A DNA stretch of 64,000 nt. It comes from Candidatus Thorarchaeota archaeon. Lineage in GTDB: Archaea > Asgardarchaeota > Thorarchaeia > Thorarchaeales > Thorarchaeaceae. Positions 1 through 64,000 of the stretch are shown in pieces (within the stretch, counting starts at the first letter, position 1; each line of letters opens with the position of its first letter). The translations under genes were made by a program, and so were the position numbers. The stretch is from positions 2,891,006 through 2,955,005 of the forward strand of contig CP070761.1 in assembly GCA_020348985.1 (NCBI GenBank). The letters are read 5' to 3'. A model generated the notes under the pieces. It searched no databases. It was not told the DNA's origin and worked only from the letters and a program-made list of their open reading frames with translations.

Positions 1-517
1 TGATGTATCGCATCTCCCAAGAAAACGAGATTGGGATAATACCCATGAGGAACGAGCTCGCGATTGAGTATCCCCACTCGTCCTCGGTGTCTATTGCAGT
101 CGCTTCTTCGCTCCATGTAAGATTCATGTTCTCTGAAATGAAATCCCAATCGCCTGCTGGCATAACCATCATCGGCATGTCTTCCATAATGACTTCCGAA
201 TCGTTGAACCTCAAAAGTGTGCAATTAGCAGAGGGCATTTGCCTCGAATCATCAATTTGGGCCGGAATCTCACCTAGATGATCAACTCTAGCTATCACCC
301 GTTGCCCCTCCTCAACATCTGTCAAGAAAGGAGCGTAGCCACCGATATACTCCTGAAAGCTCGGATCCATTGTCTTTCTAAGCACCAAGTAGTGTATCTC
401 ATCTCCAATCTCGACCCCCCACTCAAGACTATGATTCGACTGCGACAACGCCAATCTCGACGTACTGGTTACAAGAACAAGAGATATGATTGCCAAGGAG
501 ACTATTCGCCGCATCAT
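1..517 (-). CDS. secreted protein of unknown function, C-terminus cut by window edge
   Basis: An open minus-strand frame runs from tandem ATG codons at 517 off the left edge, giving 172 residues without a stop. The N-terminus (MMRRIVSLAIISLVLVTS) is a clear signal peptide or membrane anchor: two arginines followed by about 16 hydrophobic residues. The mature part begins LEWGVEIGDEIHYLVLRK and alternates short beta-like segments with acidic residues, so it is probably an extracytoplasmic beta-rich domain. I recognise no catalytic motif. It is divergent from the TPR gene on the right, with about 100 bp between them for two promoters. Function unknown; coding status is well supported by the long frame and the signal sequence. 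Confidence 0.75.
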   Translation of the reverse strand, partial: MMRRIVSLAIISLVLVTSTSRLALSQSNHSLEWGVEIGDEIHYLVLRKTMDPSFQEYIGGYAPFLTDVEEGQRVIARVDHLGEIPAQIDDSRQMPSANCTLLRFNDSEVIMEDMPMMVMPAGDWDFISENMNLTWSEEATAIDTEDEWGYSIASSFLMGIIPISFSWEMRYI

Positions 518-620
518 CGGTCCTGGATAGAGTAGTTGGATGTCTTTAGAGTTTTGGCGAAGTCCAACACGTGTTGGGTCCGGCACATCAATGTTTTTCT
601 TAATCGATTTGTCTTCTCGT

Positions 621-1781
621 ATGAGTTCGATGGCCTCGACAGAAGACACCCTCAGTGCAGTCGAAAAGCATCTAGAGACTCATCCTGATGATGCAGCTGC
701 ATGGAACGTACGAGGAGTGCTTCTAGCAAACATGGAGTCTTTCGGTGAAGCATTGCGGTGTTTCGACAGATCCATCAGATTGGAATCAACGAGGCCCGAA
801 GCACATTTGAATCGAGGACGTGTCCTCCTCTCTCTAGGCGATGACAAGGCCATCGAGGCACTGAAGTCGTTTGATAGGGCCATGGAGCTGAAGCCGGGGG
901 ATCTCGACGTTCTGCGTGACAAGGCTCGTGCCCTTCGCATTCTTGGTCGTAGCAGAGAGGAACTTATGTGCTATGTGGCAATTGTCAAGATCTCTGCTGA
1001 CGAATGGCCAATCTGGCTTCGCATGGGCAATATATACCTAGAGTCGGGTCAGTTCGATCGGGCTCTCAAGCACTATGATCGTGCTCTCGCAATTGATGAG
1101 AAACTTGTTCCGGCATTGGTTCATAGAGCAGTTGCACTGTCAATGCTCAAAAGATGGAAGGACGCAATCAAGTCGGCAGAAGCGGCAACCAAGCTCTCGC
1201 CCGAGGACATTGAGACATGGAGGATTCTTGCTGATGCTAATCTGCGCGCTGGGAAATATAAGTCAGCAAAGAAAGCGTTGAAGAAGGCATCAGAGTTGGA
1301 TCCTGAGGATGCGGCTGTGGAACTGACACTTGGGATGGTTGAATACAAAGATGGCCGTCCGAAGGATGCAATCCGTCACTTCAAAAGAGCCCTGATTCGT
1401 AGAAAGAACTATCCTGCAGCCTGGCGGAACCTGGCAATGACCCACATGGAATTGGAAGAGTGGGATGAAGCCAGGATAGCGTGGGAGAAGCTAGTTTCCG
1501 TCGTCAAAGATGATCCAATGGTTTTCGATGCCCAAGCCACTACATACGCTAGACTAGATGACTTCTGTAGCGCGGCAGACGCATGGGAGTCGGCTCGCAA
1601 GCTGTACAAGAAGAAGGGCGATGCGGTAGAAGCTCAGCGAGTGACAAACCTCGGGCGTGCTGCAAGAATCAATTGCTCAAGGCAGAAGAAGGCAGCAAGA
1701 GCCCAACGAGAACACGACAAGGCAAAGCGCACATTCGACGACCGATTCGAATTACGTCGCAAGAAGAAAGACGACCAGTGA
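621..1781 (+). CDS. TPR repeat protein
   Basis: A 386-residue protein made almost wholly of tetratricopeptide repeats, roughly ten units from residue 15 to 345, with typical spacing such as AWNVRGVLLANMESFGEAL and IWLRMGNIYLESGQFDRAL. TPR arrays form right-handed superhelices that bind partner proteins; nothing here names the partner. The last 40 residues are strongly basic (RQKKAARAQREHDKAKR, RRKKKDDQ) and could contact nucleic acid or ribosomes, which is inference. The frame is open back to 540, but residues before 621 are not TPR-like, and the ATG at 621 or 630 begins the conserved part. A T-rich stretch at 593-602 lies about 25 bases upstream, which would fit a leaderless transcript. Confidence 0.85.
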   Translation: MSSMASTEDTLSAVEKHLETHPDDAAAWNVRGVLLANMESFGEALRCFDRSIRLESTRPEAHLNRGRVLLSLGDDKAIEALKSFDRAMELKPGDLDVLRDKARALRILGRSREELMCYVAIVKISADEWPIWLRMGNIYLESGQFDRALKHYDRALAIDEKLVPALVHRAVALSMLKRWKDAIKSAEAATKLSPEDIETWRILADANLRAGKYKSAKKALKKASELDPEDAAVELTLGMVEYKDGRPKDAIRHFKRALIRRKNYPAAWRNLAMTHMELEEWDEARIAWEKLVSVVKDDPMVFDAQATTYARLDDFCSAADAWESARKLYKKKGDAVEAQRVTNLGRAARINCSRQKKAARAQREHDKAKRTFDDRFELRRKKKDDQ

Positions 1782-1907
1782 TATCCACAAAGGACCTATT
1801 GACGTTATGAAAGCAAGTTTTTAATTGAGTATGATACCAATTTGTAAAGACCAGAGATACGTGGTAGACTCTCAAGCACAGCTCCCCTTTTGCACGCCCT
1901 TTTCTTC

Positions 1908-1916
1908 CTATATTAC
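1908..1916 (+). promoter_or_regulatory. TATA box of the radical SAM gene
   Basis: CTATATTAC lies 45-53 bases before the ATG at 1961, predicting transcription from about 1935-1940 and a leader of roughly 20-25 bases. The 179-bp gap between the TPR gene and this gene holds no other supported feature. Confidence 0.5.
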
Positions 1917-1960
1917 ACAAAACCGCAATCCTCAAACACAATCGATTCAGCCTGTCGAAT

Positions 1961-2851
1961 ATGCCGGACTCAGATGACAGGCCTGTAAGATATGCGACCC
2001 GTGATTCAGATGGGTTCTTCGAGCCCCCATTCCCTGTAGATCCGGTGGCCCTAACCAAGCAGACCAGAAAAACGGTTTGCATGAAGAAGGATCGTGTCGT
2101 TTATAGGAAGTATACAAAGTTCTATGCAGTCGGTGTTTACGGTGGCATTGCCACCGCATATTCTGTAGGCTGCAATCTCCGCTGCGTCTTCTGCTGGGTG
2201 GACTGGTCACGAGACTGGCCTGAAGAATATGGTGAATTCTACTCGCCTTCCCAAGTCTACTCCAATCTCCGCAATATTATGAAAGTCCAGGCTTTGAGGA
2301 GAGCACGTGTCAGCGGTGCTGAACCAACGCTATGTCCTGACCATCTCTGTGGCATTCTTGCTCTCGTTAATCAGGACGCCAATGAATTCGACTTATTCGT
2401 GATAGAGACCAATGGTGTGGTCTTGGCTACAGAACCCGACCTGGCCTCTCGTCTTGCGCAGTACGCATCTCGAAGAGACAGGGAAACTGTTGGACACGTT
2501 CGGCTTTCAATCAGGGGCGGGCAGCGTGATGCATTCGAGGAGAAGACAGGTTGCGCCAAGGAATTCCTAGACCTGCCTTTTGTGGCCGTGGAGAGGCTCT
2601 GGGATGCGGGAGTATCCTTCCATGTGGCGGTAGTTGTTGACTCGAGATTCACCTCCGAGCAAGAGAAAGAGGCGACATATTCGCGTCTTGCAGAGATTGA
2701 CCCATCTATTCTTAGAAACGTGGAGGAGGAGACCCTTGACCCATATCCCCATGCCCTTGTACGTTTGAGAGCTGTGGGCAGGGAAGACATTGTGGGGAAG
2801 GAGATATCGGGAAGGGAACGAAGTGTACTGCGGAAAAGGCCCCGCGAGTGA
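1961..2851 (+). CDS. radical SAM protein
   Basis: A 296-residue radical SAM protein. The cluster motif CNLRCVFC (Cys71, Cys75, Cys78, spacing CxxxCxxC) binds the 4Fe-4S centre that cleaves S-adenosylmethionine. It is followed by a GAEPTL stretch (about residue 113) equivalent to the GGEP SAM-binding motif, and by a VIETNGV strand, both in the order expected for the TIM-barrel core. The long segment before the motif (70 residues) and the aromatic CWVDWSRDW that follows resemble archaeal uncharacterised Fe-S oxidoreductases related to pyruvate formate-lyase activases. Substrate unknown. It stands alone between a TPR gene and an interrupted TPR fragment on the other strand, so context gives no pathway. 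Confidence 0.85.
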   Translation: MPDSDDRPVRYATRDSDGFFEPPFPVDPVALTKQTRKTVCMKKDRVVYRKYTKFYAVGVYGGIATAYSVGCNLRCVFCWVDWSRDWPEEYGEFYSPSQVYSNLRNIMKVQALRRARVSGAEPTLCPDHLCGILALVNQDANEFDLFVIETNGVVLATEPDLASRLAQYASRRDRETVGHVRLSIRGGQRDAFEEKTGCAKEFLDLPFVAVERLWDAGVSFHVAVVVDSRFTSEQEKEATYSRLAEIDPSILRNVEEETLDPYPHALVRLRAVGREDIVGKEISGRERSVLRKRPRE

Positions 2852-2853
2852 GC

Positions 2854-3198
2854 CTAGATCGTCCAAAGTAAGCCGCCATGACTATCCAATGTTTCGTCTG
2901 CAAACTCGTTTGCTTTCTCCGCAGCTTCGTACTGTCCCATCTTCGAGAACAAGTCGCCCATCTTTTGCCACTCCTCAGGTCTTTCCGATCTCATTTTCGT
3001 TACTTGTGCTACAGCCTCATAGGCTCTGAATGGACCTCCATACTTCGTCACGACCTGACCATAATACACCCAGCCGTCATAGTTGTCGTTCTTCAGTGAA
3101 AGGGCGTAGCTAGTGTGTTAAAGAATGATGGTTGGTAGGATAAACGGAAGGATTGCTGGAAAGGCGCCGAGAAAGATGAATGGCACAAGATACAGCAT
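2854..3198 (-). pseudogene. membrane-anchored TPR protein interrupted by an in-frame TAA
   Basis: On the minus strand an ATG at 3198 opens 26 codons of a very hydrophobic peptide (MLYLVPFIFLGAFPAILPF...) ending at a TAA at 3120-3118. The same frame then continues without another stop for 87 residues to 2854 and encodes TPR-like helices (DGWVYYGQVVTKYGGPFRAY, EEWQKMGDLFSKMGQYEAA). A membrane segment followed directly by a TPR in one frame looks like one gene broken by a single nonsense codon, or a sequencing error. Alternatives: a 26-residue membrane peptide upstream of a 71-residue TPR protein starting at GTG 3069. TAA is not used for pyrrolysine, so programmed readthrough is unlikely. Confidence 0.5.
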
Positions 3199-3292
3199 TG
3201 TGAGACATCCTTTGTCTTTCTTCTATTAAACGTCCCCCAGTTGAACAGCTACACTGTGTTTTCAAGGCCTAAGACTTCGCTTCTTGTTGCAC

Positions 3293-4099
3293 TCAGGGCT
3301 CATCGAAGATGAGAGACTCGATTAGATGCTCAATAGAGAATCTCCCCTCAGTCATTTCCATATACCATGGCGCTTCAAAGCTAAAGTGACTCACGATTTC
3401 ATCTATTGTCCTTCCTTTATCGTGCAAAGCCTTGGACTCTCTTCGGACATCTTTTAGGAAGTCGATGCGAGTCTGAATGTAGTCTTGGGGGTCCACTACA
3501 GGGCCTCTATGAGCATCGAAGAGAACCTCAAGATTCAGGTCTAGAATCTTCTCCATTGTGGATACTATTTGAACCACATTCTCACAATCCATTGCAATCC
3601 TTTTTCTGCTTGGCAATGGGACCGCGTCGGAAGAGAAGAGCCAACCTCGGTCCTTTTCATAGAAGCCAACCATTAGATCCGGACTATGACCAGGAAGTGT
3701 GATTACCTCGAACGTCATGTCGCCGACAGAAAAGTCGTCAGGCATAACCTCGATTTTTGAAACTGGGGGAATTGAACCCCAAACGTAGGCAAAAAACTCG
3801 TTCTTCTCGGGTGGGTCTTTCAGAATCGGAATCTGGTTCTCGCGAGCGAAGATCGTTGCCTGCTGTGAAAGCAGTGCACATGTCCCGACATGATCTTCGT
3901 GAGTATGCGTCACGTAGACCCTGTCAACCCCAACTTCTCGTGCATACGCCCACAGTTCTTCTTTTGCATTTCCACATCCCGCATCGATCAGAGTCTTGTC
4001 AATCAAGTACGAATAAACCCACATTATGGCATTTCCAGCCATCTCTGTTGCTGTCTTCACACAAGTGACTTTGTCGTCGAATGCCTCAATTTCAAACAT
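3293..4099 (-). CDS. metallo-beta-lactamase fold hydrolase
   Basis: A 268-residue protein of the metallo-beta-lactamase superfamily with a complete dinuclear metal site: THTHEDH at residues 64-70, His138 in LPGHSP, Asp158 in FSSDAVP and His197 in FDAHRGP. These are the ligands used by glyoxalase II-like and other thioester or phosphoester hydrolases. The C-terminal 60 residues are helical and contain a predicted dimer or substrate segment (IDEIVSHFSFEAPWYMEM) as in MBL proteins resembling SoxH or CPSF-like hydrolases. Substrate cannot be told from sequence. It sits alone with its 3' end facing the interrupted TPR gene. Confidence 0.85.
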   Translation of the reverse strand: MFEIEAFDDKVTCVKTATEMAGNAIMWVYSYLIDKTLIDAGCGNAKEELWAYAREVGVDRVYVTHTHEDHVGTCALLSQQATIFARENQIPILKDPPEKNEFFAYVWGSIPPVSKIEVMPDDFSVGDMTFEVITLPGHSPDLMVGFYEKDRGWLFSSDAVPLPSRKRIAMDCENVVQIVSTMEKILDLNLEVLFDAHRGPVVDPQDYIQTRIDFLKDVRRESKALHDKGRTIDEIVSHFSFEAPWYMEMTEGRFSIEHLIESLIFDEP

Positions 4100-4163
4100 T
4101 GCAGGCCACCAAGTCAGTACACCCTAATTGGCTTCTTCGGTTCGGCAGTACCAAGCAGGTCAT

Positions 4164-5294
4164 TTATGCGGCCTGGCCTCGATCTACGAGCACGGGCGGA
4201 GCGAATTTCCTCAAACGCCTCAGTCCCACGACCTTCTCTCGTCTTCCCATCTTGGCATCGTTAACGACGGTTTCCATGAACTGGATGGCTTCATCATACT
4301 CCTTTCTTGGGACCGGGAATGGCACTCCATCCTTGCCACCGAAGGCGAATGTCATTCTTACAGGGTCGGCCCATGAAGGGGCGGAGCCATAGATCATCTC
4401 AGCAATCAAAGATAGTCCCCTGATTGTCGCGGGTCCTATGCCGTCAAGGAACAGTAGGTCCTCGTATTTTGACGGGTCAAGGTCATAGGCTCTACGAACT
4501 GCATTCCAGTCCATTCTTGTTGGAACGACCTTGTATGACGGAAGTTGAATCATAGACGAATCGCCTTCAATCCAAGGAATCAAAGTATTACTACCATACG
4601 ATTTGATGTCCTCGAAGTGTCTTCTTATCCTAAGGGGGCCGTCTCCGATAACGTCCAGTGTTGTCTTCCTACAATCCTCCGAGTCCCTAGATGTGAGATC
4701 GAGAGTTGAGCGTTTGACCTCTTTCGAGATTATTCCTGAATGAGGTTCCTCGATGAAGCTTCTAACATCCTCTGAAATCCAATGGTATCTTCGGGCATCG
4801 GTTGTCTTAGTGTCCATTCCCTGCTGAACGACTGCCCAATTTTCGTCAGAATCGACAAAGAAGACATGCTGGTAGAGTTGGTATCCATCCTGCACGGCAG
4901 CATTGTCAACTTTCGCCACGGCTTTGCTGACCTCACCAAGGGCGGCCCCATCCAGTCCGAAGTCCTCCAACGCCCTAAGCTTCTCGGGGACTCTTAGTGA
5001 GGCAAGACCCTTGCCGCCGGTAGCTACGATCCCATGTCTTTCGAAAGTCAAGACCGACCTGAGAACACCACACGTCACCGTTGTCGAACCAGAGCTGTCC
5101 CAATCATATCCAAGAACATTCGAAAGCGCCTGGAACCAAACGGGATCTGAGAGCCGTCCCAAAAGCTCCTGTGTGCCATATTCTTCTGTTACGAGCTCGC
5201 ACAGAGCGCCTGCCATCGGCATCATTCGTTTGACGAGCCAATGAGGTGCTTTCCCTGGATGTAGCTTTAGGTCAGCAACACCTGCCCGTTTCAC
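4164..5294 (-). CDS. DUF763 protein
   Basis: A 376-residue member of the DUF763 family, recognisable from its opening (RAGVADLKLHPGKAPHWL), from LSDPVWFQALSNVLGYDW and SSGSTTVTCGVLRSVL, and from the central segment LDGIGPATIRGLSLIAEMIY, which resembles a helix-hairpin-helix. The family is widespread in archaea and some thermophilic bacteria and has no established biochemical function; a DNA-related role is sometimes suspected from such helix-hairpin-helix-like segments, but that is inference. The likely start is GTG at 5294, since the frame contains a stop codon 33 bases further upstream. No operon partner is evident; DUF3795 and AlkD-like genes follow on the same strand with short gaps and could be co-transcribed. 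Confidence 0.85.
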   Translation of the reverse strand: MKRAGVADLKLHPGKAPHWLVKRMMPMAGALCELVTEEYGTQELLGRLSDPVWFQALSNVLGYDWDSSGSTTVTCGVLRSVLTFERHGIVATGGKGLASLRVPEKLRALEDFGLDGAALGEVSKAVAKVDNAAVQDGYQLYQHVFFVDSDENWAVVQQGMDTKTTDARRYHWISEDVRSFIEEPHSGIISKEVKRSTLDLTSRDSEDCRKTTLDVIGDGPLRIRRHFEDIKSYGSNTLIPWIEGDSSMIQLPSYKVVPTRMDWNAVRRAYDLDPSKYEDLLFLDGIGPATIRGLSLIAEMIYGSAPSWADPVRMTFAFGGKDGVPFPVPRKEYDEAIQFMETVVNDAKMGRREKVVGLRRLRKFAPPVLVDRGQAA

Positions 5295-5329
5295 GATTCC
5301 ACACGCTCGCTCGTTGTGACTCTTCTAAT

Positions 5330-5668
5330 CTAAACAAGGGAAGCGTGAATCTTCTGAAGCCTCTTCAGATTCGCTTCACCTGAGCTGTGCACCTTGTCAC
5401 ATGGAAAATCGCCACAATGCGCGCAAGTCTCAACTCCACGCTCACTACCACAACTACGCAAAGGACAATCTGCACACCACTTGAAGTGAGGCCCGTCCGG
5501 CGAAGTGCAGTATGTACAATTCACGTCGTCGACGGACACTGGGAATTCTGGGCTGTTCCACTTGTCAACAGTCTGCTCTCGAATTGAGTTGTCATCTGTC
5601 TCCAAAGCAATGCGAGCCGGGCATTCGGCACAATCAAGTCCACAATATGCAATCAACTTGGCTGACAT
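5330..5668 (-). CDS. DUF3795 cysteine-rich protein
   Basis: A 112-residue protein matching the DUF3795 pattern: an N-terminal YCGLDCAECPAR, a central DVNCTYC, then WCADCPLRSC and a final CAHCGDFPC. The twelve cysteines in CxxC-type pairs probably bind zinc or an Fe-S cluster. Proteins of this family are common in anaerobic archaea and bacteria and have no proven function. It starts at ATG 5668 and lies 54 bases after the AlkD-like gene on the same strand. Confidence 0.85.
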   Translation of the reverse strand: MSAKLIAYCGLDCAECPARIALETDDNSIREQTVDKWNSPEFPVSVDDVNCTYCTSPDGPHFKWCADCPLRSCGSERGVETCAHCGDFPCDKVHSSGEANLKRLQKIHASLV

Positions 5669-5722
5669 GGCATACTAGTGTGTATTTGAAATCTATAAAA
5701 GCTGAACAGATAGCCGAAAGTA

Positions 5723-6412
5723 CTACTTGGGCAACCTTTTGCTTCCTTCTCTTATTGCGATCTTCGCCATCCTGTCTTTATGTATGCGGATGAATATTCT
5801 GACTAACTCTGGTTCGCGATAACTTAGCTCCCTGAGAACCCATCCCACTGCCTTGGCTATGAAAAACTCATGGTCATCAAGATGAGGAAGAAGTGATTCG
5901 AGAATCATGTCATTGTACTCTGGCTTGTGATACCTCTTCTTTCCTAATTGCACATACGGCACAATCGTTGCTCTTCTACGCCAGAAATTCTCGCTCTTTC
6001 GCCAATCCTCGAAGAGATCTTGAACAGCTCTGTCTCGCATAATCAGATTTCCGAGACACACTATGCAGAGGGGGTCGATAATTGACCAAGTGTCTGCATC
6101 GTCAATCCACCTCGTAATCAGCTCCAATGCGGAACTAATGTCTCCCTCCCGTGTGTAACGTTCCATTACCTCTATGGCTGCAAGGCGATAGTCGAAGACC
6201 TCATTCTTCCATAGCTTCTTCATTAGCGGAATCAGTGCATCTGTCTCAACTGACCGAATATGCTTGCGAGTGACCTTGCGTGCCTCAGTCACAGATACAC
6301 CGAGAAAACGCAGATTTGAGGTTTTCATGTAGCTAGCAACCATCTTTCCCTTCTCAAGGTCTGCGCGGCTGCCTAGGTCGTCGATGATTGCGGACGCCGT
6401 ATCCGAGCTCAT
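5723..6412 (-). CDS. AlkD-like DNA alkylation repair protein (HEAT-like)
   Basis: A 229-residue all-helical protein of the AlkC/AlkD family. AlkD glycosylases remove N3- and N7-alkylated purines without base flipping, using a concave cleft built from HEAT-like repeats. Family signatures seen here are FLGVSVTEARKV near the N-terminus, NEVFDYRLAAIEVMERY, the TWSIIDPLC segment carrying the conserved Trp and Asp of the cleft, and FIAKAVGWVLRELSYREP near the C-terminus with the second cleft Trp. Length is normal for the family. It is transcribed away from the thioredoxin-like gene; the 130-bp intergenic region carries a palindrome and a TATA-like sequence. Confidence 0.85.
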   Translation of the reverse strand: MSSDTASAIIDDLGSRADLEKGKMVASYMKTSNLRFLGVSVTEARKVTRKHIRSVETDALIPLMKKLWKNEVFDYRLAAIEVMERYTREGDISSALELITRWIDDADTWSIIDPLCIVCLGNLIMRDRAVQDLFEDWRKSENFWRRRATIVPYVQLGKKRYHKPEYNDMILESLLPHLDDHEFFIAKAVGWVLRELSYREPELVRIFIRIHKDRMAKIAIREGSKRLPK

Positions 6413-6454
6413 TGGGCTTTTCCACTTCCGTTGAGTTATGAATCCTTCTCAAAC

Positions 6455-6479
6455 TGCTTGCCAAGCAAGCCTTTTATTG
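6455..6479 (+). promoter_or_regulatory. palindrome plus TATA-like box between divergent genes
   Basis: A perfect 6-bp inverted repeat TGCTTG-C-CAAGCA occupies 6455-6467, and CTTTTATTG at 6471-6479 resembles a TATA box directed to the right. The palindrome would sit at the position of the BRE/TATA, so a bound regulator could block or recruit TFB. No regulator is identified; the symmetry could be chance. Confidence 0.35.
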
Positions 6480-6542
6480 AAAACCAAAGAAGAGTATCCA
6501 GTTGATGTTTCTGGATGAACTCTCAATTCAGAAGTGGTAGTT

Positions 6543-7079
6543 ATGTCTGAGATTGCCGAATGGAAAGAAGCAGTTGGATACGACGTGTTCCTAGCAAATG
6601 CACGTGAAAATGTTGAGCTAATGAAGGCTCGGTTCAATGACGTCATGTTGAACGAGACAGAAGAGGAGCTTCTCATGAGCATCAAGAATGAGATCAAGAT
6701 ACTTGTAATCGGCACAGACAGATGCAACGACACGGCAGGAAACCTACCAGTACTTGCAAGAATGGTCTCCATCTCGCCAAAGGTTGAGCTACGCATTCTT
6801 GATAGCGATAGCAATTCGAGGCTGCATCAAGAGTTCAGCGTCAACGGCAAGAGGAAGACGCCCGTTGTGCTATTCCTCAGCAATGAACTCAAGGAATTAT
6901 GCAGATGGATAGAGCGACCCAATGCCGCCTATAAGATAATGAACGAGAATGACCTTTCACTTGAGGACAGACGAAAGAAGCTCAAACGGCTCTACAGCGA
7001 CCCTGAGATTCTTCGGCAGAGTCTGGGAGAGTTGCTTGATCTTCTCTATCGAGCGGACCTTCTCCTAGGACGAAGATGA
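6543..7079 (+). CDS. thioredoxin-like protein lacking the CxxC pair
   Basis: A 178-residue protein with the layout of the Thioredoxin_9-type fold: a helical N-terminus, a strand IKILVIGTDRCNDTAGNLPVL, a second strand VELRILDSDSN, and KTPVVLFLSNE, where the Thr-Pro pair is the cis-proline of thioredoxin folds. The usual WCxxC is reduced to RCNDT, with one cysteine, so a classical dithiol exchange is not expected. The last 45 residues are helical and charged. The ATG at 6543 is preferred to an upstream GTG at 6534. It ends in a 4-bp ATGA overlap with the methyltransferase gene, so the two are co-translated and probably related in function. Confidence 0.75.
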   Translation: MSEIAEWKEAVGYDVFLANARENVELMKARFNDVMLNETEEELLMSIKNEIKILVIGTDRCNDTAGNLPVLARMVSISPKVELRILDSDSNSRLHQEFSVNGKRKTPVVLFLSNELKELCRWIERPNAAYKIMNENDLSLEDRRKKLKRLYSDPEILRQSLGELLDLLYRADLLLGRR

Positions 7080-7957
7080 GAATGACAGACCGCACCAGGG
7101 GTGATTCTGAGGGATCAGACAGAGTCAAGCGTATGATTGAGACTTACGCCGCTCGATACGACGATCCTTTCTGGAATGCTCTTACAGAGCTCATAGAAAC
7201 AACGCCAAGGAACCGAATCGTGGACTTTGGTTGTGGCCCTGGGTTGTTTTTGATCGATGCAGCCTGGAAGTATAGAGCAAAGTGGGTTTACGGTTTTGAT
7301 TCGAGTCCCGAGATGCTTGGCCGGGCAAACGAATTCTTGAGTGAAAGGCTCAAGGACTGCAAATACGAAGTGGAAGGCCTAGATGTCAATGTAGCTCCGA
7401 TCCCACTGCCTGACAAGAGCATAGACCTTGCCTTCTCAGGCTTCTTTCTTCACGAACTCTCGAATCCAAGAGATCATGTGTCGCAGGTATACAAAGTCTT
7501 GAGCGACGCTGGAGTCTATGCGATCTATGATTTCATCTCCGGAAATGAAGAGTCATTCGTAGAGCGAATGATTGCCACAGGTTGGAGCGAGGAGCGGGCT
7601 CGTGACAGATACCCTTCAATGTGTAAACACTCGCTTGAAGACATAGAATCACTCCTGAAGTCTTCAGGATTTCAGATTATCAAGTCAAACCGAATCGAAG
7701 ATATCCGGGCAATCGTTGTCGGCGCGAAACAGGCTGGTCCAGGTACTGAAAGATCAAACACCTCGATGCGCCATCGGTCTCCTTGGGCCTACGACGACTC
7801 GGATATCAGATGTCCCCGATGTACGAGTCACAAGATCATCAGGTGCCATGATAGATGGGCGACTTCAAGAGGAGTCCAGATGTTTGAATGCACTACATGT
7901 GGAAAGAGGTTTGTTGATAGGGGATACGACGATTATCTTCCGACGTTTATTCGATAG
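7076..7957 (+). CDS. SAM-dependent methyltransferase with C-terminal zinc ribbon
   Basis: A 293-residue fusion. Residues 45-150 are a class I methyltransferase Rossmann core: motif I is IVDFGCGPGLFLIDAA, followed by the acidic VYGFDSSPEML loop and motif IV-like LAFSGFFLHELSNP. Residues 240-280 form a zinc ribbon, CPRC ... CTTC, of the kind seen in transposase InsA-like and transcription-associated ribbons, followed by a basic tail. The methyl acceptor is unknown; the ribbon suggests a nucleic acid or nucleic-acid-bound protein (inference). The start at 7076 overlaps the stop of the thioredoxin-like gene; an ATG at 7082 is the alternative. Confidence 0.8.
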   Translation: MRMTDRTRGDSEGSDRVKRMIETYAARYDDPFWNALTELIETTPRNRIVDFGCGPGLFLIDAAWKYRAKWVYGFDSSPEMLGRANEFLSERLKDCKYEVEGLDVNVAPIPLPDKSIDLAFSGFFLHELSNPRDHVSQVYKVLSDAGVYAIYDFISGNEESFVERMIATGWSEERARDRYPSMCKHSLEDIESLLKSSGFQIIKSNRIEDIRAIVVGAKQAGPGTERSNTSMRHRSPWAYDDSDIRCPRCTSHKIIRCHDRWATSRGVQMFECTTCGKRFVDRGYDDYLPTFIR

Positions 7958-8011
7958 ATAGTAGTTCTTATTGGCACGTAGTGTAAAGAGAATTAGAAGC
8001 AGGCGAGCGAT

Positions 8012-9136
8012 GTGGCATCGATGTCTCAGGTCATCAAGTACCCCTTTTCAAGAGATGCACGAGAGGCATCAAGAAAACTCGCGAACGATATCAGGAGTCT
8101 GACTTCACTTCTAGAAGATCCTGGCAATGAGTATATCATAGAAGAAGCGGAGTATCGGGTGCTTGCAGCGCTAGATCAGGAAGAAGTGCCCCTCAAAAAC
8201 ATCTCTGATCAAAAGGAGGTCCTAGTCTATCCAACATCTAGAATCATCGTTGAAAAGATCGGAGCCCCGAGGCTTCGTGAATATCAAGCAGAGGCCGAAT
8301 CGAAGGCTGTCAACAAGCATCTTGCCGGCGAGAGCAACGAGTTTTTGATGGGGCTTGCCGAGTCTTCATTTGAGTGGAAAACAGAGTCCACTGGCACGAT
8401 TTCTGAAAGGGCCAGGCTTCCAGCCGCCATAAGACGCTTCGATTTCAGAATGCGGTATGAGGACTATCTCGAGGTGGCCCCGGACTTCCATGCTTCTGAA
8501 TGGAAGCTAGTCAATCGTGCTATCAGCTCGGGCTGGGTTCTAATAACAAAATCAGAGCTTGCCCGATTGATGTCTGGCAAGTTCAAGCAGATAATCATTG
8601 ACAGTCGTCTTGAGGTGCCAACCCTACCTGCAAGGCTTACTGAGGCGGTCCAGAGAATCGAGAGTGAAGTGAGCACGAAGATCAAGAAGACAGAGCCGAT
8701 CAAATTCACTACGAAGGTGACCTCAGCATTCCCTCCTTGCATCGCTCAGATGCACAACGACTCCATACAAGGAAAGAATCTGCCCCATGAGGCCCGATTC
8801 GCACTTGCAGCTTTCTTGCTCAGAATCGGAATGAGTGAAGAGGAGGTACTGGGTGTTTTCAGACCGGCCCCAGACTTCGCTCGTGGTCTGGCAGACTACC
8901 AAGTTCGTCACATTGCTTCAAAGGAGGGCGGCCAAGGCTACAACCCGCCAGGATGCAGAAAGATGCAGATCAATGGCATCTGCCCAGTTGAGATAGGAGA
9001 GGTATTTGATCCACTCTGTGAGTATGTCCTACATCCGCTGAATTTCTACGAAACAAGGGTCTGGGAGATTTCAAAGAACATAGTTAATCGGTCTTGGTAT
9101 GCGGCAAAGAAGAAGAGAAGACAGAAGTTCCGATGA
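8012..9136 (+). CDS. priL: DNA primase large subunit PriL
   Basis: A 374-residue archaeal/eukaryotic-type primase large subunit. It regulates the catalytic PriS and helps hand the RNA-DNA primer to the polymerase. The C-terminal Fe-S domain is intact: Cys243 in AFPPC, Cys315 in NPPGC, Cys324 in NGIC and Cys336 in DPLC, four ligands for a 4Fe-4S cluster. The family segment LPHEARFALAAFLLRIGMSEEEVL follows the first cysteine. The N-terminal half is the helical PriS-contacting region. ATG codons at 8012 and 8021 are both possible starts. PriS is not in the window. It converges with ogg with only a 6-bp gap. Confidence 0.93.
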   Translation: MASMSQVIKYPFSRDAREASRKLANDIRSLTSLLEDPGNEYIIEEAEYRVLAALDQEEVPLKNISDQKEVLVYPTSRIIVEKIGAPRLREYQAEAESKAVNKHLAGESNEFLMGLAESSFEWKTESTGTISERARLPAAIRRFDFRMRYEDYLEVAPDFHASEWKLVNRAISSGWVLITKSELARLMSGKFKQIIIDSRLEVPTLPARLTEAVQRIESEVSTKIKKTEPIKFTTKVTSAFPPCIAQMHNDSIQGKNLPHEARFALAAFLLRIGMSEEEVLGVFRPAPDFARGLADYQVRHIASKEGGQGYNPPGCRKMQINGICPVEIGEVFDPLCEYVLHPLNFYETRVWEISKNIVNRSWYAAKKKRRQKFR

Positions 9137-9142
9137 CCATCA

Positions 9143-9979
9143 TCATCCTCGATAGGTCTTACGAGTATAGTAGTACAGATATTCCTGGGCATAGCCTGCG
9201 TACTTTCCGAAGTAGCTTCTGGCAGCCTTGGATTTCTTTTGGTAGGATTTCCCGCTCTCGGTGAAAATCCCATAATGCTTCTGGATGACTCTTTCAATCC
9301 AAACATCAATTGGGAACGCTTCCAGATGTCCGAGCGAGAACAAGCAAACACAGTCAGCCACCTTGTCTCCAACACCATGAAGTGTCTTTAGTGACTCGTG
9401 AGCTGTATCGTAGTCCATCTGTCTGAGTTCATCCTCAGTTATCTGCCCGTCTACTATTGATTTGGTGGAGCGGACTATGAAGTTTGCTCGCCATGCAAGG
9501 TCTAGACTCTCCAATTCTGAGACTGTGGCTCTCGAAAGCGGTTCGGGCAAAGGCATTCCATAGAAGGTCTTCCCCCGGAATTCGTATTTGGGTCCCCATC
9601 TTTCCCTGATGCCCTGAGTCATTCTCTTTATAGATGGAATATTATTTCGCGTGGAACACAGAAATGATACCAAGCATGGGAAGAAGGGGTCACTTACAAT
9701 TCTGAGACCGGGGGCAAAGTTAATGCTTATCCTCATTAGCCCGTCCTTGGCGATATCATCCTTGATTTCACCAACAGGATCATCGAAACGAATCAGTTCG
9801 CCGATATCAACATTCCCTGACGCAGACTCGTAATGCAGGTATTCGTCCTTCTGTTCAACATAGACGATATCACCAAAATCTGCGTTGATATAGCCATCTC
9901 CCTCTCTTACCCAACAGAATGTCTGCCCACATTCCATTGTGTCCATGAGGTTGAAGTCGCTTACTCGTATTCTATTCAT
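9143..9979 (-). CDS. ogg1: 8-oxoguanine DNA glycosylase (OGG1 type)
   Basis: A 278-residue bifunctional glycosylase/AP lyase of the OGG1 family, removing 8-oxoguanine paired with C. The N-terminal domain (FNLMDTMECGQTFCWVREG) matches the OGG_N beta domain that distinguishes OGG1 from the smaller archaeal AGOG and Ogg2 enzymes. The helix-hairpin-helix/GPD motif GVGDKVADCVCLF supplies the Schiff-base Lys206, and PIDVW supplies the catalytic Asp225; their 19-residue spacing equals that of human Lys249 and Asp268. The frame is open to 10027, but the conserved domain starts at the ATG at 9979 (MNRIRVSDF). Confidence 0.92.
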   Translation of the reverse strand: MNRIRVSDFNLMDTMECGQTFCWVREGDGYINADFGDIVYVEQKDEYLHYESASGNVDIGELIRFDDPVGEIKDDIAKDGLMRISINFAPGLRIVSDPFFPCLVSFLCSTRNNIPSIKRMTQGIRERWGPKYEFRGKTFYGMPLPEPLSRATVSELESLDLAWRANFIVRSTKSIVDGQITEDELRQMDYDTAHESLKTLHGVGDKVADCVCLFSLGHLEAFPIDVWIERVIQKHYGIFTESGKSYQKKSKAARSYFGKYAGYAQEYLYYYTRKTYRG

Positions 9980-10023
9980 CAGACTACTCGACCCGGCCGT
10001 GAGAGAAGAACATTGCGCTATGG

Positions 10024-12030
10024 TCACTTGGCCTTCGAGTAGACTGCAAACTTCATGAAACTGAAGATGAGGAGCAAAAGCAGTATCGTCACTAACAGCA
10101 CGGGGGCGACAATGTCAATCCAGTGCACTTGCGGATCCCAATCAATGCCATCTGGAAGCCAATCAGCATCTGTGTCTGAGCTTATTGGAGACATACAGAA
10201 CTCGATTTCATACGCATCCGACCAACCGTCCTGGTCCGTGTCTGTCGACAGCGGATTGAGCTGGTTGAGAATCTCAAAGAAGTCACCGAGACCATCGCCA
10301 TCGGAGTCTGGCGACAATGGATTGAGTCCCGCTTCGATTTCAAACCCGTCCTCAAGGTTGTCGGAGTCAGTATCTGCACTCAGAGGATTTGTTCCGTAAG
10401 ACATCACTTCAAGGAAGTCACTTACGCCATCCGAGTCCGTATCTTGATTGGTAGGATCGGTTCCCAAGTCTCCTTCCAGGCCATCACTGAGACCGTCGAG
10501 ATCAGAGTCGTTATGAAGAAGACTTGATCCCCATTGGTACTCGATCGAGTCCGATGCACCATCTCCATCAGAATCTCCTTCATTGGGGTCCGTGCCAATT
10601 GAAATCTCGAAGTCATCAGCGAGACCATCACGGTCGGAGTCGCGTGAGTATAGGTTCGTCCCAATCAGAAGCTCAGTTGTATCAGGAATCGTATCTCCGT
10701 CACAGTCATTGACATAAGTTACCCTCAACTCGAAGACTGTGGCGTTGGGGCCCAGACTTGAGACATCTACTCTGTAACTGCCTAACTTCGCTGTAAGATA
10801 TTTCATCACTATTTCATGGTCAGCCTCTATTCTCTGATAGACTGTACTATTCGATGTGACATCTATGATAGAAGCCCTCAATGTGGCGTTGCCACTCCAA
10901 GTCACTGTTGCATTCACAAACCCCATGTATGTAAGTATGATATCTTGACTGGTGGTATTGCCAGTTTCCAAGCTGTTCCTCGCGTAGAAGGTTGGGGCCT
11001 CGCCCGCACCCAAGAGGCCAACATATGCAACAGCACAAGCTACTGAGGCAGCAAGGTCCTCGGCCTTTGCATAGCTGTATTGAGGATTATCCCAAGTATC
11101 GTCCTCTGTTCCACTGAAGAAATCATAGTAGTGCCCTTGAGAAATATGGAATGCAGGTCTTCCAACCTGCCACATCTCGTAGGCGGTCGAATGCTCGGCG
11201 ACCTCAAGATCAATCACTTCCTGTATCAGACCCGCACCATAATTACTCGAGAGTCCCATCATCATATCTGGGAACCACTGCCCATCTTGGTACAGCTCGA
11301 ATTCCGGTGAACTCCGAAGAGAGATTAGTTTCCCATAAGTGATGTCGGCTCTGTGGAAGAGTATACGATCAAATGAGAGCGTGGTAATTGTTTCGATGTC
11401 ATTGTCCTCGAACCAACCAGCAAGCGCTCTGGCCCCTGGATTGTAATCAAGATTGACATGAGCACCATTGATGAGAATGAAGTATACATCACATGAGAAT
11501 GAATAGTTGTTGAGAACTCTTGCTATCTCAAGAACGACTGCTGTGCTTGCGGCCGCGTCGTTTGCTCCCGTGTACCACCCTGAGTCAATCATCCCAGTAA
11601 TAGCAATCGCTGGAGCCGGACTCGGAAGTGTTCCACGTTTAATGGCAACTAGACTTCCGTAATCAGTGATGTTTTCAAACTGCAAGGCACCATCAGTCTT
11701 GTCTTGTAATGTCTGATTTGCCCAATCCCACGCAGCGGTCAGATTGTCGGACGGTGACATATCAGCGAAATTCCAGGTTCTCCGTGGATAGGTCTCTGAA
11801 AGGGTCCTTGTGAGGTTCCCTATTTCATATCGCGATACAGAGTCCCACAGGTCATCCCAAAGAGCTGTTACGTTGAGCCCAGACTGTGACGAAGGCGAGA
11901 AAGAGGCATCTGAAGGAACCGCCGAACGTAACTCTTGCAGACTAACAGTTGAAGTGGGTACTAGAAGGCCGATAAGCAATATTGCTGACACTGCAAACAA
12001 TGGAAGTCTCTTGGCAGTGATTCGACTCAC
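10024..12030 (-). CDS. membrane-anchored TSP3-repeat surface protein with degenerate peptidase M28 fold
   Basis: A 668-residue surface protein: signal peptide (residues 8-30), a peptidase M28-like domain (about 55-345), a beta domain with many N-glycosylation-type NxT/S sequons, eight calcium-binding thrombospondin type 3-like repeats (about 441-630, DSDGDGxxD pattern), one membrane helix (about 637-660) and a short cytoplasmic tail. In the M28 domain the fold signature GANDAAASTAVVLEIAR keeps the bridging Asp158, but the first metal His is Met (GMIDS), the catalytic Glu-Glu pair is absent (ILINGAHVNLD) and the last His is replaced near SGTEDDTWDN. Catalysis is therefore doubtful. Its start overlaps the paralogue upstream by 4 bp. 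Confidence 0.88.
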   Translation of the reverse strand: MSRITAKRLPLFAVSAILLIGLLVPTSTVSLQELRSAVPSDASFSPSSQSGLNVTALWDDLWDSVSRYEIGNLTRTLSETYPRRTWNFADMSPSDNLTAAWDWANQTLQDKTDGALQFENITDYGSLVAIKRGTLPSPAPAIAITGMIDSGWYTGANDAAASTAVVLEIARVLNNYSFSCDVYFILINGAHVNLDYNPGARALAGWFEDNDIETITTLSFDRILFHRADITYGKLISLRSSPEFELYQDGQWFPDMMMGLSSNYGAGLIQEVIDLEVAEHSTAYEMWQVGRPAFHISQGHYYDFFSGTEDDTWDNPQYSYAKAEDLAASVACAVAYVGLLGAGEAPTFYARNSLETGNTTSQDIILTYMGFVNATVTWSGNATLRASIIDVTSNSTVYQRIEADHEIVMKYLTAKLGSYRVDVSSLGPNATVFELRVTYVNDCDGDTIPDTTELLIGTNLYSRDSDRDGLADDFEISIGTDPNEGDSDGDGASDSIEYQWGSSLLHNDSDLDGLSDGLEGDLGTDPTNQDTDSDGVSDFLEVMSYGTNPLSADTDSDNLEDGFEIEAGLNPLSPDSDGDGLGDFFEILNQLNPLSTDTDQDGWSDAYEIEFCMSPISSDTDADWLPDGIDWDPQVHWIDIVAPVLLVTILLLLLIFSFMKFAVYSKAK
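10141..10710 (-). repeat. TSP3-like repeat array in the first surface protein
   Basis: About eight coding repeats of 18-26 residues with the pattern DxDxDGLxDxxE followed by GTNP or GLNP, encoding a rod of calcium-binding loops between the ectodomain and the membrane helix. The DNA repeats are a product of this amino-acid pattern and are not a CRISPR or mobile element. Confidence 0.85.
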
Positions 12031-14036
12031 ATCAAATCACTCCTGTAGTAGGCTCGCCACTTGACGAAAAGCCAGATGACCAACAAGACTCCTGATGCTC
12101 CCAAGCCAACAACAGGTATCATGTACATCCAATGCTCCCGTGGTGCAACGTCTTCACCATCCGGAATACCATCTGAGTCAGAGTCAACGTCGAATGGTAG
12201 TAGGTTGTTCTCGATCTCGTACAGGTCATCCAACCCATCACCGTCAGTGTCGTTGACTAGTGCATTTAGCCCGTTGAGAATCTCGAACAAATCACTCAAG
12301 CCATCCCCATCGGTGTCAGTATTATTCGGATTCGTACCCAGTGTCACTTCGTAAATGTCAAGGAGACCATCGCCATCCGTGTCATTTGAAAGCGGATTGG
12401 TACCCAGGATCAATTCCTCTGGGTCTAGCAAGCCATCGTTATCTGAATCAGAACTGGTGGGGTCCATTCCAAGACTGATTTCAGTTCCGTCTCCAACACC
12501 GTCATTGTCTGAATCTTCAATCAGTGGGTCCGATCCCCATAGAATCTCAACTCCATCCCAGGCACCATCATCATCAGAATCGGGATCAATCGGACTCGTA
12601 CCGAGAGTGATTTCATCTGCGTCATCAAGGTAATCCATATCGGAATCGGCTGAAAGACTATCAGTGCCGTGAACGAACTCCTCCCAGTCGTCGAGTGTGT
12701 CTTGATCGAAGTCCTGCCAGTGTTGGAATGAGACCGTTCCAGAAACGCTCACATTGTCCAAGTTTACAACAAGGATTGTGAACATGCCAGGAGTAGTCAC
12801 TAGGTGACTGAGTGCTATTCTTGTCGCAGTCTCTGTAGAATCGTTGACTAATGCTCCGAGTGGCGAGAAGAGGTTCACATTGATTAGGACATCAGAAACC
12901 AAGTCAACAGTCACATTGACAATGGAATTGCCTGTAAGAGGCACAGACCATGTGATGTTCTCTCCTGGATTCATAGAGCCGGAAACGCTGAAGGATGGGA
13001 CCTCACCATTGCCAACCTGACCAAGAAACGCAGCCACACATGAAGCCACTCCGACCGCCTCTCGCACCTTGTCATATTCCCAATCCGGGACATCCCAATA
13101 GTCCTCATCGCTTCCCGTCCAGGGGTCAAAATATGATTGAGTGAATGATATGCCGGGGATGCCCCTTATCGATGCCTCATATGCCCCTGACATCGTCCAC
13201 AAATCACCCGGCTGATCGACGGCGAAGATACGAGACTGGCCGGAAGCTTGAGAAGACCACTGGGACAAGTCTCGTATGAACTCGTGACTATCATATGGTG
13301 CTTCTTCATGCCCAGTAGACAATACCACTGCATCTCCGTAATCTTCGTTGTTTTCGTACAACATTGTCGAGAACCAGAATAGCGCAGAGGGTACTACTTG
13401 CTGGGCGGCCATACTGTCTAGGAGCGCTTCAATTGCCAAGTTGCCGGGAACGAGAAGGTATCCTCTGTATCTCTCGGTAATTGTGTTGACCAGAACAAAG
13501 TAGACATCATTCGTCAGGTTGAGAGGATGGAGTATTCGCGCTGCCTCGAGAACTGCAGCCACAGAACCTCCAAAGTAATTTGCGCCTGGTGCCCATCTGC
13601 TGGATACTGTTCCGACTAGGAGAATAGGCGATCTGTAGGACTGAGTGCCGTTCTTGACTGCAACTAAAGTTTGGTACTCCGAGTGAAAGCGGAAGTAGGT
13701 CTCGCCAGATGTGTAGCCCAGAATCGTGTTATTGACGTAATCCCACGCTCTTACAAGTGCATTAGTCGGGAAGTTTTGCTCTGGGATCCAGACCCTCATC
13801 GGGTAGTCTTCTGAAAGGACTCTTACAATCTGCCGGATATTGTCCGTGTTAATACTAGAAAACAGGCTATCCCATGTTGCCTCTGGAGAGAATGTGGAGC
13901 TTGGAAGTGCAGTGGCATTGGAGACTGACTGGGTCTCGTGTGCCGAAGCTTCACGGACAGGTCCTGCACTATTAACAGGTACACACGCTGCTAGCAGGCA
14001 AACGAGCACAATGCACCTGACAAGACCCTGTCTCAT
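12027..14036 (-). CDS. paralogous TSP3-repeat surface protein, further degenerate M28 fold
   Basis: A 669-residue tandem paralogue with the same order: signal peptide, M28-like domain, beta domain, TSP3-like repeats (DSDNDGxxD pattern), one membrane helix and a basic cytoplasmic tail (FVKWRAYYRSDLM). Here the fold signature reads APGANYFGGSVAAVLEAAR, so even the bridging aspartate is replaced, and the Glu-Glu region reads VLVNTITERYRGY. This copy has no recognisable zinc ligands and is best seen as a pseudoenzyme used for binding or structure. It is upstream of, and overlaps by 4 bp, the copy that still has one ligand, so the two are co-transcribed and may pair at the surface (inference). Confidence 0.87.
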   Translation of the reverse strand: MRQGLVRCIVLVCLLAACVPVNSAGPVREASAHETQSVSNATALPSSTFSPEATWDSLFSSINTDNIRQIVRVLSEDYPMRVWIPEQNFPTNALVRAWDYVNNTILGYTSGETYFRFHSEYQTLVAVKNGTQSYRSPILLVGTVSSRWAPGANYFGGSVAAVLEAARILHPLNLTNDVYFVLVNTITERYRGYLLVPGNLAIEALLDSMAAQQVVPSALFWFSTMLYENNEDYGDAVVLSTGHEEAPYDSHEFIRDLSQWSSQASGQSRIFAVDQPGDLWTMSGAYEASIRGIPGISFTQSYFDPWTGSDEDYWDVPDWEYDKVREAVGVASCVAAFLGQVGNGEVPSFSVSGSMNPGENITWSVPLTGNSIVNVTVDLVSDVLINVNLFSPLGALVNDSTETATRIALSHLVTTPGMFTILVVNLDNVSVSGTVSFQHWQDFDQDTLDDWEEFVHGTDSLSADSDMDYLDDADEITLGTSPIDPDSDDDGAWDGVEILWGSDPLIEDSDNDGVGDGTEISLGMDPTSSDSDNDGLLDPEELILGTNPLSNDTDGDGLLDIYEVTLGTNPNNTDTDGDGLSDLFEILNGLNALVNDTDGDGLDDLYEIENNLLPFDVDSDSDGIPDGEDVAPREHWMYMIPVVGLGASGVLLVIWLFVKWRAYYRSDLM
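12140..12710 (-). repeat. TSP3-like repeat array in the second surface protein
   Basis: Coding repeats with pattern DSDxDGLxDxxE plus LGTNP or LGTDP, about nine units, next to the C-terminal membrane helix. The array is a little more regular than in the neighbouring paralogue, with GTNP spacers repeating every 26 residues. Confidence 0.85.
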
Positions 14037-14109
14037 AGGGCCAAGAACACTCTTGCGCTTCAGTTATAGTTTGCCTTGTACGCCAAAAAAGTAGTCTCTG
14101 AAGAAGATC

Positions 14110-14610
14110 TCAGTCAGATTCGACCAGCTTGGAAACCGTTACAGCATCCTTCTCAACAATACTTGCAATCTGGTCGATTTCATCCGACATTAGAATCGGG
14201 GCCGGAGGATTGCGAAGAACCACTCCCCCTTCCCACTGGACAATCGCTCTAACGTTCTTTGGGATGTCTCCAAGACTGGCATTTCCGATGCACCACAGTT
14301 TTGGAAGGTCAGTCTGTTTCATTCCTTCAACGAGTATGAAATCCACATCCAGTTGTCTGGCAAGGGTTTCCAGCTGAAGTCTCCTGCTATGCTGAATGAT
14401 TGTACTGTTGGGTCCCAACAATATCGCAGGATCAGCCCCAGCATTTGCATGTTTCCAAGTGTCTGTTCCTGACTTTGGCGAAACGTCCTCATTCGCGCTC
14501 TTAATTGTGGCCACCTTATGCCCTCGTTCTATCAGGACTGGCACCAAGCGTTCAATGAGAGTGGTCTTGCCAGTGGATGAATAACCCGAAATCAGAAATA
14601 TGCGCATCAC
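14110..14610 (-). CDS. mobB: MobB-like GTP-binding protein of molybdopterin cofactor synthesis
   Basis: A 166-residue P-loop protein: Walker A GYSSTGKTTL at residues 8-17, then HKVATIKSAN and a LVEGMKQTDLPKLW segment, as in MobB, the GTPase partner of MobA in making guanine dinucleotide forms of molybdenum or tungsten cofactor. No other cofactor gene is in the window, so its role here rests on family membership. It is divergent from the ABC exporter cassette, with the two 5' ends about 70 bp apart. Confidence 0.85.
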   Translation of the reverse strand: MMRIFLISGYSSTGKTTLIERLVPVLIERGHKVATIKSANEDVSPKSGTDTWKHANAGADPAILLGPNSTIIQHSRRLQLETLARQLDVDFILVEGMKQTDLPKLWCIGNASLGDIPKNVRAIVQWEGGVVLRNPPAPILMSDEIDQIASIVEKDAVTVSKLVESD

Positions 14611-14631
14611 GGTTTCTTGCTCCAGTAGGAA

Positions 14632-14642
14632 CCTTAAAAATC
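14632..14642 (+). promoter_or_regulatory. TATA-like box of the ABC exporter cassette
   Basis: CTTAAAAATCG lies 37-47 bases before the TTG start at 14679 and overlaps the 5' region of mobB, giving a probable start of transcription near 14662-14668. It is the only AT-rich element in this short divergent spacer. Confidence 0.4.
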
Positions 14643-14678
14643 GGTTGTTGGTCGATTCCGATTCTCGGAGACTCCACC

Positions 14679-15458
14679 TTGAATAGTGATGATGATATAG
14701 CGGTTACATGCATTGACGTTTTCAGAGAGTTCGAAGACGGAACACGCATTATCAAGGTGTTGCGCGGAACTAACCTTACAGTCCGCAAGGGCGAGTTCAT
14801 CGCGATTGTGGGCGCGTCAGGAAGTGGGAAGACTACACTTCTCAATCTCATTGGCGGACTTGACACGCCTACTGACGGAACAATAATCGTTGACGGCATC
14901 AATTTGTCTGAATTGAACGATGACCAGATGTCGGAGATGCGTCGTCACAAAGTTGGTGTTCTGTTCCAGGACCAACATCTGCTACCAATCTTCACTGCAA
15001 TTGAGAATGTGCAAGTGCCTATGCTTCTTGATGAAATTCGCGCCGAGAAACGATACACTAGGTCTATGAAGCTTCTTGAAGACGTAGGTATCGACCACAG
15101 AGCCCATCATATGCCCCATGAACTCTCAGGCGGCATGCGCTCACGCGTGGCTCTTGCACGCGCACTGGCGAATGATCCTGCTGTGCTCCTTTGTGACGAA
15201 CCTACAGGAGATCTTGACCACAAGACAGGCGGCGAAATCATCCAACTGATGCGAGACTTGGCCAAGAAAGAGAATAGGGCTGTCTTGGTGGTGACGCATG
15301 ACCCGGAAGTCGCAAGGATGGCGGACAAAATCTTGCTTCTTCGCGATGGCATACTAGTGGAAGAACTGGTTACTGCATTCTTCAGGCGAAGCGGAGTGGA
15401 CGTTGAAACAAGGCGACCTGAAGACAGTCGTGGCGGGGATTTTGCCGCAGAGGGGTGA
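14679..15458 (+). CDS. ABC transporter ATP-binding protein (LolD/MacB type)
   Basis: A 259-residue ATPase of the LolD/MacB/FtsE group: Walker A GASGSGKTTL, Q-loop VLFQDQHLLP, signature LSGGMRSRVALARAL, Walker B VLLCDEPTGDLD and H-loop VVTHD. The C-terminal 35 residues (ILVEELVTAFFRRSGVDVET) continue past the core. The frame is open back to 14577 inside mobB, but conserved sequence begins after the TTG at 14679, which follows a TATA-like box. It drives the two permeases encoded immediately downstream; export or mechanotransmission rather than uptake is expected from this family. Confidence 0.9.
   Translation: MNSDDDIAVTCIDVFREFEDGTRIIKVLRGTNLTVRKGEFIAIVGASGSGKTTLLNLIGGLDTPTDGTIIVDGINLSELNDDQMSEMRRHKVGVLFQDQHLLPIFTAIENVQVPMLLDEIRAEKRYTRSMKLLEDVGIDHRAHHMPHELSGGMRSRVALARALANDPAVLLCDEPTGDLDHKTGGEIIQLMRDLAKKENRAVLVVTHDPEVARMADKILLLRDGILVEELVTAFFRRSGVDVETRRPEDSRGGDFAAEG
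15450..15457 (+). promoter_or_regulatory. Shine-Dalgarno site deciding a TTG start
   Basis: GAGGGGTG sits five bases before TTG 15463. It overlaps the end of the ATPase gene, and no ATG in the frame is better placed: the upstream in-frame codon at 15403 lies deep in the ATPase gene. Confidence 0.55.
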
Positions 15459-15462
15459 AACA

Positions 15463-18354
15463 TTGACGCGGCGAAATGGGGGGAATCCTAGAATCGCCAA
15501 AGGTAGCCGTCTCTATGCATTTTCCTACGCACTGAGTTCTATGAAGTCTCATCCTTTCAGGGCTCTCAGTCTTGCACTGACTCTCAGCCTTGGCGTTTCG
15601 TTAATAGGCTCAGTCCTGATTTGGGCTGACACTGGCGTATCTGAGAGTGTGGACAATTACTTTGACACTAATGCGTTTCAGATGCTTGTGTCAAACCCGG
15701 CGGGAAGTACTCACCAAGTGGACTTGGCCCAATCATACGCATTGTCTAGCAACTTGGTTGAACGCGTATACAGAGTCAACTCCACGGTCGGACTTGTGTC
15801 CGGAACGCAATTACCTGACTCCACACAATACGGTCTCGACGAACCTATCTACACAGAAGATATGAAGGATTGCGAGGTAATCTTTGTCAACAATGATTTT
15901 CTAGATTACATCGCTCCTGAATTTGAATATGAGGGAGAGTTTCGATTATCTGAAGGCGAGGTTTTGGTCTCCTCCCAGTTCGTCATCTATTACCATCAGG
16001 TTTTTGACTTGGCAATCACAGTCAACTCAACCATCGATATTGAGCTGCTGACGCGTAGGCCCCAAGACATTGTGGGATATATTGGGAACATGAATCGTCA
16101 AAGCATTACATCACTGAGAGTCGTTGGGATCTATGATGTCGGTCCATACGGGTCTCTTCTTCAGACAGGATTTCCTTCTCGAATGAGATCAAACTACGAT
16201 TATCTCAACTACGACACTGCAGTCCTAGGAATACTGGACAGTGTTATGATCTTGTCAGAAGGCCTTGACCTACAAGATCTACCTGAAGTGGGTTTCTTTG
16301 GAGCAAGAACTTTCATCCGCGCCTCTGGTGAAGCTCTCATCGCGGCAGGGGTTGACAACATCGCCAGTAACCTTCTAACACTCAAGGCTCGCCTTGATGA
16401 ACAATATAGCGTCACTGTAGATGGTCTGTCTGAAATCTTGACTCTTCAGGATCTCGTTGATACCTATGCTAGCACAATGCCATTGGCTCTTCTCAATCTA
16501 CCAGTCTTCATCATAGCGCTATTCCTCTCTGTCTTTGCCGCCGACACGTTTATGGCCGCGAGAACAGTAGAAGTCAGCGCACTGCGCTCTAAGGGTGCTA
16601 GCTCCACTCAAGTGTACGGTATTTTTCTCTCAGAATCTGCCCTCATGGCATCCTTCAGTTTCATCATTGGAATAGTTCTCAGCGTTCTCTTTGCCCCCCT
16701 TATTCCATCTGCCATTTCATTCATGACCTTTGACTTGGAGATATACTCGTTCTTTCTCGAAAGGACGGTGCTCAAGATGGAAACGATAGTCTACAGCTTT
16801 CTGATCTGTATTCTTCCGCCTCTTCTCTTCATTCTCAACTCAGCGAGGAAGGCCGCAAACGCTGAGATTAGTTCAATTATGATGGAGACGTCCGAGACAC
16901 CCCCGACAGGTGGGGAGGCTCACGGATTCACTCTGGGGGCATCGGCTGTACTACTCTCAATGACTGTCGGTAGTGTAATCTTTCTCCCGAACGACCCCTT
17001 TGTTATGATTCTGGAGCTCATCTTTGGCACTGCCGCATGGTTCTTCCTTGCCTACAATGGGTCTCGATTCTCTCGAGTGGGCTTTGCAAGATTGACAGCC
17101 AAGCTCTCCTTCGTGCTCGGTGAGAAGAATCTTGTTGCAGCAGGGAATCTAAGAATGCGACGGGGTCGAATCGTCCCACTTATGGTTGTCCTAGCACTCA
17201 CTCTGTCATCAACGATTACATTCACAGTTCAAGCAGAGAGCTATCAATCAGATCTAGAGGCCGAGGTCAAGTACGCCTTGGGTGCCGACTTGCGAGTCGG
17301 CACTACTGGGCAGCCTTTCTCATTCAATGACACACTGGAGGCGTATCCCGGAGTGAACAGGGCCGTCCCCGTTCTCAGAACTTGGGGTCAGGTCGGAAAT
17401 GAGCGGATAACATTGGTAGCAACAGATGCAGTTGAGTATTCATTGATTGGGAATTTCCATGAGTCAAGCTTTTTCGGCGAATCTCCAAGCATTGTACTCT
17501 CAAGACTGGCGGCTGTGCCTAACGGCATAATTCTGAGTGCATATCATGCAGAAAGGTGGAATAAGACAATCGGAGACACATTGGGTCTAGATGCTGGTGG
17601 ACGTATTTCAACTGTTCAAGGAGATTTCGTTATCACAGGACTCGTATTCAGCGCTCCAGGGTTCGGATATGCAGCAGCCGCTGATATTCCTTCGGCAAGA
17701 CTTGGTGCGGGATTTGGGTTCCAATCAGCTTATTCTGGGTTTGCCATCACAAACCTGGGCTTTATGTCTCTCTTGACAGACAGGAGCAGTACTGACACCT
17801 TCCTAGCAGATATGGTTTGTGTAACAGATCAGGAGTTTCTACTTCGTGCATTGAGCGATCTGCCTGGAGTAACAGCGACCACCCCAGAACACTTCGATCT
17901 GAGAGGCTTCTCATTTGGGACCGCACTATTCCTGAGCACCATAGAAGGTCTGTTTTCGATTGGATTCGCTATGTCTTTGATATTGAGCTTGTTTGCGCTT
18001 ACCCTCTTTCTCGGCTCTATAGTTAGGGAACGCCGACGGGACTATGCCATACTTCGTGCGGTAGGTGGCTCAAGACAGCAAGTAGTGAACATGGTTCTCT
18101 CAGAGTTCACCGGAATTGTATTTGCCTCATTGACCCTCAGCCTTGTGTTAGGCACCATTTTCGGCTTCGTGATGAGCACCGTAGTCTTCTCTCTGAGTCC
18201 ATTTGCAAGAACTCTGCAGGCGGCGATAACTTTCCCGATTGGGTTCTTGACTGGGGTACTGCTTATTGAAGTCCTTGCCATGATAATGGGGGCATACTTG
18301 CCTGCACGTGAGGCATCAAAAACGGATCCCGCAATAGTATTGAGGAACCTGTGA
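15463..18354 (+). CDS. large FtsX/MacB-like ABC permease, copy 1
   Basis: A 963-residue permease. After a basic cytoplasmic start comes a first membrane helix (PFRALSLALTLSLGVSLIGSV), a large extracytoplasmic domain of about 280 residues, an FtsX domain of three to four helices carrying the cytoplasmic segment VSALRSKGASSTQVYG, a second membrane helix pair, a second extracytoplasmic domain, and a C-terminal FtsX domain with YAILRAVGGSRQQVV. The two ALRSKGAS/LRAVGGS segments are coupling helices that contact the ATPase. Fused double FtsX domains are found in LolC/E-like and archaeal exporters. The TTG start at 15463 follows a Shine-Dalgarno sequence. Confidence 0.88.
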   Translation: MTRRNGGNPRIAKGSRLYAFSYALSSMKSHPFRALSLALTLSLGVSLIGSVLIWADTGVSESVDNYFDTNAFQMLVSNPAGSTHQVDLAQSYALSSNLVERVYRVNSTVGLVSGTQLPDSTQYGLDEPIYTEDMKDCEVIFVNNDFLDYIAPEFEYEGEFRLSEGEVLVSSQFVIYYHQVFDLAITVNSTIDIELLTRRPQDIVGYIGNMNRQSITSLRVVGIYDVGPYGSLLQTGFPSRMRSNYDYLNYDTAVLGILDSVMILSEGLDLQDLPEVGFFGARTFIRASGEALIAAGVDNIASNLLTLKARLDEQYSVTVDGLSEILTLQDLVDTYASTMPLALLNLPVFIIALFLSVFAADTFMAARTVEVSALRSKGASSTQVYGIFLSESALMASFSFIIGIVLSVLFAPLIPSAISFMTFDLEIYSFFLERTVLKMETIVYSFLICILPPLLFILNSARKAANAEISSIMMETSETPPTGGEAHGFTLGASAVLLSMTVGSVIFLPNDPFVMILELIFGTAAWFFLAYNGSRFSRVGFARLTAKLSFVLGEKNLVAAGNLRMRRGRIVPLMVVLALTLSSTITFTVQAESYQSDLEAEVKYALGADLRVGTTGQPFSFNDTLEAYPGVNRAVPVLRTWGQVGNERITLVATDAVEYSLIGNFHESSFFGESPSIVLSRLAAVPNGIILSAYHAERWNKTIGDTLGLDAGGRISTVQGDFVITGLVFSAPGFGYAAAADIPSARLGAGFGFQSAYSGFAITNLGFMSLLTDRSSTDTFLADMVCVTDQEFLLRALSDLPGVTATTPEHFDLRGFSFGTALFLSTIEGLFSIGFAMSLILSLFALTLFLGSIVRERRRDYAILRAVGGSRQQVVNMVLSEFTGIVFASLTLSLVLGTIFGFVMSTVVFSLSPFARTLQAAITFPIGFLTGVLLIEVLAMIMGAYLPAREASKTDPAIVLRNL

Positions 18355-18366
18355 GGAAACAACGCC

Positions 18367-21270
18367 ATGGAAAAGACAAAGCCAAAGACTCCCAAAGGCA
18401 GCTCTAGATGGGCGTTATTCTATGCAGTTAGTTCCTTGAGAAACTATCCGCTGCGCAACATGGGTATAGCTTTGATCCTCGCCATCGGAGTTGCTCTGCC
18501 AACCACCGTCTTTGCATGGTCCAACACAGGAATCGAGATTGCTATCGGGGACTACTTCTCAGAAAACGCGTATCAGATGAGATTTCAGCGACAATCATCT
18601 GCACTCTACTCGCGAGCCGAACAGGAAGCCTTGGTTGCCTCGGTAAATAATCATCCATACATAGATTTCGTCCATCAGGTGCCCTCAACCATCTGTATTC
18701 TGAGCGGGGACGGTCTCCCTACGTGGTCAAGCTATGACATGAGAGGACTGAACTACCTGTTGGGGATAAAGGATGCCAGGGTCATCTTGGTCAATGATAA
18801 CATTCTCGGCAATTGGACCCAAGAATTCACCTATAGAGGGAACTTCTCTCTCAAATCTGGCCAAGTCCTTGTATCCGCGGGATTCGTCGAATATACACGG
18901 GAAGTCCACGGCATGGCCATCGACTTGGGTTCAGAAATCAACATAGATGTCATAACACATGCCCAAAGATCTGGGGGGCCAGAGTCTAGATCCTTCTTGA
19001 GTCCTGTTACCGTTGGCAATCTCAGTGTTGCAGGAGTGTACCAAATAGATGATCTAAGCAATCAGATAGGTAATGCCCTTCCCTCAACTAGTAGATACAA
19101 TTGGGATCCACTCGGCAGTATGTCATCTGTTCTGGGAATAGACGATTCGATTATGATTCTTGGAAGTGAAGTAGATCAGGAAATACTGACTGAGATTGCT
19201 GACTCGGGGTATTTCAAGTCTGCACTTCTTGTCAGAGCCTCACAAGTCGGCTTGATTCAGGCAGGAGTTGAACGTATTGGCGACAGTCTATTGACGTTCA
19301 AGACGCAAACAGAAGAGCAGTTCGTGAATTTTAATATCATTGGGATTGATGAGATACAGAGACTTGATTCGTACGTGCAAACTTACTTGGGCAGCCAAAT
19401 CCTAACAGTTGTCGCACTTCCTGTTCTCATAATGAGCCTCATGCTGACTGTCTTTACTTCGGAGACATCCATCTCTCGTCGAAAGGGGGAGATAAGCGCG
19501 TTGAGGTCTAAGGGGGCTTCTTTCAACCAGGTGTTTTCCACCTTCATGTGGGAATCTATCCTGCTCGGTGTTCTCGGATTTCTTATGGGCATTGGTCTTT
19601 CATTATTGATGGCACCATTGATTGGTTCAACCGTTGGTCTCTTCTCATTTGATTTGGCCTTGTTTGTGCTCTTCTTCACAAACCTTTCATTTCCTCCGCT
19701 GGCACTAGTCATAGCGGCGACTATTGCAATGTATCTCCCTGCCGCCTATCTTCTCCACGTGTCCCGGAGGATTGATGTGACAGAGGTGGGGCAGCCAACC
19801 TCTGGTCTGCCGTCTGAAGGCGCTGAGATGACCGGAATTTGGCGTTATGCTCTTGGACTTGGTGTGATTTTGTCAATCCTTGCGGCAATGCCGACGCTTG
19901 TATACCCATCAGGTCCAATTGCTGTTGCTGAGGTACTAGGAGCCTCGTTGCTCCTATTCGCTGCTTCATACCTGGGCTCTCGTACGATGCGCCTGGTCAC
20001 TGCAAGACTGTCAGGTGAAACCACTTTTCTGCTTGGTGAGAAGAGTCTTTATCTAAGTCAGAGCCTTAGAAAGAGGAAGGGCCAATTCATCCCGCTTCTC
20101 GTCATTCTAACCTTGACGATGACAACAACGACCATGATGGTAATTCAGTCTTCGAGCTTCGAATCCACTATGAATAACGAGCTGCGGTATTCAATTGGAG
20201 CCGACATGAGAGTTGAAGTTGATGGATTTCCCCTTGACTTCGAACGTACTCTCCTCAGCTATCCCGGAGTCCTGAATGTCACTCCCGTGATCGAAACATG
20301 GGCGCAGGTGGGGCTAGAGAGCTTCTTCTTTGAAGGGATCAATCCTCTGGAGTATCTCGACATAGGAAAATTCTCTCCTGATAGCTTTGTTGGTGGCAAT
20401 CCTGAGACGGTTCTTACGGCTTTGGCCAACAGAAGCAACGGAGTTGTCATCAGCGAATACTACTCAGAGCTTTGGAATCGAACCGTAGGTGATGAGGTGA
20501 ACATCTTCTATGGTACAGTGAACGGGTCCAGACTTGGGATCTTTGAGGTTGCAGGCATAGTAAGAAGTGGGCCCGGTTTTGGCGTTGCATCAACCCAGGA
20601 TCTACCCTCCGCAACGTTTGCATCACAATTCGGATTCCAAGTCGGAAGAGGTGGCTTCGGACTTGTAAACCTAGACTATATCGCTGAATTTGGCTACTTG
20701 GAAACGGCGGACCTCTTTCTAGTTGACACTGTTGAGTTTGCCGACCTGGATAGTGTCATTGAGGATCTTGAAGAACTACCGGGAGTCGACGTCTTCACAC
20801 CTGACACATTCGATATCGCATCTGAATCCGTTTCAATCCAACTATTCCTGTCTGGAATTCAGGGACTAACTTTGATTACATTCATGTTATGTTTGGCAAT
20901 GGGGCTTTCAGCAATTGCACTCTTTTTGGGCTCAGCTGTCCTTGAACGAGAGCCAGAGTACGCAATCTTCAGGGCAATAGGCGGCACGAAGAGACAGGTG
21001 ATAATGATGGTCTTTGGAGAATTTGCTGGGATTGTTGTTGCAGCTATTGGCATCAGCTTCATTCTAGGAATTGTCTTCGGATACTCAATGAGCATACTTG
21101 CTTTCGGGATATCACCCTTCTCACCGGTCTTGGCTGAGATACTTGCCCTACCTCTTTCGGTGATGCTGGGCATATTGGGCTTGGAAGGTGCCTTCCTGCT
21201 GGCTAGCTGTTACTTGCCAGCCTCCCGCGCCGGCTCTGTGAACCCTGCATCGGCTTTGAGGAATCTGTGA
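18367..21270 (+). CDS. large FtsX/MacB-like ABC permease, copy 2
   Basis: A 967-residue paralogue of the preceding permease with the same plan: N-terminal helix (LRNMGIALILAIGVALP), extracytoplasmic domain, FtsX domain with ISALRSKGASFNQVFS, a middle membrane region, a second extracytoplasmic domain and a C-terminal FtsX domain with YAIFRAIGGTKRQVI. Identity to copy 1 is concentrated in the coupling helices and in segments such as LRYSIGADMRVEVDG versus the matching region of copy 1. The start is ATG 18367, 12 bases after the first permease. Two unequal permeases point to a heterodimeric channel. Confidence 0.88.
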   Translation: MEKTKPKTPKGSSRWALFYAVSSLRNYPLRNMGIALILAIGVALPTTVFAWSNTGIEIAIGDYFSENAYQMRFQRQSSALYSRAEQEALVASVNNHPYIDFVHQVPSTICILSGDGLPTWSSYDMRGLNYLLGIKDARVILVNDNILGNWTQEFTYRGNFSLKSGQVLVSAGFVEYTREVHGMAIDLGSEINIDVITHAQRSGGPESRSFLSPVTVGNLSVAGVYQIDDLSNQIGNALPSTSRYNWDPLGSMSSVLGIDDSIMILGSEVDQEILTEIADSGYFKSALLVRASQVGLIQAGVERIGDSLLTFKTQTEEQFVNFNIIGIDEIQRLDSYVQTYLGSQILTVVALPVLIMSLMLTVFTSETSISRRKGEISALRSKGASFNQVFSTFMWESILLGVLGFLMGIGLSLLMAPLIGSTVGLFSFDLALFVLFFTNLSFPPLALVIAATIAMYLPAAYLLHVSRRIDVTEVGQPTSGLPSEGAEMTGIWRYALGLGVILSILAAMPTLVYPSGPIAVAEVLGASLLLFAASYLGSRTMRLVTARLSGETTFLLGEKSLYLSQSLRKRKGQFIPLLVILTLTMTTTTMMVIQSSSFESTMNNELRYSIGADMRVEVDGFPLDFERTLLSYPGVLNVTPVIETWAQVGLESFFFEGINPLEYLDIGKFSPDSFVGGNPETVLTALANRSNGVVISEYYSELWNRTVGDEVNIFYGTVNGSRLGIFEVAGIVRSGPGFGVASTQDLPSATFASQFGFQVGRGGFGLVNLDYIAEFGYLETADLFLVDTVEFADLDSVIEDLEELPGVDVFTPDTFDIASESVSIQLFLSGIQGLTLITFMLCLAMGLSAIALFLGSAVLEREPEYAIFRAIGGTKRQVIMMVFGEFAGIVVAAIGISFILGIVFGYSMSILAFGISPFSPVLAEILALPLSVMLGILGLEGAFLLASCYLPASRAGSVNPASALRNL

Positions 21271-21342
21271 GGTTGAGCCCATGATTTTGCGCACCCCGAT
21301 AACCTTTTCAAAAACAAGAATCGAACGGAGACTGTGTTCACA

Positions 21343-22362
21343 ATGGTGACTTACTCAACTGAACAGCTGGATCTTTTCGGAGACTACCCTGATGATGTCG
21401 TGATTAGTTGCGAGAATGTGTACAAGATATACAAAACCCACGAGCTCGAGGTCGTCGCTCTGAGCGGAGTGTCCCTACAGATTCTTGAGGGAAAAATCAT
21501 GTGCGTTGTAGGTCCGAGTGGTTCGGGTAAGACTACACTCACCAATATCATAGGTGGTATAACAAAGGCCACAGTCGGTAAGGTCTACTGGGCCAACCTG
21601 CGGTCCGATATCACGAAGATAGGCGAAAGGGTCCTTACTGAAGCCCGTCGCAATTTCATCGGATTTGTCTTCCAAATCAACAACCTCCTTCCACACCTTA
21701 ATGCTTGGCAGAATATTGAGCTTGCAGCACGCATAGCTGGCGTTCCGAAGAGCGTTCGACAGGACCGAGTAGACCGTCTCATCAAACTCGTCGGTCTCGA
21801 GGAGAGAAGACACAACAAAGCCACAACACTCAGTGGGGGCGAGCGTTCTCGTGTTGCCATTGCAAGCGCACTCGTCAACCTCATTGAAACAGAAGGCAAG
21901 GGTCTTGTCTTGTGTGACGAGCCCACTGGAGACCTCGACCCAGAGACTGCAGAGAGAATACTAGATCTCTTCCAAGAGCTCAACGAGACCTTGGGCACCT
22001 CCTTCTTCATTGTCACACACAGTCAACAGGTGGCCTCGAAAGCCGATGTTACTGTTGAGATCAGGGATGGAATCATCTCAGGGTTCCATCAAGCTGGAAT
22101 AGACCTTGACACTTTGGATGACACAAGAGTTGTCAAGCTTGACAACAACTATCGTCTTCCAATGCCCACAGATTTGTTAGAGGCAGCAGGCAATCCCACT
22201 CAATTCAGAATCAGCTTTGAAGATGGGAGATTCATACTCGTGCCTCAGCTTGAGGACGTGGTTGACACCATGAGGATTCAACGGACTCGCACCTGCAGAG
22301 TCTGTGGAAACGAGATTCCTCAAGGCAAGTTCATCTGCCCGAACTGTGGAAGTACCATCTAA
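21343..22362 (+). CDS. ABC ATPase with C-terminal zinc ribbon
   Basis: A 339-residue ATP-binding protein: Walker A GPSGSGKTTL, Q-loop FVFQINNLLP, signature LSGGERSRVAIASAL, Walker B VLCDEPTGDLD, H-loop VTHSQQ. About 75 residues of linker follow, then a treble-cysteine-pair zinc ribbon CRVCGNEIPQGKFICPNC at the extreme C-terminus. The ribbon is absent from LolD and MacB and could sense zinc or dock a partner. The ORF begins at a GTG at 21334, but ATG 21343 is preferred. It has its own 63-bp leader region after permease 2, so it may be separately expressed. Confidence 0.88.
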   Translation: MVTYSTEQLDLFGDYPDDVVISCENVYKIYKTHELEVVALSGVSLQILEGKIMCVVGPSGSGKTTLTNIIGGITKATVGKVYWANLRSDITKIGERVLTEARRNFIGFVFQINNLLPHLNAWQNIELAARIAGVPKSVRQDRVDRLIKLVGLEERRHNKATTLSGGERSRVAIASALVNLIETEGKGLVLCDEPTGDLDPETAERILDLFQELNETLGTSFFIVTHSQQVASKADVTVEIRDGIISGFHQAGIDLDTLDDTRVVKLDNNYRLPMPTDLLEAAGNPTQFRISFEDGRFILVPQLEDVVDTMRIQRTRTCRVCGNEIPQGKFICPNCGSTI

Positions 22363-22366
22363 CGGA

Positions 22367-22828
22367 TTAGTCTGTTTCAAGCGGCTCTGGCGAATCTTTG
22401 CGGCCGAACAGTGCTACCAGCTCTTCAATGGCTCTTAGGTTGCCCATGAGATTGCGAATTCGTCGTCTCAATCGCACCAACACCTTCACCTTGTGTGGCT
22501 CTAAGTCCTTGGTGATGAACTTGGCCAGTTCGATACCGCCCTGGTCAAAATCAGTTAGAACTAAGACTTCTCCATTTTTGCCTGCTTGCTCAGCAATCTC
22601 GTCGATAAGCTCAGGTCTTGCTCGCCCCGCCTGTGTTTTGATTATACGTCCCTTTACCCCAAGTTTCCGAAGGACTCTCTCGTCACGAATACCCTCCACA
22701 ACAATGACGAGATTCTCGTAACGGGAATCAACACTGGTGAGAATCTCGACAAGCGCCCGCTCATTCTTCCGAAGAGGTCTATCACTTGGCAATACCAAAT
22801 TTTCCACAGCCTGCCGCTGCCCAGTCAT
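22367..22828 (-). CDS. small Toprim-domain protein (UPF0292-like)
   Basis: A 153-residue protein with a Toprim core: the strand LVIVVEGIRDERVLRKLG with the catalytic Glu, and VLVLTDFDQGGIELAKF with the DxD metal pair. Toprim domains act in topoisomerases, primases and RNase M5-like nucleases; stand-alone archaeal versions of this length are annotated UPF0292 and have no proven substrate. The C-terminus is basic (KVLVRLRRRIRNLMGN), consistent with nucleic acid binding. Its start codon overlaps the last base of the dehydrogenase gene (TAATG arrangement), so the two are translationally coupled. Confidence 0.8.
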   Translation of the reverse strand: MTGQRQAVENLVLPSDRPLRKNERALVEILTSVDSRYENLVIVVEGIRDERVLRKLGVKGRIIKTQAGRARPELIDEIAEQAGKNGEVLVLTDFDQGGIELAKFITKDLEPHKVKVLVRLRRRIRNLMGNLRAIEELVALFGRKDSPEPLETD

Positions 22829-23859
22829 TAAGGGACAATGGCTACCTTCATGGTTTCTCCTTTGCTCATTTTCTCCAAGGCCTCCACGATTTTTTCGAGA
22901 GGCATTTGATCGGAAATTAAGATATCCGGATTGATATCGCCCGCTATGATGAGTCTAATTGCCTGCTCGACATTCCTTGGAGAAAGATGGAAGACACCCT
23001 TGACTGTCAATTGTCCATAGTGGAATCTCACTGTGTCAAGCTCGAATTTCGTTCCTGACGCTGCTCCACCGAACAGGACTGTTGTTCCTGCGTCTCTCGT
23101 CATCTCTACAGCTTGTTCCCAAGTTGCAGGGAGTCCAACAGCCTCAATGACAACATCTGCTCCATAACCCTCTGTTTCATCCCTGACACGTTGGATGGGG
23201 TCTTCTGCCACTGGATTAATCACCGTGTCCGCTCCCGATTTCTTCGCCATTTCTCTGCGGAACTCAGCCAAGTCAGACGCTATCACAGTAGATGCTCCAT
23301 TCTTTCTTGCAAGCATAATTAGCATTTGACCGATGGGGCCTGCACCGATTACAACCACGGAATCGCCTGGTCTGATGTTTGATTCCTCGATCCCATGCAC
23401 AACGCATGCGAGGGGTTCTGTCAGCGCAGCTGTCTGGAATTTTAGGTCGTCAGGAATCCTATGTGTATTCCACTTGACAATCCTTTCGGGCACTCGAATG
23501 TATTCTGCGAATGCGCCATTGACGAAGCTCTCTTTCAGCTCTGGGCAGAGATTGTGACTCCCTCGTTTGCAGAAGAAACATAATCCACAAGGTGCGGAGT
23601 TTGTAGCAACGATTCGCATACCTGGCTCGAGTCCTTCTACTCCTTCTCCAACCTCCTCCACTGTACCAGCGTACTCGTGTCCGAAGAGTGCCGGAGTCTC
23701 TCTAAGCAGAATCGGGTGGCCTCGCTTGAAGGTCTTGACATCCGTCCCACATGTCAGAGCAGACCCAATCTTGACCAGGATGTCGCCAGCTCCAATCTCA
23801 GGAACCTCGGTCTCTTCGTACCGAACATCACCAACTCCGTGAAACATCGCTGCTTTCAT
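22828..23859 (-). CDS. zinc-dependent MDR alcohol/polyol dehydrogenase
   Basis: A 343-residue medium-chain dehydrogenase/reductase. Catalytic zinc ligands are in TCGTD, in FGHEYAG and in TEPLACVVHG; the structural zinc site is CGLCFFCKRGSHNLC. The Rossmann motif VVIGAGPIGQMLIMLA is followed by the acidic TVIASDLAEFRR, where Asp at the end of the second strand favours NAD. It resembles sorbitol and threonine dehydrogenases. The frame is open to 23895, but the domain starts at ATG 23859 (MKAAMFHGVG). It precedes the Toprim gene with a one-base overlap. Confidence 0.88.
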   Translation of the reverse strand: MKAAMFHGVGDVRYEETEVPEIGAGDILVKIGSALTCGTDVKTFKRGHPILLRETPALFGHEYAGTVEEVGEGVEGLEPGMRIVATNSAPCGLCFFCKRGSHNLCPELKESFVNGAFAEYIRVPERIVKWNTHRIPDDLKFQTAALTEPLACVVHGIEESNIRPGDSVVVIGAGPIGQMLIMLARKNGASTVIASDLAEFRREMAKKSGADTVINPVAEDPIQRVRDETEGYGADVVIEAVGLPATWEQAVEMTRDAGTTVLFGGAASGTKFELDTVRFHYGQLTVKGVFHLSPRNVEQAIRLIIAGDINPDILISDQMPLEKIVEALEKMSKGETMKVAIVP

Positions 23860-23991
23860 TCGACGAGGCATCCATTCATTCCCGATGCGGGTCATTCATG
23901 CCTCGTTTAAATGGATTATGACACACCCTCACTCATGTCCGACCACAAGGCTTAATCCCTGACCGTTTCCGGGGGCGCGTGGGAACACACA

Positions 23992-24444
23992 ATGAGAATT
24001 CGAGCTCGTTATCCGGAGAGCGGAGAGTACTTCGCCGAATCTGATTGGGATGGACAGACTGGAGGGACTGCAATCACAAAATCGGGTGAAAGTTTCGCAT
24101 TTGACACACCCAAGATATACGGCGGGCGTGGAAAGGGAGTGTGTCCAGACGAGCTCTTTGTTTCAGCAGTACTAGGGTGCCTCACCAATACGTTTCTCGA
24201 TTTTCAAAGGCGTTTCGAGATGCAGCTTCGCTCAATTCATCTTGAAGCAAAAGCAAGTACACTATTTGACAATGAGGGCTACACAATAACTCAGATTCGC
24301 GTGTCGGGTGATGTTGTAGTGGGCAAAGATGAGCTAGACGTGGGAGAGCGCTGTGTCAAACTTATGAAGAACTACTGTCATCTCACACGTTCAATTCGAG
24401 ACTGTATTCCACTCGAATACAACATTAATGTTAGAGAAGAATGA
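23992..24444 (+). CDS. OsmC/Ohr family protein
   Basis: A 150-residue OsmC-like protein. The two peroxidatic cysteines of the family are present, in VSAVLGCLTNTFLDF and in KNYCHLTRSI, as is the PKIYGGRGKGVCPDELF loop. Members reduce organic hydroperoxides using two cysteines at a dimer interface. The start ATG at 23992 is preceded by a promoter-like region in the 130-bp divergent spacer. No adjacent redox partner is visible. Confidence 0.85.
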   Translation: MRIRARYPESGEYFAESDWDGQTGGTAITKSGESFAFDTPKIYGGRGKGVCPDELFVSAVLGCLTNTFLDFQRRFEMQLRSIHLEAKASTLFDNEGYTITQIRVSGDVVVGKDELDVGERCVKLMKNYCHLTRSIRDCIPLEYNINVREE

Positions 24445-24453
24445 GTATTGGAG

Positions 24454-24972
24454 TCACTCATTGTTCAACTCAATCGACGACATCAATTCACGCACAGTAT
24501 CCATGAACTTCAGTATGTTGTCCCAATAACCTCCTTGGAAATAGACGCTGTCACAGTCTTCGCACAACCAGAATTCATTGTACGAATCGAAGGTCTGGTC
24601 GAACACAAGACCTCTGATTCTTTCTTTGTCTGTCTCAGCGAATTCAACAAGCTCGCCGTTACATTTCGAACACCGAGCCCGTGATGGGATGACTATAGGC
24701 GTTATGTCATATTGCTTGAACACCCTCGCAACTTCCTCTGCTACACCTCCTCTCACGAGCATGCCTCTGACAGAGGAATCTTTGGTTCTGCGGAAGAGAT
24801 CAAGATCTGAAGTCAGCAGAACACGGTTCTCGTTAGCCGCGATTTCCAATAACTCATCGTCATGAATGTCCGTGTCATAGAGAGCGTCATATCCGACAAG
24901 ACGCAACCATGCAGCAAGTCTTCCTAGCATTGCATCTACTATGAACTTGAAATCTTGCTGTCTGTTTTCCAT
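24454..24972 (-). CDS. Mut7-C RNase domain protein
   Basis: A 172-residue Mut7-C (DUF82) protein, a PIN-like RNase fused to a zinc ribbon. Seen motifs: FIVDAMLGRLAAWLRLVGYD at residues 10-29 with the first acidic residue, LLTSDLDLFRR with the second acidic pair, and the ribbon CSKCNG ... CEDCDS. In eukaryotes the domain is part of the Mut-7/EXD exonucleases; in archaea it stands alone and its RNA target is unknown. The gene begins one base after the stop of the PHP gene on the same strand, so both belong to one operon. Confidence 0.86.
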   Translation of the reverse strand: MENRQQDFKFIVDAMLGRLAAWLRLVGYDALYDTDIHDDELLEIAANENRVLLTSDLDLFRRTKDSSVRGMLVRGGVAEEVARVFKQYDITPIVIPSRARCSKCNGELVEFAETDKERIRGLVFDQTFDSYNEFWLCEDCDSVYFQGGYWDNILKFMDTVRELMSSIELNNE

Positions 24973-25833
24973 TTACGCGTGCTCCTTGAGGTATTCGTTA
25001 CCTGCCATTTCTCTGAGATTGTCAATCACTGTGACTGGAACTGTGACACTTCCCATGGAGACTCCGATGTCATCGCCATGGAAGTCGGTGCCTCCCGATT
25101 CTATTAGCCCTAAGCCCGAAATGGCATCTCGTAGAACCGACATTGTGCCCACGACTGGTAGGATTGAGTACTCATAGTGAATCTCGACTCCAAGAAGCCC
25201 ATTGTCAAGGAGTTCAGCGAATAGGCCTCTCAAGTCGCTCACTTCGATAGTAAGAGGATGTGCAACCACTGGGACCGCTCCAACATCCCTCAGGACCTTC
25301 ACGGCTTCAACGGTATCCATTCGTTCCTTTCTTACATAAGCTGGCTTGCCCTTCAGAAGCCACTCCTCGAAGGCCTCATTGAAGTCCTTCGCAATTCCCT
25401 TCATGACTAGAAGTCGCGCCAGATGAGGTCTCCCTGGGCTAGTCACTCCTTTGAGGGCTTGATTTACATCATCGTCAGTAATGTCAAAGCCAAGCTTGCG
25501 TAGTCTCTCTATCATCTTCGGAAATCTAGTCTTTCTGGCCTTTTCCAGCTCTAGCAGTCTCTTCCTAAACCTCGGTGCGTCATATGGGACAAAGTATCCG
25601 AGAATGTGTACCTCCTGATCATCATATTCTGTGCTTATCTCAATTCCCGGAACACGTATGACTTCGCTAGTTGGTTCTGCACTCATGAATTCATGAATGC
25701 CATCCACGGTATCATGATCAGTGAGAGCTATGCCCCCAAGGCCTATTTCGGCAGCTTTTGAAACAAGCTCGGCGGGAGACATGATGCCGTCAGAGTAGGA
25801 TGAGTGAACATGCAGATCAGCAAGGGCTTTCAC
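24973..25833 (-). CDS. PHP-domain phosphoesterase (RNase AM/YciV-like)
   Basis: A 286-residue PHP protein with a trinuclear metal site: DLHVHSSYSDG at residues 6-16, IALTDHDTVDG, the EIS glutamate in PGIEISTEY, VVAHPL, and GTDFHGDD at the C-terminus. These are the ordered motifs of the RNase AM/YciV group, which removes 5'-phosphate mononucleotides or cleaves short RNA and pAp. Its end touches the Mut7-C gene and its start overlaps the YkgJ-like gene by 17 bp, forming a three-gene unit of probable RNA metabolism (inference). Confidence 0.86.
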   Translation of the reverse strand: MKALADLHVHSSYSDGIMSPAELVSKAAEIGLGGIALTDHDTVDGIHEFMSAEPTSEVIRVPGIEISTEYDDQEVHILGYFVPYDAPRFRKRLLELEKARKTRFPKMIERLRKLGFDITDDDVNQALKGVTSPGRPHLARLLVMKGIAKDFNEAFEEWLLKGKPAYVRKERMDTVEAVKVLRDVGAVPVVAHPLTIEVSDLRGLFAELLDNGLLGVEIHYEYSILPVVGTMSVLRDAISGLGLIESGGTDFHGDDIGVSMGSVTVPVTVIDNLREMAGNEYLKEHA

Positions 25834-26233
25834 CGTTTCTCGCCTCCCTTACAAGAGTCTCAACCAGACTTCGTACCTTGTGGCAGACCTTTCTGATTTC
25901 ATCCCGAGATATGGTCGAGCGCGATGGGCAATCGGCATCAACGACACATTTGCGTTTCTTCATGTCGTAGACGATGGGATAGAACCTGCATCCGTCGGGC
26001 CGTGTCTCATAGATTCGACACGTCTGATTACTAGGGTCATAGAAGTAGCACAATCCGTCTACATTTCGGAGCTCACAGAAACCGTCCTCAGTTCGTTGCA
26101 GGAAATCCTCACGACTGTACCCTTCCACCTCTATTCGATCAATGTCCTTCCTGGTCAAGGTCATCTCTGTATCTGTGCAACATAACATGACAGAGCTACA
26201 GCTGCCATCATGATTACATTGGAAGGGTGCCAA
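25817..26233 (-). CDS. YkgJ-like cysteine-cluster protein
   Basis: A 138-residue protein of the YkgJ/CxxCxxCC type. Cysteines occur as an N-terminal cluster (Cys6, Cys12, Cys18, Cys19), then FCELR, GLCYFYD, TCRIYETRPDGC and CVVDADC. The family probably binds zinc or an Fe-S centre and may act with methyl- or redox-modified partners, but its function is unproven. Its 3' end overlaps the PHP gene by 17 bp, so the two are co-transcribed. Confidence 0.75.
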   Translation of the reverse strand: MAPFQCNHDGSCSSVMLCCTDTEMTLTRKDIDRIEVEGYSREDFLQRTEDGFCELRNVDGLCYFYDPSNQTCRIYETRPDGCRFYPIVYDMKKRKCVVDADCPSRSTISRDEIRKVCHKVRSLVETLVREARNGESPC

Positions 26234-26405
26234 AATGATGATTCTCCGTTTGCTGTTGAACTAGAGTCGAGTCCGTTTGTCTTGAGTGCTGAATATAGAG
26301 TGGTCAGATTGCGGTTTAGCGGGTCATCACGCTGATTGGACGTTCACCATCCCTGCTTATTCATCATCCCAATGGGGGGTGCGTTTCCAAGGCATAAGAA
26401 TGATG
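26234..26405. other. intergenic region with no recognised gene
   Basis: I see no convincing reading frame on either strand in this stretch. A TATA-like run on the minus strand (CTATATTC, near 26292) could serve the YkgJ-PHP-Mut7-C unit. Together with the uncertain gene that follows, this is the longest weakly annotated stretch of the window. Confidence 0.4.
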
Positions 26406-26720
26406 CTATCTTTCTTTTCTAGAAATGCGTCTGACCAAGGAGCCGCCATCAACTTTCTCAGTGGCTGTCTTGGCAAGGTTGCTTGGGTCGCGTCTGACTA
26501 GTGCTTTTCCTGTAATTCTCTGGTATGCGCTAGCCCGAACTGAGTATAGGTATTCCATAAGATCGGTGGGCTGCTGTACTGCCCCCATTCGTAATCGACT
26601 TCTCCAATTGAGTAAATGGATCATGCGCTCAATTATCTTCATTAGCTTTCTTTCCAACTCTGTCTTCTTCTTATCGAAGAAAAGGTTTTCCAAGAGGGAG
26701 TTTAGGAATCCTACAGCCAA
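26406..26720 (-). CDS. small hypothetical protein, uncertain
   Basis: A 104-residue frame from a TTG at 26720, with no ATG start. The amino-acid makeup is protein-like: a hydrophobic start (GFLNSLLENLFF), an amphipathic charged helix (KKTELERKLMKIIERMIHLL) and a basic tail ending RRISRKER. The opposite strand has an overlapping frame of 112 residues with poor composition, which I treat as the shadow. A shared AT-rich stretch at 26727-26737 could serve either this gene or ABCE1. No family is recognised. Coding is plausible rather than certain. Confidence 0.45.
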   Translation of the reverse strand: MAVGFLNSLLENLFFDKKKTELERKLMKIIERMIHLLNWRSRLRMGAVQQPTDLMEYLYSVRASAYQRITGKALVRRDPSNLAKTATEKVDGGSLVRRISRKER

Positions 26721-26726
26721 AGCGCT

Positions 26727-26737
26727 AAATACCCCTC
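26727..26737 (+). promoter_or_regulatory. TATA-like box upstream of ABCE1
   Basis: GCTAAATACCC is 44-54 bases before the GTG start at 26781. It would give a leader of about 20 bases. Read on the other strand the same site could serve the small hypothetical gene. Confidence 0.4.
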
Positions 26738-26780
26738 ACAGTGAAATTGGACAATCTCGCTAGAAGGTGTTGATCTAACA

Positions 26781-28601
26781 GTGCGAATCGCCATATTGGA
26801 CAAGGACCGATGCAGACCGAAAGACTGCTCCCATGAATGTCAGAGGTTCTGTCCAAGGGTCAGAACCGGTGATGAGACCGTCGTCTTCTTTGACGGTCCG
26901 GACAAACCACCGACGATAGTAGAGGCACTGTGCTCAGGAGAGGCGATTTGCGTAAAGAAGTGTCCTTACCATGTCATAAGCATCGTCAATCTTCCTGAGG
27001 AATTGGAGAAGGACACGAGCCACCGATACAGTGTCAATGGATTCAAGCTCTTTAGATTGCCAATCCCCAAGGAAGGAAGAGTTATTGGTTTGATCGGCCC
27101 TAATGGTGTCGGGAAGACCACAGCTCTGAGAATTCTGGCAGGAGAACTGAAGCCCAACCTGGGTCGTATTGAGGATTCACCAGAGTGGGACGAAGTAATT
27201 CGTGAGTTTCGAGGGTCTGAGCTCCAGCCGTTCTTTGAGAAAATTCAGGCGGGGGACCTTGTCCCTGTTCACAAGCCACAGACGATAATAGATCTTCCAA
27301 AGGTGAAGGCACTTGCAGACAGGCCCATCAGCGAGCTCCTTGAGTCAGCCAATTCGTCTGGACGCCTGAGTGAGCTAAAGGAGGATATGGGGCTCGATGA
27401 GATATGGGATCGACAGGTACAGCATCTGAGTGGTGGTGAACTACAGAGAGTTGCGATCACAGCAGCTATCGTCAGGGACGGCGAAATCTACTTCTTTGAC
27501 GAGCCAACCGCCTACCTCGATGTCCGTGAAAGACTCCGTGTTGGAAGAGCAATTCGGAAGCTTTCCGAGATGGGCAAGACAGTGGTCGTTGTAGAGCATG
27601 ATCTGTCCATTCTTGATTATGTGTCAGACTTAGTGTGCATTCTCTATGGAGACCCCGGAGTCTATGGAATCGTCTCACATCCTCATGGCACTCGCGTTGG
27701 TGTGAATATCTTCCTAGACGGTTACATTCCAGACGAGAATATGCGATTTCGAGAAGCAAGCATTTCGTTTAAGGGAATCACTGGCGAGGATGAAGAATTC
27801 GTGGGTGCAGAGACCCTTCTGGAATACGGAGACATGAAGAAGAAGTTCGAAGACTTCACATTGGACGTCCGTGGTGGCAAGGTCTCCAAAGGACAGATAG
27901 TTGGTATACTTGGGCCTAACGGAATTGGTAAGACAACATTCGTCAAGATGCTGGCTGGACTTTTGGAGCCTGATGAAGGAGAAGCGCCAAAAGAAACCAA
28001 GGCTGGGTTTGAGCTTCGTGTCAGCTACAAACCGCAGTACATCACAGCAGACTATCCAGGTAGTGTAAGAATGTTCCTTCGTGAGGCTGGGGGCAAAACA
28101 ATTGATTCAGCAGATTTCCAGACGTCCGTCATCAGAAAGCTCGAGCTCGAGAATCTGATGGAACATCCAGTGCCAGAATTGAGCGGTGGAGAGCTGCAGA
28201 GAACTGCAATTGCTGGTTGCTTGGCTAGAGAGGCAGACATCTACCTCTTCGATGAACCATCGGCTTTCCTTGACGTTGAACAGAGACTCGCCAGTTCGAG
28301 AGCAATACGACGTTCTGTTCAGACTGGAATGAAGACGGCTTTCATAGTTGAACACTCAATTCTAATGGCAGACTACCTGAGTGACAGCATGGTGGTGTTT
28401 GGAGGAGTTCCCGGGAAGCGTGGCCAGGCATCAACAGTCACGACTTTGAAGACTGGGATGAATGCCTTTCTTAGGCAAATGAAGGTGACATTCCGAAGGG
28501 ATCCTCAAACGGGTCGGCCGAGAGTGAACAAGCAGGGATCTCAGTTAGACACTCAGCAAAAAGCAAGTGGCGACTACTACTATGTGGGCGCCGGCAAGTG
28601 A
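26781..28601 (+). CDS. abce1: ribosome recycling ATPase ABCE1/Rli1
   Basis: A 606-residue ABCE1 protein, which splits archaeal and eukaryotic 70S/80S ribosomes after termination. The N-terminal ferredoxin-like domain has eight cysteines in two CxxxxCxxxCxxxC-like sets, from RCRPKDCSHEC to ICVKKCPYH, holding two 4Fe-4S clusters. Two ATPase domains follow with Walker A GPNGVGKTTAL and GPNGIGKTTFV and signatures LSGGELQRVAI and LSGGELQRTAI. The hinge and HLH insert of the family are present between them. The start codon is GTG. This gene is universal in archaea and anchors the archaeal assignment. Confidence 0.97.
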   Translation: MRIAILDKDRCRPKDCSHECQRFCPRVRTGDETVVFFDGPDKPPTIVEALCSGEAICVKKCPYHVISIVNLPEELEKDTSHRYSVNGFKLFRLPIPKEGRVIGLIGPNGVGKTTALRILAGELKPNLGRIEDSPEWDEVIREFRGSELQPFFEKIQAGDLVPVHKPQTIIDLPKVKALADRPISELLESANSSGRLSELKEDMGLDEIWDRQVQHLSGGELQRVAITAAIVRDGEIYFFDEPTAYLDVRERLRVGRAIRKLSEMGKTVVVVEHDLSILDYVSDLVCILYGDPGVYGIVSHPHGTRVGVNIFLDGYIPDENMRFREASISFKGITGEDEEFVGAETLLEYGDMKKKFEDFTLDVRGGKVSKGQIVGILGPNGIGKTTFVKMLAGLLEPDEGEAPKETKAGFELRVSYKPQYITADYPGSVRMFLREAGGKTIDSADFQTSVIRKLELENLMEHPVPELSGGELQRTAIAGCLAREADIYLFDEPSAFLDVEQRLASSRAIRRSVQTGMKTAFIVEHSILMADYLSDSMVVFGGVPGKRGQASTVTTLKTGMNAFLRQMKVTFRRDPQTGRPRVNKQGSQLDTQQKASGDYYYVGAGK

Positions 28602-28609
28602 TTTCTTGC

Positions 28610-29440
28610 CTATTTCAGCGAGCGCGACCAGTACCTTTTCTTGCTTGCACTCTTTTCCTCATCCATTTCTGCAAGAATTCGAACTGCTTCATTGCCGCAG
28701 TCGATGACATCATCTTCTCCTTTTACTTCAAACTCGTTCTTCACTCTGTTGGCATAGACCGCGCAGACTGCACCGGACCTGAAGCCGTATATGTTTGCCA
28801 GCGTGAACAGGGTCGCAGCCTCCATTTCGAAGTTCGCAACATTTGCACGTTGCAGGTCGTCAATCAAAGATTCGCTCATTGATTGAGTATAGCCCCCAAA
28901 ACCCGGTCTAGATTGACCAAGATAGAATGAATCTGTGGAAGCAGTAACACCGAGATGATAGTTGAATCCAAGATTCTCAGCAGCCTCAACCATCGCCAAG
29001 ACTACCTCATAATGAGCAGAAGCTGGATACTCGGGGCGAACATACTGCTTGCTTGTACCCTCCAGCCGCACTCCGCCGGTAGAGATTATCAAATCGCCAA
29101 TCTCGATGTCAGGCTTCAGAGTTGCACATGACCCAATCCTAACAAAGGTTCGTACCCCTACATTGGCCAATTCCTCAATTGCGATGGCAGTTCCTGGCCC
29201 TCCAATACCTGTGGAGCAAGCAGAGACAGGAACGCCCTTGAATGTCCCCGTGTGAGTCACATACTGGCGATGAACCGCCACCTCGCGGAATTCATCCCAT
29301 CTGGAGCTCATCTTTGTCACTCGTTGAGGGTCTCCTGGCAGTAGAACGGAAGCTGCGACATCGCCTTCCTTCACTTCTATGTGATACTGCTTCCTGTCGG
29401 TGGTTACAGGTTTGTCTGCCGGTATAATGTCCCTACTCAT
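28610..29440 (-). CDS. udp: uridine phosphorylase-like nucleoside phosphorylase
   Basis: A 276-residue member of the PNP/UDP phosphorylase family, cleaving nucleosides with phosphate. Signatures: LLPGDPQRV near the N-terminus, the phosphate-binding STGIGGPGTAIAIEEL, RIGSCATLKPDIEIGDLIIST, and FEMEAATLFTLA, whose Glu binds the ribose. The GFGGYTQSMS loop and a TDSFY segment fit uridine phosphorylase better than adenosine- or guanosine-specific forms; purine use cannot be excluded. The gene is divergent from the FBP aldolase/phosphatase and convergent with abce1 with an 8-bp gap. Confidence 0.88.
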   Translation of the reverse strand: MSRDIIPADKPVTTDRKQYHIEVKEGDVAASVLLPGDPQRVTKMSSRWDEFREVAVHRQYVTHTGTFKGVPVSACSTGIGGPGTAIAIEELANVGVRTFVRIGSCATLKPDIEIGDLIISTGGVRLEGTSKQYVRPEYPASAHYEVVLAMVEAAENLGFNYHLGVTASTDSFYLGQSRPGFGGYTQSMSESLIDDLQRANVANFEMEAATLFTLANIYGFRSGAVCAVYANRVKNEFEVKGEDDVIDCGNEAVRILAEMDEEKSASKKRYWSRSLK

Positions 29441-29502
29441 TCAACTCACACACCTTTTTGCGAATGACATGCCGGGCTATTTCCGTTTCGGCCAAGCGTT
29501 AC

Positions 29503-29511
29503 TATTATATG
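29503..29511 (-). promoter_or_regulatory. TATA-like box upstream of the uridine phosphorylase
   Basis: On the minus strand the stretch reads CCATATAAT, about 65 bases before the ATG at 29440, so a leader of around 40 bases is expected. Confidence 0.4.
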
Positions 29512-29558
29512 GTTGTAGAATACTAACGATATCGCTGAGGACGCCACAGAACGAAACA

Positions 29559-29568
29559 CCTATATCAC
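29559..29568 (+). promoter_or_regulatory. TATA-like box upstream of the FBP aldolase/phosphatase
   Basis: CCTATATCAC at 29559-29568 precedes the ATG at 29643 by 75-84 bases. It leaves a leader of about 50 bases, which is long for this genome. Confidence 0.4.
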
Positions 29569-29642
29569 ACCCGTTTCGGGTTGCGCCCTCGGGGAAGGAA
29601 TCGGAGAAACCCGCACATAGACAAGAATGGAGCAAGACAACA

Positions 29643-30791
29643 ATGGTGGAGACCACTATCACTGCAATCAAGGCTGACATTGGCTCTCTGGCAGGCCACG
29701 TAGTTGTGCCTGATTTCATACTTGAGATAGCGAGGAAGTCCTTGAAAGAAGCGGTTGAAAAGAAGATAATCAATGACTTCTACGTGACCCACGCAGGTGA
29801 TGACCTCGAGCTTATTATGACCCATAGCAAAGGCGAAGACAACGAGGACGTTCACAAGCTTGCTTGGGACACTTTCATGAAGGGCACTGAAAAAGCACGA
29901 GAATTGAAGATCTACGCTGCAGGACAAGATATCCTTTCGGATACGTTCAGTGGCAACGTCAAAGGTATGGGTCCTGGATCTGCAGAAATGACAATCGAAG
30001 AGAGAAAGTCCGAGCCAATTGGCATATTCTGTGCAGATAAGACTGAGCCTGGTTGTTTCAATCTGCCGTTGTTCAGGATGTATGCAGATCCGTTCAACAC
30101 TGCAGGACTCATTATTGACCCGAATCTTCACGATGGTTTCAGATTCGTCGTTCAGGATATCAAGAAAGAAGTGCCCTGCTTCATAGAGATGAAGTGTCCA
30201 GAGGAGATGTATGACCTTCTCGCTCTTATCGGAAGCACTGGCACATACACCATCAGGAAGGTCTACCGAGCTGACGGCTTGATCACCGCAGCAGTTAGCA
30301 CAGATAAGCTCCACAAAATCGCAGGCAAGTACGTCGGAAAAGATGATCCAGTTGCGATAGTCCGGGCACATTCTGGACTTCCTGCAATGGGAGAAGTACT
30401 TGAAGCATTTTCTTTGCCGCACTTGGTCTCGGGCTGGATGCGTGGTTCTCACGCCGGGCCACTTATGCCGGTGGGACTCAAAGATTCTAGGTGCACAAGA
30501 TTCGATGGGCCTCCTCGAGTAATCGGTCTCGGTTTCCAGGTCAGCAATGGCAGGCTAATCGGTCCAATTGACATGTTCGAAGATGTTGCCTTCGACATCA
30601 GTCGACAAAGAGCAATGGAAATTGCTGATTATCTCAGAAGGCACGGGCCTTTCATGCCTCACAGGCTGCACGACATGGACATGGAATACACAACCCTGCC
30701 TGGTGTACTCACAAAGTGTGAAGCCCGGTTTGTCGAAGAAGAACCTTCCTCGGAAGGTAAAGCAAGAGACACATCAGAATCTGCGGAATAG
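29643..30791 (+). CDS. fbp: bifunctional fructose-1,6-bisphosphate aldolase/phosphatase
   Basis: A 382-residue FBP aldolase/phosphatase (class V), which joins triose phosphates and then dephosphorylates the product to fructose 6-phosphate, making gluconeogenesis one-way. The start MVETTITAIKADIGSLAGH carries the conserved Asp and His metal/substrate ligands; GDDLELIMTHSKGEDNEDVHKLAWDTF and GSHAGPLMPVGL are diagnostic. Length equals the family norm. The open frame reaches 29400, but the region before 29643 is not conserved and overlaps uridine phosphorylase. The enzyme is typical of archaea and deep thermophilic bacteria. With TPI encoded 3 kb away, it marks a gluconeogenic capacity. Confidence 0.93.
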   Translation: MVETTITAIKADIGSLAGHVVVPDFILEIARKSLKEAVEKKIINDFYVTHAGDDLELIMTHSKGEDNEDVHKLAWDTFMKGTEKARELKIYAAGQDILSDTFSGNVKGMGPGSAEMTIEERKSEPIGIFCADKTEPGCFNLPLFRMYADPFNTAGLIIDPNLHDGFRFVVQDIKKEVPCFIEMKCPEEMYDLLALIGSTGTYTIRKVYRADGLITAAVSTDKLHKIAGKYVGKDDPVAIVRAHSGLPAMGEVLEAFSLPHLVSGWMRGSHAGPLMPVGLKDSRCTRFDGPPRVIGLGFQVSNGRLIGPIDMFEDVAFDISRQRAMEIADYLRRHGPFMPHRLHDMDMEYTTLPGVLTKCEARFVEEEPSSEGKARDTSESAE

Positions 30792-30815
30792 CAGTGTCAA
30801 AATCTCGTAATAATG

Positions 30816-30843
30816 GCCCTGCTCGGAGAGCAACCGAGAGGGC
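30816..30843. terminator. hairpin between convergent genes
   Basis: GCCCT-g-CTCGG (30816-30826) pairs perfectly with CCGAGAGGGC (30834-30843) over 10 bp with one bulged G and a 7-base loop. It lies in the 114-bp gap where the fbp and parvulin genes end facing each other, the position of a bidirectional terminator or RNA-processing hairpin. There is no clear T-run on either side. Confidence 0.5.
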
Positions 30844-30905
30844 TACTCCACCCACCTCACTCTGTTTATGAATGCCGCGCCAGGAGCTAGCGCACATCTG
30901 ACCAA

Positions 30906-31205
30906 CTAACCAGTTCGCTTGATGACATGATATCCAAACTGTGTCTTTACAGGGTCCACTGTCATAGCACCGATATTGAGACCAAACACAGCTCTTTCGA
31001 ACTCCTTGACCATCTGTCCTCTTCCAAAATAGCCAAGGTCTCCACCCTTCTTGGCTGACGAGCAGGTGCTGAACTGTCGTGCCATTTCGTTGAAGTCGGC
31101 CCCTTCAGCGATTCTTCTAATAATCTCTTGTGCGAGGCTGTGTTTCTCGACCAAGATGTGACTGGCCCTTATTTTGCCAGCTTTTGCTTTCTTCTTCTTT
31201 GCCAT
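30906..31205 (-). CDS. parvulin-type peptidyl-prolyl isomerase
   Basis: A 99-residue single-domain parvulin: ASHILVEKHSLAQEII with the first catalytic His, the conserved STCSSAKKGGDLGYFGRGQMV and the final FGYHVIKR with the second His. Parvulins isomerise Xaa-Pro bonds. It has no signal peptide and starts with a basic MAKKKKAKAGK leader, as in cytosolic archaeal parvulins. The open frame extends to 31259 but the ATG at 31205 begins the recognisable domain. It converges with the fbp gene. Confidence 0.92.
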   Translation of the reverse strand: MAKKKKAKAGKIRASHILVEKHSLAQEIIRRIAEGADFNEMARQFSTCSSAKKGGDLGYFGRGQMVKEFERAVFGLNIGAMTVDPVKTQFGYHVIKRTG

Positions 31206-31372
31206 CGAGATCACCAAGACTTCGACACTTTGTTGTCTGAGGAGTAGTCTCATACTCACCCTTTCATAAACCCTCTCAAATGTGTCCGCCTACTCTTAAC
31301 CTTCCTGGGCGCACATAACAGAGAGTTTAATCGCAGAAACGAGATACTGGCAGTCACCCGAGGATGAACGCA

Positions 31373-32413
31373 ATGAAGGTTACGCTTTTTGAGGAGCACG
31401 GCGGTCCCGACGTACTTCAGTATACAGAGTATCCAAAACCCGAAGTCGGGCCTAAACAAGTTCTTGTAGAGATTAAGGCGGTGGCGTTGAATCATCTCGA
31501 TTTGTTTGTAAGAAGTGGGATTCCGGGGCTGAAGCTTCCACTGCCACATATACTTGGTAGCGATATCTCAGGAGTCATCGCGGAAGCTGGAGAAGATGTC
31601 CCTCAGCATCTCGAAGTCGGGCAGAAGGTCGTAATTGACCCTGGGATTTCGTGTAGGGTGTGTGAGTTTTGTGTTGCTGGTGAAGAGTCTCTGTGTCCAA
31701 CCTACGGGATTCTTGGCGAGCATTCCAAGGGTGGATATGCAGAGTATATCGCCATCGACTCGGATAGTGTGATATCGATTCCCGATACAGCAAACGTTGA
31801 TTTCATCCAGGCAGCGGCGGTCCCATTGACATTCATGACTGCTTGGCGGCTGATGGTAACAAAGGCAAGGGTACGACCTGGGGATGATGTGCTGATAATC
31901 GGCATAGGGGGCGGGGTGGCCGTGGCCGCACTCCAAATCGCAAAACTAGCTGGAGCGAGAACAATCGTCACAAGTTCTTCTGATGTGAAGCTGGAGAAGG
32001 CTCGTCAGCTGGGCGCCGATATCGGAATCAACCACAGCGATACGCCGGAGTACCATAGAGAAGTCTACTCGCTGACAGGTAAGAGGGGTGTTGACATTGT
32101 TGTCGACTCGGTAGGGGAGGCAACATGGAGCAAAAGTCTACGAAGTCTCAGAAAGGGCGGCCGGCTTGTTACGCCAGGTGCAACATCCGGACCTAATGCA
32201 GTCACGAACGTGAATCTCGTTTTCTGGAAACAACTCGAGATACTTGGATCAACAATGGGGAGTCGCTCAGAGCTAAGAGAAGTACTCAAGTTGGTATGGG
32301 ACTGCAAGTTACATCCTGTAGTTGACAGTGTCTATCCTCTCTCAAAAGCTAAAGAAGCCCATGAATTTCTCGAAAAGGGTGGTCAGTTCGGAAAACTGGT
32401 TCTAAGACCATGA
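31373..32413 (+). CDS. zinc-binding alcohol dehydrogenase/quinone oxidoreductase
   Basis: A 346-residue MDR protein. The structural zinc loop CRVCEFCVAGEESLC is complete, and the cofactor motif VLIIGIGGGVAVAALQIAKLAGA is close to the AxxGxxGxxA of quinone oxidoreductases. The first catalytic Cys is replaced: the position reads ALNHLDLFVRSG, as in QOR-like enzymes which lack the catalytic zinc. It may therefore reduce enoyl or quinone substrates; identity cannot be settled. A Shine-Dalgarno-like GAGGATGA (31360-31367) is 5 bases before ATG 31373; the ATG at 31364 sits inside that site, so 31373 is chosen. A TATA-like AGTTTAAT is at 31324-31331. Confidence 0.88.
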   Translation: MKVTLFEEHGGPDVLQYTEYPKPEVGPKQVLVEIKAVALNHLDLFVRSGIPGLKLPLPHILGSDISGVIAEAGEDVPQHLEVGQKVVIDPGISCRVCEFCVAGEESLCPTYGILGEHSKGGYAEYIAIDSDSVISIPDTANVDFIQAAAVPLTFMTAWRLMVTKARVRPGDDVLIIGIGGGVAVAALQIAKLAGARTIVTSSSDVKLEKARQLGADIGINHSDTPEYHREVYSLTGKRGVDIVVDSVGEATWSKSLRSLRKGGRLVTPGATSGPNAVTNVNLVFWKQLEILGSTMGSRSELREVLKLVWDCKLHPVVDSVYPLSKAKEAHEFLEKGGQFGKLVLRP

Positions 32414-32515
32414 AAATCTCTCTCAATTAGTACATTAGGGCCAATAATACCCAGAATACCATCCAGAAATGACACCGATTCATTAGGAGATTGGCTATCA
32501 TCTTTCTTGGTAAGA

Positions 32516-32746
32516 ATGAAAGTAGTCACGATATGCATTCCAGAATCCTACATAGAAGGACTTGACAGACTCATCGATCAAAGCAAGTACCCCAACCGTT
32601 CAGAGATTATCCGGATTGCAATTCGTGATCTCTTGGTGGATGAGCTCTGGGGGCAACGTAAGAAGGAAGATGATGTCCCATTGATTCTGCAGCTTGAGCG
32701 GCTGACAAACCCGCCGCATGCCACATTGGATATTGACACACACTAG
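32516..32746 (+). CDS. ribbon-helix-helix transcription regulator
   Basis: A 76-residue CopG/NikR-type RHH protein. The start MKVVTICIPESYIEGLDRL forms the DNA-contacting beta strand and first helix, and YPNRSEIIRIAIRDLL is the second helix with the conserved NRSE(I) turn. RHH dimers bind inverted repeats. The tail is charged and probably does not bind metal because no NikR His/Cys cluster is visible. The gene ends in a hairpin with a T-run. Target operon unknown; autoregulation is common in the family. Confidence 0.85.
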   Translation: MKVVTICIPESYIEGLDRLIDQSKYPNRSEIIRIAIRDLLVDELWGQRKKEDDVPLILQLERLTNPPHATLDIDTH

Positions 32747-32772
32747 TAGAGTGTGTGGGAGCTACGTTTTTT
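32737..32772 (+). terminator. hairpin and T-run after the RHH regulator
   Basis: CACACACT (32737-32744) and AGTGTGTG (32750-32757) form a perfect 8-bp stem with a 5-base loop that begins inside the last codons of the RHH gene. It is followed by GGAGCTACG and a run of six T at 32766-32771, the layout of an intrinsic-type terminator. A second possibility is an autoregulatory operator, since RHH proteins bind such repeats. Confidence 0.6.
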
Positions 32773-32864
32773 AGTTGTGATACCGAAACTCTTGTGGGAC
32801 TGTGTGCGGCGGATTCTACTCGTCGTGTTCCAGCCCTATTCAGCAGTGCCAGAGGTAGCAAGTA

Positions 32865-33449
32865 ATGTCATTAAGAAGACTGTTTGGTCGCAAGAAGAAG
32901 GACGAAGATGAAAAGAAAGAATCAACCGAAGTAAAACAGGCTGAAGTAGCACCTGCTGAACCGGAGGAAACAGTTTCAGAAGAGCCCATGGAAGCACCTG
33001 CAGGTCTTGTTGAAGAGGCCCCGACTGAAGAGATTACGACGCCTCCTGGGGCTGCTATACCTTATCATGATTCACTGAAGGATCGTCTGATGTTCTTTTT
33101 CAGCGGTGAGAGCGGCGCTGGTGTTGAGGCACCAGATGAGTTCATGATCGAATTCATGGCAATGGGAGAACGTTTCCACATTGTGAAGAGACCAATGGGT
33201 GGGGTGGAACTGGGGACGGGATCCATCAGTGATGAAGATGCCTTCGTCCGGGTCGGTCAAGAACTCATACAAGACTTGCTGTCGGCGGCATCCTTCGAGC
33301 AGTTCTCAGAAATCTTCATTCAATACTACAGAAACCCTGGTCCTGGGAAATTCATCAAGATAGAGCTCCGAAAAGCCATGTTCGACCTCAATAGAAGGGG
33401 ATATGCTCGAGTTCCCATCCTTAAGTTACTAACTGGTCAGGCGAGATAG
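32865..33449 (+). CDS. hypothetical protein with acidic linker
   Basis: A 194-residue protein in two parts. Residues 1-20 are strongly basic (SLRRLFGRKKKDEDEKK), residues 20-65 are rich in Glu, Pro and Ala (PAEPEETVSEEPMEAPAG) and probably disordered, and residues 70-194 are a compact domain (DEFMIEFMAMGERFHIVKRP, FEQFSEIFIQYYRNPGPGKFIKIEL). The end, LNRRGYARVPILKLL, is amphipathic. It could be membrane-attached through its basic start. I recognise no family; an SCP2-like lipid-binding fold is one guess. It lies just upstream of tpiA but has its own promoter region. Confidence 0.7.
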   Translation: MSLRRLFGRKKKDEDEKKESTEVKQAEVAPAEPEETVSEEPMEAPAGLVEEAPTEEITTPPGAAIPYHDSLKDRLMFFFSGESGAGVEAPDEFMIEFMAMGERFHIVKRPMGGVELGTGSISDEDAFVRVGQELIQDLLSAASFEQFSEIFIQYYRNPGPGKFIKIELRKAMFDLNRRGYARVPILKLLTGQAR

Positions 33450-33527
33450 CATAGGTACTTATTAGCGAGCCAATAAGCAACCGGTTGGCTGAAAGATCGT
33501 TAGAGCGTTTCAGCAGGATGACAAGAC

Positions 33528-34208
33528 ATGGTGAGTATTCCATTACCGGTCATTGCTGTAAATTTCAAAACCTATCCACAAGCAACAGGTGCAAAGGCAG
33601 TTCTGCTAGCCAAGGCTTGTGAGAAGGCCTCGGAAGAGTTCGGGGTCTCCGCAGTTGTTGCACCCCAAGTATCCGATTTGTACAGAGTGAGTCAGGAGGT
33701 CAATATCCCTGTGTTCTCTCAGCATATGGATCCCGGTGACCCCGGAAGGTTCACGGGTCACGTGCTCGGAGAAACTCTTCTCGAATCAGGATGTTCGGGT
33801 ACTCTTCTCAATCATTCGGAGAACAGGATGCAGCTGGCCGACATTGAAGCCTCGGTAAGAAAAGCTGAGAAGCTCGATCTCTACACAATCGTGTGCACCA
33901 ACAATCCGCAAGTGAGTGTGGCAGCGGCATCAATTGGCCCTTCTGCAGTAGCAGTAGAGCCACCAGAGCTAATTGGTACTGGGATCTCCGTATCCCAAGC
34001 CCAACCTGAGGTCATCTCTGGCACTGTTGAGAAGATAAGGGCAGTGAATCCAGATGTTGTGATTTTATGCGGTGCTGGAATCAGTAATGGCGATGATGTC
34101 CTTGCAGCATCCAAGCTGGGATCGCAAGGAGTCCTTCTGGCATCAGCCGTGGCCAAATCGGACAAGCCCGAAGAGGTTCTCGCGGACCTAATGAGACCTC
34201 TAGCTTAG
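33528..34208 (+). CDS. tpiA: triosephosphate isomerase, archaeal type
   Basis: A 226-residue triosephosphate isomerase of the compact archaeal class (bacterial enzymes have about 250). Diagnostic features: PLPVIAVNFKTY with the N-terminal Asn-Lys substrate ligands, LLNHSENRM with the catalytic electrophile His, VEPPELIGTG with the catalytic Glu, and LCGAGISNGDDVLAA for the phosphate. It interconverts the two triose phosphates. It is transcribed alone between the hypothetical gene and a DUF89 gene. The start follows an AGGATGA Shine-Dalgarno-like sequence at 33516-33522. Confidence 0.95.
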   Translation: MVSIPLPVIAVNFKTYPQATGAKAVLLAKACEKASEEFGVSAVVAPQVSDLYRVSQEVNIPVFSQHMDPGDPGRFTGHVLGETLLESGCSGTLLNHSENRMQLADIEASVRKAEKLDLYTIVCTNNPQVSVAAASIGPSAVAVEPPELIGTGISVSQAQPEVISGTVEKIRAVNPDVVILCGAGISNGDDVLAASKLGSQGVLLASAVAKSDKPEEVLADLMRPLA

Positions 34209-34267
34209 TGGCCCCTTCCACATTCTTTTTACTTGAACTCAATTGGCTTTGAATCCGGGCGATAATC

Positions 34268-35158
34268 TTGAAGGTCACACTCTATTGTGCACACTGTCTT
34301 CTTGAAAGAGCAGTGAATCAGGTGAAGCTTGCCACGGATGATGAGAATACTCGGCTGGAAGTTACAACCGTGATGCTTCAGTTTCTAGCTGACAACTTCA
34401 ATGACGAATCTGTTCCGAGCCACATAGGAACAGACAGAGATCTGATAGTGCAGGAGATGACCGGAAAGGACCCTTATGCAGAACTCAAGCAAATTTCGAA
34501 TCAGATGGCATTGAGCATCTTACCCGAGCTCAAGGCACTGGTTGATGAAGCTCCCAATGAAGATGACAGATTCCGAAGGGCGGCTTTGATTGCTGCCGCG
34601 GCAAATGCAATAGAGTTCGATGTCTCAGGTCGTGAATTCAGTCTAGATGATCTAAGAGCCATTCTTGAAAGTGTCGAGTCAGACCTAGTCATCGATCAAG
34701 TCAGTGAATTCATGAATCTCTGTCGAAGTGTTGACGAAGTGACATATCTCATGGACAACTCTGGAGAGATTGTCCTGGATATGATTCTCATTGGTGAGCT
34801 AAGACGCATAGGTCCTAGAGTGGTTGCTGTGGTTAAGGGGGGTCCCGTCCTCAATGATGCTACAATGATCGACGCAGAAGAAGTCGGTCTCATGGAGTGT
34901 GCAGACGAAGTTCGCCATACAGGTGCGTCCGCGATTGGTGTGAATCTGGAACGTGTTTCTGGTGAATTCAAGGAGTTGTTCCAGAAATCCCAACTGATTG
35001 TTGCCAAAGGTATGGGAAATTACGAATCTCTTACAGAGCTAGAACCAACAGCTCCGGTAGTCCATATCCTTAGGACAAAGTGTTCTCCCGTGGCTGACCA
35101 CATCGGTGTCGCTCGTGACAAGAATGTGATCTTGATTCGCTACCCTAAGAGTGGCTAG
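34268..35158 (+). CDS. DUF89/ARMT1-family phosphatase-like protein
   Basis: A 296-residue DUF89 protein. The N-terminal YCAHCLLERAVNQVK contains the cysteine pair typical of the archaeal subgroup; the catalytic core segments are VTYLMDNSGEIVLDMIL, VVKGGPVLNDATMIDAEEV, VAKGMGNYESLTEL and TKCSPVADHIGV. Family members are metal-dependent damage-control phosphatases that act on sugar phosphates or carboxyl groups in glutamate methylation (ARMT1). Specific substrate unknown. The start is TTG at 34268; the frame is closed shortly upstream and no better codon is available. A TATA-like TTCTTTTTACTT is at 34223-34234. Confidence 0.87.
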   Translation: MKVTLYCAHCLLERAVNQVKLATDDENTRLEVTTVMLQFLADNFNDESVPSHIGTDRDLIVQEMTGKDPYAELKQISNQMALSILPELKALVDEAPNEDDRFRRAALIAAAANAIEFDVSGREFSLDDLRAILESVESDLVIDQVSEFMNLCRSVDEVTYLMDNSGEIVLDMILIGELRRIGPRVVAVVKGGPVLNDATMIDAEEVGLMECADEVRHTGASAIGVNLERVSGEFKELFQKSQLIVAKGMGNYESLTELEPTAPVVHILRTKCSPVADHIGVARDKNVILIRYPKSG

Positions 35159-35175
35159 ACGAACCACATAGTACC

Positions 35176-35991
35176 CTATCTTCGAGTGAGTGACCTAGTA
35201 TATGAGAGACTCTTGTAGAACTCAACCTTCAGTTCTGGAAACTCCAGGCTCATCTGATGTCTTAGTCTCTCCATTCCTGGGTCCTCTGTGACAAACGGTC
35301 CCAGTTCAAGTGTGCTGATGCCTTCTTCATGAGCCATCATCCTGACATCAGGGGCCAGTTCTCCGGTCACAATCGTTCCGACATCTTCACTCTTAGCGGA
35401 GATTATTTCTGAGATGTCGATATAGCTCCCCGGAAAAATCAAAATTGACTGGACTTCATCATCCAAATCGCCCGAAAAAGTAACAGATTCCATTCCAAGC
35501 TTATCCGCCACAAAGTCTGAGAATCTTGAGTGATTCATCACATCGCTCGGACCGCATACTCTCCCTGCAGGAACGACATCTGTCAAATCCCCAGTGACAA
35601 CAAAATCACGTAGCCTCTTCAGACCAAGCAAATCGCATAGAGCATCGGCCATTCCATCTTTTACTCCAACCCAACCGCTCCCGAGAACATATGACGAGAT
35701 GTAGTTCTTTGAAAGCAATCTAATCCTTTTCAGGTCGAGACCAGTGATTCTGTCCACAATGAATGGGAACAATGGTCGAAAAGTAATGACAAGATTGGCC
35801 TTCTCTTGAGTTGCCTTGGTCACTGCTGCACCCGAAAGATAAGTTGTAATTACTACTCTGCTAATTGTGGTGTTTATCATGTCACTATCTGACTGGGGAC
35901 CTATCTCTACACGAGAATCGTGTCCCCGTATAGTGTAGTCCCTCGGAGCTATTCCTCTTAGATACTTCACGATTTCAAGAAGCGTGGTCAT
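35176..35991 (-). CDS. NIF3-like (DUF34) protein with altered metal motif
   Basis: A 271-residue protein of the NIF3/DUF34 fold: VITTYLSGAAVTKATQEKANLVI, then GLDLKRIRLLSKNYISSYVLGSGW and a KDGMADALCDLLGL segment. In the metal-binding members the second segment reads as a double-histidine LITHHP; here it is LVITFRPLF, so both histidines are replaced, and the C-terminal GHxxtE becomes GPFVTE. Metal binding is probably lost. The frame is open to 36039 but the family starts at the ATG at 35991. It converges with the DUF89 gene, and its function is unknown. Confidence 0.75.
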   Translation of the reverse strand: MTTLLEIVKYLRGIAPRDYTIRGHDSRVEIGPQSDSDMINTTISRVVITTYLSGAAVTKATQEKANLVITFRPLFPFIVDRITGLDLKRIRLLSKNYISSYVLGSGWVGVKDGMADALCDLLGLKRLRDFVVTGDLTDVVPAGRVCGPSDVMNHSRFSDFVADKLGMESVTFSGDLDDEVQSILIFPGSYIDISEIISAKSEDVGTIVTGELAPDVRMMAHEEGISTLELGPFVTEDPGMERLRHQMSLEFPELKVEFYKSLSYTRSLTRR

Positions 35992-36101
35992 TGAAAGTCC
36001 CGTCCGTTCCCGAGCTCCCAGTGTGAGTAATGAGATCACTCAGAAAACCCACACACGAATCGAACTCTTCAGTCTTGTCCCTTCTAACCTATCTCCCAAT
36101 T

Positions 36102-38570
36102 CTATCTCGTACGGACCCGGAATAGTAGTACGATTACAACTACGGCAGCAATGACGCCACCAAGGATGAATTCCATTCCAATACCAGGGGTTGCTTCATC
36201 AGGCTCTACCTGATAGATTCCGTAGTTGATATCGTAAGTGTAACCAAAAGTGTCGACAACCGTGATTTGAATCAGAAGTGAAGTTTCGCCTGGGAAGGGG
36301 CCTATCTCAAGTCCATATCCATTCCCATAGTTCTCCATCGGAGCTGTTTGAGCATCTCCGCCTTCAACCACATACTCCAATGTGACAGAGGAGATGAACC
36401 TGTAGTCTCCTGGGTTTCTCAGGAGCAGAATCGTGATGGCATGTCCTCCCTCAACGAGCTCTTCTGAAACCTGGACGGAGGGGACGAAACCGTATGCTTC
36501 TACCATAATCGGTTTCGGCTTGTATGTCGTGTTGTAGTCTCTTACGTATAGCCCTATTCGAGCATAGCCATAGTCACCAACATCGTAGCCGAAGCCGACT
36601 ATTTCGGTGGATTGAGGTCCAATTTCCACCAACATTGACGGTAAGTCGAACGTGACCGCGTCTGCTATGACTGGAGTGACATTTACGCTAAGGCCTACGT
36701 CGAGATTGTTGGTGAATGTAATTGAAAAGGATCTGTTAGAATGAGGTTCCTCCAAACCGAAACTCTCGCCTAGCGGGCTCACTTCGATTCCAAGGATCAC
36801 ATCAGATACTGCGTCATTTGCCAGCTTAATTGCCCTTGTTGGATTCCAGTGTTCGAGGGAGCTTTCAGCATCAGCAAGGTAGAGTCTCGCAACACCAACA
36901 TCCTCGCCTGACAGCTCAAGTGCATCAAGCTGTGCTTCTGCATCGACAACGACCGTCTCCGCTTCATCCCATGTTTCCATGAATCTATCAACCCAGACTT
37001 TTTGGCCAAAGACTAGGCCATTGAATTTGTCGAGAATAACCGTCCTTCTATTCAAGAGCGCATCAACAATATCATCCACGGACAGCGTTCCATTGGGACC
37101 TGTTGGGTCTCGCACGAACAAGACATTGAGAATTCCGTCCAGATTCCTTGAGCCATGCGTATCACACGATGCTATGAACGGTGCGTGGTAGGCCGCTTCG
37201 CCTATTCCATGAATATAGCCCCTGTTGTTGACCTCGACCCCTTCGTACCCGATTGTTTCAAGCTGGTTGTAAGGCTCGGCGTGTTTTGGTGAAAGTGTTG
37301 GATGACTTAGGAAGACAACTCCTCCCTGGGCATGAATGCCATCAACGGCTTCCTGAACACTTGTAGTGAATATGTTCTCAGTCATCGGGAAGCCAACCAT
37401 GTGCGGTGTCCGGGATATCTCTGCTCCAATTCCGATGAGAACATCAAGATTGTATAGATCCCGAAGTGCCTTCACTTGGATTCCGCCGACAATTCCGTTC
37501 TGAGCAGGAGTCTCATACGAATGGTCTGTAACAATGAAGTAGTCCAGCTTGACTTCTAATGCTCGAAGCATTTGCTCCCAAGGAGTAGCAGTACCGTCAC
37601 TTACAGTCGTATGTTCATGAATAACACCACTGAAAATCTCATACTCCTCTATCTCTGTGCTGTTAATCTCCGGTCCACTACCAACTTCGATGATTGCTAG
37701 CTCAGGAGGATCAACTTCCCTTGGATTGTTTCCAACCAGCCAATCTATGACGTTTAGAGAGAACTGAAAGTGATCGTTCTCACCTACCTGCCCAGTTGCG
37801 GTAGTGCCCGGCTCATTTCGTCTATATTGCGAGAATGGTCCCGAAGAACCTACAGCCACAACCCTGCCAGAGCCGCTCTCTGAATATGCGACGAAGTCCT
37901 TTTCGTCTGACATGACAACAGATACTGCTGGACTTGTTACTTCCAGTGAACAACCGTATATGTCATCATTTGACGCATGAAGAGACTGGACGCTATAGGT
38001 CAGGTGATGGTCTTCTATCTCGTCAGCAGTACGTAGGCTCCACGTCATGACTCTGTCGAGGTTGAATGAAATCCCGTAAGTCTCCGAAACCGCATTCAAG
38101 TAGTCGGGCGTGTATATCCATCCAAGAGTTGTATAGTCAACTCCTACTAGCAAAAGGCTTCCACCGGCATCAACGAAGTCGTGAATTGCTGTTATTTCTC
38201 CTGCAGTGAGTGCCTCCTGAGGGAAGAACAAACACAGAACATCGTAGTCATTGAGAATGCCGGAGTCCAAGGAAGAACCCCAATTCATTGACACATTGTG
38301 ACCGTACTCTCTGAGAACCCAACCGAACATCGAGGCATTACCAGGAACCCAGATCTCTGATGTGGGTCCTGCATGTGACTCGTCAACAAGGATTCTAGCG
38401 CTTTCGAATGTCTGAGATGTCTCGTTCACATGAACAGGAGATGACACAGTTGTCGAATTGTCAAAGGCCGGTAGGGCCGGTGTCACAATCGGCAGTAGAA
38501 GGACAATCAAGATCAAAAGGCGACTAGAAAGACGAGTCACTTTAATCGAGACGAAGCGGGACCTTGTCAC
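36102..38570 (-). CDS. membrane-anchored protein with GATase-like and PHP domains
   Basis: An 822-residue surface protein. Order: signal peptide (residues 15-35), a GATase1-like domain (about 60-290) with LLLVGVDYTTLGW and AVGSSGPFSQY segments, then a PHP domain (about 310-560) with FSGVIHEHTTVSDG, FIVTDHSYE, GIGAEISRTPHMVGFP, VFLSHPTLS and ASCDTHGS as metal ligand segments, a helical linker, beta-sandwich domains, and a C-terminal membrane helix (GGVIAAVVVIVLLF). An ectodomain PHP metallophosphoesterase next to a glutaminase-like fold is unusual; it may cleave extracellular phosphoesters or be a cell-wall modulator (inference). Confidence 0.85.
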   Translation of the reverse strand: MTRSRFVSIKVTRLSSRLLILIVLLLPIVTPALPAFDNSTTVSSPVHVNETSQTFESARILVDESHAGPTSEIWVPGNASMFGWVLREYGHNVSMNWGSSLDSGILNDYDVLCLFFPQEALTAGEITAIHDFVDAGGSLLLVGVDYTTLGWIYTPDYLNAVSETYGISFNLDRVMTWSLRTADEIEDHHLTYSVQSLHASNDDIYGCSLEVTSPAVSVVMSDEKDFVAYSESGSGRVVAVGSSGPFSQYRRNEPGTTATGQVGENDHFQFSLNVIDWLVGNNPREVDPPELAIIEVGSGPEINSTEIEEYEIFSGVIHEHTTVSDGTATPWEQMLRALEVKLDYFIVTDHSYETPAQNGIVGGIQVKALRDLYNLDVLIGIGAEISRTPHMVGFPMTENIFTTSVQEAVDGIHAQGGVVFLSHPTLSPKHAEPYNQLETIGYEGVEVNNRGYIHGIGEAAYHAPFIASCDTHGSRNLDGILNVLFVRDPTGPNGTLSVDDIVDALLNRRTVILDKFNGLVFGQKVWVDRFMETWDEAETVVVDAEAQLDALELSGEDVGVARLYLADAESSLEHWNPTRAIKLANDAVSDVILGIEVSPLGESFGLEEPHSNRSFSITFTNNLDVGLSVNVTPVIADAVTFDLPSMLVEIGPQSTEIVGFGYDVGDYGYARIGLYVRDYNTTYKPKPIMVEAYGFVPSVQVSEELVEGGHAITILLLRNPGDYRFISSVTLEYVVEGGDAQTAPMENYGNGYGLEIGPFPGETSLLIQITVVDTFGYTYDINYGIYQVEPDEATPGIGMEFILGGVIAAVVVIVLLFRVRTR

Positions 38571-38673
38571 TATTAAGGCTTACATTTGAGGAGTGGACAG
38601 CCTTGCAGCGTGTTGGCCGCTGATATGACTCCGTCCAACGAATCCTATGGTTAGTTTGGTCCGTCCTTCTGAG

Positions 38674-38967
38674 CTATTCTTCAATGTCTTCGTCATAGCT
38701 GTATAGTTCGTCAATGTCGTCTAGGATTTCGGAGTCAACTTCCTCTATTACTTCAAGCTCTGGTGCTTTCTTTTCCTTCTTCTTCTTCTCTCTCTTGGGC
38801 TCCTTTTCGGCTACTTCTAGGCTCTCTCCGCGCTTTCTCATCTGGGCCCAAAATCGACGCCTTGCTTTCTGGTGTTTTCTGACGCGTCGGAGATCTGTCT
38901 GCTGAGGATTCTGGACTCTCATCAGACGTCTGCGATCTCTTTCGAGAGCTCTACCCTTCTTCGCCAT
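38674..38967 (-). CDS. small basic-acidic hypothetical protein
   Basis: A 97-residue protein with a strongly basic first half (RALERDRRRLMRVQ, RRVRKHQKARRRFWAQMRKRG), a lysine-rich linker (KREKKKKEKKAPE) and an acidic C-terminus (EVDSEILDDIDELYSYDEDIEE). Such polyampholytes bind nucleic acid or ribosomal particles, but no named family is recognised. A signal peptide and membrane helix are absent. It is transcribed toward the PHP surface protein with a 103-bp gap. Confidence 0.7.
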   Translation of the reverse strand: MAKKGRALERDRRRLMRVQNPQQTDLRRVRKHQKARRRFWAQMRKRGESLEVAEKEPKREKKKKEKKAPELEVIEEVDSEILDDIDELYSYDEDIEE

Positions 38968-39109
38968 GAAATATCACGTCGCGAGGTTTTCTCGGGCAGC
39001 AACCTCCAGCTCGTTTTATAACTGTGTCGGGTGTAACGCATTCCAGATGGTCGGAGTTTACTCTTCGAATCCTTTGTCAGGAATCTGACACAATTCGATG
39101 TGAAGCGTG

Positions 39110-39631
39110 ATGAGTCGGACATCAGGCAGCCGGGAGGTTAGTATTCGTCTACGTCTTGAACCCTCCCTGCTGGAACGAATTGATAGACTGGTTGGCAAGA
39201 ACGGGAGACAGCACTTCATCAAAGACGCTATTCTCTGGAGACTGGAACAGGACCTCCCGCCAATTGTGTTGGAGCTTGTGGATGATGTTGAGGAACTGAA
39301 GAAGAGAGTTGATCATCTTGAATCATCGCAATCAGCCAGTGTATACATGGAAGACATGAGTGCCACCGTCAAAGAGAAGGTTTGCAGAGACGATTTTGAT
39401 CGGAGGATGTTGGCATACTTCCTTCAGCACAGTGGTGCAACATCACCAGAACTCGCGAAAGCACTAGCAGGCAGCTCTGATAAGCGAAGGACAATCCATG
39501 ACCGCATTGTGAAACTCAACGAAAGGGCAGTTCAACTTCTAGGAGTTCCTATTCTAGCACACGAGAAAGGGATTATTGACGGAAAACGGGGTGCATGGTG
39601 GATTATCAACACAGATCGTATGTTGGCCTGA
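39110..39631 (+). CDS. RHH-coiled coil-winged helix regulator
   Basis: A 173-residue protein. Residues 1-40 look like a ribbon-helix-helix domain (REVSIRLRLEPSLLERIDRL, HFIKDAILWRLEQDL), residues 45-70 form a short coiled coil (VEELKKRVDHLESS), and residues 85-173 look like a winged helix (MLAYFLQHSGATSPELAKALAGSSDKRRTIHDRIVKL ... GKRGAWWIINTDR). Two DNA-binding modules on one chain imply a local transcription regulator; target unknown. The start is ATG 39110, preceded in frame by a GTG. It lies upstream of tRNA-Arg on the same strand. Confidence 0.75.
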   Translation: MSRTSGSREVSIRLRLEPSLLERIDRLVGKNGRQHFIKDAILWRLEQDLPPIVLELVDDVEELKKRVDHLESSQSASVYMEDMSATVKEKVCRDDFDRRMLAYFLQHSGATSPELAKALAGSSDKRRTIHDRIVKLNERAVQLLGVPILAHEKGIIDGKRGAWWIINTDRMLA

Positions 39632-39649
39632 ATGCAACTCTAGAGCAAA

Positions 39650-39658
39650 TCTTTAAGG
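39650..39658 (+). promoter_or_regulatory. TATA box of tRNA-Arg(CCG)
   Basis: TCTTTAAGG occupies -29 to -21 relative to the first tRNA base at 39679, a normal archaeal TATA position. Confidence 0.6.
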
Positions 39659-39678
39659 AAATCCATCAAAGGGCCGAT

Positions 39679-39756
39679 GGGGCCGTAGTCTAGCATGGAT
39701 AAGGCACCAGCCTCCGGAGTTGGTCATCCCCGGTTCGAATCCGGGCGGTCCCGCCA
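39679..39756 (+). tRNA. tRNA-Arg, anticodon CCG
   Basis: A complete 78-nt tRNA, intron-free. Acceptor GGGGCCG pairs with CGGTCCC, the anticodon stem is CCAGC/GTTGG around loop CTCCGGA (anticodon CCG, reads CGG arginine codon), and the T arm is CCCGG-TTCGAAT-CCGGG. G15 and C48 of the Levitt pair are present, the site of archaeosine. The 3' CCA is encoded in the gene. It differs from the second tRNA-Arg at only four positions. Confidence 0.95.
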
Positions 39757-39843
39757 TTGAATTCTAGTACTTCATGCGATGCCGGTTTCTCTCGGACTTT
39801 AAAAGACTGCAACAGAACACCCTCCTGAATCGGGGTTTACTGA

Positions 39844-40083
39844 ATGAGCACTACTAGAGAGGCAACTGCCTCCGAAGAGAGAATTGTTGAGAGATTCCGA
39901 AGATATCTCAATGGACCAGTGGGCAAGACTGTCCTTGACAATTTGGATGAAGGGGAGAGCTTTATACTTCAAACCTCTGAGCACACTTTGAGAATCACGA
40001 AGTCTCGTGGCAAGGCGATTGTCAGTCTTGTTGACAGTCGATTCAGCAAGAAACCATCCAGATGGACGCTTCCCACGGCATAG
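39844..40083 (+). CDS. hypothetical protein between tRNA genes
   Basis: A 79-residue protein between the two tRNA-Arg genes on the same strand. It has a charged N-terminal helix (REATASEERIVERFRRYLNG) and a C-terminal beta part (ESFILQTSEHTLRITKSRGKAIVSLVDS). It ends 76 bases before the second tRNA. I recognise no family. A start at ATG 39844 fits the spacing; the antisense frames covering this region are shadows. Confidence 0.65.
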   Translation: MSTTREATASEERIVERFRRYLNGPVGKTVLDNLDEGESFILQTSEHTLRITKSRGKAIVSLVDSRFSKKPSRWTLPTA

Positions 40084-40128
40084 AACGATATCTGAATTGC
40101 ATAACATTTCTTCTGCATCAGCGAAGAG

Positions 40129-40136
40129 TCTATAAG
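40129..40136 (+). promoter_or_regulatory. TATA box of tRNA-Arg(GCG)
   Basis: TCTATAAG lies at -31 to -24 relative to the first base of the tRNA at 40160. Confidence 0.6.
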
Positions 40137-40159
40137 TTGACCACAGCCAACCGCTGAAC

Positions 40160-40237
40160 GGGGCCGTAGTCTAGCATGGATAAGGCGCCAGCCTGCGGAG
40201 TTGGATATCCCCGGTTCGAATCCGGGCGGTCCCGCCA
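40160..40237 (+). tRNA. tRNA-Arg, anticodon GCG
   Basis: A complete 78-nt tRNA with the same acceptor, T arm and D arm as the CCG gene, and anticodon loop CTGCGGA (anticodon GCG, reads CGC and CGU). It also encodes CCA and carries G15-C48. The four differences are position 26 (A to G), the anticodon wobble base (C to G) and two variable-loop bases. The pair looks like a recent duplication with anticodon divergence. Confidence 0.95.
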
Positions 40238-40255
40238 TCGCTTCTTTTGCTCAGT

Positions 40256-40789
40256 CTACGTGGTCCTCTGCCACTGTTTCAGCTTTTGAAAGACGTGGGC
40301 GATTGTATCCGCCCTTATTGACTGTTTTTCTACTTCTTCCCTGGAAAGTTCTCTCATCTGGGTCGCCGGCGCCCCCGAGTTGAGACTTCTGGGGGGGATT
40401 ACCACGTTTGCAGGGACAATAGAACCTGGGGCAAGCATGACTCCCTCCCCCAGCGTTGCACCGTCGAACAGAACACAGCCTTCGCCTATGTTTGCAGTGT
40501 CGCCGACATAGACCCCGTGAACTACAGAGGCGGTTCCAATCACAGTCTGAGTTCCGATGATTGTTGGATTGTCCTCAGTATGAGCATGAATAACAACACT
40601 ATCTTGTATACACGAACTCTCCCCAATCCTCACAGACGCGTGGTCGCCACGGATCACCGCGCCAGGCCAAACGCTAGCCTTGGGTCCTATTTCAACATCT
40701 CCGACAACTGTCGCTTGAAGGCTCACGAAGGCCTCAGAGTCAATCTTGGGGGTCTTTCCGCCAAACTCCAGGATCGGCACATCTTCCAC
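40256..40789 (-). CDS. gamma-carbonic anhydrase-like hexapeptide-repeat protein
   Basis: A 177-residue left-handed beta-helix protein with hexapeptide repeats (VGDVEIGPKASVWPGAVIRGD). The three zinc histidines of gamma-class enzymes (VIH, VGH, LHG) map to His68 (VVIH), Thr86 (VIGT) and His91 (VVHG): one ligand is threonine. The Cam spacing of five residues between second and third ligand is kept, so the loss is in the ligand itself. It may be a non-catalytic YrdA/PaaY-like protein. The gene has a TATA box 24-33 bases before its ATG, so it is predicted to be leaderless. Confidence 0.82.
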   Translation of the reverse strand: MEDVPILEFGGKTPKIDSEAFVSLQATVVGDVEIGPKASVWPGAVIRGDHASVRIGESSCIQDSVVIHAHTEDNPTIIGTQTVIGTASVVHGVYVGDTANIGEGCVLFDGATLGEGVMLAPGSIVPANVVIPPRSLNSGAPATQMRELSREEVEKQSIRADTIAHVFQKLKQWQRTT

Positions 40790-40812
40790 CTAGAGAAGAT
40801 GCAGGGGCGGTT

Positions 40813-40841
40813 GTCTATAAGCATATTGAAAATGTATACAT
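40813..40841 (-). promoter_or_regulatory. TATA box and adjacent palindrome of the carbonic-anhydrase-like gene
   Basis: On the minus strand GCTTATAGAC (40813-40822) lies 24-33 bases before the ATG at 40789, predicting a leaderless transcript. Ten bases further upstream is the perfect palindrome ATGTATACAT (40832-40841), placed where an activator or repressor could touch TFB/TBP. Confidence 0.5.
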
Positions 40842-40898
40842 CAGAATCGATGTACCCAAAGAAATAGGTTGGGTCCCCGACCACGAGGACCTCTTGAA

Positions 40899-41267
40899 TC
40901 ATGTTGCCTCAGCCAATAGCTGTTCCGCAATGTCTTCATAGACTTCGGGCGGTCTCACACCAACTAGCTTGTCGATGTGTTTTCCAGATCCGTCGTCAAA
41001 GATCACCTGCTCACCATCTTTGTAGAATATGACACTGGGCACTCCACGAATCTTGTGTGCGAAGCTGAACTCCTGATTCTGATCCACATCAATCTTCACA
41101 ACGCGTAGTCCTTTGTCTCTGTACTTTTCGTCGATTGCTTCGAGAATAGGAGCCAAGGTCTTGCATGGTCCACACCATAGTGCGTGACAGTCCACGAAGA
41201 CAACCTTGTTCTCGCCCAATATTGTGTCTAGCTGGTCAGCCATGATCTCATCTACCATTGTCGCCAT
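40899..41267 (-). CDS. trx: thioredoxin
   Basis: A 122-residue thioredoxin with the classical active site WCGPC and the cis-proline in RGVPSVIFY. The buried aspartate region VVFVDCHALW is slightly unusual: a Cys occurs where most thioredoxins have Asp-Phe/Tyr. It reduces disulfides in the cytosol using an unseen reductase. The open frame begins at a TTG at 41276, but the ATG at 41267 is the more likely start. It is divergent from the helicase gene. Confidence 0.93.
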   Translation of the reverse strand: MATMVDEIMADQLDTILGENKVVFVDCHALWCGPCKTLAPILEAIDEKYRDKGLRVVKIDVDQNQEFSFAHKIRGVPSVIFYKDGEQVIFDDGSGKHIDKLVGVRPPEVYEDIAEQLLAEAT

Positions 41268-41401
41268 CTCTATCAACTCGCATTAATACGTAGTCTTATT
41301 CTTTTCCTAGAAGGAGTCGGTTGTGCGAGAAACCTTCACAACCGCATTTAACCGTTTGGTTATGTAGGTCTCCAAAGTTTGATAAGACGCAGCCAATCGA
41401 T

Positions 41402-44098
41402 GTGACTGCCTTGCCGGTCTTACATTGCCCCAAGTGTGGTACGACACTAGACATTCGAAGGACAAAGTTACTCGTGCCGCGCGACTACTTGGAGACTCCG
41501 AAAGGTGGTAATGTATGGTCTGTATCTTGCAGGACCTGCGCGGTTGAACTGCTAGTTGATGCATCAACAAAAGATCTGTTTGACGCGTATGATGCATACT
41601 CCAAAGCTCTGGACTCAGGCGCACTGGATTCTAGGTATGACGGCCCTGCACCAGCTCCATTGGAACCATTAGACGCTGCTTCTCCCGATTCTCGAACCAT
41701 AGACAGATGGGCGCGGCCTAAGAGCGCTGTCCGTCAAACAAAGGAAGAGATTGAGAAGCTCATCAGGCTCGGGGGACTGACAACAGAAGAAGTCCCCTTC
41801 TCAGTGCTCTCCTTGTTGAATGAATCTGAAGAACGACTTGTTCACTACCGTCATTTGCCGCCTACGGATGCGCTCTATGGCAGCAAACTTCCAGACCTGA
41901 AACTTCCTACAAAACTCAAGGAACACCTCATTTCAAAGGGTGTCGAACAGCTTTATGCCTTTCAGAATGAGGCGTTTGATAGGATTGGAGCTGGTCATAA
42001 CGCGGTTGTTGTAGCTCCTACCGCCCAGGGAAAAACCGAGGCATTCATTCTTCCGTTGATTCGGAACTTGCTAATAACAATTCAAGATTCATTTAGGAGC
42101 CCAGGAATACGTGCTTTGCTCATCTACCCAACCAAAGCTCTGGCAAGAGACCAGTTCGAAAAGATAAAGCAGATGTGCAAGGCGTCTGGTCTGACAGCCG
42201 CGCTCTTTGATGGAGATGTCTCTCAATCGCAGCGGCGAAGAATCTACGAGAGACCTCCTGACCTTCTTCTGACAAACCCAGATGTCCTTCATTACCATCT
42301 TGGATGGGAGGGGTCACAGCTTGTTCCATTACTGAGCACGGTGAGACATGTTGTTATTGACGAGATTCACCTTTACACAGGTTCGCTTGGTGCCAATGTG
42401 TACTATATCCTGAAGCGACTTGGACTGGAAACAGACGAGCCGTTCCAAATGATTGGGGCTTCTGCTACAATAGCTAATCCAAGAGAACACACTGAACAAC
42501 TATTCGATTCGTCAGTGGAACTCATAGAGTCGCAGACCGCCAAACGTGGTCCGATTCACTTCATGATGTACTATCCTGAGCGAAGCAGTAAGTACAGTAT
42601 GATTGTCAACTTAGTTCGAAGGTTGAACGAGCAGGGCTTTCGAACACTCGTATTCGGGAACACTCATTCAGAGGCAGAGCTACTTAACAGAATCTTGGGG
42701 CGAATCGGAGTAAGCTCAAAGGTTCACAGGGGAGGTCTCTCGAAGTCGTATCGAAGCAAGGTGGAAGAGGAGTTCAAGTCTGGGCGGTTACCAGTTCTTG
42801 TCTCTACGCCCACTCTCGAGCTCGGGATTGACATTGGTCACCTTGATTGTGTAGTTAGCATGATTGTATCAGTCACTCGCCTTACACAACGTATCGGACG
42901 TGCCGGCAGAAAAGGCCAAGAAAGCGTTGCGATTCTAGCGCTTAGGGACAATGACCCAATATCAACATTCTACAGGTTTCAACCCGAGAAGTACTTCACC
43001 GATATTGATTCCGCGTACGTCGAACCCGGCAACGAGATTGTGGCCCGATATCAGCTCATAGCGGCAGCGATGAGTGGAAAAATGAATACAGCAGACTTCC
43101 CATATCAGCTCAAAGTCATAAAGAACCTGCAAGAGGAAGGATTGGTGCAGATTCTTGATGATGGCCAGGTACGAGTCGTGGATATGGATAGGGCAAGAAA
43201 GGAATGGCGGGGCTACAACATTCGGGGGATTGGAGACACTGTTGAGATTCGTCTTGGTAACAAGCTCATAGGAGACAGGTCAATGCCCATGGCGGCGCAA
43301 GAGCTCCATCCGGGAGCCCTCTATCTCCATGGCGGAGAGACCTACATGTCTGTACAATATGACTATAGACAGGGTTTTGGTAGAGCGAAGGTGGTCAAGA
43401 ATCCTGACTCCAATGAGCACACTCGTCCAATGTACTACTCCTCCCCGAGGATTGTAGAGGTCCTCGAACGCCATAAGATCCTTGGTATGAAAACAATCTA
43501 CTGTACACTAGAAATGACTCAAGTTGTTCATGGCTATACAAAGGTACAGACCTATCCAAGGCAGGTCCTTGGACAGTTTGATCTGAGCCCCGATTTGGTG
43601 TATAAGTATCTGACAAGAGGATTCGCCTTTGCCGCTCCGTCGCCAAGTAAATCGACTATCGACGAGGGGCTAGAGATTATTGAACGTCAGAATGCTGATC
43701 CCGCCTGGCTCGTTGGAGGTGCTTTTCACGCGTTGGAGCATGTTGTCATAGAGTCAAGCGGAATGTTGACTGGCGGAAGCACCCGAGAGATTGGAGGTGT
43801 GTCAATGGGTGACTCCGGGATTATCTTTGTGCATGATGGGTCTCCAGGAGGTAGCGGTGCATCAAGACTTCTTTACAAGAGACTGGATGAGGCCTTTAGA
43901 CGAGTGGAAGCAATTCTTGCTAATTGTGAATGCGAGGCCATCGACGGGTGTCCGTTATGCACATATTCGTATCAATGTGGGAACAACAATTCACCTCTAT
44001 TCAAGAATGGAGCCTTGGACAGTGTTAGGCAGATTCTTGAGCGTTCAGAAACTGACGTGGACACAGAAGGGTACATTGGATATCAGCCAATGGTATGA
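41402..44098 (+). CDS. DEAD/DEAH-box helicase with DUF1998 domain (MrfA/Hrq1-like)
   Basis: An SF2 helicase of about 898 residues (925 if the TTG at 41321 is used). An N-terminal zinc-finger-like segment (HCPKCG and SCRTCA) precedes motif I APTAQGKTEAF, motif Ia YPTKALARDQ, motif II VIDEIH, motif III GASATI and motif VI QRIGRAGRKGQ. The C-terminal DUF1998 zinc site is complete: CECEAIDGCPLCTYSYQCGN. Relatives MrfA and Hrq1 unwind damaged DNA. A TATA-like CATTTAACCG (41343-41352) would place transcription near 41375, so GTG 41402 is the favoured start. It is followed by ArcS with only 16 bases between the stop and the chosen start. Confidence 0.9.
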   Translation: MTALPVLHCPKCGTTLDIRRTKLLVPRDYLETPKGGNVWSVSCRTCAVELLVDASTKDLFDAYDAYSKALDSGALDSRYDGPAPAPLEPLDAASPDSRTIDRWARPKSAVRQTKEEIEKLIRLGGLTTEEVPFSVLSLLNESEERLVHYRHLPPTDALYGSKLPDLKLPTKLKEHLISKGVEQLYAFQNEAFDRIGAGHNAVVVAPTAQGKTEAFILPLIRNLLITIQDSFRSPGIRALLIYPTKALARDQFEKIKQMCKASGLTAALFDGDVSQSQRRRIYERPPDLLLTNPDVLHYHLGWEGSQLVPLLSTVRHVVIDEIHLYTGSLGANVYYILKRLGLETDEPFQMIGASATIANPREHTEQLFDSSVELIESQTAKRGPIHFMMYYPERSSKYSMIVNLVRRLNEQGFRTLVFGNTHSEAELLNRILGRIGVSSKVHRGGLSKSYRSKVEEEFKSGRLPVLVSTPTLELGIDIGHLDCVVSMIVSVTRLTQRIGRAGRKGQESVAILALRDNDPISTFYRFQPEKYFTDIDSAYVEPGNEIVARYQLIAAAMSGKMNTADFPYQLKVIKNLQEEGLVQILDDGQVRVVDMDRARKEWRGYNIRGIGDTVEIRLGNKLIGDRSMPMAAQELHPGALYLHGGETYMSVQYDYRQGFGRAKVVKNPDSNEHTRPMYYSSPRIVEVLERHKILGMKTIYCTLEMTQVVHGYTKVQTYPRQVLGQFDLSPDLVYKYLTRGFAFAAPSPSKSTIDEGLEIIERQNADPAWLVGGAFHALEHVVIESSGMLTGGSTREIGGVSMGDSGIIFVHDGSPGGSGASRLLYKRLDEAFRRVEAILANCECEAIDGCPLCTYSYQCGNNNSPLFKNGALDSVRQILERSETDVDTEGYIGYQPMV

Positions 44099-44101
44099 GA
44101 T

Positions 44102-44106
44102 GAGGT
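44102..44106 (+). promoter_or_regulatory. Shine-Dalgarno site of arcS
   Basis: GAGGT (followed by CAT) sits 8 bases before ATG 44115 and favours this start over the ATG at 44100. Confidence 0.55.
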
Positions 44107-44114
44107 CATCAAAG

Positions 44115-46058
44115 ATGTCGATCTTCCGGATTGAGAGAGGTCATGACGGTCCTGCTAGGATTGGCCGCTTAACACTTGATGAACTCGAAACGAGCACTCC
44201 GTCTCTTGCCGGGCCCCCGCAGGAAGAAAGCCATTGGCTCACCTATTCCGTATACGAGAGATCATCATCCAGTGATTCTGCTGCATCTATGATTGCACTC
44301 CCAACAATCTTTGCATCTCATGATGAAACAGACACCCTCACCCATAAGAGCAGTTTAGTACTCTTGCCTTCAATCCCAGGGTCCTCGTCGCTAGGGCAAG
44401 AAATGGCTGAACTACTGCTGTCTTGGCAATTGGGTTTTCTCAGGGAACGTCCTAAGTCCGTCCCACCACAGCACTGTGTTGTCAGAATTCCGGTTGGAAT
44501 CGATACCGTTCTTCTGAAAGAGTATCTCTCACAGTTTTCTGAACTTGGGGTCCGTTCTGCTTCTTTCTTGTTGAATAGTGAGCTTGGTAGTGATGACTTT
44601 AGCTCAGTGAAGTTGAGATCCGCTATCCCGCGAAACTGGCTTGCAATAGCTTTGGGGCGGATTGATCCACATTTGCTCCCCCTACTGATCTACCTGGGCT
44701 TTGATGTGATTGACATTGGTCGAGCTTTCTCGGCTGCTGCGAAGAACGTTCGGCTCTGGCAGGTGACAAATGAGAAAGTGCTTGAAGTAGACCATCAAAG
44801 ATTCTGTTCGTGTCGCCACTGTATATCCATAGACGACTTTGGAGAAACCGCACGTGATAACCGACTCGAGACTCTGACGGGCCACAACATCGACATGTAT
44901 AGGCAAGTGATGTCTGAGAGCATAAGCAAAATGCATGATGGACAACTGCGATGGCTTGTCGAATCCCGTACACATGCATCACCTTCGATGACATCATTAC
45001 TACGAAGAATCGACAGGGAAATCTACGAATTCCTAGAGGAGTTCACGCCAACAATTGGGCAGGGTGTTCTTCCTCTCATAGGTCCTGAATCATATCACTC
45101 CCCAATTGTCAGAAGGTTCAGGGAAAGGCTTGTAGAAAGATATGCTCCTCCCCCCCACAAGAGAATCGTGCTACTGCTTCCGTGCTCGGCACGGAAACCA
45201 TACTCAGATTCGAAGTCCCATCGACGTTTTAGCAGAGCAATTGAAAACGGAATCGGGCGGAGTGAGTCTTCAATTGCAGAGACTATCATCACGTCTCCAT
45301 TAGGGATAATTCCTCGGGAATTGGAGCGCGTGTATCCCATCGCACAGTATGACATTCCAGTGTCTGGCGACTGGGATACCGAGGAGACCTCAATCGCAGT
45401 TGACGCTCTCGTGAAACATCTTGCGAAGTTCAGCGATGAGGCTGTTGTCTTGGCTCATGTATCTGGAGGTTATCAGACCATAGTCAACGAGGCCGAATCA
45501 CGAATCAAACAGAGCATTATCTATACATCCTCGGGCCACTCGACAGGAAGTCGCTCTTCATTGGAATCTCTCACGGAGGTTCTTCAGGATCTGAAGTCTA
45601 AACTAGAAATCAGAGCAACAGAACAGAAACGACTTCAAGACACACTACGGTCAACCGCCGATTTCCAGTTTGGAAAAGGGACCGGGAGTCTGCTCATACC
45701 AGATAGTGCACATCTCAAGGGGAAGCTATACCATATGGTAACATGCCAAGTTGAAGAAGTGCAGACGTGCAGTTTCATTGGATCTTCAGGCGCGCTCTCT
45801 CTCACAATGGACGGTGGTGAGAGAATTGCGCCTCTAGACCGGTACGTGGTTCGGTTTGAGGGGGCTGAGATCAAAGGCGGGTCGATTTTTGCTGTGGGTG
45901 TCAATGAGGCCGACCCTGTTATTCGACCAGGAGATGAAGTAGTCGTGGTGGGCAAGGACAACACTGTCATGGCGGTAGGCAAAAGCGAGATGTCTGGTCC
46001 AGAGATGTGTGAGTTTGAGAAGGGTCGTGCAGTCAGCATTCGTCACAAGAGGAAGTGA
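44115..46058 (+). CDS. arcS: archaeosine synthase ArcS (preQ0-tRNA lysine transferase subunit)
   Basis: A 647-residue ArcS. It transfers lysine to preQ0 at position 15 of archaeal tRNA. The diagnostic PCX3KPYX2SX2H motif is complete at residues 356-369 (PCSARKPYSDSKSH). The N-terminal TGT-like domain has the zinc cysteines (FCSCRHC) and a DDFG segment, and residues 570-647 are a PUA domain (GSIFAVGVNEADPVIRPGDEVVVV) that binds the tRNA acceptor arm. The open frame extends back to 43791 inside the helicase, but the start is set by GAGGT upstream of ATG 44115. Its stop overlaps the raSEA start (GTGA). Confidence 0.93.
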   Translation: MSIFRIERGHDGPARIGRLTLDELETSTPSLAGPPQEESHWLTYSVYERSSSSDSAASMIALPTIFASHDETDTLTHKSSLVLLPSIPGSSSLGQEMAELLLSWQLGFLRERPKSVPPQHCVVRIPVGIDTVLLKEYLSQFSELGVRSASFLLNSELGSDDFSSVKLRSAIPRNWLAIALGRIDPHLLPLLIYLGFDVIDIGRAFSAAAKNVRLWQVTNEKVLEVDHQRFCSCRHCISIDDFGETARDNRLETLTGHNIDMYRQVMSESISKMHDGQLRWLVESRTHASPSMTSLLRRIDREIYEFLEEFTPTIGQGVLPLIGPESYHSPIVRRFRERLVERYAPPPHKRIVLLLPCSARKPYSDSKSHRRFSRAIENGIGRSESSIAETIITSPLGIIPRELERVYPIAQYDIPVSGDWDTEETSIAVDALVKHLAKFSDEAVVLAHVSGGYQTIVNEAESRIKQSIIYTSSGHSTGSRSSLESLTEVLQDLKSKLEIRATEQKRLQDTLRSTADFQFGKGTGSLLIPDSAHLKGKLYHMVTCQVEEVQTCSFIGSSGALSLTMDGGERIAPLDRYVVRFEGAEIKGGSIFAVGVNEADPVIRPGDEVVVVGKDNTVMAVGKSEMSGPEMCEFEKGRAVSIRHKRK

Positions 46059-47164
46059 GAGCTTTGGAAGATACTCTAGAACGAATTCAGTCGGTCATCA
46101 TAAGCGCAAGTACAAAAGCTCGGGGCTCCTCGATTGCCTTCAGGCGCCAGAGGAATCCAACAAGGCCCGCAGCAAGCTGGATCACAACCTCGCGAATAGG
46201 CAACAGCACTGGAAAGGCGCTCTCGGTGGTCTTCTCGACAATTGGTTGTTCTCATGCAAGAGGAGAGAGTGGTGGTTGTACAATGTGCAGCTACTTACTC
46301 GATGGTACGAGCGTACCTCCATCAGCAGCAGAACTTGTCGAGCAATTCGCGGCTGCGATGTCGAAGCTTGATGATGAAGAGGCGCCACTGTCAGTTAAGC
46401 TATATACTAGCGGAAGTTTCTTGGATTCTGAAGAATTTCCTTCGGAGGCAATGAAATCTGTGCTTGAAACAATCGCTCAAGATCCGCGAATAACCCAGGT
46501 TGTGGTAGAGTCAAGACCTGACTACGTCACCGAGTCCAACGTCAGTCTTTTGCGTTCAATACTTGGTTACCGACATATCGAGATCGGTATAGGCTTGGAG
46601 AGCATGAATGAAAGAGTCCGTATGCTCTGCGTAAACAAGGGGTTCTCCTCAGATGACTTTGAGCAGGCGCTTCTGACCGCGAAGCAACAGAACATTGGTG
46701 TGAGAGCATATGTCCTGATTAAACCTCCATTCATGACAGAGCGGGATGCAATACTCGACTCAGTTCTTACTGTAAGGCAGAGCGCAGCTTTGTGGGCTTC
46801 CACAGTATCAGTTAACCCTGTCAACATACAGAGACATACCTTGGTAGAGCAGCTCTGGACAGATGGACTATACAGACCTCCGTGGCTCTGGACGGTGGTA
46901 GAAGTCCTGAAGAGAGGGCACTCAGAGATTCCTCAAGAGACGAACTTGGTCTGCGATCCTGTAGCTGCCGGAAAGGCACGCGGAGCTCACAATTGTGGTA
47001 GATGTGACCAAGCTGTTATCAGAGCAATTCGGGATTTCTCTTTGGATCAAGACCCCAAATCACTTGAAGGTCTGGACTGTGAGTGCAAGACTGACTGGGA
47101 GCACGTCCTTGCGCATGAGGATGTTTCTCTCTATGTCCACTCGGATAGACACGAAGGTAGATGA
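46055..47164 (+). CDS. raSEA: radical SAM partner of archaeosine synthase (RaSEA)
   Basis: A 369-residue radical SAM enzyme. RaSEA cleaves the lysine adduct made by ArcS to give archaeosine and glyoxylate semialdehyde product. The cluster cysteines are C65, C75 and C78 in GCSHARGESGGCTMC, with the unusual CX9CX2C spacing of this family. A PFMTERDAI and ESRPDYVTE segment belong to the barrel, and a C-terminal Cys cluster (CGRC ... CEC) is also seen. The GTG start overlaps the arcS stop by 4 bp, evidence of a stoichiometric pair. Confidence 0.92.
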   Translation: MRALEDTLERIQSVIISASTKARGSSIAFRRQRNPTRPAASWITTSRIGNSTGKALSVVFSTIGCSHARGESGGCTMCSYLLDGTSVPPSAAELVEQFAAAMSKLDDEEAPLSVKLYTSGSFLDSEEFPSEAMKSVLETIAQDPRITQVVVESRPDYVTESNVSLLRSILGYRHIEIGIGLESMNERVRMLCVNKGFSSDDFEQALLTAKQQNIGVRAYVLIKPPFMTERDAILDSVLTVRQSAALWASTVSVNPVNIQRHTLVEQLWTDGLYRPPWLWTVVEVLKRGHSEIPQETNLVCDPVAAGKARGAHNCGRCDQAVIRAIRDFSLDQDPKSLEGLDCECKTDWEHVLAHEDVSLYVHSDRHEGR

Positions 47165-47212
47165 GAAAGGGTTTTAGGAATCGGGATAGCTGTGTTTCCG
47201 AGGTTATGGATT

Positions 47213-47572
47213 ATGACTGATTACATAACCAAGGTGAGCTTCTGGTTTAGCAGTGAGGGCGCATCACCCGCTGATGTCATAAGGCGACTCCTGGACATGG
47301 GGTTCACACCGGTGAGGGGTGCGTACGATTTCATCTACCATCATGAATCAAAGGAAGGTATGTCTGATTCTGACCTGAGTAGTGCAATTCTGGAGGTTTC
47401 CGATGCGCTACATGCAGCGCTTTCCGGTTTCAAAGTATTCTACACCATGGCGACACATCCTGCAGACGAACTGGCTGATTATGTTCCACTCGCCGATATC
47501 GATGCCGAGCTTGAGGCAACAAGAGCAGAGCTCAGGGCTTTTGAGGACGATTCGTTTAGTGATGAAGAATAA
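47213..47572 (+). CDS. hypothetical protein downstream of raSEA
   Basis: A 119-residue protein starting MTDYITKVSFWF. Its first half has mixed alpha-beta segments (ASPADVIRRLLDMGF, GAYDFIYHHES), and the end is acidic (AFEDDSFSDEE). The open frame starts at 47192, and ATG 47213 is preferred. It lies 48 bases after raSEA on the same strand and could share its transcript. No family recognised. Confidence 0.7.
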   Translation: MTDYITKVSFWFSSEGASPADVIRRLLDMGFTPVRGAYDFIYHHESKEGMSDSDLSSAILEVSDALHAALSGFKVFYTMATHPADELADYVPLADIDAELEATRAELRAFEDDSFSDEE

Positions 47573-47574
47573 GA

Positions 47575-47602
47575 TAGGAATGGGGGAACTCCCCCATCCC
47601 TA
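47575..47602. terminator. strong hairpin between convergent genes
   Basis: ATGGGGG (47580-47586) and CCCCCAT (47591-47597) pair with a 4-base loop, flanked by TAGG (47575-47578) and CCTA (47599-47602) after one A-C mismatch. It lies in the 51-bp gap between convergent gene ends and would act as a bidirectional terminator. There is no long T-run. Confidence 0.65.
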
Positions 47603-47623
47603 GTGGGAGATTGTGGGTGAATA

Positions 47624-49408
47624 TCAATCAGAGATCACTTCTGGCTCTCGACGTTCATACTCGCCTTCGCCGCGAACTGTGACTCTGATCTTCTTCTTAT
47701 CTTCGGGATTCATTCGTTCGAAGATCCAACCTAGATTCGTGCCGCCATCAGCTGCAGCCTGAGAGGGTTCGAGGTCCTCAGGTTCAACAGACACAAATTC
47801 GAAGTCTTCAGGTATCCAGTCAGTGACACGGACATTCTCTACAGTTACCTCGCCTTTGTTCTCAATGACGAGCTGAACGATGTACTCTCCGGTTTCAGAT
47901 CCCTTGTTGATTCCTTTCTTGGCCGAGATGCGCCTCTTCTTGTAGACTACGCCTATCTTGTGGCCATCTTCGTCACTGGCTATCTCAGCTTCAAGACCTG
48001 GCGGATATGTATTTGCCAAGCAACGGATGGGCGACGGATATTCCTTCTCCGGCCGGCTCTTCCAGGTCATGATAGAGTAGTTGATTCTCATGGTCTCGTC
48101 AGGTTCTAATTCCCCTACCGAGTCTTTGAGGTTTGATAACTTAACTGAAAGTGTGTGTGGAGAGTCTGGGTCTTGATCGTCTGGATCGATTGCTATCTCC
48201 ATTTCTCCATCATACTTGTCTCCTCTCACAAAGACCTCTACATACTCGCTTGTTGGAGGCATAATATCGTCAGGAAGGTTGTCAAGAACCTGAACTTCAT
48301 TCAATTTGGCGGAACCGGCATTCGTTACTTCGATTGTTACCTCAACAGGAGTCTTGTCGAAGCTGGCAACCTTGGGAGGGTCAAACGTCTTGCTATATTC
48401 TATCCTATATACCGGCACAAGCTGAGGCGTCTTGTCTATGGTGCCAAGTACCCTTTTGGTGACAACGTTGGTCGGCGTATAGATGATCTCTTGGGTACAC
48501 TTTGGCGGAGACTTGCTTGTGACTTCGAATGAGCTTCTCCACTCATCATTGGGAGCAAGCTCCACAGCCGGCGCTTCATCTATCATCTTCTCCTTATCGC
48601 CGCCGTCTTCGGGTTCTAAGTAAACCTCTGCCTTATCCAGTCTTACCACAAGATCTGACTCGTTGCTGCACTCAAGTGTGCACTCCCAGCTGTTGGGCTC
48701 AGTCTCTGCAGACTCAATCCCAGCCAAGAATTCTGTTAGGGCTGTCATGTCAGGAGCAAGAACCGACCTAGTCTGTTCTTCTCCTCGATAGGTCACAACC
48801 ATTTCGCCTGCGCCCTTGGCATCAACATCTTTGACTCGCCCGCTGGCCTTGATTACTACTGTCGACTCCTCCTGGGGGTAGATTACGAAATCCTTCCATA
48901 CTACAACGCCTGTGCCTTCGTCAAACTCTGCTGTACCTGATGTCACTTCATCAATGGTGATTTCTGTGAGCTCCGATGGGATCGTCTTGTTAAGGACTAT
49001 GTTGTCTATCTGCCCATCTGTTTCATTTTTCAGAGTGATTGTCATCTTCACAGGGTTGTCTTTTCCAAAGGCATATGCCCAGTGAGGTTCTTCGGTTTTC
49101 ACTTCTTCACATGTGTCAAAGACCTCTGTCAGTGTCAATATCGGTGCCTTTGCCGAAACATCGTACGTGGTGTCCCATCTTCCTCCTGCATCGACTTCGC
49201 CAGCAGGAATCGTCTCTTCACCAATGTTTGTTCTATCTCGCGTGTCGCCCAGGAGCACTCGTACGTTCCAGATTCGACTCTTCTCAGACACGTTTTTGAC
49301 ACTTAAGACGCCTGACACCTCGATTTCAGAGAGACCCGAATGCTCATCAAGCTGAGCCTTCTCCGTTTCTTCTATGTCTATTACGACCGTCTTGTGTTCA
49401 CTCAACAC
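47624..49408 (-). CDS. multi-beta-sandwich repeat protein without signal peptide
   Basis: A 594-residue protein built from five or so DUF11/CARF-like immunoglobulin-type beta domains with repeated phrases such as EVTNAGSAKLNEVQVLDNLP and VIENKGEVTVENVRVTDWIP. No signal peptide, membrane helix or cell-wall motif is visible, although such domains are normally surface-exposed. The start is GTG 49408 preceded by GGGTGA. It lies 73 bases after the UlaG-like gene on the same strand. Role unknown; a cytosolic scaffold or a secreted protein lacking a canonical signal are both possible. Confidence 0.8.
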   Translation of the reverse strand: MLSEHKTVVIDIEETEKAQLDEHSGLSEIEVSGVLSVKNVSEKSRIWNVRVLLGDTRDRTNIGEETIPAGEVDAGGRWDTTYDVSAKAPILTLTEVFDTCEEVKTEEPHWAYAFGKDNPVKMTITLKNETDGQIDNIVLNKTIPSELTEITIDEVTSGTAEFDEGTGVVVWKDFVIYPQEESTVVIKASGRVKDVDAKGAGEMVVTYRGEEQTRSVLAPDMTALTEFLAGIESAETEPNSWECTLECSNESDLVVRLDKAEVYLEPEDGGDKEKMIDEAPAVELAPNDEWRSSFEVTSKSPPKCTQEIIYTPTNVVTKRVLGTIDKTPQLVPVYRIEYSKTFDPPKVASFDKTPVEVTIEVTNAGSAKLNEVQVLDNLPDDIMPPTSEYVEVFVRGDKYDGEMEIAIDPDDQDPDSPHTLSVKLSNLKDSVGELEPDETMRINYSIMTWKSRPEKEYPSPIRCLANTYPPGLEAEIASDEDGHKIGVVYKKRRISAKKGINKGSETGEYIVQLVIENKGEVTVENVRVTDWIPEDFEFVSVEPEDLEPSQAAADGGTNLGWIFERMNPEDKKKIRVTVRGEGEYERREPEVISD

Positions 49409-49481
49409 GGTTCACCCGCATGTCTTCCTATTCATCTCCCACAGTCTCATTCTGGTCTCTGAGTGACATATCCTTCGGGAT

Positions 49482-50180
49482 TCAGGACAGCTCATGTTTG
49501 AATTCGTTCCCAGCCGCCCACTGAACTTCTAGTACTTGACCTTCCTTCATCACAAGCGGCATAGTGTTTCGTGCGAACTGATCAATATACTTACAGAACT
49601 TCTTTGGCTGGTCGTCGTCGGTCCATCTCATAGGAATCCCTATCTGAGGTCCGACGTCTATACAAAGACTAACTGCGTCCTTTACTGGGAACACTCCGTC
49701 ACCTCCGACTGGGGCAATGACGATGTTTGCCTCAAGTGCTCCAAATGGGCCCCTCACCATCGAATCGCCGATGTAAGAGACCTTCATCTTTCCGATTTCT
49801 ATATGCAGGCCTAAGTTTTCAGACTTCTTGCCTGACTCTGGATCTTCTCTCTGCAAAGAGAATGGAGTTATCTTCAGGCCTGGTATCTCGTAGGGTGCTT
49901 CGTTCTTCAAGACGTGAAGAAGCCAAGGCTTAGCACCCTGCTCCTTCACTTTCTCGACAGCAAGTTCGTTTCCTAGAAACCATGCCTTGGCATTTGCGGC
50001 AATCGTAGTAGCATTCCCGACTGCATCGTCGTGGTCATTAGTGGCAACGATGACTCGGATATCATAATCATCGGGCACCACTGTATCTCCATCCCAGATT
50101 CCAGGATTGAGTAGAACTGATGTTTCATCAGACTGTAGTGCGAACGATGTCTTTCCGAAGTACGTTACCCTAAGCAACAA
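49482..50180 (-). CDS. UlaG-like MBL-fold protein with altered metal motif
   Basis: A 232-residue protein of the UlaG/UPF0173 metallo-beta-lactamase group. It keeps TYFGKTSFAL, GLKITPFSLQRE, LGLHIEIGKMKVSYIGDS and VIAPVGGDGVFPVKDAV. The metal motif THxHxDH reads TNDHDDA (residues 47-53), so two of its histidines are replaced by Asn and Ala. The domain probably no longer hydrolyses lactone-like substrates. Start: TTG at 50180 after a GATGTGAT sequence. Confidence 0.72.
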   Translation of the reverse strand: MLLRVTYFGKTSFALQSDETSVLLNPGIWDGDTVVPDDYDIRVIVATNDHDDAVGNATTIAANAKAWFLGNELAVEKVKEQGAKPWLLHVLKNEAPYEIPGLKITPFSLQREDPESGKKSENLGLHIEIGKMKVSYIGDSMVRGPFGALEANIVIAPVGGDGVFPVKDAVSLCIDVGPQIGIPMRWTDDDQPKKFCKYIDQFARNTMPLVMKEGQVLEVQWAAGNEFKHELS

Positions 50181-50352
50181 ATCACATCCCGTATTCCCGT
50201 CCGGTCACCCAACGGCCAGAATGCTCGTGGACAATGAACCGATGCTGAAGTGTCTTATAAACAAATTCGGCATTTCTCTCTATAACCTCGCCTATTCTCT
50301 CATTTTAAGTACTGCTTCCAAGGGTGGGCACACCTCGCCTCCTCTGAACACG

Positions 50353-50387
50353 TACGAATGCTATCTCTCTTCTTACGAGTGCTATCT
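50353..50387 (+). repeat. 14-bp direct repeat upstream of the repair operon
   Basis: TACGAATGCTATCT (50353-50366) and TACGAGTGCTATCT (50374-50387) differ at one base. Their starts are 21 bp apart, two helical turns, on the same face of DNA. The second copy abuts the TATA box of nurA. This is the layout of a tandem regulator site. Confidence 0.6.
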
Positions 50388-50394
50388 TTTTATG
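50386..50394 (+). promoter_or_regulatory. TATA box of the nurA-herA-mre11-rad50 operon
   Basis: CTTTTTATG is 20-28 bases before the ATG at 50414, predicting a leaderless first gene. It abuts the direct repeat described upstream. Confidence 0.5.
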
Positions 50395-50413
50395 ACTCAA
50401 TCAAGACGAGGTC

Positions 50414-51757
50414 ATGAGAGTAATCCATCACAACGAAAAATCACAGTTGGCGAGGGTTCGTATGCTCGAGAAGATTCTCACTGATAGGTTCAGGAAGCTT
50501 GTTAGAGCAGTTCTTACCGACGTAAGGAATCAACAAGATCTCAGAGACGAGAAGGAGTTTGCAAAGGATGAAGAAAGAATAAAGAACGAGCTCCTTGACG
50601 ATATTGTTCCCTGCCCTGCCAATGAAGTGCTTGATGAGGACTTCACAGTAGCTGCCGTAGATGGGTCCGGAACCGAGAACTTTGGTATTCTGGACGATGT
50701 TCGTCTGCATCTAGTGAGCACATCTGTTGTAGTACTGCAAAGCAACACGCGTAGGGGCACTCTGTTTGAGCCAATGGATCGCGCCCAACTGGAGTCTGAG
50801 CTGAATCAGGAGCAGCCACATCTTGACATGCATTGGCATTCCGGAGTACGGAATGATGCGAGAGACAAGCTGGCAGCATCGCTTTCCGACATCTACCCTA
50901 ACAAGTCAGTGACAGACCTCATTGTGCACTTCTTCCAAGACTATCTAGGCCCACATGTATCCAGCTTCTCAGACATCGACTCTACTGATTACGCCAAGCA
51001 CAAGTCCAAGCTAGAGTCGATTCAGGGGCTCATTTCTCGAGCAGGCTTTCTGACAAATACAGCTGTTCACGATGAGCTTAGAAGGGTGTCTGAGTACGCA
51101 GCAGCCCGCACTGTACTGATAAGTGAAATACGACCGAAGTATATTCTGCTAGACGGTGCACTGAGTGTGTTCATGCATTTTGTACTAAAGTATCCTTCAA
51201 TGCCTAGCGGATTCATGTTGAGAGAGCTGTGCAGCCTTTCTCGAGAGCGCAACGTGATTCTGTGCGCAGTAAGCAAGAATCACACTATTCCTTTTGCCCA
51301 TCGAATAGCCAAAATGGCTGAAGAGAAGTTTGGGACTGGTTCGAAGTGGTTCTGCCTTCTACCCTCTCAGAAGGATCCCGGTGGAGGACTTCATATCTAT
51401 AGTGACAGAACATACATCCCGCCTCGTTTGGCTGTTCCTTATCTCTTCAGCTTCAGTGAAGACAATCGCCCGTCCAGAATCGACTTCGATCGAGTGTGGT
51501 GGAAAAAGAACATCTTCGTGCGCGATGATCCGGCGAAAACCCGCGAAAAAGAAAAGGCGCTGTTCCAAGAGATAGAATTCATGTCCCGGGATGCACGATG
51601 GTATGGATACCCCGTTGCTCTTGCCTTGGCACACGAAGAATGCAAGCTCAGCTACGAAGATCTTAGAATGGCCAGGGAAGTCTTTGCAGATGTACTTCAT
51701 GAGCTTGGCGCAGACGTAAGACGATCAACGCCAATGAGAGAGGATTATGGACTATGA
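50414..51757 (+). CDS. nurA: NurA 5'-3' nuclease
   Basis: A 447-residue NurA nuclease, which with HerA resects DNA ends 5' to 3' after Mre11-Rad50. The NurA domain begins FTVAAVDGSG with the catalytic Asp83, and RPKYILLDGALSVFMHF carries the second acidic metal site. The final third contains SKNHTIPFAHRIAKMAEEKF and ends with the family's helical tail. It is larger than many archaeal NurA proteins (about 330-400). It is the first gene of an operon whose promoter carries a direct repeat. Confidence 0.9.
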   Translation: MRVIHHNEKSQLARVRMLEKILTDRFRKLVRAVLTDVRNQQDLRDEKEFAKDEERIKNELLDDIVPCPANEVLDEDFTVAAVDGSGTENFGILDDVRLHLVSTSVVVLQSNTRRGTLFEPMDRAQLESELNQEQPHLDMHWHSGVRNDARDKLAASLSDIYPNKSVTDLIVHFFQDYLGPHVSSFSDIDSTDYAKHKSKLESIQGLISRAGFLTNTAVHDELRRVSEYAAARTVLISEIRPKYILLDGALSVFMHFVLKYPSMPSGFMLRELCSLSRERNVILCAVSKNHTIPFAHRIAKMAEEKFGTGSKWFCLLPSQKDPGGGLHIYSDRTYIPPRLAVPYLFSFSEDNRPSRIDFDRVWWKKNIFVRDDPAKTREKEKALFQEIEFMSRDARWYGYPVALALAHEECKLSYEDLRMAREVFADVLHELGADVRRSTPMREDYGL

Positions 51758-51765
51758 TACGATTG

Positions 51766-51770
51766 GGAGG
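51766..51770 (+). promoter_or_regulatory. Shine-Dalgarno site setting the TTG start of herA
   Basis: GGAGG followed by TTGAT is a near-perfect match to the archaeal anti-Shine-Dalgarno and lies 8 bases before TTG 51779. Confidence 0.65.
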
Positions 51771-51778
51771 TTGATGAA

Positions 51779-53548
51779 TTGAAGCTAGACAAAAACGCCC
51801 TTGGAACGCCATATGGAAGGGTGGGAGTTGGCAACCAGACGAATCTCGAGATAATCGGAAACAACAGCGATGTGAGTGTTGGCGAGATATTCATGATATA
51901 CTCAAGTAGGGATGGGCACGAACGAGTCTTCTTCTTCCGAGTATTAGGTCTCCAGAACTACCTACGACGAGTTGATGATGTCTCAGAGATAGCGGGCACC
52001 CTTATGGTTGAAGGTGAGTCGTATTTATCCGGAATCGAGCGTAACATGCTTCTCTCACTAGACGGGAGAATGCTCGGTTACGCAGAACAGGAACGTGGGA
52101 AATGGGTCTTCAGATCCCCCCGAAGGTTGCCAGACCATCTTGCGTTTGTCTATAGGCCTCTTCCAGGAACATCTGACGAGACCGTAAACCTGATGCTCTC
52201 CTCACAGATTGACGGTGAGGTTTTCGTGGGTGATTTGCAGGTCGGCGAAGCAACACTTGATGTTCCAGTCATGATTCCCGCAGAATTCCTACCAATGCAT
52301 GTGGGCATCTTTGGCTCTACGGGGGCTGGAAAAAGTAATCTCATGATGGTGCTGATCAAATCTTTCATAGATCACAATCTGGGAGCGAGCCAGAGTAAGG
52401 TAGATTCGAAGCCAAGAATGTCGGCATTCTGCATTGACCCCCATGATGAATTTGCCAAAGGCGTTGACGACCACGGAATACAGAGTGTTGTTGATGCCAT
52501 GGACCAACAGACACGAAGCGATGTCATAGGCGACTTCTACTACTTGACCACCCATCTTCGGGCAACACCTCGTGAGGTCAAGAGATATGCTAGAGAAATC
52601 AATGTACTCTGGAATGAAATCCAGCCAAGGGATCTGTACTCTATCATGGAGTTCACCCCTCAAGGCCAGCTCCTCATTGATTCAGTATATTCCCGAGTCC
52701 ATGAAGGCTGGATTGACCATCTTTTGAAGATGGACGAGGACTCTGAAGCAAAAGCTGGAGCTCAGAAAGGCACTCTGCGTGCAGTACAGCGACGTCTTAG
52801 GTTTCTGGAACGGTCCTCCATTTTCAATGATAGTGGCACATCAATTCTGGATGATGTCTTTGAGGCAGCAGAGACCGGTCGGATACTTGTTGTCAACACC
52901 AGCTTGATGAGTGACAGAGAGCAGTTCCTCTTGACAACGGTTGTAGCACGTACATTGTTTGACCTGAGACGAGCGGCCAAGAGCAGCGGGAATCTTGGCG
53001 ACTTTGAACGACAAGGTGAGATGCGTCTACCAAGACCCTTCTTTCAGCGTGTCAAGAACAAGGCACGAGCATACTATGGGAAAGGTGGAACGACCAATCA
53101 GACTGAAATCCGTGATCTCAAGATGCTTCCCGTGATCCAGATTACTGTAGAGGAAGCGCCATCGATATTGAATCCCGAACTCATGCGTGGGAGATCTGTC
53201 TTCAAGGACATCTCTCGTCAAGGTCGCAAGTTCAACATCGGATTGCTGGTCGTGAGTCAGCAGGTGAGCGTGTTGGACAACGTCATCCTCAGTCAGATGA
53301 ACACGGAAATCAACCTTCGACTAGGCAATGAAAAAGAAATCAAAGCCTGCATTGAAAACGCTAGTGTAAACATCGCAGGATTTGAGGGGGAGTTTCGCGT
53401 TATGGCAAGAGGTGAGGCGCTGCTAACGGCTTCGTACAGAGAGCTTCCGCTCCCAGTTAAGATTCCACTGTTTGACACAGTCTTTGAACGGGACAAGAGT
53501 CTATACAAGGCAAAGGGAACGAAGAAGAAGGAAACCCATCATCTTTGA
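51779..53548 (+). CDS. herA: HerA DNA translocase
   Basis: A 589-residue FtsK-like HerA ATPase, a hexameric DNA pump that binds NurA for end resection. After an N-terminal HAS-barrel (residues 1-130), Walker A FGSTGAGKS is at residues 178-186 and CIDPHDEF is the Walker B-like region. The C-terminal part holds the RQGRKFNIGLLVVSQQVSVLDN segment with a conserved Ser-Gln-Gln and the arginine-finger region. The start codon is TTG, set by a strong Shine-Dalgarno sequence. It follows nurA by 21 bp. Confidence 0.94.
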   Translation: MKLDKNALGTPYGRVGVGNQTNLEIIGNNSDVSVGEIFMIYSSRDGHERVFFFRVLGLQNYLRRVDDVSEIAGTLMVEGESYLSGIERNMLLSLDGRMLGYAEQERGKWVFRSPRRLPDHLAFVYRPLPGTSDETVNLMLSSQIDGEVFVGDLQVGEATLDVPVMIPAEFLPMHVGIFGSTGAGKSNLMMVLIKSFIDHNLGASQSKVDSKPRMSAFCIDPHDEFAKGVDDHGIQSVVDAMDQQTRSDVIGDFYYLTTHLRATPREVKRYAREINVLWNEIQPRDLYSIMEFTPQGQLLIDSVYSRVHEGWIDHLLKMDEDSEAKAGAQKGTLRAVQRRLRFLERSSIFNDSGTSILDDVFEAAETGRILVVNTSLMSDREQFLLTTVVARTLFDLRRAAKSSGNLGDFERQGEMRLPRPFFQRVKNKARAYYGKGGTTNQTEIRDLKMLPVIQITVEEAPSILNPELMRGRSVFKDISRQGRKFNIGLLVVSQQVSVLDNVILSQMNTEINLRLGNEKEIKACIENASVNIAGFEGEFRVMARGEALLTASYRELPLPVKIPLFDTVFERDKSLYKAKGTKKKETHHL

Positions 53549-53552
53549 GTGA

Positions 53553-54869
53553 ATGAATATGACGGTTCGAATTGCTCACATTTCAGACACACACCTCGGA
53601 ACGAGGTTCCGGTCAGGCATCAAACAGAATGTCTGGGCCGAAGAGATGAGAATCCGTCTGCTAGAGAATGACTTCTATGAACGATTCGAAGAAGTGTTCC
53701 AGAGAATCGCCAATGCCGACCCTCCTGTTAAACTGGTCATTCACTCGGGAGACTTGTATGATACGCCGACTCCCAACAACCCAATCCAGCCGCCAGTCGT
53801 TGCACGTGAAGTTGCAATCTCAGTCTTGAACGAGTTCATCGAAAAAACAGGCATTCCCGTTCTTGCCATTGAAGGGAACCATGGTCTCTACAGAACACTG
53901 AAGGTATCATTACTTGACTCGCTTAGCCTAGCTGTAGAGGGTTTAGATGTCTTCACACAGGTTGATCTAATCAACGCGCTTCGAGATGACAAGCCGCTGA
54001 AGAAGAGCTATGATGACCTCGAAGTCTTCTGCTTCCCATTCATAGATCATGCTGTTCTGGAAGCCACTGACAAGCTTGCTGATTTCAATGAATGGATCAC
54101 TACTCAGCAAACGCCTCGAAGTGATGTTCCATCCATTGGTGTTGCACATGGAATGAGTCAGGACAAGTCATTATACTCCGCCATTCTAAGCATGGGATAC
54201 GACTACGTTGCACTTGGGCATGACCACATTCAGCAGAAACAATCTGCAAGAGCGTGGTACTCCGGTTCAATTGAGCGATGGAGGTTCGATGAAGCTAATC
54301 ACAAAAAAGGGTACTTGATCGTTGAAGTTGCGCCTGGAAAGCAGCCTAAGGTTACCCCCACGCTTTTTGAGTTCAGTAGGCCTGTCTTCGATGAAGATAT
54401 CAGTATTGAGCCTGATGACACGGTGGAATCGGTAATCGCAACTGTTGAATCGTGGCTGCAAGACAAGGGTTTGGTCGCTAAGTGGAACCCTGCAACAGCT
54501 GCTCGAGTTCGACTTACGTTCCAAGGAGAGTCCCCTCGATTAAGTGGACTCGATCTGAACAGCGCAATGGAACTATTCAGAGCTGAGGTTCTTCGCGATG
54601 AATCTCGTTACAATGTGGTCCAGCTAGTTTGGCCACCCAAGAGATCAGTCATCGACCATGACTCAGCAGCCTACCCCGAGATTGTGTCCGAGTATCTCAT
54701 CGAAGATCCTGAGCAAGACTTCAGGAGCTATCTGGAATCCGAGGAGCTGCCTGAAGAATATGATTCAGAGAAGCTGATTTCGATAGCTGTAAAGGCACTA
54801 CAGTTTGCGGTCTCAGGAAAGGGAGAGAAGCTCACACCTGAGCTAGTATTTGAGGAGGAGAAGACTTGA
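53553..54869 (+). CDS. mre11: Mre11 DNA repair nuclease
   Basis: A 438-residue Mre11. It forms the nuclease half of the Mre11-Rad50 complex. Phosphoesterase motifs are intact: ISDTHLG at residues 8-14, HSGDLYD, AIEGNHG, VAHGM and GHDHI, giving the two-metal site. The C-terminal part carries the Rad50-binding helices (YLESEELPEEYDSEKLISIA). The gene starts at ATG 53553 or 53559, 4 bases after herA, and its end overlaps the rad50 start by 4 bp. Confidence 0.95.
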   Translation: MNMTVRIAHISDTHLGTRFRSGIKQNVWAEEMRIRLLENDFYERFEEVFQRIANADPPVKLVIHSGDLYDTPTPNNPIQPPVVAREVAISVLNEFIEKTGIPVLAIEGNHGLYRTLKVSLLDSLSLAVEGLDVFTQVDLINALRDDKPLKKSYDDLEVFCFPFIDHAVLEATDKLADFNEWITTQQTPRSDVPSIGVAHGMSQDKSLYSAILSMGYDYVALGHDHIQQKQSARAWYSGSIERWRFDEANHKKGYLIVEVAPGKQPKVTPTLFEFSRPVFDEDISIEPDDTVESVIATVESWLQDKGLVAKWNPATAARVRLTFQGESPRLSGLDLNSAMELFRAEVLRDESRYNVVQLVWPPKRSVIDHDSAAYPEIVSEYLIEDPEQDFRSYLESEELPEEYDSEKLISIAVKALQFAVSGKGEKLTPELVFEEEKT

Positions 54870-56965
54870 GGTTGCTCAGCATCGAGTTAAGGAATTTCAA
54901 ACCTTTCAGACACCTCAGGCTTCCTGAAGACGAAGACGCCGTTCTCCCTGAAGGTCTGATAATAATCAGGGGCGCGAACTCAACTGGCAAGTCTTCTCTG
55001 TTTGATGCAATTCTCTGGTGTCTATGGGGCTCTGATGCTGTTCTAGCCACCAATGACGAACTCGTCAACTTCTCATCCACACATTGTTGGGTAGACCTAG
55101 TGATTGAAGTTGATGGCACGCGATACAGGTTGAAGCGCGAATTCAGTAGGGCGGACGGAATGTCAGTACTACTCTCTGTGGAGAAGGAGAACGGATGGCA
55201 AAGAATCGCTCACAAGATTTCGGACGTTAGTAGCAAGATTCGGGAAATCCTGAACCTTGATTTGAAACAAGCTCTAGACACACTCCTTGTCAGACAGGGC
55301 GAAGTGGCTAGAATAGCAAATGCGAAGCCCACAGAATTGCGCAAGCTTCTGGGCGAAGTCTACAACATAGAACTAGTCAGGCAGATGGGGTCCCAGCTCG
55401 AGAATCTAGAATCAGAGCTTGACATCAAGATTGGTGTCCTCAATGGTCAGTATGTTCCTCCTGGTTACATTGAGGATGAAATCAAACAGATCAGACAAAA
55501 CGTCGAATCGTTTGAAGACTCCCAAAAAGAGATTGAAGGAAGAGTAGCACAACAAGAAGATAATCTGAAGGGTCTTCCAACCGAAGACTCGATTGAGGAG
55601 CTTCTGGAAAATCAACGTGAGATTGACCAAAGGAGGACAACATACGAAGCGACAATGGTTGACAGGGATCAGTTTCTAACGGATGCAGGGGTCGCAGAAG
55701 CAGATGAACGGGTAGTAGCCAAGAAGCTGGATCTCTTGCGCAAAGAGCTTGTTCGAAACAAAGAGGAACATGAGACTACTCTCGCAAACATAAGCAACAT
55801 CGACAAAGAGATTGGAAGCATTTCTGGAACGGAAGATGATCTTCGTAAGAAAATTGAAACCCTCGAAACCGTTGACGTCAAAGGTGACTCTCCTGCAGAG
55901 TGCCCGACTTGTGCAAAACCTCTAACTCTGGAGCATCGTGACGAGATTCTAGTCGAGTATCGTGCAACGATTGCAGAAGGCAAGAGAAAGTCGAAAGAAC
56001 TTGCTGAGGAACGGCGAGAACTTGTTGAGTCGAAAGAGAAGAATGAGACGCGAATCCGTGACATCGAATCCGCGATGGACGCATTGGATAGACTCGCTGC
56101 AAAGCAAAAAGATGTAGTTGACAGAAGGAATGCGCTAGAAGAGTCTGAAGAGAAACTGAAATCGGCTCTCTCCGATCTTGGCATAAAGGACATTGAGAAG
56201 CTCCTTTCTAAGCATTCTGCTCGTACACTATCCGAATTGTATAGTCTCGCAACTCAATTGACCTCCGACCTCGAATCTCTGAATAGGGAGCGCGAATCGA
56301 TTCAGAAGCAAATAGAGACCCAAACACAAACCATAGAGCGGAAGACAAGAGATATTGCAAGGATGAAGGAAATAGCTGCAGAGCGTGATAACCTCAAGTC
56401 CCTTCTCAATCACACAAAACATGTTCGTCTGAAGCTTGTCAGCGGGTTTGTGGCGGACTACGTGGTCCAGAAGAGGTTGATTGGGATCATCAGAGGGGCA
56501 ACTAATCCCTATATTCGATCTTTCACAAACGGCCAATACACCAATATCGACTTTATAGCAAAAGCGGGCAAAGGTCGTGGGGGTGCTGGCTTGGTCCTGG
56601 AGGTTCGTGACGAGCGAGACGTGGCGAAGAAGAAGTCATCACAATTGAGCTTTGGAGATAGGACAGCTATAAGCTTGGGACTCAGACTAGGAATAAGCAA
56701 GACGATGAGCAGTATACGTCCTATGAAGGACAGCCCTGCAATCTCACCAAGAATTCGCTGTGTGATGCTCGATGAACCGTTGGCGGGTTTGGACCAAACT
56801 CGCCGCTCAGAAGTCGTGCGAAGTCTAGTCGATGACCTTTCTTTCAAACAGATATTCCTAATCACTCACACTGATGTTCAAGAATGGCAGGGCGTGTCTA
56901 TGATTGACGTAAGAAGTGAAGGTACTGCCAGTGTGGCAGTACTCAGGGAAGGGTCTGAAGGCTAA
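54866..56965 (+). CDS. rad50: Rad50 ATPase, short and divergent
   Basis: A 699-residue Rad50 SMC-like ATPase. Walker A GANSTGKSSL, Q-loop VRQGEVARI, the zinc hook CPTC at residues 346-349, and Walker B CVMLDEPLAGLD are clear. Coiled coil spans about residues 175-345 and 350-540, near 180 residues per arm. This is about 150-200 residues shorter than typical archaeal Rad50. The signature LSGGE reads LSFGDR, and the H-loop reads ITHTD. The TTG start overlaps the mre11 stop (TTGA). Confidence 0.93.
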   Translation: MRLLSIELRNFKPFRHLRLPEDEDAVLPEGLIIIRGANSTGKSSLFDAILWCLWGSDAVLATNDELVNFSSTHCWVDLVIEVDGTRYRLKREFSRADGMSVLLSVEKENGWQRIAHKISDVSSKIREILNLDLKQALDTLLVRQGEVARIANAKPTELRKLLGEVYNIELVRQMGSQLENLESELDIKIGVLNGQYVPPGYIEDEIKQIRQNVESFEDSQKEIEGRVAQQEDNLKGLPTEDSIEELLENQREIDQRRTTYEATMVDRDQFLTDAGVAEADERVVAKKLDLLRKELVRNKEEHETTLANISNIDKEIGSISGTEDDLRKKIETLETVDVKGDSPAECPTCAKPLTLEHRDEILVEYRATIAEGKRKSKELAEERRELVESKEKNETRIRDIESAMDALDRLAAKQKDVVDRRNALEESEEKLKSALSDLGIKDIEKLLSKHSARTLSELYSLATQLTSDLESLNRERESIQKQIETQTQTIERKTRDIARMKEIAAERDNLKSLLNHTKHVRLKLVSGFVADYVVQKRLIGIIRGATNPYIRSFTNGQYTNIDFIAKAGKGRGGAGLVLEVRDERDVAKKKSSQLSFGDRTAISLGLRLGISKTMSSIRPMKDSPAISPRIRCVMLDEPLAGLDQTRRSEVVRSLVDDLSFKQIFLITHTDVQEWQGVSMIDVRSEGTASVAVLREGSEG

Positions 56966-57020
56966 GACTGATCACTCTCTGAGCAAATGATTAATCAGAT
57001 GGGTTACAGGTTTCTGAAGT

Positions 57021-58565
57021 ATGAGCTGGAAATCCAGAATCCTTAGCCACCTGCCTCTAATTGTGATATTGATTGCAGGTCTAGTGGTTTGGATTCAAGT
57101 CTTTCAGATTGCGGCTGAAGATTATCTTGCAGAGGGTTCTTGGAACAGCATGCATGCATGGCTAGGAGGCGCGGGGCGCGTAGGTGTAGATGTCGGTCAA
57201 TTCGATTTCTTTGGATTGACAATACCATTCCAGTTCGAAGGCTACTCGGACTACAGCTACTTCTACAAGCACTGGGGAAACAACGTCCTGAACGGGCTTC
57301 TTCCATATTCCCCAGAATTTGGTTATCTTGAGATAGATGGGATTGTAAACGAGAACGGTGTATATTTCTTCCCGCCACTGTACGCGATTCTTTGCGCCTT
57401 TGGTGTATTGTTAGAACCAAATATCGGAATAGGAATAATCCTATCTTCATTCGGATTCGTCACAGTCCTCCCTGTTTACGGAATTGCCACGGAACTGTCG
57501 AATAACAGGCGTGTTGGAGAGATAGCGGCTCTAACTTACCTGTTTAACCCCAACGTGTTATACCACGTCACTTTCCTCTGGATGAATACTCCGCCATTCA
57601 TTTTCTTCTTCTTTTCGGGATTCTATATGCTCATCACTGGACGACGTCATGCTGGTACCCTTCTGATTGTGATGGCAGCACTTTTCAAGCAGACCGCATG
57701 GTTTCTTGGCATTCCGCTAGTTGTACATCTGCTCATCCGAAAGAGGAATTCGAACGGTGAGTCATCAGAGAAGAAGAACCTGATTGATTCGCTTGCAAGT
57801 ACTATGGACTTCAAGGCATTTGCGACCAGCGTTGTCGTTGTGTTGATCTTTGGGCTTGCAGTTCTCTTGCCCTTCCTTCTCGCCCAGCCTGATACGATGC
57901 TGTCCTACATGTCACTGGCTGCAGGTGGATTTCCCTTGGAATCGTTCACAGATCCGCCCGGGTATGGAAGTCCCATGAGATTTCAAGTATTGCCTGTTGT
58001 CTTGGGATTCCCCGACGCTGCACAGTTCCTTGACGGCCTTGTCTATTATGGGATTCTTCTGTGGTTCGGTGTTACTCTTCTTGGTGGCTACCTCTTCTTT
58101 GAACCAAAAATGGATACAAACCGTAATCACTACTTTCGGAGACTCTTGTTTGTAACCATGCTAATGATGTTCTGGGTTCACCTCATGGGTCCTCGTGGAG
58201 TCTACAAGTACTACTTCACCCTCTTTGCACCATTCTTCTCCATCTTCTCATCACGCGGCATGGTCGTGGGTCCTGAGGAACGTGTCAAGGCTTCACCCAC
58301 AATGCTGTTCATTCCAGCTCTGTTCAGTTCTTTGATTCTGATTCCTCCTCGTAACATATACTTCGTCTCTGTCATCGCGATATACCTACTGTACATTCTG
58401 GCCTCAGTATCAGGTTGGAGAAGGAAGCCATCTCCTGATGCTCCTCCGGAGCCGAGCGAACTCACTGAGATGTCAGAAACTCCAGACAGCTCGACACCTC
58501 TCGAAGACGTTAATACGCAGACTGTTGTTGACAAAGTGGGTACTGGAGACAACTCAATGAACTGA
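57021..58565 (+). CDS. GT-C type membrane glycosyltransferase-like protein, copy 1
   Basis: A 514-residue polytopic membrane protein. A first helix (LPLIVILIAGLVVWIQVF) is followed by an extracytoplasmic loop rich in aromatic residues (EGYSDYSYFYKHWG), where GT-C glycosyltransferases carry their catalytic acid, and about nine further helices. The segment MLITGRRHAGTLLIVMAALFKQTAWFLGIPL and the HLMGPRGVYKYYF segment also occur in copy 2. The last 60 residues are Pro/Ser/Glu-rich. The likely activity is sugar transfer from a lipid-linked donor. The start codon is ATG 57021 after the rad50 gene. Confidence 0.78.
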   Translation: MSWKSRILSHLPLIVILIAGLVVWIQVFQIAAEDYLAEGSWNSMHAWLGGAGRVGVDVGQFDFFGLTIPFQFEGYSDYSYFYKHWGNNVLNGLLPYSPEFGYLEIDGIVNENGVYFFPPLYAILCAFGVLLEPNIGIGIILSSFGFVTVLPVYGIATELSNNRRVGEIAALTYLFNPNVLYHVTFLWMNTPPFIFFFFSGFYMLITGRRHAGTLLIVMAALFKQTAWFLGIPLVVHLLIRKRNSNGESSEKKNLIDSLASTMDFKAFATSVVVVLIFGLAVLLPFLLAQPDTMLSYMSLAAGGFPLESFTDPPGYGSPMRFQVLPVVLGFPDAAQFLDGLVYYGILLWFGVTLLGGYLFFEPKMDTNRNHYFRRLLFVTMLMMFWVHLMGPRGVYKYYFTLFAPFFSIFSSRGMVVGPEERVKASPTMLFIPALFSSLILIPPRNIYFVSVIAIYLLYILASVSGWRRKPSPDAPPEPSELTEMSETPDSSTPLEDVNTQTVVDKVGTGDNSMN

Positions 58566-58583
58566 AACAAGAGAAGAGTATCT

Positions 58584-60074
58584 ATGTCAGGTCTGCTTTC
58601 TCCCATTCAACGAATATACAGATATGCTAGGACTCATTGGATGCTCATTCTGGTTCTCGTTTTGGCAGCCTTCGTGTGGACGTTGATATTCTCGTTCGCT
58701 GCTGTTGAATTCGTTTCTGGGACTAGACCTTTCAGAGCAGCCTGGAATGGAGAGGCGGATATCATGCTCTTTGGGTACACTTTCGATGTTCATTTCGAGG
58801 GTTTTGCGGACCATGATTTCTACTACGTTACCTGGGGAGAGCAATTCCTATCGGGTTATATTCCTTATACTGACTTGTTCGACAACCTCATTATTGACAC
58901 AGTGGAGTGGTACACTCCCTTCTTCTTTCCGCCTTTGTACGTCTATCTCTGCGCTCTCGGCGTTACTCTTCCATTCGAACCCTCGGGCATAGCCGTTCTG
59001 ATCTGTTCCTTTGGATACTTGACTGCATTACCAATCTACGGTATCGTCACCTATCTTTCAGACCGACGCGACATTGGTGCAGTTTCAGCGGCAACGTATC
59101 TGTTCAATCCCCTGATTCTGTACCATACGGTGATTCAATGGCTTAACCCCGCCCCCTTCGTTTTCTTTGCAATGACATCTCTATACTTGTTGATGAGAGG
59201 CCATCGGTATCTGGGTCTGCTATCTATGGTAACAGCGGCATTGTTCAAGCAGACTGCATTCTTTCTTGCCTTTCCCCTGATCGCCTTTCTAATCAAGCGG
59301 CCGCCTGGCTGGAAGGCCCAGAATGAGGAGTCTAACGGAGGAGACAAGAAGAAGAGAATACTGCCTAGCGATAGAGTAGATCTTTCTGGTTTCTTCAGGA
59401 TGATAGTGGTTGCAGGAATATACGCTGGCATTGTTTCGTTTCCGTACATACTCGATCTGGGAAACTATGCGTTCAATATTTTCCAAAGAGCCGGTTCTAC
59501 ATTCTTGGAGGATTTTGTCACCCCGCCAGCTAACAATGTCCCGATTACCATGGCTGTTCCATTCATTGTCCTGGGTGCTCCAGAATGGTTCTCTCAAGCT
59601 TTGAACGCGTTTTCATTCTATTCCCTAGGTGTTCTGATTGGGATTCTGATATTCTTCACCCTGATGCTTTTTGAAGTGAAGGATGACTCCGATCTGCAAG
59701 GATACTGGCGACGAATAATGTACTTCACCTTACTGCTCATGCTATGGATTCACATCTGGTCGCCAAGGGGAGTCTACAAGTACTACTTTGTGGCTTTAGT
59801 TCCCTTCTTTTCGATACTTTCTGTTTCTTCGATGTGCTCGAAGTCAAAGGAGAAGATTGAATTCTCCTTGTTCATGGTAGTCGTCCCTTTCCTCTTCACC
59901 ATCTTGATCCTATTTCCTCACCGAAACATCTACCTTCTTGGCGTTGTCTTCATACTCCTTGCCTATGTCATTCAGAAGTCAATAGCCAAGGTTCACCACC
60001 GCCTCGGATCGGCATTGGGGGCAGCATTCACTCCATTTCGCACTCGTATCCGGCAGGGCAAGTCCCTTGACTGA
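58584..60074 (+). CDS. GT-C type membrane glycosyltransferase-like protein, copy 2
   Basis: A 496-residue paralogue of the preceding gene. It repeats EGFADHDFYYVTWG in the first loop, LMRGHRYLGLLSMVTAALFKQTAFFLAFPLI in the middle and IWSPRGVYKYYF near the C-terminus, and ends with a basic cytoplasmic tail instead of an acidic one. The start is ATG 58584, 18 bases after copy 1. Tandem duplication and divergence suggest two related donors or acceptors, or a heterodimer. Confidence 0.78.
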   Translation: MSGLLSPIQRIYRYARTHWMLILVLVLAAFVWTLIFSFAAVEFVSGTRPFRAAWNGEADIMLFGYTFDVHFEGFADHDFYYVTWGEQFLSGYIPYTDLFDNLIIDTVEWYTPFFFPPLYVYLCALGVTLPFEPSGIAVLICSFGYLTALPIYGIVTYLSDRRDIGAVSAATYLFNPLILYHTVIQWLNPAPFVFFAMTSLYLLMRGHRYLGLLSMVTAALFKQTAFFLAFPLIAFLIKRPPGWKAQNEESNGGDKKKRILPSDRVDLSGFFRMIVVAGIYAGIVSFPYILDLGNYAFNIFQRAGSTFLEDFVTPPANNVPITMAVPFIVLGAPEWFSQALNAFSFYSLGVLIGILIFFTLMLFEVKDDSDLQGYWRRIMYFTLLLMLWIHIWSPRGVYKYYFVALVPFFSILSVSSMCSKSKEKIEFSLFMVVVPFLFTILILFPHRNIYLLGVVFILLAYVIQKSIAKVHHRLGSALGAAFTPFRTRIRQGKSLD

Positions 60075-60097
60075 TTCATTGGTACAAAGAAGAGTGG

Positions 60098-61261
60098 CTA
60101 TTCGGATGCCTTCAGGTCTTCCAATTCCTTCTCTTTCTTCTCAAGTTTCTTCTTGAGACTCTCAAGGCGTTTGTCAAGTTTATCCGCTTGCTCTTGATAG
60201 CTTTCCGTGGGCATTGCACCAGAGGAGTGTCTCTGTTCTATGTGTTCTCGGAGCTGTCCAACGGACTTCAGTTCCTTCTTCAATGCCTTCACATCATCCT
60301 TCAATTCGCCTTCTTTCGATTCTTCGTCCGATTGGAACTGCTTTGCTGGTATCATCACCCCAAGCTGACCCTGAGTCTTCTCAGCAAAGTCTTGGAACTG
60401 GTCTCTAAGCTTCTCAATGTTGTCCTCCACACTCGACACATGTTTACTGACCTTTTCAATGTCCTTCTGGAGGTCAAATACTGCATCAACAAGCCTTCGT
60501 AGCGTGGACTCGAACTCCTTCGATACTGATGGCATCGGGGTTTCCTCCTTCTTCTTCTGCTCCTCAGCCACTTTACTCGGTTTTGGCGTGACAACCTGGT
60601 CACCAAGCCATCTGAATGCATTTACAGCGAACGTTTTATTCCCGGGATGCTGAAGACCTCCGCCTCTCCTGAAGATCTCATAGCTGCCTACACACAGGAT
60701 TCTACCTTTACCATGCTCAGCTACCGCAATTACGGGTTGCTTTGGCGGGTCCGCAGTGTCAGAAGTGCAGGCAATCACCGTCGCTTTCTCGGTGACTTTC
60801 AGAGTACAGCCTGAAGGAATCAGAAGCTCTCGGACATCATCAGTTATTGGATGAGCGGTTATATCAGAAATAATCGGCATAGTCGGAAGCCCTGCGTTGT
60901 TCCTTTCATCCTTAATTGCAGTGTTCTCAAATGATATCCCGAAGCCTTCAGAGATCTTGCTCATGTTGTTCATCAGGCCGCGATCCCCTCCAGAGAGTGA
61001 GAGAAGGAAGAGGCCGCCCCCGTTCTCCACAAACCGCTTCAGCGTGTCAACCTCGGGCTGACGTAGCTTGGAGCTATTGGGACAACCAAAGACAAGCACC
61101 TTGCACTCTGCTATCTTCTTTGCCAGTATCATATATTCAGAATAGGGCATGGCCTCAATGTCGTTATCTTTTAGGAGCTGTGCCAACTCAGAGTATGTCG
61201 AGTCCAGCCTTCCACGCTCATTCTGGGTTTGGTCAAAGAAGACTCTCATTCCTGAACTCAT
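60098..61261 (-). CDS. GIFT/IFT52-like domain protein with C-terminal coiled coil
   Basis: A 387-residue soluble protein. Residues 1-230 resemble the GIFT/GATase1-like fold of DUF4350 and IFT52: MRVFFDQTQNERGRLDS, KVLVFGCPNSSKLRQPEVD, LKRFVENGGGLFLLSL, ISEGFGISFENTAIKDE and the closing GSYEIFRRGG. Residues 250-385 form a coiled coil (KKKEETPMP ... VSKHVSSVEDNIEKLRDQFQ ... LESLKKKLEKKEKELEDL). IFT52 in eukaryotic intraflagellar transport has a GIFT domain followed by helices that bind IFT88. Homology to IFT52 is my inference from layout and needs a profile search. It is divergent from the HIT gene. Confidence 0.78.
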   Translation of the reverse strand: MSSGMRVFFDQTQNERGRLDSTYSELAQLLKDNDIEAMPYSEYMILAKKIAECKVLVFGCPNSSKLRQPEVDTLKRFVENGGGLFLLSLSGGDRGLMNNMSKISEGFGISFENTAIKDERNNAGLPTMPIISDITAHPITDDVRELLIPSGCTLKVTEKATVIACTSDTADPPKQPVIAVAEHGKGRILCVGSYEIFRRGGGLQHPGNKTFAVNAFRWLGDQVVTPKPSKVAEEQKKKEETPMPSVSKEFESTLRRLVDAVFDLQKDIEKVSKHVSSVEDNIEKLRDQFQDFAEKTQGQLGVMIPAKQFQSDEESKEGELKDDVKALKKELKSVGQLREHIEQRHSSGAMPTESYQEQADKLDKRLESLKKKLEKKEKELEDLKASE

Positions 61262-61339
61262 TCAGATCACCGAGTTGTCGACATGCATGAGCAAAGCATG
61301 CGTTAAGAGATTTGTGCAGACTAAGTCATCACTTCGAAT

Positions 61340-61349
61340 CTTTTATCAC
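61340..61349 (+). promoter_or_regulatory. TATA box of the HIT gene
   Basis: CTTTTATCAC lies 23-32 bases before the ATG at 61372, predicting a leaderless or nearly leaderless transcript. Confidence 0.55.
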
Positions 61350-61371
61350 AATGCAAACCTGCTTTCAGACT

Positions 61372-61803
61372 ATGAGTCAATCCTCAGACTGCATCTTCTG
61401 CAAAATCGTAAAAGGCGAAATACCTGCCTCAGTTGTCTTTGAAGACGAGCACGTGATGGCGTTCATGGACATATTTCCAATTGCGGAAGGACATATACTT
61501 CTCATCCCGAAGGATCACTATACAAACATGCTTGATATCGATCTTGAGTTGTTGCCGCATCTGGCAAGGAGACTGGCTTTGCTAACTCGACAGGTTGACA
61601 AGGCATTCAATGTTGGAGGTGTCATGAACATCGCTGCAAACGGTGCAGGCGCAGGTCAGGAGATACCTCATCTCCACTTCCATGTGATTCCTCGGGGCAG
61701 GGACGCCAACTACGGTTTCCGGTTTCCTCCTGGCTACCGAGAGGAAATGGCTCCGCGAGAAAAGCTCGAATCAATCGCCAAGAAGATCCAAGAAGCTGCA
61801 TAG
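61372..61803 (+). CDS. HIT-family nucleotide hydrolase
   Basis: A 143-residue HIT protein. It has the zinc-like N-terminal CIFCKIVKGEIPAS, the FMDIFPIAEGHILLIPKDHY strand, and the histidine triad HLHFHVIP at about residues 101-108. HIT enzymes hydrolyse nucleoside phosphoramidates or dinucleoside polyphosphates. The frame is open to 61312, but ATG 61372, behind a TATA box, is used. Confidence 0.92.
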   Translation: MSQSSDCIFCKIVKGEIPASVVFEDEHVMAFMDIFPIAEGHILLIPKDHYTNMLDIDLELLPHLARRLALLTRQVDKAFNVGGVMNIAANGAGAGQEIPHLHFHVIPRGRDANYGFRFPPGYREEMAPREKLESIAKKIQEAA

Positions 61804-61836
61804 GCTGCTCGGTTTTGCCCACAGTCGGTTCAAAGA

Positions 61837-62277
61837 CTACTTGGGCAAGTTGAGCAGATTCAATCCAGTAGGGCCATCTATCGCGCGTTTCAGTTCGTCG
61901 TCTAGTTCTGTCAGAAATAGCTCGATTGTAACTGATACTTCACATCCTTGCATCACATGACCGCCAAAGCAGTTTCCTTCCCGGTCCGAAACGACCATGT
62001 GTGCATGTACAGCCACTAATCCGTCTCCCGAAAGGGCCACATTGCCCGTAAGCGATACAACTTCTAGGTTTTTCTCGATGTCATAGCTGAGGTATTCCTT
62101 TGTCTCCATGTCAAAGAAACCCAAGCGTGCCTTGGAAATGGCTCCAATGCCAAAGAACTGGGCCGCTTTGATTTCATTTTCAATGGCAATAGAAGAAATA
62201 GCATCAATTGTGTCTTCACCAGGCAGCAGGCGAGACACTAGGACTCGCCGTGCCTTGGTTGTAATTGTCCGAACCAT
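61837..62277 (-). CDS. PPC/DUF296 domain protein
   Basis: A 146-residue PPC (plants and prokaryotes conserved) domain protein. The signature VSLTGNVALSGDGLVAVHAHMVVSD with its two histidines, followed by GGHVMQGCEVSVTIELFL, is complete. In plants the domain is linked to AT-hook DNA binding proteins; archaeal forms are metal-binding trimers of unknown role. The frame is open to 62448 but the conserved start is ATG 62277. It is divergent from polB. Confidence 0.87.
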   Translation of the reverse strand: MVRTITTKARRVLVSRLLPGEDTIDAISSIAIENEIKAAQFFGIGAISKARLGFFDMETKEYLSYDIEKNLEVVSLTGNVALSGDGLVAVHAHMVVSDREGNCFGGHVMQGCEVSVTIELFLTELDDELKRAIDGPTGLNLLNLPK

Positions 62278-62383
62278 GTTGCCACTGAAAGCAACCTCTC
62301 TAATGAAGGGCTCGCAGCCACCTTCATTGTGCTTTTGGGAAGCGCTTATCAGGATAGGTCCGCCCACGAATGCTTGAGACATC

Positions 62384-64000
62384 TTGAGCAACGAAAAGGA
62401 TGATAGGGAAGAAGGCCAGTCAAGCCTGGAGGACTTCTTCGCTTCCACAAACGGTCATGATGGAAGGCCTAATGAGACGAATAAGGCGGAAGAATCTAGG
62501 GATTCCCACAAGAAGACATCTGAATCAGATATTACTGCCAAGAACGCTCAAGATGACGGAGAGGAAACAACTGAGGATGAGCTTGACGAAGACGTTGACG
62601 TCGCTCCGATGGACCGTGTAGGAAAGCTCGACACGCCGAAAGATCTTCCTCCATCCTACCTGCTCTCGGTTGATTATGCTGGTCCCGAAAGAAAGGCTAT
62701 CATCCGATTGTACAACCCGGAAAAGAAGAAGATCTACTTTTGGTTTGACAACACAGGGCATAAACCCTTCTGCTATACTGACCTTCCCGTTCAGGCCGCT
62801 GAATCAATAGCTAGGCGCCATCAAGGGTTCATTAGTGCAGAAGAAGTCGAGCTCATCGACCTGTTGAGTGATGAGAAACGGAAAATGACGAAGATTTCTG
62901 CTAGTGATCCCTTGGCTATTGGTGGCGCACCTGGGGCTATCCGTGAGATGCTGAAGGGTGCTTCGGGTCCTGACGGTGTGGAAATCAGCCGCGCCTGGGA
63001 AGCCAATATCCGATACAGAAACTGCTATTCCTATGACCAGGAGATTGCCTCAGGACTTTTGTACAAGATTGAGAACGGAGATCTTCTTTCAGTCATTCCT
63101 GAGATTGACAAGCAAATCATGAAGGAATTCCGGGCCGCCTTTGCTAATGAATCCGAACTGGAGGGGATCATGGAGACCTATTCACCCATGTTCTTCACTG
63201 AGGTGCCTGACATCCGAAGGATTGCGGTTGATATCGAGGTCTATACTCCTGTCAAGAATAGAATTCCTGATGCTGTGACTGCTCCCTATCCAATCACAGC
63301 AATAGGGCTGTGTGACAATGAAGGCTACAACAAGTGTTTCTTGTTGAGGCGGAAAGGTCACCCAGAGGGGAAGAAAGGAAAGGACTATCCTAAAGAGCTT
63401 GAGGTAGTCTTCTTTGACGATGAGAAAGAGATGCTCATAGAGGCATTCAGAATCATCGATGACTATCCGATTGTTTTGTCATTTGTTGGCGATGCTTTTG
63501 ATCTCAACTACCTATATCATCGTGCGCAGAAGATCAATATCGACATGGACAAACACTGTCCTATACGGCTTGGCCGAGATGTTGCATTACTTAGGCGCGG
63601 GATTCATGTTGACCTTTACAGATTCCTCAAGAATCCGTCAATTCGACTCTATGCCCTGTCCGGTGCGTATGAAGGGTACAATCTTGATTCGATAGCTAGG
63701 GGGCTCCTGGACTATGGAAAGCTCGAGCTAAGTGATGACATCTCCTCGTTGCCGTACTATGAGCTTGCACACTATTGCTGGAGAGATGCAAACATCAATC
63801 TCCGAATCACACAATTCGATGACAATTTGCTTCTCAGGCTGATCATACTGCTCATGAGAATCTCGCGCCTATCCATGGAGGATGTCACTCGTCTAGGCAT
63901 ATCTTCGTGGATTCAATCCCTGTTTCGGCAGGAGCATAGGTCTCATAACTACCTTATTCCCCGACAGATTGACATTCAGATTGCCAAGTCGCCAGACGCG
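62384..64000 (+). CDS. polB: family B DNA polymerase, C-terminus cut by window edge
   Basis: The first 539 residues of a family B polymerase. Residues 1-85 are acidic and low complexity (GQSSLEDFFASTNG, then DDGEETTEDELDEDVDV); residues 12-18 resemble a PCNA-interacting-like QSSLEDFF. The uracil-binding N-terminal domain follows, then the 3'-5' exonuclease: ExoI AVDIEVYTP, ExoII SFVGDAFDLNYL, ExoIII YCWRDANI. No ATG is available after the in-frame stop at 62375-62377, so the TTG at 62384 is the start. The palm and fingers lie beyond the window. Confidence 0.92.
   Translation, partial: MSNEKDDREEGQSSLEDFFASTNGHDGRPNETNKAEESRDSHKKTSESDITAKNAQDDGEETTEDELDEDVDVAPMDRVGKLDTPKDLPPSYLLSVDYAGPERKAIIRLYNPEKKKIYFWFDNTGHKPFCYTDLPVQAAESIARRHQGFISAEEVELIDLLSDEKRKMTKISASDPLAIGGAPGAIREMLKGASGPDGVEISRAWEANIRYRNCYSYDQEIASGLLYKIENGDLLSVIPEIDKQIMKEFRAAFANESELEGIMETYSPMFFTEVPDIRRIAVDIEVYTPVKNRIPDAVTAPYPITAIGLCDNEGYNKCFLLRRKGHPEGKKGKDYPKELEVVFFDDEKEMLIEAFRIIDDYPIVLSFVGDAFDLNYLYHRAQKINIDMDKHCPIRLGRDVALLRRGIHVDLYRFLKNPSIRLYALSGAYEGYNLDSIARGLLDYGKLELSDDISSLPYYELAHYCWRDANINLRITQFDDNLLLRLIILLMRISRLSMEDVTRLGISSWIQSLFRQEHRSHNYLIPRQIDIQIAKSPDA

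Follow-up and report, generated by a model that had tools for sequence, protein, structure and literature searches.

IFT52 (OSM-6/BLD1) is a core IFT-B subunit of the intraflagellar transport (IFT) trains by which eukaryotic cilia are built. Behind its GIFT domain come a disordered stretch that threads through IFT88/IFT70 and an IFT46-binding domain (PMC10191852), and the GIFT domain itself associates with IFT-B2 (PMC7561706). Other proteins have the same kind of fold: OST48/Wbp1, of which Asgard WBP1 homologues have been reported (PMC10307638), and these homologues belong to the same GIFT superfamily as the protein described here, and GldG/ABC_transp_aux, DUF4350 and ThuA share a GATase1-like, GIFT-type fold with it and match it weakly. 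The protein is encoded by a Candidatus Thorarchaeota archaeon in a 64,000-nucleotide stretch of DNA (hereafter the window), and a first reading of that stretch (the original prediction) had described it as an archaeal protein with a GIFT-like domain and a coiled-coil tail, resembling IFT52. In the open-access literature we found no paper naming an Asgard IFT52 homologue; preprints and most subscription journals lay outside this search.

The locus is confirmed as a real, conserved gene. Its 387-aa open reading frame begins with ATG and lies on the minus strand, with ends that coincide exactly with the interval originally predicted, 60098-61261, and both phrases quoted in that prediction, ISEGFGISFENTAI and LKRFVENGGGLFLLSL, fall within it. 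The protein is matched in 56 of 59 related genomes; within the source family, 35 of the 36 other genomes contain a near full-length match with 56-71% identity, and in the sole exception (G019) the match is truncated by the end of a contig. By hydropathy there is no transmembrane segment or signal peptide (maximum Kyte-Doolittle 19-residue mean, 1.04).

Table 1. Features of the 387-aa protein and their positions in the window.
Feature	Residues	Window position	Strand	Basis
Whole gene, soluble GIFT and coiled-coil protein	387 aa	60098..61261	-	Open reading frame and orthologues
GIFT domain	1-222	60596..61261	-	PF23355, PDB matches, fold model
Family signature FDQTQNERG, loop after strand 1	9-17	61211..61237	-	Alignment
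GGDRGLMNNMS loop	91-101	60959..60991	-	GG[DE]-x-[TN]N-x-[NS] signature, common with IFT52
Linker, low confidence	223-247	60521..60595	-	pLDDT ~50-60
Coiled-coil helix	248-300	60362..60520	-	AlphaFold2 model, heptads
C-terminal helical hairpin	306-387	60101..60346	-	Model and tail HMM

The predicted GIFT-like domain is borne out by the Pfam model PF23355 (IFT52_GIFT), which recognizes the protein with an E value of 2.3e-16 and 60 bits, against a cut-off of 27.2. All 25 of 25 members of the family match this model (best E value, 1.2e-28), including a Sifarchaeum member that reaches 100 bits. Membership in the other families with this type of fold was rejected: the GldG/ABC_transp_aux match scores 19.7 against a cut-off of 34.7, and the protein has neither the transmembrane segments nor the ABC transporter neighbours that would go with GldG/ABC_transp_aux; the ThuA match is below cut-off, as are the remaining Pfam matches. 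The DUF4350 match (24.3 bits) lies under the curated cut-off of 30.4, and the DUF4350-only alternative that the original prediction had set against IFT52 thus fails. In a single-sequence search of the PDB the best matches are Chlamydomonas IFT52 (3.8e-12) and mouse IFT52 (1.9e-5), and a profile of 25 Asgard members finds IFT52 first (2.2e-25), covering both halves of the domain, with OST48 absent among the 60 PDB matches listed.

The same resemblance is seen in the fold. An AlphaFold2 model built with 40 Asgard sequences has a mean pLDDT of 89.5, with values mostly above 92 in the GIFT domain and of 92-98 in blocks from residue 21 onward. When this model was compared with the PDB by Foldseek, a check that the original prediction had proposed, the best matches were IFT52 itself and not folds outside the GATase1/GIFT group: IFT52 chains lead the list (2.5e-19 to 4.3e-12), mouse IFT52 superimposes with an rmsd of 2.2 and a TM score of 0.85 by target length, and the fold is common with the N-terminal GIFT domain of IFT52 (PDB 5FMR/5FMS/8BD7) over ~224 columns. 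The first matches other than IFT52 are GH42 galactosidases (5.5e-10), then ThuA-like proteins, which leaves IFT52 a margin of about nine orders of magnitude over the next fold; OST48/Wbp1 does not occur among the top 50 matches. The likeness to the IFT52 GIFT domain that had been read from the sequence is upheld by Pfam, by the PDB profile and by the fold.

As a control we used GIFT domains of non-Asgard archaea, mostly from genomes of one family (f32) that appears Thermococcaceae-like, modelled identically. These proteins have the GIFT fold in common with ours, and some exceed the PF23355 cut-off, but their GIFT domains sit C-terminally in open reading frames of 400-1300 aa, unlike the N-terminal head of the 387-aa protein. 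By Foldseek, the control domain matches IFT52 at 1.9e-11, Wbp1 at 7.8e-11 and S1P at 1.8e-10, all within about one order of magnitude, and the control profile finds IFT52 as its top PDB match (3.7e-22) with S1P and OST48 detected too. Because non-Asgard GIFT domains also find IFT52 first, the similarity is partly general to GIFT domains, and IFT52 as the top PDB match is weakened as a sufficient proof; only the margin discriminates. As OST48/Wbp1 and S1P follow close behind IFT52 in the control, the 387-aa protein is unusually IFT52-like, and the closeness of its GIFT domain to that of IFT52 is special. In individual f32 loci (L175-L177 and L180-L182), the C-terminal GIFT domain is about equally near IFT52, Wbp1 and S1P by fold.

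Examination of the alignment shows that IFT52 and the 387-aa protein have P-K-E, GG, GG[DE]-x-TNxN and G-S-F positions in common. The signature GG[DE]-x-[TN]N-x-[NS] is present in 19 of 20 family representatives, in both IFT52 sequences and in 13 of 17 other Asgard soluble GIFT proteins, and in none of 19 non-Asgard GIFT domains or four Asgard OST48-like proteins; these counts are descriptive only, because the motif was defined post hoc from the alignment. A hidden Markov model built from two eukaryotic IFT52 sequences (taken from PDB alignments) gives median scores of 54.8 bits for the 387-aa family, 47 for other Asgard soluble GIFT proteins, 36 for OST48-like proteins and 31.5 for non-Asgard GIFT domains, with the 387-aa family above the last group at p 7e-7. 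Residues invariant in the family are F9-D10, R16-G17, P61, K65, G91-D93, N99 and Y194. The FDxTQNERG loop is the family's own and is missing in IFT52; together with the other invariant residues in loops at strand ends, it suggests a retained binding pocket that may have been partly lost in IFT52.

Behind the GIFT domain, the helical, coiled-coil tail of the original prediction is found in the AlphaFold2 model as a long helix with strong heptad periodicity (hydrophobic fraction 0.87 at positions a/d, 0.13 elsewhere) and a hairpin with arms at residues 312-346 and 352-386. A tail HMM recovers this tail in members from Jord, Frey, Sigyn and Loki archaea (E values of 1e-7 to 2e-10; best background neighbour open reading frame, 0.049), and in the alignment Heimdall-type members have different, shorter helices in its place. 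This tail differs from that of IFT52, where a central IFT88/IFT70-binding region and a C-terminal IFT46-binding domain stand in place of the coiled coil and hairpin; none of the layout that follows the GIFT domain of IFT52 in IFT-B is seen here. Specifically, neither PF23352 (IFT52 central region) nor PF21178 (IFT52 C-terminal domain) is among the matches listed for the 387-aa protein or matches any of 176 Asgard genomes, although both models matched nowhere and their sensitivity is unchecked, and IFT46 (PF12317) is above cut-off in none of the 176, with one match below cut-off in another lineage.

The family is pan-Asgard and nearly universal in the source family, and the Asgard host implied by the original prediction fits a protein that is present throughout the Asgard archaea. 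IFT52_GIFT is above cut-off in 169 of 180 Asgard genomes versus 0 of 14 control genomes, and among 392 archaeal genomes searched at E <= 0.001 there are matches in 98 of 99 Asgard genomes versus about 39 of 293 others. When one genome from each of 84,980 species was scanned with the motif FDx[TS][QH][NK][EP]RG[RK], 80 loci were kept, all Asgard by title or relatedness, from Thor-, Jord-, Frey-, Sigyn-, Loki-, Hel-, Heimdall-, Sif- and Wukongarchaea; as a single motif was used, relatives that do not carry it would be missed. One of these loci (L142, WJJB01000272.1) is titled Bathyarchaeota, and its GIFT protein groups with Asgard sequences (Sigyn/Loki), as do the neighbours, so it is probably a mislabelled metagenome-assembled genome. 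Plasmids yielded only weak DUF4350-type haloarchaeal matches and one actinobacterial match, and phages yielded no relatives.

In phylogenetic trees the 387-aa family forms one Asgard clade (support 99/95 and 86/88 in two trees). The phylogeny that the original prediction called for thus establishes the family as a clade of its own and leaves the attachment of IFT52 without support: IFT52 is on a long branch, and in several datasets, which contain two eukaryotic IFT52 sequences and barely sample bacteria, it is not placed within or beside the family with support. AU tests reject none of the placements compared, whether IFT52 is joined to the 387-aa family (p 0.46 and 0.61), joined to OST48-like proteins (p 0.33 and 0.51) or set outside all 37 Asgard soluble GIFT proteins (p 0.71). 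A group uniting IFT52 with Asgard soluble GIFT proteins (81/72) is unreliable, because the free search was outscored by the constrained ones. Asgard OST48-like proteins are joined by human OST48 (100/88 and 99/88), and the agreement of this grouping with the published Asgard WBP1 homologues is a positive sign for the tree method; the Asgard proteins beside human OST48 (L167, L168, L170 and L171; 99/88) are OST48-like membrane proteins. OST48/Wbp1 and its Asgard homologues differ from the 387-aa protein in their membrane anchor and extracytoplasmic location (judged by sequence and known topology), in having no GG[DE]..TN loop and in forming a separate clade. Membership of the 387-aa protein in OST48/Wbp1 was rejected on that separate clade, the lack of a transmembrane segment and the lack of OST48_N in the source genome.

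The genes around the GIFT gene vary. In the window the order is NurA-like, HerA, Mre11-like, Rad50-like, two proteins with no Pfam match, the GIFT gene (convergent), HIT, PCC and a family-B DNA polymerase, and the order polymerase-PCC-GIFT is common to Thor, Jord, Frey and Sigyn. Downstream of the GIFT gene in Heimdall lineages and Wukongarchaeum come an ATP-dependent DNA ligase and an orphan of 190 aa, with a gap to the ligase of 7-31 bp in several lineages and of 114-139 bp in another. GPN or Arf/Rag GTPases lie beside it in Loki lineages. We find no operon partner that is conserved across lineages, and because no single neighbour is conserved, context does not name a function.

We propose, with a probability of about 0.6, that the 387-aa protein is a soluble oligomeric scaffold bearing an IFT52-type GIFT head for docking, and that IFT52 drew its GIFT domain from among the soluble GIFT proteins of Asgard archaea. 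Oligomerization of this non-enzymatic protein would be driven by its coiled coil and hairpin, and the head would dock a partner protein or ligand through the conserved loops that line the C-terminal edge of its beta sheet. It would thereby resemble the GIFT domain of IFT52 on IFT-B2, the rest of IFT52 stringing other subunits together, and the scaffold would act within an Asgard complex. Because the head is like IFT52 and the tail is different, the protein could be an early relative of a single IFT component and not itself an IFT protein. It has an IFT52-type GIFT domain without being an IFT52; that IFT52 descends from it is plausible but unproven. Of the suggestion that it adds an Asgard-type precursor to intraflagellar transport, the GIFT homology stands; the tail is unlike that of IFT52, IFT46 and the other IFT52 domains were not found, and the trees give no support. 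A stronger version, in which the IFT52 head descended vertically from the 387-aa family, a swap of tails made IFT52 and the coiled-coil scaffold predates cilia, we offer tentatively, at somewhat less than even odds. A pan-Asgard soluble IFT52-type head is a concrete candidate source of one IFT-B core module and so bears on the origin of IFT, and GIFT modules seem to have diversified already within the Asgard archaea, which have both soluble forms like IFT52 and membrane forms like OST48.

Several other explanations must be weighed against the scaffold. The protein could be an ordinary archaeal GIFT protein without a special tie to IFT52, which tops the match lists through its canonical sequence and the small number of solved GIFT structures. 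Non-Asgard GIFT domains also match IFT52 best by sequence and fold, PF23355 finds matches in about 39 of 293 archaeal genomes outside Asgard, and a position of IFT52 outside the Asgard soluble GIFT proteins survives AU tests; however, IFT52 leads OST48, S1P and GH42 by about nine orders of magnitude in our case and by about one in the control, the IFT52 HMM ranks the 387-aa family highest, and the GG[DE]..TN loop common with IFT52 is missing from the non-Asgard set, all of which makes this explanation doubtful. Another possibility is a ligand-binding or enzymatic protein of GATase1/ThuA type, acting on a sugar or nucleotide, with a tail that serves only for oligomerization. We consider this improbable: published accounts treat the GIFT domain of IFT52 and that of S1P as structural, protein-contacting parts (PMC10191852, PMC11231238), and no conserved residue is seen at the position where we would place the GATase nucleophile, although many family members show weak ThuA, DUF4350 and GATase1-like matches, the invariant residues lie in loops after strands where such folds presumably bind ligands, and GIFT domains have been suggested to bind sugars (PMC7226087).

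Gene context and the OST48 relationship raise two further roles. The nearby family-B DNA polymerase and HerA/NurA/Mre11/Rad50-like genes in the window, and the ATP-dependent DNA ligase gene lying 7-31 bp downstream in many Heimdall lineages and in Wukongarchaeum, point to DNA replication or repair, but the neighbours are unrelated ones in Loki, Hel and other lineages (GPN and Arf/Rag GTPases, eIF2B-like, isocitrate dehydrogenase) and in Thorarchaeota the gene is convergent or divergent to its immediate neighbours, so that such a role is quite improbable. A glycosylation accessory protein related to OST48/Wbp1 is very improbable indeed, despite the GIFT domain of Wbp1 (PMC7226087), the known Asgard WBP1 homologues (PMC10307638) and the two polytopic-looking proteins that adjoin the gene in Thorarchaeota: the 387-aa protein has neither a signal peptide nor a membrane anchor, OST48 clusters apart from it with the Asgard OST48-like proteins (99/88), Wbp1 is absent from the top 50 fold matches, and the polytopic-looking neighbours are on the opposite strand and occur in Thorarchaeota only.

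Additional GIFT-like sequences and recurrent neighbours were seen in passing. A paralogue of 822 aa at 36102-38570 (minus strand) in the window has a GldG/IFT52_GIFT-like domain below cut-off (26.4 and 24.2 bits), and the source genome contains several further GldG/IFT52_GIFT-like open reading frames of 381-1489 aa. The two Pfam-less neighbours in the window (57021-58565 and 58584-60074, plus strand) are related, polytopic-looking proteins kept beside the GIFT gene in Thorarchaeota, and by eye their products have the look of GT-C type transferases. In Heimdall, Sif and Wukong loci (L126-L132, L141, L146 and L149-L160) the ligase and a Pfam-less orphan of ~190 aa adjoin the GIFT gene, spaced as in an operon in several lineages. 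In Jord, Frey and Sigyn loci (L119-L125) the adjoining gene is ARPC4-like (Arp2/3 20 kDa subunit; 28.7 against a cut-off of 22.2 in L123), and it is followed by an MBL-fold gene and a protein of ~593 aa that matches AP-mu (Adap_comp_sub, 4.6e-5) and DUF11 weakly.
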